28,277 nucleotides of DNA from a virus. Positions 1 through 28,277 of this stretch are shown here, piece after piece (the stretch's first letter is position 1; each line of letters starts with the position of its first letter). Where the stretch lies: IMG/VR virus record IMGVR_UViG_3300046513_000181, positions 1 through 28,277 of that record; one strand, given 5' to 3'. Below the pieces are notes generated by a model that was not told the origin of the DNA, made no database searches, and saw only the letters and a list, made by a program, of their open reading frames with translations. The translations under genes and the position numbers were made by a program.

Positions 1-513
1 GGGATTGCCTTGCGCAGTGGTGTTGACCGGGCCGTTGAACGCATACGACGGCTCGCTGCCGGGCGCCTCCTTTGGCGATGCCGTGCTCGGGGCCGACATC
101 AACATCTGAGAAAGGCCGCCGACAACCATGCTGACGCCGAAGCTCAGGGCCATCGTGCCAGTTGTCCCGGCCACCACGGCGCCACTCGCCGACAGCGAGG
201 CGCCGCCCGTGTAGAAGGCCGCGACGATGATTAGAACGCCGACCAACACCTGGCCCAGTCCATTCTTGGCGCCAGCAACCACAGGTACGATTTTGATCGG
301 TGCAGTGCCACTCTGAAACGCCAGATCATCCATGCCGATGTCGCCCCTGCCCACGAAGACTCGATAGCCAGGTTTGTGGCCGGCCATTGCCGCATCGAAG
401 CCTTGGAAATTCGCGCACAGCGCGCGCACTGCCTCTGCGGGACTGGCGACATCGAGCGTGAACACCTTGCCGAATTGTTTGGCCAGGTGTCCGTACAGTC
501 TCACTTCACGCAT
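1..513 (-). CDS. Tail assembly protein, lambda gpI-like (partial, runs off left edge)
   Basis: An open frame from the ATG at 513 runs without a stop to base 1, giving 171 residues and no C-terminus. It opens MREVRLYGHLAKQFG, and residues 1 to about 75 match the N-terminal domain of lambda tail assembly protein I. Two hydrophobic, glycine-rich segments follow, at about residues 87-105 and 121-137. The gene overlaps the end of the gpK-like gene by 13 bp in another frame, which is the usual lambda K-I arrangement and implies coupled translation. In lambda, gpI is needed for tail tip assembly and is not kept in the mature virion. The host-specificity protein gpJ would be expected next, beyond the window. 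The assignment rests on the N-terminal sequence pattern and on gene order. Confidence 0.85.
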   Translation of the reverse strand, partial: MREVRLYGHLAKQFGKVFTLDVASPAEAVRALCANFQGFDAAMAGHKPGYRVFVGRGDIGMDDLAFQSGTAPIKIVPVVAGAKNGLGQVLVGVLIIVAAFYTGGASLSASGAVVAGTTGTMALSFGVSMVVGGLSQMLMSAPSTASPKEAPGSEPSYAFNGPVNTTAQGNP

Positions 514-1211
514 AGCAAATCCTTGTGCCGAATAATTTTCACGGTGCATTTCTCCCAGAACCCGCCCCACACGTCGACGCTCGACAGGCGATGCTCCAGG
601 TGCTGCATGATTTTTCCGTCGCCGACATAGACGGCGCCATGGTTCGGCGTGCTGGCCCCGATCTGCATCAGCAGCACGTCGTGCAAGGCGATCTGGTCCA
701 CCTGGACGAAACCGGCCTCCTCGTAGTGCTGGAGGTACATGCTCCCGCCCGTCTCCCAAAACCGCTCCGGGTGCGGGAAGTCCTTGAGCGTGATGCCGAG
801 CGTGCGCTGGTAGTAGTCCTGAATCAGCGTGTAGCAGTCGAGCACCGTGTACGAATAGACCCGGCCCACCAGCGGCGCGACATAGCCGCTCGGAGCAAAT
901 TCATGGATGGCACCCGTCGGCCAATTGACGATCAGCCACGGCAGGCCGGACGCTTCGCAGCCGACCAGGTCGGCAGCGCTTGGTAATGGCGCCACGTTCG
1001 GGTGCGAGTGCACGATGCAGGTGATTTCGCCCTCATCCTCGGCGCCGGCGTAGTCCTCCGGGTGAATCGAGAAATGATCGTCGCCCAGCGCGGTGTTGCG
1101 GCATGGGTAGTAGCGCTCACGGCCGCGGCGCACCACCACGACACCGCACGACTCGCGCGGATACTCGGCCTGCGCGTGGTCGCGGATCGCCTGCAGGGTT
1201 GATTCGTCCAT
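501..1211 (-). CDS. Tail tip protein, lambda gpK-like (JAMM peptidase plus NlpC/P60)
   Basis: This 236-residue protein has two domains. Residues 1-115 form a Mov34/MPN/PAD-1 (JAMM) metalloprotease domain with Glu20, His68-Ser-His70-Pro, Ser78 and Asp81, the full metal-binding pattern. Residues 118-236 form an NlpC/P60 domain with candidate catalytic Cys126 (in DCYTL) and His191 (in NHGAVY). This matches lambda gpK, a tail tip component that may help cross the cell wall. The frame is open further upstream, but the ATG at 1211 is chosen because residue 1 onward matches the family and the earlier frame lies inside the gpL gene. No strong ribosome site is visible, and a terminator-like hairpin sits just upstream. 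Confidence 0.9.
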   Translation of the reverse strand: MDESTLQAIRDHAQAEYPRESCGVVVVRRGRERYYPCRNTALGDDHFSIHPEDYAGAEDEGEITCIVHSHPNVAPLPSAADLVGCEASGLPWLIVNWPTGAIHEFAPSGYVAPLVGRVYSYTVLDCYTLIQDYYQRTLGITLKDFPHPERFWETGGSMYLQHYEEAGFVQVDQIALHDVLLMQIGASTPNHGAVYVGDGKIMQHLEHRLSSVDVWGGFWEKCTVKIIRHKDLLCVK

Positions 1212-1223
1212 CGATCGCCCAAT

Positions 1224-1245
1224 AAAAAACCGCCCGAAGGCGGTT
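1224..1245 (-). terminator. Intrinsic terminator-like hairpin between gpL and gpK genes
   Basis: On the minus strand, a 7-bp stem (AACCGCC/GGCGGTT) closes a TTCG tetraloop and runs into a T-rich tract. It lies 13 bp upstream of the gpK start, inside the late operon, so full termination here would silence the tail tip genes. Confidence 0.75.
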
Positions 1246-1264
1246 GTGTTTGTCGAAATACTGG

Positions 1265-1963
1265 TCACCGGACTAAGCCGACGCCTGGGAAGCCCCCATA
1301 GGGCAGGACCCCGTTCGCGCCGAAGCGCAGCTTGCAGCCGCTCAAGCGCTTGCTGCACTTGTCGAGTGCGGAATTCGATGTCGGGACGTCCATAGCATCC
1401 GCGACCGGGCCGCCGGCATACCCGCACTCGGACGAGCGGTACACCCAAGCACAGCAGTTCTGGATGACCTGGCGGCGCGGAAGCATCACTCCCTGAATGT
1501 CGAAGGCGCTGGCCAGCTCCCACTCGATCAGAGTCGGCGTCTCATTCGACTTCCGATCAACATAGAACACGTCGTCAGGGAAATGCTGATTCGGGTCAGC
1601 GGTCGGATTGCCAGCTGAAAAATTGACCGCATCGAGGAAGCGCGCGTACGTACGCCGGCGCGTGACCTTGCATCCGAGGTAGTACGAGCTGGCGCGCGCC
1701 GCGCCGGACAGCAGCCCCTGCGTGTTGGACGCCTGCAAAACGGGCCGTGGCAACGTTCCGGAGCTGCGCCGATCGAACCCTGTCGCCTTGATCGGGAAGC
1801 GCGTGTAGACCTGGCCCTGCCACGTCACATCGGTGTTGAGCTCGTTCGTGCCGGCGTGAAAGCGCAGAACGCCGCCGGCGTACTTGGTCAGGTCCAACTC
1901 GTATAGTTCAACTAGCGCCGTGGGCGCGAGCAGTTGGACTTCCGTTGCAATGGTGTTCGACAT
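1265..1963 (-). CDS. Minor tail protein, lambda gpL-like
   Basis: This 232-residue protein resembles lambda gpL, a tail tip protein. The C-terminal part carries the cysteine pattern of that family: Cys170/Cys171, Cys180, Cys203 and Cys210 in the context ECGYAG...DKCSKRLSGCK. In lambda gpL four cysteines bind an iron-sulfur cluster; one extra adjacent cysteine is present here. The ATG at 1963 begins MSNTIATEVQLL and lies just beyond the stop of the gpM-like gene. The longer upstream frame would overlap that gene completely and is not used. The Shine-Dalgarno site is weak, so translation is probably coupled to the upstream gene. Confidence 0.9.
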   Translation of the reverse strand: MSNTIATEVQLLAPTALVELYELDLTKYAGGVLRFHAGTNELNTDVTWQGQVYTRFPIKATGFDRRSSGTLPRPVLQASNTQGLLSGAARASSYYLGCKVTRRRTYARFLDAVNFSAGNPTADPNQHFPDDVFYVDRKSNETPTLIEWELASAFDIQGVMLPRRQVIQNCCAWVYRSSECGYAGGPVADAMDVPTSNSALDKCSKRLSGCKLRFGANGVLPYGGFPGVGLVR

Positions 1964-1964
1964 A

Positions 1965-2300
1965 TCAGTTCCCGAAGTCTTGCTCGAAGGTCGCGCTACC
2001 GCGCCAAATGGCACCAGGCGCCTCGCTGACGCCGTACTCTTTGCACGTCCAGCGCTTTGCCACTGCCTCGCCGCGCGCGGTCCAGGTGAAGGCCACGGTG
2101 CCGCCGAGGGCATCGAGGAATGCCAGGAAAGCCTGGGACGCCGCCAGTGTCCGGAAGTTGAACGTCAACTGCCAGGTGGCGGGATTCGAGTTCAGGCCGT
2201 TGGGTGTGCGCTGCGTGTAGCCGTCGCCGAACGCCGCCGCGAGGATCTTCGGCCTCTTCGCCAGTTGCGCGGTCGCCGGCACAATCGTGAAGGTCGTCAT
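1965..2300 (-). CDS. Minor tail protein, lambda gpM-like
   Basis: This 111-residue protein matches the phage minor tail (gpM) family: it opens with a beta-rich segment (TTFTIVPATAQLAK), then FGDGYTQRTPNGLN, a signature of that family, and ends ATFEQDFGN. In lambda, gpM acts at the tail tip with gpH, gpL and gpK. The start overlaps the end of the tape measure gene by 4 bp (ATGA), and the next gene is gpL, so the lambda order H-M-L-K-I is preserved. Confidence 0.85.
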   Translation of the reverse strand: MTTFTIVPATAQLAKRPKILAAAFGDGYTQRTPNGLNSNPATWQLTFNFRTLAASQAFLAFLDALGGTVAFTWTARGEAVAKRWTCKEYGVSEAPGAIWRGSATFEQDFGN

Positions 2301-4609
2301 GCCAGCATCCCGCCCATCCGTTTTTCCTGAATGATCGTCTCGCGCACCTTGTCGCCGATCAGCTTGCCGAGGCGCTCCATCTCGCGGCCGTCGCCCTTCG
2401 AATCACTTTGGCTTTGGCCTGTGTCTGCATTGACGATTACATTGACCTCGACACCACCGCCGGCACCGCCGATTTTGCTGTTTGGGATGATGGTGCCCGC
2501 GCCTGCGGGTTTGAAAATCTCCGGCCCGCGCTCGCCCACCAGGTATGTCGAGCCGCCCAGCACCGTGCCGCCGGCAGCGAATTTACCATCCACCTCAGTC
2601 ATATTGCCGTAGCCATCCCAGCCGGACGAGCCAGGGCCGCTAGAAGGCTCAGCGCCGCCGCCAAACAAGTACTTGGTAGCCATCGACAGGAGCCCTGAGA
2701 TCGCTTTACGCGATTCGATACGAGCGATGTCCGCCAAGATGGATGAGGCAAGGCTTTTGAAACTGAGCTTGCCGGTCATGGTGAATTGGACGAAAGCATC
2801 CTCAGCACCATGGAAGGCATCGGTCATCGCATTCCCAATCTGCGCGCCGACGTTACTTGCCTCCTCGCCGTACCGACGGATAGATTCCTGCATGTTGAAC
2901 CAGGGGTCGCGCTGCTGAGCGTCCGCCTGGTCGTAGAGGGCGTTGCTCTTCGCGATCGCGGCGGCGGCAGCCTTGTCGAAACCGCTTCGGTCGATTGGTA
3001 CGGAGGACTCCTTCTGTTTCTGCCGGATCTCTTCCTCTACCTGCAACTGGATTCGGCGCGCCGCAGTGAGCTTGGCGACCTCGATCGTAGACTTGCCACA
3101 TAGGTCAATCTCAAACTGGAACTGGCTGGCCGCCTGGTCCTGCTGGATGATCCATTCCTTGACGTTTTTGTTAAGTTCCGACTGGGCGGCGGACAAGTCG
3201 AGAATTTGCAAAGCCCCGGCTTGAGCTGCGTCGAGGCGCGCCCGCTCCTTCGCGGCGCGCTTATCTTTCAGTTGGTTGTCGATCTCAGCCCTGTCGTTCT
3301 CCTTCGTCGCCGCAGCTTTGGCCTTCGTGAGAATCGCAATCTCCGCGTCGTATGCGCGCTCTGCCAATACCCGGGAATTTTCTAAGGACGATGCCTTGAA
3401 ACTCTCATAGGTCGCGATATCCACAACATCCTGAGCACGAAGCTCCTGCATATAACGTTCGTGGTACGCCGTTGTGTCGCGCTCCTGACTGTAGATATTC
3501 TCGATATCCTTCAGTCTTCCACTTAGAAGTGACTTCTCGTTGCCCGGCGGCTGAATAAATGCCTTTACTTTCTTCTTGAGTTGGGGATCTTCCTGCTCCT
3601 GTTCTGGTGCCTTTGTGGCGTCGGCCATTTTCTTGCGCAGGAAGGCGATCTGAGCCTCCGCCGTCGCAATGTCAGCATCTCGATCTCGTGGATCGACGAA
3701 AAGCGCCGCTATTTTCTGCCCTGCCTCAGGCATGCTCGCTATGCGCTTTTTGGCGGAGTAGAGTTCGTCCAACTTCTCGGTCAAATTTTTTACTTTGACG
3801 GCGTCGTCCTGGTACTCGTCGCTGAACAGAGCCCCGCCAAGCGTATTAAGGCCCATCAAGAAGGCCCGCAACTTCCCACCCTCCCTATAGCCATCCGCCA
3901 TTGCCTGGGCAATTGCGCTTAGTGACGGCAAGAGATCCCTCGCCAGCTCGCGGGACAAGCTGGTCTGGGCGGCTTCCAACTCGGCCATCGAATCGTTAAA
4001 TTTGTCGGCCATCTCGGCCGTTTCCTTCGTAACGCCCGAAAGATCATGACCCTTCTGAATCATCTCGCCGATGCTCTTGCTACCCTCCGCCAAAACCGGG
4101 GCGGAGCTTTTCCAAGACTTCCCGAGCGCCTCAGCACCCAGCGCCGCGCGCAGTTGCGGGTCTTGAATCCCAACGAAGATGTCAGACAGCTGTTTAAACG
4201 CCTCGATCGGGTCCTTCGCGGTAATTCCCAGCGCACGGTACTTCTCCGCATCCTTCCCCATGTTGACCGACAGCTTAGAAATTGAGTCTGCGAGTCCGTC
4301 GAGGTCGGTGCCAGACTGCTTGGCGGTCAAACTGAGACCGTCCAGCGTCTCGATGGCGAGACCAGTGGATTTCGAAAGATCGTTGAGGTGATCGGCGTAC
4401 TCGATCACCCCGTGAACACCCTCCACCAATTTCTCAACTGCCGCCGCAGCACCCAATGCGACCAGCGCCCCCTTCACAAGATTGACGCCGGACTGTATCC
4501 GGCTCATGGCGTTCTCAGTCGTCTTGGCTGACCTCTCCATGTCGGACGTGAACTTCGCCATGTTCGCTTCAAGAGACACGACCAGCGATCCAATTTGCGC
4601 TTGTCCCAT
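2297..4609 (-). CDS. Tail length tape measure protein
   Basis: This 770-residue protein sets tail length and is thought to leave the tail during DNA ejection. It begins MGQAQIGSLVVSLEANMAKF, typical of tape measure proteins. A hydrophobic alanine-rich segment follows at about residues 45-62. The long middle (about 200-560) is rich in charged, coiled-coil-like sequence. The C-terminus has the lambda gpH-type pattern (FTMTGKLSFKSLASSILADIAR, then GGxxxLVGERGPE). At about 0.15 nm per residue, the length would predict a tail of roughly 115 nm, which is an inference. Its ATG follows a terminator-like hairpin and has only a weak Shine-Dalgarno site. Confidence 0.93.
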   Translation of the reverse strand: MGQAQIGSLVVSLEANMAKFTSDMERSAKTTENAMSRIQSGVNLVKGALVALGAAAAVEKLVEGVHGVIEYADHLNDLSKSTGLAIETLDGLSLTAKQSGTDLDGLADSISKLSVNMGKDAEKYRALGITAKDPIEAFKQLSDIFVGIQDPQLRAALGAEALGKSWKSSAPVLAEGSKSIGEMIQKGHDLSGVTKETAEMADKFNDSMAELEAAQTSLSRELARDLLPSLSAIAQAMADGYREGGKLRAFLMGLNTLGGALFSDEYQDDAVKVKNLTEKLDELYSAKKRIASMPEAGQKIAALFVDPRDRDADIATAEAQIAFLRKKMADATKAPEQEQEDPQLKKKVKAFIQPPGNEKSLLSGRLKDIENIYSQERDTTAYHERYMQELRAQDVVDIATYESFKASSLENSRVLAERAYDAEIAILTKAKAAATKENDRAEIDNQLKDKRAAKERARLDAAQAGALQILDLSAAQSELNKNVKEWIIQQDQAASQFQFEIDLCGKSTIEVAKLTAARRIQLQVEEEIRQKQKESSVPIDRSGFDKAAAAAIAKSNALYDQADAQQRDPWFNMQESIRRYGEEASNVGAQIGNAMTDAFHGAEDAFVQFTMTGKLSFKSLASSILADIARIESRKAISGLLSMATKYLFGGGAEPSSGPGSSGWDGYGNMTEVDGKFAAGGTVLGGSTYLVGERGPEIFKPAGAGTIIPNSKIGGAGGGVEVNVIVNADTGQSQSDSKGDGREMERLGKLIGDKVRETIIQEKRMGGMLA

Positions 4610-4621
4610 ATTTGCCCGATC

Positions 4622-4643
4622 AAAAAAACCAGCGTCGCTGGCT
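4622..4643 (-). terminator. Terminator-like hairpin upstream of the tape measure gene
   Basis: On the minus strand, CCAGC-GAC-GCTGG can extend by two further pairs and is followed directly by seven T residues. It lies between the end of the tail chaperone frame (4648) and the tape measure ATG (4609), in the sense direction of late transcription. Confidence 0.7.
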
Positions 4644-4647
4644 ATAC

Positions 4648-5360
4648 TTAGTTAGTCGTGGGCGCTGGTGCTATACCAAATATCGCCGCACGAATGAGAT
4701 TCGATTGAGCAATCGGGTCATCCAGCAAGACTGGTTCCGCGACTTCCGTGGTATTAGCCTGTTCGCCCCAGTGAATGAAATCCGCCGCGCGAAAAGGCTC
4801 TGGCGTTGATTCGCGGTTTCGGTTGATATTGGCAACCAGGGCCGCCGCCACGCCGTGCCGCAAGTCGGCTAGCTGGTCGCCGAATGGCTCAAGCTCGTAA
4901 TAGGCCATCCACTCGGTAAATTCCGCCGAACTGATTTCCAGCTGCGCTTGCCTTACGGATTTTCCGAGTTCTTTTGCGAGTCGGAACCAGAATCGTCGCT
5001 CTGGCCGCTGGACGAGTTTTTTGAGGCATCCTCCGCAGCTTGACCGCCCAGTCCGTTGATGCGCGCCGCAACGCCGGCCGCAACATCAAGCAGAGTGGCG
5101 CGCTTGGCACGAATCGCCGCGATGTCGCCCATCGAGAACAGGCGTTCGCCGTTTTCGTCAATGCACGTCGCTGCCAGTAAGGCCGCCGAGAAATTGCCGA
5201 TGGACGCGCCGCCATCGGTAGCGATTTCGGAGCGGAACTCATCCCGCTCCAGCCCGGTCATCACGCGCACACGGATGGTGCCGCCCCATTCGGGAATTGA
5301 TACATCTTCATGCGGCAGGTCGGACGCGCCAAGGATTGCGGATTTTGTCAACAGTGTCAT
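4648..5360 (-). CDS. Tail assembly chaperone G-T fusion made by -1 ribosomal frameshift
   Basis: The in-frame codons TCA AAA AAC at 5024-5016 form the slippery heptamer A AAA AAC at 5022-5016. A -1 slip there enters a frame open to 4648. The new frame reads FWFRLAKELGKSVRQAQ, then ISSAEFTEWMAYYELEPFG, the DUF4035-type domain typical of the T part of siphophage tail chaperones. The predicted fusion is 237 residues: 115 from the first frame and 122 from the second. A CCAGA/TCTGG hairpin starts 11 nt after the heptamer and could stimulate slipping. Lambda gpG/gpGT works the same way at the same genome position, between tail tube and tape measure, where it guides tail tube assembly around the tape measure. 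The T frame has no convincing independent start. Confidence 0.88.
4953..5360 (-). CDS. Tail assembly chaperone G (unshifted product)
   Basis: This 135-residue product results when the ribosome does not slip at 5016-5022. The first 105 residues form a compact domain (GGTIRVRVMTGLERDEFRSE is characteristic). The last 25 residues are serine, asparagine and glutamine-rich and look unstructured, as expected for the short readthrough tail past a frameshift site. In lambda-type phages the short G form is made in large excess over G-T; the actual ratio here cannot be read from sequence. The start follows the tail tube gene by 37 bp. Confidence 0.85.
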   Translation of the reverse strand: MTLLTKSAILGASDLPHEDVSIPEWGGTIRVRVMTGLERDEFRSEIATDGGASIGNFSAALLAATCIDENGERLFSMGDIAAIRAKRATLLDVAAGVAARINGLGGQAAEDASKNSSSGQSDDSGSDSQKNSENP

Positions 5361-5397
5361 TGTGAAATTCCTATTGCGTTGTTTATTGGGGCGGCGA

Positions 5398-6033
5398 TTA
5401 CGACCAGGTCACCGGCCCGGTGATCTTGGTGTCGGTCTTACCCTTCAGGACGGCGTTGACGCCGCCGGCGATCGGCATGGATTTGATGAGCGCATTGAAC
5501 GTCGCGACCTTCGTGTCAGGGAGCGTCAACCGCAGGCCGGTAACCGCGCCGCTCACGCGCGCCGCGCGCAGGGCGTTCTGCCCGTTGTCGGCATTGAGCG
5601 TCTTGAGTTCGAAGCCGAATTTGCCGTTGTCCACCAGGCCGTTGATGTACTCCATGGCCGTGCTTTGCAGGTCTGTGGTGTCGATGTCGCTGGCCGCACC
5701 GTCGAAACCGTCAAAGGACAGGAAGCCCAGGACCTGGGTGTACGTTGCTGGCGTCGCCGTGCCGCCCGAGGTGTAGGCCATGCCGGTCGAATCCTCATCG
5801 AGCAGGGCGAAAGTGTTCGCCGTGACATTGGAGACGATGTGGGTCTCGCCGTTCAGCTGCGCTGAGATGGTACCGACGATACTAGCCAGCGTCACTGCGG
5901 TGCCATTGGTGAAGCCGTGGCCTGCACTCGTAAAGATGGTGGGGTTGCCGGGCGTGATGGCGGTGATGGTTTTCGCGCCACCGGTGCCAGTGGCGACTTC
6001 GAGCTTGCTGCCTTGCGCGGAAATTCCGGACAT
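5398..6033 (-). CDS. Major tail (tube) protein
   Basis: This 211-residue protein is called as the tail tube subunit from its position between tail completion and tail chaperone genes and from sequence features. It starts MSGISAQGSKLEV. The C-terminal half has the tail tube pattern GFLSFDGFDGAASDIDTTDL, then MEYINGLVDNGKFGFEL. Residues about 20-90 (ITAITPGNPTIFTSAGHGF...ANTFALL) look like an inserted beta domain known from other phage tail proteins. A good Shine-Dalgarno sequence (AAAGGA) precedes the ATG. A terminator-like hairpin lies 20 bp upstream. Confidence 0.88.
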   Translation of the reverse strand: MSGISAQGSKLEVATGTGGAKTITAITPGNPTIFTSAGHGFTNGTAVTLASIVGTISAQLNGETHIVSNVTANTFALLDEDSTGMAYTSGGTATPATYTQVLGFLSFDGFDGAASDIDTTDLQSTAMEYINGLVDNGKFGFELKTLNADNGQNALRAARVSGAVTGLRLTLPDTKVATFNALIKSMPIAGGVNAVLKGKTDTKITGPVTWS

Positions 6034-6050
6034 GGTTTGATCCTTTGACG

Positions 6051-6072
6051 AAAAAAAACCCGCATCAGCGGG
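6051..6072 (-). terminator. Terminator-like hairpin upstream of the tail tube gene
   Basis: The minus strand reads a GC stem (CCCGC/GCGGG, with an alternative 7-bp pairing using the adjacent CCCGCC) followed by eight T residues. It lies between the tail completion gene (ends 6095) and the tail tube gene (starts 6033), in the sense direction. Confidence 0.75.
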
Positions 6073-6094
6073 CGGGTTGGGAGTGGTGAAGCGG

Positions 6095-6448
6095 TTATTG
6101 GTGCCAGGTGGAGATGTCGAGCGTGGTGCGGTGCAGCTTCGTGTCGTCCTCGAAGCCGTCCATTTCCATCAGAATGACGTTGGAAACCGACCAGGCCTTG
6201 AGCGCATCCTTCATCGCGTCGACCAGCGACTCCAGCTCGGCGCCGCTGCGCGAATACACGTCCAGTTGGATGCGCGTGTTCGTCTCGTTGTCGGTACCAC
6301 CATTCGTGTCGAGCGTCGAACCCTCGATGCCGACGACCCGAAAGAACGTGGCGTACGGTACAGTCGGATTGTCGCCAGCGGTGTTGCGATAGGCTCGGCC
6401 GGAAAAGATAGGGCTCGCCAGCGCGTCGAAGTCGGCCAGGATGCTCAT
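6095..6448 (-). CDS. Tail completion protein, gp17-like (DUF3168)
   Basis: This 117-residue protein resembles the DUF3168/gp17-like family that joins the tail tube to the neck. The pattern is an N-terminal helix, PYATFFRVVG, then TRIQLDVYSRSGAELESLVDAMKDAL, followed by a beta strand and a C-terminal ISTWHQ. It overlaps the gp10-like gene by 4 bp (ATGA). Its position directly before the tail tube gene fits the family. The assignment is from pattern and gene order. Confidence 0.8.
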   Translation of the reverse strand: MSILADFDALASPIFSGRAYRNTAGDNPTVPYATFFRVVGIEGSTLDTNGGTDNETNTRIQLDVYSRSGAELESLVDAMKDALKAWSVSNVILMEMDGFEDDTKLHRTTLDISTWHQ

Positions 6449-6900
6449 TTAGTCAGCTCCTTCGCTGCCGCCTCGATCCCGGCGCCAAGCACCTCGCCGA
6501 TCACCTCGACAGCGCGCTCCTTCTTCGCTTCGAACGCCGGGCGCATGAACGGTTTGGCGGACATCTTGGACGTGCCGAATTCTAAGAAGCGCCAGTAGTA
6601 GGCGTCGTATTTTCCGTAGGCAGCCACACCCTTCTGCCCGACACTGCCGTTTTTAGCCTGCCGCACGTAGACGGAGTATTTCGCGCTGGTCTCGCCTTTT
6701 GTGTCCTTCTCGCGCTTCATGGCGATCGCCCGTTTTGTCGTGCCGGACTTTACCTTCACCCGATTGCGGGCCTCGTTGCGCACCTCGGCCGCACCGGACG
6801 AGACCGCACGACGCAGTGAATTCTTCGCGACACGCGGCCCCAGCTTTCGCAGTGCATCGGCCAACTCCTTAAAACCGGTCAGGTTTTTCGTGTCAGCCAT
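6445..6900 (-). CDS. HK97 gp10-like neck/tail-completion protein
   Basis: This 151-residue protein matches the HK97 gp10-like family. Features include an amphipathic N-terminal helix (FKELADALRKLGPRVAKNSLRRAV), a basic segment (RNRVKVKSGTTKRAI), and the signature WRFLEFGTSKMSAKPFMRPAF. Members act at the head-tail joint. It overlaps its neighbours by 8 bp upstream and 4 bp downstream and sits in the standard order connector, stopper, gp10, tail terminator. Confidence 0.88.
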   Translation of the reverse strand: MADTKNLTGFKELADALRKLGPRVAKNSLRRAVSSGAAEVRNEARNRVKVKSGTTKRAIAMKREKDTKGETSAKYSVYVRQAKNGSVGQKGVAAYGKYDAYYWRFLEFGTSKMSAKPFMRPAFEAKKERAVEVIGEVLGAGIEAAAKELTK

Positions 6901-7228
6901 TGTTGATTCCTCGCGTGCACATCAGGTAGAGCCGGCGGTTATCGGGCCGCAGCACCTCCTCGATGTCATAGACATCATCGTTGTGCAGCACGCGCATCTT
7001 CGCCAACACGCCCGGGCGCTTCCAGATCCGAATGCGAGTCAATACCGCGTTCTGGGTGGCATGCGCGGCGAGGTACTGGCGGCCGGTCATGTCGGTGATC
7101 TGCGCCCAAATTTTTCCGTCGCCGGTCTCGACCACGTTCACCCAACCATCCACGAGGGCACCACTTGAATCCTTGCCCTCGCTGCGGCGCTGCAGGGTCA
7201 CCCGCTTATCCATCTCGAAGGGGCTCAT
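6893..7228 (-). CDS. Head-tail adaptor / head closure protein
   Basis: This 111-residue protein begins MSPFEMDKRVTLQRRSEG, the start pattern of the SPP1 gp16-like phage head-tail adaptor family, and continues WVNVVETGDGKIWAQITDMTGRQY. The middle and C-terminal strands (TRIRIWKRPGV, YDIEEVLRPDNRRLYLMC) fit the small beta barrel of that family. The ATG at 7228 overlaps the stop of the connector gene (ATGA). A longer open frame upstream lies inside the connector gene and is not used. Confidence 0.88.
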   Translation of the reverse strand: MSPFEMDKRVTLQRRSEGKDSSGALVDGWVNVVETGDGKIWAQITDMTGRQYLAAHATQNAVLTRIRIWKRPGVLAKMRVLHNDDVYDIEEVLRPDNRRLYLMCTRGINNG

Positions 7229-7791
7229 CCATACGTCCTGATCGGATCGAGCAGGCCTCCGATGAAATCTGACTGCACCGTACCCTTGAATTCCTTCGAC
7301 GCAGGCTCCCATTGCTCGGCCAGGCGCGCCAGGATGTACAGGGCCGCGCATTCCGGCGTGGTCGTGCTGTCGGGTCCATATCCGCACGTGATATCGACGG
7401 TGACGGCATTGGCGCGCACCTGGGTCGAGGGCCAGGCCTTGCCGATACCGGGAACGATGTAACCCGGCTGGGACACGATGTCGGCATAGTAATCCGCAGG
7501 ATCCAGGGTTTGCAGCTGGCCGGCCTGGTCGTAGAACTTGACGCTTTCCACGCTCATCGCCGGCGCGCGCGCCAGGCGGATCGCGGCCGGGAATGAATCG
7601 AGCGTGACGCGCCACTTCTGGGAGACAAAGGCGCGGCCTGTCGCGTGCTCGGCTTCCTGCGTGACGCCCTTAATCCACAGCGTGATCAGTCCATCCAGGG
7701 AGGTGTCGTCCATGTCGATGCGGAGCGTGTCCTTGGCCGAGGCCAGCGATACAGCCAGGGCCGCCGGCGGCGTGATCCGTTCTGAGGTCAT
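7225..7791 (-). CDS. Head-tail connector protein, gp6/phiE125 gp8-like
   Basis: This 188-residue protein fits the phage head-tail connector family that sits under the portal. Diagnostic parts are SLASAKDTLRIDMDDTSLDGLITLWIKG, then TGRAFVSQKWRVTLDSFP, and a C-terminal helix (CAALYILARLAEQWEP). It overlaps the upstream gene by 4 bp and the downstream adaptor by 4 bp, so the neck genes appear translationally coupled. Confidence 0.88.
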   Translation of the reverse strand: MTSERITPPAALAVSLASAKDTLRIDMDDTSLDGLITLWIKGVTQEAEHATGRAFVSQKWRVTLDSFPAAIRLARAPAMSVESVKFYDQAGQLQTLDPADYYADIVSQPGYIVPGIGKAWPSTQVRANAVTVDITCGYGPDSTTTPECAALYILARLAEQWEPASKEFKGTVQSDFIGGLLDPIRTYG

Positions 7792-9323
7792 CGATTATTC
7801 CTTTGAATTGCGACAGGGCGAATCGTCTGGCCACTGGCGGGCCGGGTCGTTTCTTCATTTCGGCGAGGGGTGTATCCGGGCCCAGCTGGCGCACGCGCAT
7901 AGACGACCTGGCCGGCGACAATTGCCCAGGCGGTGTCGAAGACAATGCCCGCCTCCGTGACGGATGCGGCGGCGCTGATCATCGACGCCATGCTCGCATT
8001 GGCTGTGATCTGTTCCAGGCTGGCCGCTACTGCGATCATCAACGCTGAATTCTGGTCCGCTGCTGCGCCTGATTCAGTGATGGCCGCCGCAATCGTCGCG
8101 CCGGCCGGGTTGGATGTATCAGCCGCCGCGGCAGCCTCGCCGACAGTCGCGCCCATCACTGCGGCCGCGCCCGTTGTTTCGGCACCACCTGTTCCTTCCG
8201 CGATCGCAACTGCCGCAAGCGATACGGCGCTGGCCACCTCGGCGGCGCTGACCACTTCCGAGACCAGTAACCCGCCAACAGTCGCCGCGCCCTGGCTGTC
8301 GGCCGCCGCCGCTGTTTCCGAGTCCTGGGCCGCGAGCTGCGCAGCGGCAGCCGGCACATCCAAAGCCGCGCCTGCCTCGCTCACCGATCCAGCGAAGGTC
8401 GCGCTGCCAGTCGCTGTAGCATCGCTGGCCGTCAGCGTTTCAGCTCGCGACGCGACCAGCGCTGCAGTTGGAGATGTGGAATCCGTGCCGGCAGCAGCCT
8501 CCGCCACTTGCGCGGTGAACAGGCCGTACGCAGCCAGCACGTTAGCCGCTGCGATGGACTCAGCCACGGAAGTGGCCATGATCACGGTTGCACCGCAGTT
8601 GTCGACGGCGCTGCAGGATTCGACAAGTGCAACGGCAGAAGATGCCAGCATCAATAGCCGTCGAGGAAACTTGAATATCTGCCAGGGGTTATCCGCCAGG
8701 GATTTATGCTCCGCAGCCGATAGCGCCCGGCTCCACCTAAGGCCAAGGTAAGCGCGCCCAGTGTGCCCACTGGTCGCGTTCCAGCGATTCAAATTTAACG
8801 AAAAACTTCCAGCATCTACATTGCCTGTTTTTGCAGCCGAGCCTTCAGCAACACCATTGATGTATATCCTGATGTTTGCGCCGTCGTACGTGCCCCCAAA
8901 TCTTAAATTCTTTACCGGGATTGCCGATGTGACGCTTGTCGCAGACGAACCGGAGCCCCCTGTTTTTACGAAGAAATTGAAAAATCCTCCGTTGCTATAC
9001 AGTCCTGCGTTATAGCCGACATTGCCCGCCTCCACGTCCCCAAACAAAAAACTATTGCCTGCACTATCGAAGTCCGTCAGCAAAAAATATGTGCACTTAT
9101 CTGCGACCTGCGAGCGCTGGCAGGGAAAGATGGAATATGCCGAAGTGGAAAATTGCTCACCAACCCCGGAACCGCCAACTCCTCTAATGGTCGAGTCCGA
9201 AGTTGGACCGCCCGCCAGGAGGTCGCGGCCCGATACGCCATCGATAACATTCAGCAGGCCCCGCGTGATGGGGTTCGCCCAGTCAATCGCGACCGCCCCA
9301 CCTTGTGGCTGCGTATAGCGCAT
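7788..9323 (-). CDS. LamG-like virion protein with alanine-rich repeats, possible head fibre
   Basis: This 511-residue protein has two parts. Residues about 1-220 look like a concanavalin/LamG-type jelly roll (FGGTYDGANIRIYINGVAEGSAAK, then AYLGLRWSRALSAAEHKSLADNPWQIF). Residues about 235-480 are low-complexity imperfect repeats of roughly 20 residues built on the pattern E-x3-A-x-D-x3-A, very rich in alanine and serine. The last 30 residues are basic and proline-rich. It lies between small head genes and the connector, not among the tail fibre genes, so a capsid decoration or head fibre role is inferred. A lectin-like domain could bind glycans. The exact function is not known. Confidence 0.65.
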   Translation of the reverse strand: MRYTQPQGGAVAIDWANPITRGLLNVIDGVSGRDLLAGGPTSDSTIRGVGGSGVGEQFSTSAYSIFPCQRSQVADKCTYFLLTDFDSAGNSFLFGDVEAGNVGYNAGLYSNGGFFNFFVKTGGSGSSATSVTSAIPVKNLRFGGTYDGANIRIYINGVAEGSAAKTGNVDAGSFSLNLNRWNATSGHTGRAYLGLRWSRALSAAEHKSLADNPWQIFKFPRRLLMLASSAVALVESCSAVDNCGATVIMATSVAESIAAANVLAAYGLFTAQVAEAAAGTDSTSPTAALVASRAETLTASDATATGSATFAGSVSEAGAALDVPAAAAQLAAQDSETAAAADSQGAATVGGLLVSEVVSAAEVASAVSLAAVAIAEGTGGAETTGAAAVMGATVGEAAAAADTSNPAGATIAAAITESGAAADQNSALMIAVAASLEQITANASMASMISAAASVTEAGIVFDTAWAIVAGQVVYARAPAGPGYTPRRNEETTRPASGQTIRPVAIQRNNR

Positions 9324-9326
9324 TGC

Positions 9327-9689
9327 TTACAGCCCAGTCGCTTCCAGCCCGAACGCCTCGAATGTGCTGCCGTTCGTGGCCCCGCCGGTCACGGTTGCAT
9401 TGAGGAACATGTCCCCTTGCTCGGCAACGAACGTGAGATCAGTGACACTATTTGCGACCGTATCGCCGCTTGCGGTCCATACCAGCACCTTCTCACCCGT
9501 CACGCCACCGGTGAAGAACTTGACGGTCGGCGCGGTCGTCGGCGCGCTGGCGCCGTTGGTGATTCGGACGACCATGCGGCTACCCAAGTAGGCGGTACTG
9601 ATATTCCATTCGCCAGCGGCGACTGAAGTATTTGCGGCAACGGTCGTCCCGGCTGCCGATAGCTGGCGGCGATTCTTGGTAGCGGCCAT
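9327..9689 (-). CDS. Small virion-associated protein, hypothetical
   Basis: This 120-residue beta-rich protein is threonine, alanine and glycine-rich (MAATKNRRQLSAAGTTVAAN). It contains AYLGSRMVVRITNGASAPTT, which suggests a carbohydrate-binding or adhesive beta-sandwich fold. It overlaps the upstream gene by 1 bp and lies 3 bp before the LamG-like gene, so the two may form one virion appendage. I recognise the general type from other phages but not a named family. Confidence 0.7.
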   Translation of the reverse strand: MAATKNRRQLSAAGTTVAANTSVAAGEWNISTAYLGSRMVVRITNGASAPTTAPTVKFFTGGVTGEKVLVWTASGDTVANSVTDLTFVAEQGDMFLNATVTGGATNGSTFEAFGLEATGL

Positions 9690-10096
9690 TATTTCTGACT
9701 CCCATCAGCATTGAATAGCGCTTCGGCCAGCTCTTGCGGCGCGTACGGGTGCGGCTCCAGCCCCAGCGTGCACAGCGCATCGGCCTGCGCCTGGGTCAGC
9801 AGCGCCGGAACCATCGTCTGCAAGGTGGTCTGCACCAGTGGTGAGCCGATCAGCAGCCGCCCCTGCTCTACCAGCGGCTTCACGTAGCGGAACTTCGCGT
9901 CGGTGTTAATCACGTCCAGCAACGCATTGCCAGCATCGAGGCCGAGAACCTCCAAGATGGTGCCGTTGCCGATCTCGCGCGCATTGCTGCGCGTGCGCCC
10001 CTCGGACATGATCCGGGCCAGATCTTCGCAGTCGCGGGCTGCCAGCGCGGCGGCGCAACGCGGATCGGCGTGCACCTGGTCGCGAAGCGTGGTCAT
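9689..10096 (-). CDS. Conserved phage head-region protein, hypothetical
   Basis: This 135-residue, mostly helical protein begins MTTLRDQVHADPRCAAALAARD and contains EGRTRSNAREIGNGTILEVLG. Proteins of this pattern occur next to LamG-like or virion genes in betaproteobacterial siphophages, but I know no function. It overlaps the upstream 65-residue gene by 4 bp (ATGA) and is probably cotranslated with it. There is no signal peptide or membrane segment. Confidence 0.7.
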   Translation of the reverse strand: MTTLRDQVHADPRCAAALAARDCEDLARIMSEGRTRSNAREIGNGTILEVLGLDAGNALLDVINTDAKFRYVKPLVEQGRLLIGSPLVQTTLQTMVPALLTQAQADALCTLGLEPHPYAPQELAEALFNADGSQK

Positions 10097-10290
10097 TCTG
10101 CCGCGCCCGCTGCCGGCACTGCCTCGATCTCGCCCTCAGCGAAAAATCGGGCATGCTGCTCACCGTCGGCGCCGGTGTAGGCGACCTCGAACTGGACGTC
10201 ACCGTCCACGATCTTGACGTCAGTGACCACGCCTTCGATGACGACAACCTTCTGGCGAACGGGGTCGCCCTTCTTATGTGCGAGTGGCAT
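10093..10290 (-). CDS. Small conserved phage protein, hypothetical
   Basis: This 65-residue protein has a predicted small beta barrel: VVVIEGVVTDVKIVDGDVQFEVAYT, then HARFFAEGEIEAVP. It resembles short SH3-like proteins. It lies between two virion genes, overlaps the downstream gene by 4 bp and has a good Shine-Dalgarno sequence (AAGGAG) upstream. The function is unknown. Confidence 0.7.
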   Translation of the reverse strand: MPLAHKKGDPVRQKVVVIEGVVTDVKIVDGDVQFEVAYTGADGEQHARFFAEGEIEAVPAAGAAE

Positions 10291-10299
10291 GGTGGCTCC

Positions 10300-10872
10300 T
10301 TAAATACTCAGCGAGTAGCTGACGGTGAGGGTGTCGCCGTTGGCCACGAGTTTGTCGCCACCAGTGAAAAGGCCAGCGCTGAAGCAGATTCCGGTCGTAC
10401 CGTCTTTCGTTGCGACGGTGGTCAGGAAGCTGCCCTTGATCGTGCCGCCGCTGGTGATGCTGAACGACAGTGGCGAGCTAAGGGACTTGACGCCGGCGGA
10501 TGCGGCCGACCAGGCGGCAGTCGGGCGAGCTGACTGCGAGTACGCGGGAGCATTGGTTCCGCCCGCTTCCAGCCAGCCAGCGTGCGATGCCATGGTGTCG
10601 CCGGCGGCCACGGCCGAATAGCTCGTCGCGGCGATCAGGCCCAGGTAGAACGCGGCGGTGTAGCCACTGCCGGCCAGGTACTTGTCCTCCATGTCGTTCT
10701 TGCCGGCCGTGGTCACCAGATTGTCGAAGACATCCTCCCACTTGAGATTGCCGTCGGCGTCATAGCAGCGCGCGGTGTAGACGCCCCGGGCTTGAGCTTG
10801 CTCAGCCTGATCACCGGCGCGACCGATCGACGCGCCGGCCGATGCCTGCGCGTTCCCTTTGTCGTGTTGCAT
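10300..10872 (-). CDS. Phage virion protein, possible head decoration or fibre component
   Basis: This 190-residue protein belongs to a family common in siphophages of Proteobacteria. It shows [22 protein letters not shown], then [25 protein letters not shown] and a beta-rich C-terminus ([13 protein letters not shown]). The ATG at 10872 is chosen because it has a good ribosome site (AGAGG, 5 nt spacing); the longer upstream frame overlaps the previous gene and lacks family sequence. The gene lies among head genes after the capsid, which suggests a capsid-associated role. The function is inferred. Confidence 0.75.
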
Positions 10873-10874
10873 AT

Positions 10875-11114
10875 TTACCTCTTTGGTAGGTCGCCCCAAC
10901 ACACGCGGCCGCTGAATATCAGCGGCGGGCACGTGCGAGGGCTCGGGAAGATGGGTTTGTAGCTGATCACGCGCCACCGGCCGCGCCGCAGCTCGGCGTA
11001 CAGGAAGTGCGGGAAGTTGCCGGAATCAGACCAGCGGATGGCCAGGTAGCGACGGTTGCCCGTTCTACGCCGGCGCCAGAACAGCGCGACCGCGAAGAAC
11101 AGGCAGTTGGTCAT
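10875..11114 (-). CDS. Small conserved phage protein, hypothetical
   Basis: This 79-residue basic protein contains [20 protein letters not shown], then [23 protein letters not shown], a pattern seen in short proteins encoded beside capsid genes of Burkholderiales siphophages. It overlaps the upstream 87-residue gene by 4 bp (ATGA). The N-terminus is mildly hydrophobic ([10 protein letters not shown]) but is followed at once by arginines. The function is unknown. Confidence 0.65.
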
Positions 11115-11374
11115 TTACGTGCCTTGCTGCGCTTGACGCCCGGGTCGGCGGCGGGCGTAGCTGCAGCTGCCGTTGTCGCGTCGGATGGGTGCGAGGTCGC
11201 AGTGGGCGTGTGCTCCACCTGCTTCGCGTTGGCGCCGCGATACTTAGCCACGCTGCAGTCTTCCACCAGGTGTCTCGCGAACTCGGGGCTGGTGCGCAGC
11301 ACTGCGCCCGAATTTAGCGTGCCGTACTGCGCTGTGATCGCCTGCCCGGTGATCTCAATTTCTACCTGTTCCAT
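11111..11374 (-). CDS. Small head-region protein, hypothetical
   Basis: This 87-residue protein has a folded N-terminal half (VEIEITGQAITAQYGTLNSG, EFARHLVEDCSVAKY) and a low-complexity Ala/Thr/Pro tail that ends in basic residues. It is the first gene after the major capsid gene and is translationally coupled to the next gene. A good Shine-Dalgarno sequence (GGAG) precedes the ATG. Similar small proteins after capsid genes are common, but the role is not established. Confidence 0.7.
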   Translation of the reverse strand: MEQVEIEITGQAITAQYGTLNSGAVLRTSPEFARHLVEDCSVAKYRGANAKQVEHTPTATSHPSDATTAAAATPAADPGVKRSKARK

Positions 11375-11387
11375 GAAATCTCCTCAT

Positions 11388-11412
11388 GGGCCGGGCGAGG
11401 CCTCCGCCCGGC
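11388..11412 (-). other. GC-rich stem-loop after the capsid gene
   Basis: A perfect 9-bp stem (GGCCGGGCG/CGCCCGGCC) with a 7-base loop lies between the capsid stop (11419) and the next gene. No T tract follows, so it is more likely an RNA stabiliser or processing element than a terminator. Confidence 0.5.
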
Positions 11413-11418
11413 CGGTGG

Positions 11419-12753
11419 TTATGCCGGGGTCAGGTCGCCGTAGCGCGCCGCAGCGGGTTTTTCGACGGTCAGCGCAGCACGACGCATCGCACGCACGCTC
11501 ACCAGACCGAGCTGGAAGTTGTTCTCGTCCGAGTCCGAGAGGTCCAGCGCGATGCCTTCGCGGTTGTGTAACGTGGCCGCCTGCGCCAGGCTGCCCACCC
11601 ACACCATGTCGATGGGCATCGCGTTGCTGGCCACAACAGGCAGACCGAACAACATCGGCGCCACAGCGGAGCCCGGATCGCCCAGGATGTAGCGGCCCTG
11701 GGAATCTTTGGTCAGACGCAGGGTCCACCAGTCGGCCGTATTCAGAACGATCACATCCGCCGGGTAGTCGGCCAGCGCGCAGTCGCCGATCATCTTGCCG
11801 ATCAGGTCGAAACGGTTCGTCGGCGACAAGCTCAGGGCCGTCAGGCTGGCCGCCGTGTAGCCGTGCGCGGTGAAGTTGCCTGCATTGGTCAGGCCGCTCA
11901 GGTTCGGCGTGGTGCCGTTGCCGGACACAAGTTGGTTTTCGACGCGCAGGTTTACGCCGTAGACCATGCGGCGGTTGATGTAGGCCGCGAGCGCGGCATT
12001 ATCCATCGCCAGCTGGCGCGTGATCTTGATGAAGTGCGCGATGTTCTGCACCGGCATTGTGCCTGGGGTGAACGTGATGCTGGACTGACCGATTTGCGTG
12101 CCCTCGGCCGCCTCGGCCGCGGCATTGGTGAATACGTTTTCGCGCACCCAGTCGATGGCGTTCGACGACGTCGGGATGGAAACCAGCAGGTCCTCGATGG
12201 TGAAGACGCGGAATGCACCTTCCACGATGCCGGGGCGGCGCTCGCTGAAGGTGTTGCCGATCGCGTTGGTGACCGTGTTCTTCACTTCCAGACCGTACGA
12301 GCCGCGGCTGGTCTTCTTCTGGAAGTCGCCGTAGCCGGCGCCCTTCACAAACTGCTCACCCCAGCTCTCCGCCGCCGGTTTGTCATCGGCCGGGGCGGAG
12401 GCCTTTTGCTCCACAGCGAGCAGGCGTTCGGCCAGCGTGCGCTGCTCGATGCCCAGGTTCTCGATTGCGTTCTTGGTTTCGGTGGAAATCTTGCCCAGGT
12501 CCTTCAGTTCAGCGTCAGCCTTGGTCGACATGTCCTTCAGCTTGGTTTCCACGCCATCCAGCGCCTTCATGATGGCGGTGCCATCGATCTCGCCCGTGAA
12601 CAGCAGCGCCGACAGGCCGATCGCATTAGCCGCATCGTGGCCCAGTAGTGCGGGGACGTCGATGCCGGCCGCCTGGGCGCCGCACAGGATGGCCGCGAAG
12701 CCCAGCAGCAAGATGCCGCGCAGCGGAATGCCGAAGTACTTTTTGTGTTTCAT
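11419..12753 (-). CDS. Major capsid protein, HK97 fold
   Basis: This 444-residue protein is the HK97-type coat protein. Residues about 62-125 are a helical delta (scaffold-like) region (MKALDGVETKLKDMSTKADA). From about residue 155 the coat domain follows, with VRENVFTNAAAEAAEG, IKITRQLAMDNAALAAYIN and WWTLRLTKDSQGRYILGDP as recognisable parts. The odd feature is the first 61 residues: KHKK, then a hydrophobic stretch (GILLLGFAAILCGAQA) like a signal peptide. The ATG at 12753 has a Shine-Dalgarno sequence (GAGGG), while the internal Met62 has none, so the leader appears to be translated. The delta region is normally removed by the prohead protease encoded just upstream. Confidence 0.93.
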   Translation of the reverse strand: MKHKKYFGIPLRGILLLGFAAILCGAQAAGIDVPALLGHDAANAIGLSALLFTGEIDGTAIMKALDGVETKLKDMSTKADAELKDLGKISTETKNAIENLGIEQRTLAERLLAVEQKASAPADDKPAAESWGEQFVKGAGYGDFQKKTSRGSYGLEVKNTVTNAIGNTFSERRPGIVEGAFRVFTIEDLLVSIPTSSNAIDWVRENVFTNAAAEAAEGTQIGQSSITFTPGTMPVQNIAHFIKITRQLAMDNAALAAYINRRMVYGVNLRVENQLVSGNGTTPNLSGLTNAGNFTAHGYTAASLTALSLSPTNRFDLIGKMIGDCALADYPADVIVLNTADWWTLRLTKDSQGRYILGDPGSAVAPMLFGLPVVASNAMPIDMVWVGSLAQAATLHNREGIALDLSDSDENNFQLGLVSVRAMRRAALTVEKPAAARYGDLTPA

Positions 12754-12768
12754 ATGACCCTCAAAATG

Positions 12769-12789
12769 AAAAAGCCGCCCGTAGGCGGC
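12769..12789 (-). terminator. Terminator-like hairpin between protease and capsid genes
   Basis: The minus strand reads GCCGCC-TACG-GGCGGC followed by five T residues, a compact stem with a UNCG-type tetraloop. It is 15 bp upstream of the capsid ATG, in the sense direction of the late operon. Confidence 0.75.
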
Positions 12790-12810
12790 AGTGGTTTGCG
12801 GAATGCGCGT

Positions 12811-13482
12811 CTATGCGGTTATGCGCTGGATTCGCTCCAGAATCTCTGCCGCCTGCTTCGCCTCATCCTGGCCGGCGGCGTCCCGCGCGCCGAACAGGAT
12901 TTTGGCGCGGGCGGTCAACGCTTGCGCCGCCCCTTTGCTGAACCCGCTTGCATCCCGCAAGAAGTATTCAAAATCTCGGATCGTTTCGATCAGGGCGATC
13001 TCGTCGCTGAACGATTTCACGCTGGCCTGGTCCACCCGGGCGAACTTATCAGCGGGGAACGTCACGATGGACGTTTCCGCCAGACGGGATACTTTTTTGA
13101 TCGTGCGCCCGCCGGACGTCTCGTCGTAGTCGCCTTTGGTCAGGCTGTAGCCGATCGACATGGAATCGAGTGTGCCGTGCAGCAGCGCAGCGCGAACCTC
13201 CTGGGCCAGCTGGTTACCGGGAGTGAATTCGCCGGTCAGCAGCAGGCCGTAGTCGTCCTCGATCGCTTTGGTCCACTTGCCAATCGGGACCTGGTAGCTG
13301 TTGTGGTTGAAGAACATCTTCGGCATGCCGTTCACCTTGAGCGTGTCCGCGTAAGCGCCCTTGACGATCGTGTCCCCATAGGAGTCGACATTTCCGAAAG
13401 TGGAGGCGTAGCCGGTGAAGGTGCCTCCATCCTCCGCCATCTTCAGTTGCACAGCGGTCAGTGCGAGCAGCTTGTGTTCCAT
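12811..13482 (-). CDS. HK97-family prohead protease
   Basis: This 223-residue protein is a U35/S78-type prohead protease, which cleaves the capsid delta region during head maturation. Candidate catalytic residues are His60 (MFFNHN), Ser109 (DSMSIGY) and Glu136 (AETSIVTFPA). The N-terminal GGTFTGYASTFGNVDSYGD is the family signature. The C-terminal quarter is helical and variable. It lies between portal and capsid genes, the standard order. A Shine-Dalgarno sequence (AAGGAA) precedes the ATG. Confidence 0.93.
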   Translation of the reverse strand: MEHKLLALTAVQLKMAEDGGTFTGYASTFGNVDSYGDTIVKGAYADTLKVNGMPKMFFNHNSYQVPIGKWTKAIEDDYGLLLTGEFTPGNQLAQEVRAALLHGTLDSMSIGYSLTKGDYDETSGGRTIKKVSRLAETSIVTFPADKFARVDQASVKSFSDEIALIETIRDFEYFLRDASGFSKGAAQALTARAKILFGARDAAGQDEAKQAAEILERIQRITA

Positions 13483-13495
13483 AATTGTTTCCTTG

Positions 13496-14746
13496 TTATT
13501 GCGCGATGTCGTCGCCTCTGCCGCCTGACGCGGGCTTGATCTTGCCGAGCATTTCCAGTGGTACCAGGTTGCTCTGCGCTGTCAGTACGTCAGTGCCCGG
13601 AATGAATGGATCACCCTCAAGCTGGCGGATTTCCGCACGAGTCTTGAGACCGTTCTGCACGTTCTTAGCGTTGATTTCCGCGCGATCTTTCGGGTTGCCA
13701 CGCAACAGCGCGTCCAGGCTGAACTCGGCGACCATGGTGACGCGCTGACGCGGCGTCATCACGCGCTTGCGCACCGCCTGCTCGATATTGATCAGCATCG
13801 GACGAATTGCCATGGTGTAGAAGCCTTGGACGATCTGTTCGATGCCAGTGCCCCATGCGGTCACGTTCGCGTGATGCACCAGGACTGGCGGCACGTCAAA
13901 CCATCGGCATAGTTCCTCTACTCCGTAATTCCGCGTCGCGAGTAGCTGCATCTGCTCCGGCGTCAACGACAACGCCTCGTACTTCATATCGGCTTCCAGG
14001 AGGTGCAGGCGCGCCGTGCTGCCTTCGGCCATGTTCAGGAAGTTCCGCGTTACAGTGGCGCGCTGCTCGGGATTGAGGACCTTGTCTATCATTAGGATGC
14101 CGGTTGGCTTGCCACCCGATGCGAATAAGCTACTCGCCGCGCCCTGGGCCTTCGCCGCCTCGTCTGTCGTGGCGCGCATGAACTCAAGCTTTGCCAGCCC
14201 CTCCGTTCCATTGCCGAGATTTTTTATGTGCAGAACACTCGATGCGTCCAGCACCGCGATGTCATTGCCGAAGGAATACAGGTAGACCATGGATCCGTCC
14301 GGCAGCACGCGGCTCTCGGTCTGGTCCGCCGGCATCGGCCATAGCGCGAGGGCTTCGCCTTGGGCGTCCCTGTCGATGCGCGCGTAGGCGCGGCCGCGCA
14401 GGTCGTGATTCATCATCATGGCGCGCCAAAATTCGAGTGGCGTCATGCGGCTATTAGGCGAATCGTGCAGCAGCTGGTACAACCGACTTGTGCGCGCCAG
14501 GGTCTTCTCCCCTCCTTTTTGCTGGTAGACGAAGAACGGCAAGCTGGCCACCGTCGTCGCTCGGCGGTCGATGCACGCCCAGATAGTGCTGATCTGCAGG
14601 GCGCCATCGACACCCACGTTCGCCAGGTCGGGGATGAGCGAGGTCCCGGGTACTGGCATCTGCGTACCAGGGGTCTCGGATATGGCGCCGCCGCGCCCCA
14701 GCCACCGGCCGGTGATCCATGATCCAATCGAATTAAGCAGGCTCAT
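13496..14746 (-). CDS. Portal protein, HK97 family
   Basis: This 416-residue protein forms the dodecameric DNA entry vertex. It shows the HK97 portal signature: ISTIWACIDRRATTVASLPFFVY, then LLHDSPNSRMTPLEFWRAMM, GRAYARIDRD and a C-terminal EELCRWFDVPPVLVHH. The start overlaps the large terminase stop by 4 bp (ATGA), so the two are coupled, which suits their direct contact during packaging. The length is normal for the family. Confidence 0.95.
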   Translation of the reverse strand: MSLLNSIGSWITGRWLGRGGAISETPGTQMPVPGTSLIPDLANVGVDGALQISTIWACIDRRATTVASLPFFVYQQKGGEKTLARTSRLYQLLHDSPNSRMTPLEFWRAMMMNHDLRGRAYARIDRDAQGEALALWPMPADQTESRVLPDGSMVYLYSFGNDIAVLDASSVLHIKNLGNGTEGLAKLEFMRATTDEAAKAQGAASSLFASGGKPTGILMIDKVLNPEQRATVTRNFLNMAEGSTARLHLLEADMKYEALSLTPEQMQLLATRNYGVEELCRWFDVPPVLVHHANVTAWGTGIEQIVQGFYTMAIRPMLINIEQAVRKRVMTPRQRVTMVAEFSLDALLRGNPKDRAEINAKNVQNGLKTRAEIRQLEGDPFIPGTDVLTAQSNLVPLEMLGKIKPASGGRGDDIAQ

Positions 14747-16440
14747 GTGCTGATTGGTGCGTTAAGGTAGTCATCGAGATTCCCGTCTTGTTCTGCGCCC
14801 GAAATGGCCCGGGCTACACCCATAAGCGAGGCGAGGATGCCATCGATTTTTTGGTGAGCTTTTTCCTTGCGAGGATAAATATTGTCCTTCGCGTCCAGCT
14901 TGGCGACCACGTTTGCGGCCATCCAGGTGAGAACCGGATTACCGTCGTGGTGCACGCGGCCGGCTTTCACTGCGGCCTCGAATTCCTTCATCGGGAGCGA
15001 CAAGTTCTTCACCGTTTGCCCCAATTCGACTGCGAGGACTCCATTTTTGGTAAGCCTCTGTTCCAGCTGCGCCGCGCGGTATGGGTCGAACACCACTTCG
15101 TCGGGCCCGTACTCAGCTACCAGAGCCAGCGTATCCTCCTCGATCAGATCGAAGTCGATCTCCGCGCCGTCATGCTGCAGCAGGAATCCTTCGATCACCC
15201 ACTTTCGATAGGTGTCTTGGTTTTTCGTGTCACCTTCGATCGCGGCCTCTGGCAGGTAATAGCTGCCAAAAAGGTAGAAATGCTGCTTGCCGTCGATGAT
15301 CCGCACGAACATCAGCATGATCACGCACACGTCCGAGCGGCTGGCCAAATCCAGCGTCAGGTAGCAGCGCTGGCCCTTGAATTGCTCCGGCCGCAGCTTG
15401 CGGTCAGCGCACTTGCCCCACTCCAGCAGATTGAGCCACGCCGACTTGGCCGCGCACCAGATGTTCAGGTGTTTGGTCTTGAAACGGGTCTGCTTAGACG
15501 CGCTTTGCGCCGCCTGGCGCTGCTGGCTTAGGAGATAATCCTCGCCAACAGAGACGCCATAATTCGGGTTCGCCTTCCGCAGCGCCGCCGGCGCGTCCCA
15601 CTTATCGTCCTCGTCTATCGAATAGATGATTGCGAACAGTTCTTCGTCATCAAGCACGCCTTCAAGCATGCGTTTCGCGTCACTCTCCTGGTCGAAACAG
15701 GGGCCCGCGATGTTGAAACCGGAGGTCGTGATCTCCAGCAGGAGCGGTTGGTCGCGAGCACCCATGCCGGTTTCCATGGTATCGACCAGGTCGCTGGTGT
15801 CGTGCTCATGGAATTCGTCCACGATCGCGCACGAAGGCGACGAGCCATCACCAGGTTTGCCAATGACCGGCTCGAATCGGGAGCCATCCTCGGGCGTCAC
15901 GAGCGCCTTGGCCCACACCTCCGCGCCAATGCATTCGCGCAGCTCCGGTGTGCGCTCGAGCATCTGCCGCGCCGGACGGAACACCTCCCAAGCCTGCCGT
16001 TCGGTAGTCGCGCCGGAGTACACCTCAGCGCCGAACTCGCCATCGGCAGCGAACATGTAGAGGCCGATGCCGGCCGCGATGATCGACTTGCCGTTCTTCC
16101 TGGGTACGGCGATGTAGGCCTTGCGGTAGCGGCGGCGCCCATTCTTCCGGTGCTTCCAACCGAAAATCACGCAGAAGATGAACGCCTGCCACGGCCGCAG
16201 GACAATTAGCTCCTTTTTTTGAGCCCATTTTCCCTTGGTATGGGGCAGTAATTCGATGAATTCGCACACCGACTGGGCGTCAGCGACGTCGAATTTGTAC
16301 TTGGCGCGAGCCTTCTTGCTCTTCTCAAGGTCGGTTAAATGCCGCTGGCACGCCAGTTTTACCCATTTACACGCATCGATTTTCCCCGCCACCACCTCGC
16401 GGGCGTAGCGATTCGCAGCTGTAACGTGGGGATTTGCCAT
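14743..16440 (-). CDS. terL: Terminase large subunit
   Basis: This 565-residue packaging motor belongs to the Phage_terminase_1 (HK97-type) family. The ATPase part has a Walker A motif at residues 113-119 (PRKNGKS) and a Walker B motif at 205-209 (AIVDE). The nuclease part has acidic residues Asp364 (LTLDLAS), Asp452 (VVFDPYR) and Asp532 (KIDGILA), the expected metal-binding set. Both domains are complete, so the protein should be functional. It follows the small subunit by 3 bp and overlaps the portal by 4 bp. Confidence 0.96.
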   Translation of the reverse strand: MANPHVTAANRYAREVVAGKIDACKWVKLACQRHLTDLEKSKKARAKYKFDVADAQSVCEFIELLPHTKGKWAQKKELIVLRPWQAFIFCVIFGWKHRKNGRRRYRKAYIAVPRKNGKSIIAAGIGLYMFAADGEFGAEVYSGATTERQAWEVFRPARQMLERTPELRECIGAEVWAKALVTPEDGSRFEPVIGKPGDGSSPSCAIVDEFHEHDTSDLVDTMETGMGARDQPLLLEITTSGFNIAGPCFDQESDAKRMLEGVLDDEELFAIIYSIDEDDKWDAPAALRKANPNYGVSVGEDYLLSQQRQAAQSASKQTRFKTKHLNIWCAAKSAWLNLLEWGKCADRKLRPEQFKGQRCYLTLDLASRSDVCVIMLMFVRIIDGKQHFYLFGSYYLPEAAIEGDTKNQDTYRKWVIEGFLLQHDGAEIDFDLIEEDTLALVAEYGPDEVVFDPYRAAQLEQRLTKNGVLAVELGQTVKNLSLPMKEFEAAVKAGRVHHDGNPVLTWMAANVVAKLDAKDNIYPRKEKAHQKIDGILASLMGVARAISGAEQDGNLDDYLNAPIST

Positions 16441-16443
16441 GTA

Positions 16444-16842
16444 TCACGCAGCGCCTCGCTTCTTTACAAGCTTTTTGAATGAGTTTGCCGCTTCCTTTTT
16501 CGGTGCCTTCACCTTCGACCGGTCCGATGGCGTCATGCCGAAACGTCCGAGCAATGAATCGAGCCGGGCCAGCTTAGCTGCCGGAAATTCTAGGTTCACC
16601 CGGAAATCCGCCAGCAGCACCGCGGCGATTTCCAGCGCAATGCGGTCCGCACTGCCAAGGACGCCGGCGTGACACGTCCGTGCAAAATCCCGCCAGGCAG
16701 CGCACTGATCTTCGGTGAAACACTCCGGCGGATCGCCGATTTCACCTTCAGATTCGGGCTCATCCGGGCGCGCACGGTTCGGATTTTTCTTGAAGGCGCC
16801 GCGCGCATCAAGCACGTTCGAGGGGGTGCGAGGTCTGCCCAT
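16444..16842 (-). CDS. terS: Terminase small subunit
   Basis: This 132-residue protein starts MGRPRTPSNVLDARGAFKKN and continues PDEPESEGEIGDPPECF, then SADRIALEIAAVLLADFR and LLGRFGMTPSDRSKV. This is the pattern of a P27-like small terminase family, which recognises phage DNA and regulates the large subunit. The ATG at 16842 is preferred; the open frame continues upstream but would overlap the HNH gene out of frame. The C-terminal 20 residues are lysine-rich, which may help contact DNA or the large subunit. Confidence 0.87.
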   Translation of the reverse strand: MGRPRTPSNVLDARGAFKKNPNRARPDEPESEGEIGDPPECFTEDQCAAWRDFARTCHAGVLGSADRIALEIAAVLLADFRVNLEFPAAKLARLDSLLGRFGMTPSDRSKVKAPKKEAANSFKKLVKKRGAA

Positions 16843-16886
16843 GGTCGAAAATCCAAAACACGAATTTTGTGGAAATAAAAGTTTGA

Positions 16887-17303
16887 TTACCCAGTCGGTC
16901 CTGCGTGCGCAGCGCCCAGACTTTTGACCCGCCCCCCTCTTTCCGTCTGCGTTTTTTCCGCGTGACAGGTCGGGCAGGCCGACTGCAGGTTCGATTCGTC
17001 CTCGATCTGGTCGTCCGACCATCCCATCTCGCGTGCACGCTCTTTATTGACCTTGTGGTCAACCTCGCGCGCGACGAAGGTGCAGCCTGGCCCCTTGATC
17101 TGGCACAGCCCACAGTCGCGTGACAGCACGCGGGCGCGACGCTTGCGCCAGTCGGCGCCATACCCACGCTCGCTGCTGCTCTTGTCGCCATGCGAGCGAT
17201 TCCAGCCCACGGCATGCTGCGCATGCTTCGCGCAGTAGCCTGGCTCATCGACCAGTGCACCACATGCCACCTTGCGGCAGACGGTCTTAGGCCGTGCGGC
17301 CAT
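16887..17303 (-). CDS. HNH endonuclease
   Basis: This 138-residue protein has an N-terminal Cys/His cluster (CRKVACGAL...GYCAKH, residues 9-27) and an HNH nuclease domain. The core is Cys64/Cys67, then Asp82-His83, Asn105 and Cys110-x2-Cys113-His114 with Lys117. HNH proteins next to terminase genes are known in HK97-like phages to assist cos-type DNA cleavage by the terminase, which suggests cohesive-end packaging here; this is inference. The ATG at 17303 is used rather than the TTG one codon earlier. It overlaps the upstream gene by 17 bp. Confidence 0.9.
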   Translation of the reverse strand: MAARPKTVCRKVACGALVDEPGYCAKHAQHAVGWNRSHGDKSSSERGYGADWRKRRARVLSRDCGLCQIKGPGCTFVAREVDHKVNKERAREMGWSDDQIEDESNLQSACPTCHAEKTQTERGGRVKSLGAAHAGPTG

Positions 17304-17619
17304 CAATCGCTTCGGCGCTGAGCTGCGCCATCGTCACGCCACCGTCCAGTACCAGCACCGGCACATCACTACCCACCGCGTAGCGGACGTACGCGACGAA
17401 GCGATCGCGCTGCTCGGCACTGATCAGGCCGGGCGTCATCACCACCAGCGTATCGCCGGCGGCCAGGTCCAACTTGGCCACTTGCCCACACAGGACGGCA
17501 GCGTCCTTGTAGTCGTGCACCATGACGGCAATCTGGGACCACTGAGTATGCAGAGCCGCCACACGCTTCTCCGCATCGGCCAAGCCCTCGATCTCCATCT
17601 TCAGTTTCATCTCAGCCAT
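17287..17619 (-). CDS. Hypothetical phage protein in late operon
   Basis: This 110-residue protein has a helical N-terminus (EGLADAEKRVAALHTQWSQI) and a C-terminal part with alternating strands and helices (GDTLVVMTPGLISAEQRDRF, VPVLVLDGGVTM). No catalytic motif or membrane segment is seen. A good ribosome site (GGAG, 6 nt spacing) precedes the ATG. It overlaps both neighbours and is transcribed with the terminase genes. I do not recognise a named family. Confidence 0.7.
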   Translation of the reverse strand: MAEMKLKMEIEGLADAEKRVAALHTQWSQIAVMVHDYKDAAVLCGQVAKLDLAAGDTLVVMTPGLISAEQRDRFVAYVRYAVGSDVPVLVLDGGVTMAQLSAEAIDGRTA

Positions 17620-17818
17620 CTTGTTCTCCGTTGTGATTGAGCGGCACCTGCGCCGCCGTGGCGCTGGCCGACATGCCGGTCAACCCGTACCCTTTGGCGC
17701 GCAGGATCTCGCGGGCCCGGGCGGCATCGCTGAGCTGCACCACCAGCTGCTCCAGCACCTTGCCGTCGCCCGCGTGCACGGCGCGCACAATCAGGTCGCG
17801 GTAGTGGTACGGGTGCAT
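17612..17818 (-). CDS. Small hypothetical phage protein (KGYG motif)
   Basis: This 68-residue, mostly helical protein contains HYRDLIVRAVHAGDGKVLEQL, then AREILRAKGYGLTGMS. Short proteins with this ILRxKGYG motif occur at the start of late operons in Burkholderiales siphophages, without a known function. It overlaps the next gene by 8 bp and the preceding 41-codon frame by 28 bp. The ribosome site is weak, consistent with translational coupling. Confidence 0.65.
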   Translation of the reverse strand: MHPYHYRDLIVRAVHAGDGKVLEQLVVQLSDAARAREILRAKGYGLTGMSASATAAQVPLNHNGEQDG

Positions 17819-17916
17819 GGGTATGGCCAGGTGCTTGTGGGCGCGCGCGGCGCGGCGGGTATCGGTGCGGGCTTATCGGCGCTGAATAAGATCAGCATCA
17901 ACGCGAATAGCGACAT
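17791..17916 (-). CDS. 41-residue putative membrane peptide at the head of the late operon
   Basis: This short frame begins MSLFALMLILFSADKP, a hydrophobic N-terminal helix, followed by a Pro/Ala/Thr-rich tail that ends PCTRTTTAT. A strong Shine-Dalgarno sequence (GAGGTG) sits 4 nt before the ATG. It is the first candidate gene after the late leader and overlaps the next gene by 28 bp. It could be a small membrane protein or a leader peptide that couples translation. It has no recognised family and is shorter than known holins. Confidence 0.45.
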   Translation of the reverse strand: MSLFALMLILFSADKPAPIPAAPRAPTSTWPYPCTRTTTAT

Positions 17917-18241
17917 GCGACACCTCAAATAAAAGTCCGCAGCGCGCGGGCACGGCGGCAAGGTCCGGCGCGGGGCCGAACAAGGAGACTCTGAAGACCC
18001 TCGTCACGGAAAAACCACCAGAGGAAATGGCTTCGTATCGGTACCACACTAGGAATATCAACTCCTACAAGGCTATTAATGAACAACGAACAATTCTGGC
18101 TACTTCTCGAACGAGCCTACTTGCTGTATTCAATCTGCCAAGCTCTCTGTACTGTGATGCTTAACGTACTTGGGGTCGGATGATTACGTTCCGGCAGATC
18201 GTTTCCTTGCGCGCCAGGATGCGCAAGGATGGCGCCAATGC
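17917..18241. other. Late leader region without a confident gene
   Basis: This 325-bp stretch separates the late promoter/terminator from the first late gene. It contains an 8-bp perfect inverted repeat (CCTTGCGC/GCGCAAGG, 18205-18228, 8-base loop) just downstream of the terminator. It also holds a short plus-strand frame at 18079-18183 (34 residues, hydrophobic, MNNEQFWLLLERAYLLY...) with only a weak ribosome site. Part of the region is AT-richer than its surroundings. I see no convincing minus-strand gene in it. Confidence 0.4.
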
Positions 18242-18265
18242 AAAAAGCCACCGCTTGGGTGGCTT
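18242..18265 (-). terminator. Promoter-proximal late terminator (tR'-like)
   Basis: On the minus strand an 8-bp stem (AAGCCACC/GGTGGCTT) with a 5-base loop runs into a T tract. It ends about 50 nt after the predicted late transcription start, the arrangement at lambda pR'-tR', where transcripts stop unless Q protein modifies RNA polymerase. Confidence 0.8.
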
Positions 18266-18299
18266 CTTATTTCATTCCATAGAAATCGGAAAGTAGCAC

Positions 18300-18328
18300 A
18301 ATATAACCCGAACACTAAAGGCGGTCAA
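18300..18328 (-). promoter_or_regulatory. Predicted late promoter (pR'-like)
   Basis: The minus strand carries TTGACC (18328-18323), a 17-bp spacer and TATATT (18305-18300). Each box differs from the sigma-70 consensus by one base. The -35 box overlaps the stop codon of the Q-like gene. Transcription would start near 18293 and head into the late operon. Confidence 0.75.
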
Positions 18329-18735
18329 GCAACTGTTTTCGCTTGTTCTCGCTGCTGCGCCAGGCGGTCCTGCGCGGCGATATCGATGTCTTGCAAGGCC
18401 TCCATCACCGCGGTATGAAGCGCATGCAGGCGGTTGTACACCGTGACCTCGCTGCATCGCAATTCCTGAGCGATGCGCTTCACCGTGAAGTTGCCAGCCA
18501 AGTAGAACCAGTAGGCGACATCGTACTGGGCCTGGTTCGTCTTCCGTATGGCGATGATGATGCCTTCAATTTCCAGCGCGGCGGCAGCCTCGGTGATGCG
18601 GCCGGAACCACCCTGGGTATGTATCTGCACCAGGTTGCAGTAACTCGATTGCGACGGGTAGCCAATTCCACCATCAGTGCGCCGCTTGCACCAGGTGGCC
18701 CATTCGATCATCCGCTTGTTGATGTATTCGATCAT
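18325..18735 (-). CDS. Q-like late antiterminator (putative)
   Basis: This 136-residue protein has an N-terminal part typical of phage Q-type antiterminators (MIEWATWCKRRTDGGIGYPS). A C-terminal helix-turn-helix like sigma-70 region 4 follows (FTVKRIAQELRCSEVTVYNRLHALH, about residues 83-107). Q proteins bind at the late promoter and let RNA polymerase ignore terminators. The context supports this: the gene lies last in the early operon, and a strong promoter followed by a terminator lies immediately downstream. A Shine-Dalgarno sequence (AAGGAA) precedes the ATG. An alternative is a simple HTH regulator of late genes. Confidence 0.7.
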   Translation of the reverse strand: MIEYINKRMIEWATWCKRRTDGGIGYPSQSSYCNLVQIHTQGGSGRITEAAAALEIEGIIIAIRKTNQAQYDVAYWFYLAGNFTVKRIAQELRCSEVTVYNRLHALHTAVMEALQDIDIAAQDRLAQQREQAKTVA

Positions 18736-18832
18736 GTCGTTCCTTTTCGTTTTGGAGATGGTGTTGTGGGCACTTTCCGCGCCTCGCCTTGTCTATAACG
18801 GATGACTTACTATCACGTGCAGGGCCTTTTAT

Positions 18833-19894
18833 TTACGGCATCGGTTTTGAGTCGCCCGCCGTTTTCTCTGCACGGAAACCGATTTGCTCCCCGATAGATT
18901 TTTGGGCCGCCGCCGCAAGGTCGAGATTCACTTCGAGGTAATTCAGCGTGGTCTGCAAGTGCTTGTGGCGCATGACGCGCTGGATGGTCTGGACCGGTAC
19001 CCCGCTCTCCGACAGCAGGGTGGCGAACGTCCCGCGCAGGCGGTGCGGCGTGATCCCGCTGATGCCACACGTTTCGTTGGCGCGCTGCATCGCCCACCGG
19101 GCGAAGCCAGAAACAAAAGGACGGCCATCGGGACGAACTGCGATCAACCCCTCGGCCTGGCGGAGTGGCTCAAGGTAGTCGATCAGCCAGCCCGGCACTG
19201 GCAGCGCATCCGCCTCCTTGCCCTTGGTCCGGCCGGGCGTGTATAGCTGGCGTGACCAGTCGAGCCATTCCCAGCGGGCGGAGATCGCCTCGCTCTCGCG
19301 CAAGCCCAGCCCGAACATGAGGCGCACAGCCGCGCCAGCCCGCGGCGTGCGTGACGAGAGCTTGTCTACCTCTTCCAGCCATTGCTTGGCGACCGCGACC
19401 GGTAGCAGCGCGCGCGGCACCTTCTGCACCTTGATGAGCGCGACGTTCCACGGCAAGGCTGGGATGATCTCGCGCCGGACCGCCCACCGCATCAATAGCT
19501 TCAGGATCCGCAACCACTGGTTCGCGCTGGCCGGCCTGTGGCTCTGCAGGTGCTGGTTGCGACCACTCTCCACGTCGGCGGTCGTGATCGCGTCAATCCG
19601 TTTGTCGCCCAGGTCGTACAGGTGAAGCCTGGCGAATCCATCGACCGTGCGAATATGGTGCGCGCTATAGATCGGCCGGTGCACCTCCAGCCACATCTTG
19701 ATGATCTCGCGTAGCGTTACCATTGGCTGGCCACCATTGTCGCGCGCCACCGCGGCGTCGTAGGCGCGCCGTGCCACGGCCTCGGCCCGGGTCTTCGACG
19801 CCTCGCGCGTCGTACGCTGCACACGCTTGCCATTCAGCTGGAAGCGGTAGTGCCAGACCTTGCAGCCCTTCGGTTTAAAAACGTCAACACTCAT
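18833..19894 (-). CDS. Tyrosine-type site-specific integrase
   Basis: This 353-residue recombinase has all three parts of a phage integrase. The N-terminal arm-type DNA-binding domain is at residues 1-55 (WHYRFQLNGKRVQRTTREAS), a core-binding domain at about 60-155, and a catalytic domain with Arg199, Lys224 or Lys226, His284, Arg287, His310 and Tyr319. The ATG at 19894 has an AGGAG-type ribosome site; the open frame before it lies in the end of the helicase gene. An arm-binding domain argues for true integration and excision rather than simple dimer resolution. Its place, between dnaB and the Q-like gene and 8.3 kb from the tRNA, is unusual. Confidence 0.92.
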   Translation of the reverse strand: MSVDVFKPKGCKVWHYRFQLNGKRVQRTTREASKTRAEAVARRAYDAAVARDNGGQPMVTLREIIKMWLEVHRPIYSAHHIRTVDGFARLHLYDLGDKRIDAITTADVESGRNQHLQSHRPASANQWLRILKLLMRWAVRREIIPALPWNVALIKVQKVPRALLPVAVAKQWLEEVDKLSSRTPRAGAAVRLMFGLGLRESEAISARWEWLDWSRQLYTPGRTKGKEADALPVPGWLIDYLEPLRQAEGLIAVRPDGRPFVSGFARWAMQRANETCGISGITPHRLRGTFATLLSESGVPVQTIQRVMRHKHLQTTLNYLEVNLDLAAAAQKSIGEQIGFRAEKTAGDSKPMP

Positions 19895-19920
19895 CGGAAT
19901 TCCCTCTCCTTTTGTCAACC

Positions 19921-21294
19921 TTAGAACTTGGACCGGCTTTGCTTCGCTTCGGTCTGCGTCGGCGGCGCGCCCGACCAAGCCGAAAAGCGGCATGTCGGGC
20001 CGTCGAACATGAGGTGCACGTCGCCGAGTGCGCCGCTGCGCTGCTTCCTGATCATCACCTCGGTGTAACCGCGCAGCTGCTCGACGCCCGGGCTGTGCAT
20101 TTCTGGCCGGTGCACGAACATGACGATGTCGGCGTCCTGCTCGATCTCGCCCGAGTCGCGCAGATCGGACAGCATGGGGCGCCGGTCTGCGCGGTCCTCT
20201 GACTTCCGATTTAGCTGCGCCAGCGCGATCACCGCGACGCCCAACTCCTTGGCCAGGGCCTTGAGGCCGCGTGAATACTGGCCAATTTGAGCAGATCGGT
20301 TATCGCCTTCAGCGCCGCTCATCAGGCCGATGTAATCCACCAGGATGACGTCCAGGCCATGCTTGCGCTTCCAAGCCTTCGCCTTCATGCGCAGTTCCAG
20401 CAGCGTGATGGCCGGCGTGCCATCGATTGAGAAGCGCACACTGTCCAAGCGTCCAATACCGGCGCTGATGCGGTTCCAGACTTCCTGCTCGTCGTCGCCG
20501 ATGCGCCCCATCACTTTGGTCAGCGCGACATTGCCGCGGCTGGCCAGCGCGCGCCCGGCGATCTCCTGCTGCTCCATCTCCATGCTGAACATCACGACGC
20601 TCTTCGTCTCGGCAATATTGAGCCCGACATCAGCGGCCAGCGCGGTTTTGCCCATGGATGGACGGCCGGCCATGATGATCAGCTGACCGGGTCTGAGGCC
20701 GCCATTGAACATTCGGTCCAGGTCTTCGATGCCGGTCGAAATGGCAGTCTCGTGTCCTTCCGCGCGCTTCGTCATCCCCTCGATGAATTCGAGCAGGATC
20801 TCGCGGATCATGCGCGGCTCGTTGCGCACGCGCCGCTCGGCCAGCGACGTGATCATCGACTGCATCGCGTCCAGCACCTCGTCGGCGCTCTTTCCCGCCG
20901 GGCGAAAGGCCAGACCACTGATCTGGTCGGACACCTGGATGATGGCGCGCAGCAGCGCACGGTCGACCACGGTTTTGGCGTAGGTGGCCACGTTGGCCGC
21001 GCTGGGCACGCTTTGCGCGATCTGGTTGAGGTACGGGCCCAGGCCGTCGATGGTCGCACCGCCACGGCTCTGCAGCGCGCCCCAAACGGTCATTGTGTCG
21101 GCCGGCTGGCCCTTCGATACCAGTTGCACGATCTCGCGGTAGATCGCACGGTGGTCCTCGCGATAGAAGTGCTTGGCCTGCAGGTCGCCGACTCGGTCGA
21201 AGGCGTCGTTGTAGCGCAGGATGGCGCCCAGCACGGCCTGCTCGGCTTCGATGCTGTGCGGTGGCGCTGCCAAGATGGTGGTGTCGTCGGTCAA
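19921..21294 (-). CDS. dnaB: Replicative DNA helicase, DnaB family
   Basis: This 457-residue protein is a complete DnaB-type helicase. Residues 10-115 form the N-terminal helical domain (PHSIEAEQAVLGAIL, HRAIYREI). The RecA-like motor has a Walker A motif at 210-217 (GRPSMGKT), a catalytic Glu in FSMEME (about 239) and a Walker B Asp320 (VILVDYIGLM). The C-terminal motif RDSGEIEQDADIVMFVHRPE is also typical. It unwinds the phage replication fork. The start overlaps the DUF1376 initiator gene by 4 bp (ATGA), so initiator and helicase are made together. Phage-encoded DnaB copies bypass the need to recruit the host helicase. Confidence 0.95.
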   Translation of the reverse strand: MTDDTTILAAPPHSIEAEQAVLGAILRYNDAFDRVGDLQAKHFYREDHRAIYREIVQLVSKGQPADTMTVWGALQSRGGATIDGLGPYLNQIAQSVPSAANVATYAKTVVDRALLRAIIQVSDQISGLAFRPAGKSADEVLDAMQSMITSLAERRVRNEPRMIREILLEFIEGMTKRAEGHETAISTGIEDLDRMFNGGLRPGQLIIMAGRPSMGKTALAADVGLNIAETKSVVMFSMEMEQQEIAGRALASRGNVALTKVMGRIGDDEQEVWNRISAGIGRLDSVRFSIDGTPAITLLELRMKAKAWKRKHGLDVILVDYIGLMSGAEGDNRSAQIGQYSRGLKALAKELGVAVIALAQLNRKSEDRADRRPMLSDLRDSGEIEQDADIVMFVHRPEMHSPGVEQLRGYTEVMIRKQRSGALGDVHLMFDGPTCRFSAWSGAPPTQTEAKQSRSKF

Positions 21295-22097
21295 GATGCT
21301 TCTCGGTGGTATTTGTTTTCGAGGATTTTTGCGAATGAGCTGGGCGCAAAAATGAAATCGATGTCGGCAATGAACGGGGGCTTACCAGGCGACGGTGGCG
21401 CGAGACCAGTCAGGAACGGCGAGTCAGCACAAATCGTGAAAAAGCGCCGCCAGGCATCAAGGCCATCAGCCATGGTCGTGTAGCCAAAAGGCTTGCACGT
21501 GAGCTTTGATGCCTCCAGCCAGCGCGCCTTGATCGCGGTCTTCCGCGTTGCGTTGACGACCTTGACCTGCGGATTCAGCGGCATCAGCTCGTGGTACAGG
21601 TTCACCAAGGTGTCAGTCGGGCACTGGCGAACGTCGTCGACAGACGACTGTGTAGTAGCTGGTTCTTGGTTAATGGTTCTTGGTTCTTGGTTAGTTGGAG
21701 TGCCGTTATTCGGCTGTTCAACGACCGTTGGAACGACCGTTGAAAGCCCGTTCAGCGCTTCTTGCTTTTTCAATGCTCTTTTGGCAGCAGAAGCCTTTCC
21801 AGCCAATGATTTTTGACTTGTCGAGTTTCGATAGCTCTCCAACTCCTCTTCGCACCGCTGGTGATACCAACCCGTTGGCGTTTTCGTGAAAAACTCGTTC
21901 AACACCTGTTCAACGGCCGTTACTTCGTCGTTGGAATGGGCAAGAATTTTCCGGCACAGCACGGCCTGATCAAGTGTCAGTTGCTGCTCCGTGTCGTAGT
22001 AGACATCGAGCAAATCGCGATAGATGCTGCGTTCGATGCGTGTGAGGTGCCTGGTGGCCCGATCGAAGTCACCGATGTGATGCGGGTAAAAGTTCAT
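21291..22097 (-). CDS. Phage replication initiator-like protein, DUF1376 (YdaU family)
   Basis: This 268-residue protein begins NFYPHHIGDFDRATRHLTRIERSIYRDLLDVYY, the DUF1376/YdaU signature, in a winged-helix-like N-terminal domain (residues 1-90). A low-complexity linker (about 120-155) follows with the repeated motif NQEPRTINQEP, then a C-terminal domain (about 160-260). Members lie directly upstream of dnaB or dnaC genes in many prophages and are thought to start replication, like lambda O. The linker DNA is made of short direct repeats that could be origin iterons. It overlaps the upstream gene and dnaB by 4 bp each. Confidence 0.85.
   Translation of the reverse strand: MNFYPHHIGDFDRATRHLTRIERSIYRDLLDVYYDTEQQLTLDQAVLCRKILAHSNDEVTAVEQVLNEFFTKTPTGWYHQRCEEELESYRNSTSQKSLAGKASAAKRALKKQEALNGLSTVVPTVVEQPNNGTPTNQEPRTINQEPATTQSSVDDVRQCPTDTLVNLYHELMPLNPQVKVVNATRKTAIKARWLEASKLTCKPFGYTTMADGLDAWRRFFTICADSPFLTGLAPPSPGKPPFIADIDFIFAPSSFAKILENKYHREAS
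21661..21921. repeat. Short direct repeats inside the initiator gene, candidate replication origin
   Basis: GGTTCTTGG occurs at 21661-21669, 21675-21683 and 21682-21690. AACGACCGTTG occurs twice with 12-bp spacing (21720-21730, 21732-21742), and a related palindrome, AACGGCCGTT, is at 21912-21921. Lambda-type origins are iterons inside the initiator gene, so this is a candidate origin. Confidence 0.4.
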
Positions 22098-22378
22098 TCG
22101 TCCGCGCTTTCAGCGCCCTCAGCCAACTCGATGCGCTGCGCGTGCGCCAACGCATCGGCCAATCCTGGATGTGTACCATCTAGACCTCGAGCCAATCGGT
22201 CAGCCTGCAGGGCCTTCTCGCGCGCCACTTGGAGGTCATTCAGCCGCTTCACCTCCGCGCCGGCACCGGCGGCCGTGAGTGCGACACCGGCCACGGTGCG
22301 TATGCTGCAGCCAGGCGTCAGGTAGGTGATCAGATACTCGCCGGCCTCGTTCGGGCCGGTGCATTCGTGCTTTAGCAT
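22094..22378 (-). CDS. Small early phage protein, hypothetical
   Basis: This 94-residue protein begins MLKHECTGPNEAGEYLITYLTPG. A C-terminal helix rich in Ala and Arg follows (EVKRLNDLQVAREKALQADR). The ATG at 22378 is chosen for its clear AGGAG ribosome site at 6 nt spacing. The gene overlaps both the upstream gene (7 bp) and the DUF1376 gene (4 bp). I know no function; its position suggests a replication accessory or unrelated early role. Confidence 0.65.
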   Translation of the reverse strand: MLKHECTGPNEAGEYLITYLTPGCSIRTVAGVALTAAGAGAEVKRLNDLQVAREKALQADRLARGLDGTHPGLADALAHAQRIELAEGAESADE

Positions 22379-22647
22379 GCACTGCTCCTGTGGGTGATGA
22401 TTTCGCGGATGTTTGGGGCGCTGACGCCGCAGCCGCTCAAAGCCCCGCACTCAGGTGGTGGCGGCGCCACCCATGGATCACCATTCATAGCCGCCTCAAA
22501 CGCCGCCAGATGGGTGAACGAGTAGTGCCAGTGCGCGGCGGCGAGTGATCCATCTGGATACGGGCACGCGTCCGTCGAAAGGCGTGCGCGGTACGCCGCG
22601 CGCGCGGCATCGCGGATGGCATCAATGGAGAATATTTGCTCTGACAT
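22372..22647 (-). CDS. Small early phage protein, hypothetical
   Basis: This 91-residue protein has a helical N-terminal half (SIDAIRDAARAAYRARLSTD) and a WHYSFTHLAAFEAAMNG helix, then a proline-rich turn and a cysteine-containing tail. A strong ribosome site (AAGGAG) precedes the ATG at 22647. It opens the replication gene cluster and overlaps the next gene by 7 bp. No named family is recognised. Confidence 0.65.
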   Translation of the reverse strand: MSEQIFSIDAIRDAARAAYRARLSTDACPYPDGSLAAAHWHYSFTHLAAFEAAMNGDPWVAPPPPECGALSGCGVSAPNIREIITHRSSAC

Positions 22648-22688
22648 GCTGCTCCTTCCAACCTTCCATCCAGCCGTCTTGTAGGGTC

Positions 22689-22743
22689 GGGGCGTGACCG
22701 GCGGGCTGGAATCGCCAAGTCGCGGCTGCGCAGCCGCCGCCCC
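22689..22743 (-). ncRNA. Candidate structured leader RNA upstream of the replication cluster
   Basis: On the minus strand GGGGCG (22743-22738) can pair with CGCCCC (22694-22689). They enclose a 16-base palindrome (GCGGCTGCGCAGCCGC, 22737-22722) that forms a strong hairpin. The element is 42 bp upstream of the first replication-cluster gene. No open frame with family resemblance covers it. Function and conservation cannot be shown from one sequence. Confidence 0.35.
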
Positions 22744-22851
22744 GTTTGTGATCGTTACCGGCGCCCAGCCGGGTTTTGCTTATTGGGCGGGGACTCCGAG
22801 CCATGTTAAATTGTCAATTCCACTCAACAATTTCTGAAAGGAAGCCCCCTC

Positions 22852-23031
22852 ATGAACAAAAGTGATGCACGCGACACCGCGCGAAATCTTCTCGAAATAC
22901 TCATCAAAAACCAACCGAACCTCTTAGTTGACAAGGGCAGCGTTCAAAACGCCTATGGCAAAGAAATTGCAAACTTCTGCCACGACTTTATTGAGCAATT
23001 TGCTGAGCGCTTAGAGCAGCGGTCAGACTAG
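22852..23031 (+). CDS. 59-residue gene on the opposite strand, hypothetical
   Basis: This small frame encodes MNKSDARDTARNLLEILIKN, then QNAYGKEIANFCHDFIEQFAERLEQRSD, a helical acidic protein with ordinary codon use. A ribosome site (AAAGGAAG) lies upstream of the ATG. A weak promoter (TTGGGC, 17 bp, TTAAAT ending near 22812) could serve it. It is one of few plus-strand genes here and is antisense to the early operon. Its 3' end overlaps the end of the minus-strand 68-residue gene by 44 bp. I recognise no family; expression from the opposite strand suggests a lysogeny-phase role. Confidence 0.55.
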   Translation: MNKSDARDTARNLLEILIKNQPNLLVDKGSVQNAYGKEIANFCHDFIEQFAERLEQRSD

Positions 23032-23194
23032 CCGGCGCCGATCCCACAACGTTTTCCAGCGTTGCGCCGGCCTCAATCAAAGTCTTGGGATTGAGGCCGG
23101 CCACAGCCATCTCGCAGAGCGCATCGACCACTTTATCGGCGCGAGCGCTCCCCGCGCCAGCCGGTTGCTCGGCCGCGTCTTTAAGTGGTTTCAT
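22988..23194 (-). CDS. Small hypothetical protein downstream of AlpA gene
   Basis: This 68-residue Ala-rich protein contains ADKVVDALCEMAVAGLNPKT, then LIEAGATLENVVGSAPASLTAAL, mostly helical. A good ribosome site (AAGGA, about 7 nt spacing) precedes the ATG. It follows the AlpA-like gene by 10 bp and is likely cotranscribed with it. The last 44 bp overlap a plus-strand gene tail to tail. The function is unknown. Confidence 0.6.
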   Translation of the reverse strand: MKPLKDAAEQPAGAGSARADKVVDALCEMAVAGLNPKTLIEAGATLENVVGSAPASLTAALSAQQIAQ

Positions 23195-23204
23195 GGGGGA
23201 GTCC

Positions 23205-23447
23205 TTACGCTGCGGTCTGGCGGGCAGTCATGAGGCGACTTACGAGCGATCGGATTTGATCTTCGCTTTGCCCAGCGATGCGAGCATTGATGATCTCGTC
23301 AATTTCGTCAGCTGGCCAACCAACCGCACGCGGGCCGAGATTAACTGGCTTGGTCAGCAAACCTTGGGAGATGTGGAGATAGATTGTTGAGTCTGCCAAT
23401 CCGAAGACTTCCTTCATTGCTGGCATGCGGTGAACGGGTCTTGACAT
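23205..23447 (-). CDS. AlpA-family transcriptional regulator
   Basis: This 80-residue protein matches the AlpA/MerR-like winged-helix family: RMPAMKEVFGLADSTIYLHISQGLLTKPVNLGPRAVGWPADEIDEIINARI carries the typical recognition helix and wing. AlpA proteins activate excision genes or regulate prophage operons, and some act as recombination directionality factors. Here it lies downstream of an inverted-repeat operator region (23520-23575) that may control it. Target genes are not evident; the integrase is 3.3 kb away in the same direction. Confidence 0.85.
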   Translation of the reverse strand: MSRPVHRMPAMKEVFGLADSTIYLHISQGLLTKPVNLGPRAVGWPADEIDEIINARIAGQSEDQIRSLVSRLMTARQTAA

Positions 23448-23519
23448 GATTACATCCGATTAGTGACCAACTAAGGCCGATGGATGCATCTTCCGCTACA
23501 TTTTTCTACAATAAAAGAG

Positions 23520-23575
23520 CGTCAACTTAGCATGATGCTTTTACTGCTAAGCACATAGTTGCTTGTGCTTAGCAG
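23520..23575. promoter_or_regulatory. Inverted-repeat operator region upstream of the AlpA gene
   Basis: A perfect 12-bp inverted repeat (CTGCTAAGCACA at 23544-23555, TGTGCTTAGCAG at 23564-23575) has an 8-base gap. A third half-site (CTTAGC, 23526-23531) adjoins a minus-strand TTGACG (23525-23520) that could be a -35 box; no good -10 box is seen. The large repeat could instead end the gene to its right, but no T tract follows it closely. Confidence 0.45.
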
Positions 23576-23578
23576 ACA

Positions 23579-24421
23579 CTACTTTTTCAGCGATTTATTG
23601 TAGGCGCGAATCCACTGCAGCGGCTTGTTAGTCCCGGGCTTAAGCTGGGGACCGTGCTTCTTTGAGAATTCGACAATCTGTGGCTTGATCTCTTCCGCCG
23701 CCGCCGGCACGCCGTCATTCCAGGTTCCGGCTTTGTATAAACGAATGGTCTCCTTCCTTAAGACGTCGAATTTTGCGGCTTTGGCCGCGCCACCGGAAGC
23801 TGCCACCTTCTTCGCATTGGCTCTCCTGTCATTTTTCAAGGCAAAGAAAGACTCAAGGCGCATATTGCCCTGGGTGGCGATAAATTTCGCAGACATCGCG
23901 TCAGCAAGAAGATCGAGCACTCTTTTCGGGTCAGTATCAATGAAAAGAGATGCCTGCATAATTCGGTCTACCGATAATGCTTCTAAGATATCGCCAGTGC
24001 CAGGGAAATTGCGAAACGAAGTGCCGGCCAGCAGTTCTTTTGTACACGCATTAATATAGTGTCGTGCCAACAATCCCCCGCACGTCACTTCTTGAGTATC
24101 CCCGACGCGCTCATCGAACACCGATTGTCCGGCCGACGCGTGTTGAAGCGAAGCCTCGTAGACCGACGTGTATTTATCAGACCGAGCGGCCAAGAGGATT
24201 AGATCATCAATCTGATCCCTGAATCGGTCCCTCAGTGCTCCATAGGCGTGACGGAAATGGATCTCCCATTTCTTCCCAAGTCCGGAAAGACCATCACCGG
24301 CGACATCAACAAACTCAGTTTTCATCTCCAACATGGCTTTTAATGCAGCCGCGTGTGCAATTTTTTTTGTTTCTTCGCTGTGTTCACGATACTGAGCGAC
24401 GGGAACCGTTCTCCACCTCAT
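23579..24421 (-). CDS. Unrecognised 280-residue accessory (cargo) protein
   Basis: The protein is soluble-looking, without a signal peptide or membrane helix. Residues 1-110 are helical and charged (RHAYGALRDRFRDQIDDLILLAAR), and the middle contains YINACTKELLAGTSFRNFPGTG. The C-terminal 70 residues (RKETIRLYKAGTWNDGVPAAAEEIKPQIVEF...LQWIRAYNKSL) resemble a helical tail seen on varied phage-encoded proteins. Its DNA is clearly less GC-rich than its neighbours. It has its own very strong ribosome site (TAGGAGGT). It interrupts the small early genes, as cargo (moron) genes do. A role in host defence or superinfection exclusion is possible, but nothing in the sequence proves it. Confidence 0.8.
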   Translation of the reverse strand: MRWRTVPVAQYREHSEETKKIAHAAALKAMLEMKTEFVDVAGDGLSGLGKKWEIHFRHAYGALRDRFRDQIDDLILLAARSDKYTSVYEASLQHASAGQSVFDERVGDTQEVTCGGLLARHYINACTKELLAGTSFRNFPGTGDILEALSVDRIMQASLFIDTDPKRVLDLLADAMSAKFIATQGNMRLESFFALKNDRRANAKKVAASGGAAKAAKFDVLRKETIRLYKAGTWNDGVPAAAEEIKPQIVEFSKKHGPQLKPGTNKPLQWIRAYNKSLKK

Positions 24422-24645
24422 ACCACCTCCTATTTTTCATCCTTGACATATTAGGCGACGCTCCATCTGATTTTCTCGGTGCCGCGTACAAATTTCTATT
24501 TTGCACTATTCGCCTAACTGGCGGTCATTTGAAATTGATGCAATACCGCGCGCGCCGACGACATCGGGCGCGCTCGGCTTGGATATCGCCGGGGCGGCGT
24601 TCTAGTGAGGCGTGCCGCCCACGTTGAACATCTCTGCGGCGGCGT
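24422..24645. other. Low-GC gap upstream of the accessory gene
   Basis: No convincing gene is seen. TTAGGCGA at 24450-24457 and its inverse TCGCCTAA near 24504 form a widely spaced inverted repeat that could bind a regulator of the accessory gene. The base composition rises to that of the prophage near 24540. A 15-codon frame at 24602-24649 may be the truncated start of a gene lost when the low-GC segment arrived. Confidence 0.35.
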
Positions 24646-24860
24646 TCACGATGCGCCGCCCGGAGCCTGATAGGTGCGCCAGTGCGTCACCGCCCCCTGA
24701 TCGAACGGAGCGCCGTCGCGCATCGAGTTCCAGCAGTCCTCGTCGGCATACGGTCCTTGCTGTTCCAAACAATCACCGGAACCTCAGTTTGAGGGACTGC
24801 CACCTCTACTGGTGCCCACCCGGCGCGGTCGGCCGCTGCCGTGCATGTCCGGGTGCTCAT
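24646..24860 (-). pseudogene. DUF551-like gene broken by a frameshift
   Basis: The ATG at 24860 overlaps the stop of the previous gene (ATGA) and has an excellent ribosome site (GGGAGGT). The first frame reads GWAPVEVAVPQTEVPVIVWNS. The sequence then makes sense only in another frame: YADEDCWNSMRDGAPFDQGAVTHWRTYQAP. Together these match the DUF551 pattern (W-x-P-V ... VTHW). The switch falls at about 24748-24752, and the 215-bp span is one base short of 72 codons, so a single deleted base explains it. Without the missing base the product stops at 24687 after 57 residues. A sequencing error is possible. Confidence 0.65.
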
Positions 24861-25084
24861 GATGCACCTCCCGAAATCACGCGAAAGGCCCTGGGCTTTG
24901 GCGCCCGTGATTGAATGAGCGCCGCTACGTCTTCAGCGTGACCCAAGATGTACTCCTGACTCGCACGGTCCAAGCGGTTGAAATAACTAAGCAGGCGCTG
25001 CTGGTCGGCGGTGAGTGGTGCGGCAGGTGCCGCCTGGATGGCGGCCGAGCCGGCAACGGGCGTGATGGTGGTCGAGGTACTCAC
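24857..25084 (-). CDS. Small early phage protein, hypothetical
   Basis: This 75-residue protein has an unstructured Ala/Thr/Pro N-terminus, then a helical part (ADQQRLLSYFNRLDRASQEYILGHAEDVAALIQSR). It starts with GTG at 25084, overlapping the stop of the previous gene (GTGA). It belongs to a tightly packed early operon of overlapping genes (25969 to 24646). The function is unknown. Confidence 0.65.
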   Translation of the reverse strand: MSTSTTITPVAGSAAIQAAPAAPLTADQQRLLSYFNRLDRASQEYILGHAEDVAALIQSRAPKPRAFRVISGGAS

Positions 25085-25329
25085 GCTGCACTCCCGACAA
25101 AACCAGCCTTCACAGCGCGCTCGCGCAAACAGTCGGCGTCGTTGCTGATTTCAAAAGCCACGCGGGCGCCGTGCTGGCACAAGGTCTTGATGTCCCTGCC
25201 CTCGCTCAGGAGGTCAATGGCGCGGAACAGTGCGGCAAGCGCGTCCGCTTGGTCCATGGCGCTGGTGGTCACGGATTCAACATCCAAGACGGTGACCTGC
25301 TCACAACCGTTGATGATAAGGGCGCTCAT
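25081..25329 (-). CDS. Small early phage protein, hypothetical
   Basis: This 82-residue protein begins MSALIINGCEQVTVLDVESV. A helical segment follows (AMDQADALAALFRAIDLLSEG), then LCQHGARVAFEISNDADCLRE. The ATG at 25329 has a clear AAGGAG ribosome site and overlaps the previous stop by 4 bp; the longer open frame upstream is antigenic noise within that gene and lacks such a site. No family is recognised. Confidence 0.65.
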   Translation of the reverse strand: MSALIINGCEQVTVLDVESVTTSAMDQADALAALFRAIDLLSEGRDIKTLCQHGARVAFEISNDADCLRERAVKAGFVGSAA

Positions 25330-25610
25330 GCTACATCTCCTTGTTGTGCTGTGCTGACTTCGTAGTCCGTCAGGATGGTCGCAATTTCCTCGATGTCTTT
25401 GATGTAGCGGCGTGCGGCCCGGAGTAGCGACGCGGCGCGGTTGTCGATGGGTTGAATGCGATCGCATTCTTCCATACGCACGAGATCGTTCAGGATGCTG
25501 GTGGCGAGGTTGATGTCGTCGGCCGCATCCCCCATCGAGCTAAGAACCGAGTCAAGGTCGACCTGGGTAATTTCGGCTGGCGATGCCGGCGTGGTGGCGC
25601 GGCGGCTCAT
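25326..25610 (-). CDS. Small early phage protein, hypothetical
   Basis: This 94-residue, acidic and helical protein contains DLDSVLSSMGDAADDINLAT, then AASLLRAARRYIKDIEEIATIL. It overlaps both neighbours by 4 bp (ATGA), so its translation is coupled to them. No catalytic motif or membrane segment is visible, and I do not recognise a family. Confidence 0.65.
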   Translation of the reverse strand: MSRRATTPASPAEITQVDLDSVLSSMGDAADDINLATSILNDLVRMEECDRIQPIDNRAASLLRAARRYIKDIEEIATILTDYEVSTAQQGDVA

Positions 25611-25969
25611 ACACCTTCCCGTTGCGCAGCGTCGGCGACCACCACAGGGATCATGGCGCCCAGCTCGTCTGCCATCGACGACGCGAGCCAGAGCAAGCCG
25701 ACCCGCGCGCCCATGGCCAAGCTATCGAACGATGCGAACTCATCCGCCCCGATCAGTTTCAACAAGCTGCTCAGCTGGCTGGCGCGCATCATGGTGTGGT
25801 CCTGCGCATAGTGGCGGTTGATGTTGAGCTGACCGTAATCCACCTTCACGCTGCCGATGAACTTCAGGTCAGGCGCTGGCAGCGCCGGTTGATCCGCGCC
25901 GACTGCGCCGACTGCGCCTAGCGTTTCCTTGCCTTGCAGTATCTCTGTGCTATTCTTAAACTTCGACAT
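25607..25969 (-). CDS. Small early phage protein, hypothetical
   Basis: This 120-residue protein contains LKFIGSVKVDYGQLNINRHY, then ASQLSSLLKLIGADEFASFDSLAMGARVGLLWLASSMADEL. It opens a four-gene overlapping set and has a good AGGAG ribosome site. A candidate antisense RNA on the plus strand would cover its start codon and ribosome site. The function is unknown. Confidence 0.7.
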   Translation of the reverse strand: MSKFKNSTEILQGKETLGAVGAVGADQPALPAPDLKFIGSVKVDYGQLNINRHYAQDHTMMRASQLSSLLKLIGADEFASFDSLAMGARVGLLWLASSMADELGAMIPVVVADAAQREGV

Positions 25970-26035
25970 GATGTACTCCTAAGAAAATTTAGGTCGTGAG
26001 GGGCCATCCGGTGCTGTAACACCGGGTGGCTTTTT
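25929..26035 (+). ncRNA. Candidate antisense small RNA with promoter and terminator
   Basis: The plus strand has TTGCCT (25929-25934), a 16-bp spacer that ends in TGC, and TATTCT (25951-25956), an extended -10 promoter. A transcript from about 25963 would end at a strong intrinsic terminator: an 11-bp stem (26003-26013 with 26020-26030, one G-U pair), 6-base loop and five T residues. The RNA of about 75 nt would be antisense to the start codon and ribosome site of the gene at 25969. No plus-strand gene precedes the terminator, so a short RNA is the simplest reason for it. Confidence 0.4.
26003..26035 (+). terminator. Strong plus-strand intrinsic terminator
   Basis: The stem GCCATCCGGTG/CACCGGGTGGC with a 6-base loop is followed by TTTTT on the plus strand. 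The minus-strand reading has no T tract, so it ends plus-strand transcription although neighbouring genes are on the minus strand. Confidence 0.8.
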
Positions 26036-26168
26036 CCATTTTTGAAGGCGGTATCGCGCTAGCCGGCGGCGGGCGGGCCGTGCAGGTTCGACTGCAACGC
26101 GTGCTTGATCGGGCTGGTGTTGTGACTGGCGCTCATCTCAATCCCCGTTTGGTTTATGTTTCCGCTAA

Positions 26169-26510
26169 TTACTTAAAATTAGTATTGTGTAAACTATTCC
26201 TAGTCGGCATTGATGTCAACTTATCGGCCGCCTGTTCGGCGATCACGTTCGCGAGCTGCGTGTGCTGCGTGGCGCTGGCCGCCTCTATGACGGCGCGGCG
26301 CTCATTCGCGCGCACCATGCCTTCACCGGACACTCCAGCCGCATCCAGTTGGGCGTGTACTTTGGCTTTCTGTTCGGCCGTCAGGGCGTTGAGCATGACC
26401 TTGATGATCGTGTCGGCGCGCTGCAGCTCGGACAGCAGCGATGCGATGGTGTTGATTGGGGATGAAGTACGGTGCGCGCTGGCGCTAGATGCGGGGGTGC
26501 TATTGACCAT
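26169..26510 (-). CDS. First early gene after the C4 RNA, hypothetical
   Basis: This 113-residue protein begins MVNSTPASSASAHRTSSPIN. A helical body follows: TIASLLSELQRADTIIKVMLNALTAEQKAKVHAQLDAAGVSGEGMVRANERRAVIEAA. The ATG at 26510 has an ideal ribosome site (AGGAGG, 6 nt spacing); the open frame upstream lies within the C4 RNA and is not a gene. Short proteins like this are frequent behind early leaders in related prophages, with no known function. Its expression may be controlled by the C4 RNA and attenuator upstream. Confidence 0.7.
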   Translation of the reverse strand: MVNSTPASSASAHRTSSPINTIASLLSELQRADTIIKVMLNALTAEQKAKVHAQLDAAGVSGEGMVRANERRAVIEAASATQHTQLANVIAEQAADKLTSMPTRNSLHNTNFK

Positions 26511-26519
26511 GATGGCCTC

Positions 26520-26635
26520 CTGTGCGGTGGTGAACCGCCCGCCCCGTCGCCAAACGGGGAGAGCAGCAAATGGCGGGGTTGGCGAACCGGTGCACAAGGA
26601 AACCGGCATACCCGAAGGTATCCCCACCACTGCCG
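26520..26635 (-). ncRNA. C4-type antisense RNA (phage immunity/antirepressor control RNA)
   Basis: On the minus strand the sequence reads GGTATGCCGGTTTCCTTGTG, then CACCGGTTCGCCAACC and later GGGCGGTTCACC, the conserved string of C4 antisense RNAs known from phages P1 and P7 and found widely in prophages. Supporting pairs are: a stem with a UUCG tetraloop (26608-26612/26617-26621), CCGG/CCGG (26587-26590/26603-26606), GGTT/AACC (26577-26580/26585-26588) and CCCCG/CGGGG (26542-26546/26555-26559). In P1, C4 is cut from the same transcript it controls and blocks expression of the downstream antirepressor region. Recognition is from memory of the motif, without a covariance search. Exact ends are uncertain. 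Confidence 0.75.
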
Positions 26636-26665
26636 CTCATAGAAGACGCGATGGTGCAACGGACG

Positions 26666-26696
26666 TAAAAATACCGCCTAGTGGCGGTTGACCGCC
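26666..26696 (-). promoter_or_regulatory. Attenuator-like leader with two competing hairpins
   Basis: Minus-strand segments GGCGGT (26696-26691), ACCGCC (26688-26683) and GGCGGT (26678-26673) allow two exclusive hairpins. The second pairing, followed by ATTTTT, is an intrinsic terminator; the first would prevent it. It lies about 45 nt after the predicted early start site and also ends transcripts of the DUF4224 gene to the right. Confidence 0.6.
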
Positions 26697-26723
26697 TTGA
26701 GCTTCCCGAGTCGCCAAACCCGT

Positions 26724-26747
26724 GCTCCTTTTTCTCGGAGCCTTTTT
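26724..26747. other. 5' leader hairpin / plus-strand terminator-like element
   Basis: GCTCC (26724-26728) and GGAGC (26737-26741) pair around an 8-base loop. On the minus strand it forms a hairpin with an A-rich loop at the 5' end of the predicted early transcript, loosely like a boxB element. On the plus strand the same stem is followed by CTTTTT and could be a terminator. Confidence 0.45.
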
Positions 26748-26777
26748 AGAATAGGTCTGCCGTGGGTATGTTGTCAA
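26748..26777 (-). promoter_or_regulatory. Predicted early leftward promoter
   Basis: The minus strand has a perfect -35 box TTGACA (26777-26772), an 18-bp spacer and TATTCT (26753-26748). Transcription would start near 26741 and proceed through the attenuator, the C4 RNA and the early genes. The -35 box overlaps the stop codon of the DUF4224 gene. Confidence 0.7.
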
Positions 26778-27052
26778 GAATTTTTGTCGCGAGCCCTACC
26801 CTTCGCCGCGCGTGGTGGAAGTCGCGAAGAGGACTCCGCGACGGCAGCATCCCAATTTGGCACGAACTCCGGCTCAGCTTTCTTCAATGCTGCGCGCCCG
26901 CCCAGCTGCTCAATCACGTGCGACCGTAGCACCAGCAGCGTACCGTCAGGCCTGATCTTGTGCGTAATCCCCATGGCGTTCAACACCTTCGCTTGGGATC
27001 GATACTGTTGTTTTCCGGTCATTTCCCGCAACTCGTCTCGTGTCAAAAACAT
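26774..27052 (-). CDS. DUF4224 domain protein
   Basis: This 92-residue protein starts MFLTRDELREMTGKQQYRSQ, then AKVLNAMGITHKIRPDGTLLVLRSHV, the DUF4224 pattern (a small DNA-binding-like domain that often accompanies phage integrase genes). The basic C-terminal 40 residues are variable. The ATG at 27052 is preferred to an in-frame TTG 14 codons upstream. It is transcribed divergently from the Xis fusion gene, with 35 bp between the two ATGs. A candidate promoter is TTGCCA, 18 bp, AATAAT (27094-27065). It may regulate that divergent region; this is inference. Confidence 0.75.
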   Translation of the reverse strand: MFLTRDELREMTGKQQYRSQAKVLNAMGITHKIRPDGTLLVLRSHVIEQLGGRAALKKAEPEFVPNWDAAVAESSSRLPPRAAKGRARDKNS

Positions 27053-27087
27053 ATACTCTTTCGAATTATTTGTGGAAGACAGATGGG

Positions 27088-27546
27088 ATGGCAATTATTC
27101 TAAACCGAGAAGAATTGCACCGACGGCTATGGACGCAGACCATGGGAACGCTCGCCTACAAGCTCGGCCTTACCCAGGCAAAGTTGTCCGAAGCGTGCCG
27201 CTTGCTCGCTATCCCGGTGCCGCCGCGCGGTTACTGGAACGCAATCCGGGCCGGAAAATCGATTCCACCGATACCGTTGCCTGAGTATGACGGACCGCGA
27301 GAGCTTCGGATCGAATCGGCACGGGAACGAGCCTCAAAGGAACTGGGCGCTCTTGCTCCAGCCAAGCGCGCCCAGGTAGCGCCGCGATATGTCACCCTGG
27401 ACGAGTGGGCGCAGGCGACGTTCTCCCACCCGCCTCATAAAAACACACTTTTCAGATGGGTCAACGAAGGGCGCATTCAGCCGCAGCCGCGCAAGATCGG
27501 CAGGCGCTGGTGGGTCGAGCCCACCGCTGAATACCGCGCCGACTGA
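27088..27546 (+). CDS. Excisionase-like protein fused to a PPRGYW N-terminal domain
   Basis: This 152-residue protein has two parts. Residues about 5-60 (REELHRRLWTQTMGTLAYKLGL, then CRLLAIPVPPRGYWNAIRAGK) match a helix-turn-helix-like domain found at the start of several uncharacterised bacterial proteins. Residues about 100-150 (YVTLDEWAQATFSHPPHKNTLFRWVNEGRIQPQPRKIGRRWWVEP) match the lambda-type excisionase family, including the winged-helix wing. Xis proteins bend attachment-site DNA and drive excision. It begins the rightward operon that ends beside the tRNA. A good -10 box (TATACT, 27052-27057) lacks a clear -35 box, which suggests an activated promoter. Confidence 0.8.
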   Translation: MAIILNREELHRRLWTQTMGTLAYKLGLTQAKLSEACRLLAIPVPPRGYWNAIRAGKSIPPIPLPEYDGPRELRIESARERASKELGALAPAKRAQVAPRYVTLDEWAQATFSHPPHKNTLFRWVNEGRIQPQPRKIGRRWWVEPTAEYRAD

Positions 27547-27562
27547 GACGAAGGAGGACCAA

Positions 27563-27799
27563 ATGGAGCACCCTGTTTCGTGGGTCAAATTGGAGAAGTA
27601 TGTCGAACTCACCGGCGACAGCATTGACGCGGTGCAGGCCAGGCGAAAGGCTGGAAAGTGGCTGAATGGGAACCAGTGCAAAATCGTGGATGGGCGGTTG
27701 TGGATCGACCTGCGAGCGGCACAGCGCTGGGTAGAGGAATGGGATCCGAGTTCGCCGATGCTCGCCGCCGGCGGGACACGCGCAAAGGCGAAAAAGTGA
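27563..27799 (+). CDS. Second excisionase-like protein
   Basis: This 78-residue protein reads WVKLEKYVELTGDSIDAVQARRKAGKWLNGNQCKIVDGRLWIDLRAAQRWVE, the pattern of the small Xis family found beside integrase genes. A very good ribosome site (AAGGAGG) precedes the ATG. It follows the Xis fusion gene by 16 bp and overlaps the DUF4224 gene by 4 bp. Two different Xis-like proteins in one operon is unusual. One may serve excision and the other regulation. Confidence 0.8.
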   Translation: MEHPVSWVKLEKYVELTGDSIDAVQARRKAGKWLNGNQCKIVDGRLWIDLRAAQRWVEEWDPSSPMLAAGGTRAKAKK

Positions 27800-27999
27800 G
27801 CGACACCTTCTTGACCCACGAAGAGATTGCTACCTTGACTGGGTGGAAAAACAAGCGCAAGCAGGTTGAGCAACTGCGCAAGCAAGGGTTGCCTTTTTGG
27901 CTCAACGCAAGCAACGCGCCGATAGTGCCGAGGTCGGCTATTGACGGCCGCAAGGCTCAAGCTGCTCCGCCAAAAAAACGATGGGAACCACCTGATTGA
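27796..27999 (+). CDS. DUF4224 domain protein next to the attachment region
   Basis: This 67-residue protein reads TFLTHEEIATLTGWKNKRKQVEQLRKQGLPFWLNASNAPIVPRSAI, a clear DUF4224 pattern. It starts with GTG at 27796, overlapping the stop of the Xis-like gene (GTGA). In many prophages such genes overlap the start of an integrase gene. Here an ATG in the expected place (27980, out of frame) gives only four codons, and no integrase follows before the tRNA. Confidence 0.8.
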   Translation: MSDTFLTHEEIATLTGWKNKRKQVEQLRKQGLPFWLNASNAPIVPRSAIDGRKAQAAPPKKRWEPPD

Positions 28000-28134
28000 T
28001 CGAGTAGCGCTACCGGCGGCAATAGCGCTCGCGCCTAAGCATGGCAGAATGAGAAGTCTAGCAAAGGCCGGTAAGCACCAATGCGGTGCGGTGATTTTTT
28101 CTTACCAAATTTCTTACCGAGTTTCGCGGACAAG
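28000..28134. other. Probable attachment-side region with short repeats, no gene
   Basis: There is no gene in this stretch. TTTCTTACC occurs twice with 12-bp spacing (28098-28106, 28110-28118), and GGTAAG, an inverted partial copy, is at 28070-28075. Such repeats next to a tRNA 3' end could be arm-type integrase sites. The attachment core cannot be set without the other prophage end. Confidence 0.4.
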
Positions 28135-28160
28135 AAAAAGGCCAGCTCACCGGCTGGCCT
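28135..28160 (-). terminator. Terminator of the tRNA-Pro gene
   Basis: The minus strand reads AGGCCAGC, a 6-base loop, GCTGGCCT and five T residues, 17 bp after the tRNA 3' end. It is a standard intrinsic terminator in tRNA sense. Confidence 0.85.
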
Positions 28161-28176
28161 AAGTCATTGATTTGTC

Positions 28177-28253
28177 TGGTCGGGGCGAGAAGATTCGAAC
28201 TTCCGACCCCTTGCACCCCATGCAAGTACGCTACCAGGCTGCGCTACGCCCCG
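28177..28253 (-). tRNA. tRNA-Pro (anticodon GGG)
   Basis: A complete 77-nt tRNA on the minus strand. The acceptor pairs CGGGGCG with CGCCCCG, then discriminator A and encoded CCA (28179-28177). The anticodon stem CTTGC/GCAAG holds loop ATGGGGT, anticodon GGG at 28219-28217. The T loop contains GTTCGAATC. C1-G72 and A73 fit proline tRNAs. Its 3' end faces the prophage, so it is the likely integration target. Confidence 0.97.
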
Positions 28254-28265
28254 ACAGACGCACGC

Positions 28266-28271
28266 ATTATA
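28266..28271 (-). promoter_or_regulatory. -10 box of the tRNA-Pro promoter
   Basis: A perfect TATAAT on the minus strand lies 12 bp upstream of the tRNA 5' end. The -35 box would lie beyond the window. Confidence 0.75.
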
Positions 28272-28277
28272 GCAGCA

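Follow-up and report, generated by a model that had tools for sequence, protein, structure and literature searches.

C4 antisense RNA was defined in the phages P1 and P7, with two close specificities. It reportedly forms part of the immI operon, c4-icd-ant, in an account attributed to Citron and Schuster (1990). The mature P1 C4 is an RNase P product of roughly 77 nt, and in both P1 and Gifsy-1 C4 silences an antirepressor alongside a protein repressor. In P1, C4 is processed by RNase P, its b' segment covers the ribosome site, and its a' segment sets specificity (PMC5320573). The Gifsy-1 system involves read-through of isrK and the gene anrP, and isrK is a structural homolog of P4 seqA (PMC4825925). 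Chromosomal C4-like sRNAs have also been described in Acinetobacter baumannii, where action on other host transcripts was proposed (PMC5320573).

We analysed a stretch of viral DNA of 28,277 bases (the window), which is a whole IMG/VR record, classified as linear and perhaps fragmentary. With a probability of roughly 0.8, a P1-type C4 antisense module fronts the early operon of this phage and keeps that operon silent. C4, with matching target sites on either side of it, very probably holds the phage early genes in check, and might by itself keep the phage dormant.

The C4 RNA and its module

A preliminary description of the window had placed a C4-type RNA near 26520-26635 and pointed to the Rfam covariance model as a check. 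The match to that model (RF01695) confirms the RNA and sets its exact site at 26644-26555 on the minus strand, with full-length coverage (model positions 1-87) and a score of 71 bits, above the gathering threshold of 45 bits (E = 3.4e-12). The 90-nt RNA is predicted to fold at -42.2 kcal/mol (z = -4.4), and none of 200 shuffled sequences did as well. In this fold, the a' core TTCGCCAA is flanked by the inner hairpins on one side and the closing stem on the other, and b' lies in the loop of hairpin 2. The RNA is a genuine C4, part of the known family of P1 C4, isrK-C4 and P4-like RNAs and no new kind. Two of the three strings earlier quoted as conserved C4 sequence lie inside it; the third, GGGCGGTTCACC, lies outside at about 26540-26529 (minus strand), in the part of the leader that separates a2 from the start of ORF1, and was rejected as a part of C4. 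A near-identity search of positions 18800-28277 against annotated phages returned no match.

Around C4 we found a P1-type module on the minus strand, comprising in order a sigma-70 promoter, the target site a1 and a candidate b1, an intrinsic terminator, C4, the target sites a2/b2, and ORF1; this order and the base pairing among the parts can be read from the DNA itself. The preliminary description had recognized C4 and overlooked the upstream half (26777-26667), which contains the promoter, a1/b1, the isrK-like leader and the terminator. A consensus scan identified the promoter (TTGACA-18-TATTCT, 26748-26777), which is predicted to drive the C4 operon. It is followed by a putative leader RNA (26667-26741) containing a1, b1 and the terminator. 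The isrK model (RF01394) scores 33.7 bits for 26741-26667, under its gathering threshold of 50 (E = 1.8e-5 for the sub-region), and the c4-a1b1 model (RF03163) scores 16.8 bits for 26754-26703, under its threshold of 46.7. Judged by these scores, the leader resembles isrK (and P4 seqA) without qualifying as a member of the isrK family.

The motif TTTGGCGAC, complementary to the a' core, occurs both as a1 (26710-26718) and as a2 (26546-26554). The candidate b1 site, GCTCAAGG (26695-26702), pairs with the b' loop at 7 of 8 positions, and with this one mismatch its pairing is weaker than in most homologs. The b2 site, GCACAGG (26519-26525), overlaps the ORF1 Shine-Dalgarno sequence AGGAGG and pairs with the b' loop over seven consecutive positions, including one G-U pair. 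Between a1 and C4 lies the intrinsic terminator, a hairpin with a T-run (ACCGCC-acta-GGCGGT-ATTTTT, 26668-26688). We discarded duplex energies calculated between whole C4 and whole leaders, since each of the strands is self-complementary.

The proposal that C4 stands at the head of the early, replication operon was borne out, and the operon carries the cognate target sites as well. ORF1 (26169-26510, minus strand, ATG at 26510), the first gene, encodes a protein of 113 aa, predicted to be helical, with no Pfam domain and a weak PHROG match (11952, function not assigned). Its predicted structure is all-helical, with three helices, at low confidence (mean pLDDT 69, pTM 0.30), too weak for a fold search. 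The remaining co-directional block (18325-25969, minus strand), annotated with Pfam and PHROGs, runs from small ORFs through genes for AlpA (23447-23205), a replication initiator (22097-21291), DnaB (21294-19921), an integrase (19993-18833) and, at its end, a Q-like antiterminator (18735-18325). No further consensus sigma-70 promoter was found on the minus strand from 26748 to 18328.

Several other features of this region were observed. The gap between ORF1 and ORF2 contains a strong conserved hairpin (25998-26035, z = -3.35), also present in the relatives G001 and G002, which on the plus strand looks like an intrinsic terminator facing against the operon. The same gap holds a short conserved reading frame of about 25 aa (minus strand, 26142-26060) that is also seen by eye in L002 and L003. 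Several small early ORFs (minus strand, 24857-25969) are mutually alike by eye, being helical with a repeated pattern, and resemble first ORFs found beneath other C4s. Four excisionase-like genes (DUF4224 twice, Exc and a PHROG excisionase; 26774-27999) adjoin tRNA-Pro, and the integrase lies 7 kb from them, beyond DnaB.

Covariation of C4 cores with their targets

C4 loci were gathered from 294 genomes of one family, five C4-rich genomes among them, and from viral records and phages. After duplicate removal, the analysed set comprised 163 loci with an alignable 8-nt core, representing 31 distinct a' cores. A C4 paired with its own upstream target at 7 or more of 8 positions in 86.5% of the 163 loci, compared with 7.6% for C4s with other cores; the corresponding values for the downstream target were 75.5% and 1.6%. 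For 25 of the 31 cores, one or more members keep both targets. In a comparison of 47 distinct a1/core/a2 triples, five positions of the core covary with both partners and the eighth is unpaired; the seven-base core is highly variable. Both a1 and a2 track the a' core through compensatory change. The b' loop likewise covaries with b1 and b2 (0/10,000 permutations). None of 10,000 permutations matched the observed pairing sum for the 163 C4s, a test that ignores relatedness; the many distinct compensating cores are a stronger argument than this permutation, which takes no account of kinship.

The remaining parts of the module recur as well. Of the loci with good targets, 117 in all, 61.5% have a promoter-like site (against 5% of shuffled sequences) and 83% have a terminator between a1 and C4 (against 3.7%). 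In the homologs with a promoter-like site, the distance from the -10 element to a1 has a median of 31 nt (interquartile range, 31-31), close to the 30 nt of the window and equal to the 31 nt of P1.

Three genomes (G065, G106 and G283; L122-L171, L186-L196) contain 23 to 26 C4 copies each, scattered over the chromosome. Genes near the checked copies are of host type, encoding MarC, enoyl-CoA hydratase, gamma-glutamyltranspeptidase and a luciferase-like monooxygenase. Every copy carries a'/b' segments of its own and, for the most part, cis targets to match; the copy's own target ranked top for 10/26, 15/23 and 21/23 copies, respectively. Since these copies have their own cis targets, we argue that they are self-contained units rather than regulators of host transcripts as proposed for A. 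baumannii (PMC5320573). Pairs of C4s within one locus, about 300 to 1,200 nt apart and with differing a' cores, were also observed (L132, L060, L122, L133, L136 (G065); L078 (G087)). We considered diversifying selection among C4s of the same genome, in which core and loop are shared by 0 of 831 pairs. Sharing between genomes is also just 2 of 1,725, and we therefore do not claim such selection. Relatives carry dozens of a' cores, each with matched upstream and downstream targets, so that the specificity of a C4 is readable from its sequence and the cores could be tested as a set of orthogonal RNA switches.

Proposed repression of the early operon and possible RNA-based immunity

We modelled processing, repression, termination and immunity on P1, P4 and Gifsy-1. 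RNA polymerase would start at the 26777-26748 promoter and proceed leftward through a1/b1, the terminator, C4, a2/b2 and ORF1. C4 would be excised from this operon transcript and would pair, via a' and b', with the two-part target of newly made transcripts. At a2/b2, C4 would mask the ribosome site and repress translation of ORF1; at a1/b1, next to the terminator, it would probably promote early termination. Untranslated read-through RNA would end before the replication, integrase and Q-like genes, and the early operon would be silenced in the lysogen as well as in an infecting phage that shares the a'/b' specificity.

Relatives of the window phage bear on this model. G001 (41 kb) carries the same C4 module, with 75-91% identity to the window over aligned stretches. 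In the window the promoter, a1, a2, b2, the terminator and the C4 stem are all intact, and G001 and further relatives conserve them. G005 has only the C4 module in common with the window (26515-26749), which suggests that the module moves as a unit. G002 has both the capsid-terminase genes (6.1 kb at 90%) and the ORF1-ORF2 block in common with the window but has no C4; its homology to the window begins at 26526, the ORF1 Shine-Dalgarno sequence. In place of the C4 module, two Arc-like repressor genes, one of them divergent, lie upstream of the ORF1 block. This natural swap favors a regulatory role for C4. The replication-side genes of G002 run opposite to the ORF1 block, and the swap is therefore no clean one-for-one replacement of replication control.

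Does C4 act alone? The preliminary description had noted the absence of a CI/Cro pair between the tRNA and the replication genes, and had proposed that immunity may be RNA-based. The absence holds in Pfam, PHROG and HTH_3/S24/Arc searches of the region from tRNA-Pro (28253-28177) to the replication genes, in which only excisionase-like (Exc, DUF4224 twice), AlpA and Q-like genes were seen. HTH_3, Peptidase_S24 and Arc domains were likewise absent from the 28-kb record, which is incomplete, and no lambda-type HTH repressor (with S24) was found near its early operon. The proposal of RNA-based immunity without a CI-like repressor is only partly supported by these searches, which cover a fragment. 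In G001, the HTH_3, S24 and Arc searches gave one candidate, an XRE-metallopeptidase gene at the far end. This gene (L179:2215-3402, XRE plus M78 metallopeptidase) lies near the lysis end, and possibly represents cargo, an antitoxin-like gene or a regulator.

We give even odds to an arrangement like that of P1 and Gifsy-1, in which the target of C4 silencing is an antirepressor or an accessory protein, encoded by ORF1 or a neighbor, and lysogeny is maintained by a protein repressor encoded beyond the incomplete record or of an unrecognized type. In some other loci, the first ORF under C4 encodes a KilA-N, Bro-N or Rha/ORF6C protein, domains familiar from antirepressors, and another first-ORF family (90 aa) shares homology (51%) with an Arc-like repressor over the C-terminal half of that repressor. 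Phage SfV and Pseudomonas phage CF145a carry a CI-type repressor (HTH plus S24) near C4, and the XRE-M78 gene of G001 could fill this role. However, that lone candidate is near the lysis end, the window has no HTH_3, S24 or Arc gene, and Pfam and PHROG searches found no antirepressor domain in ORF1 or the scanned early ORFs. The replication genes, moreover, are co-directional with ORF1 in one block, in which the scan found no second consensus promoter. Alternatively, C4 might be the sole immunity determinant, as is the CI RNA in satellite P4, and a lambda-like siphophage would then have a lysogeny switch made of RNA only. We consider this reading less likely than not: the searches that found no repressor gene, the position of C4 upstream of the replication genes, the resemblance of the leader to isrK, itself a homolog of seqA (PMC4825925), and the Arc-like repressors that fill the C4 position in G002 speak for it, but in a fragmentary record a missing domain match does not equal a missing repressor.

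A domesticated or decayed C4 with no role in this phage might account for the imperfect b1 pairing and the sub-gathering isrK score; the intact, conserved module makes it very improbable. It is doubtful, although conceivable, that this lambda-like siphophage lineage relies on C4-only lysogeny, with Arc-like repressors in the same slot of its siblings and RNA and protein immunity as exchangeable modules. No other case of RNA-only immunity in tailed phages turned up among the papers searched. If the C4 module alone silences the phage, ordinary tailed phages would join satellite P4 in having RNA-only immunity, and the sibling with Arc-like genes in the C4 position would demonstrate that RNA and protein immunity are interchangeable.

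Comparison with known systems

The closest counterpart is P1, whose annotated record serves as an independent control and lists promoter, a1, b1, C4, a2, b2 and icd in the same order as the window, where b1 is a candidate site. Both have a C4 model match, a terminator between a1 and C4, and a b2 site over the ribosome site. The a1 and a2 sites of P1 have one and the same sequence, TTGACAG, which is reverse-complementary to the P1 C4 a' segment, whereas the corresponding core in the window is TTGGCGA. The mature P1 C4 has the 5' end GG, compared with GA in the window. Unlike in P1, the first ORF of the window is not recognisably icd or ant, replication genes rather than ant lie downstream of it, and no C1-like repressor was found in the record.

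The isrK-C4 loci of Gifsy-1 (STnc1160) and SfV, like the window, have an isrK-like leader and an intrinsic terminator directly 5' of C4 (PMC4825925). The Gifsy-1 locus differs in controlling orf45-anrP, an antirepressor region, beside a repressor, and the isrK score of the window is sub-gathering. Satellite P4 (CI RNA, seqA, seqC) likewise places an antisense RNA, with one target upstream and one downstream, at the start of a replication operon; this likeness is one of arrangement and gene order, and termination in the window phage would follow P4 by analogy. The A. baumannii sRNAs share the C4 fold and the variable a' and b' segments (PMC5320573). They are multi-copy and chromosomal, whereas the window has one C4, in a prophage, that is accompanied by cis targets of its own.
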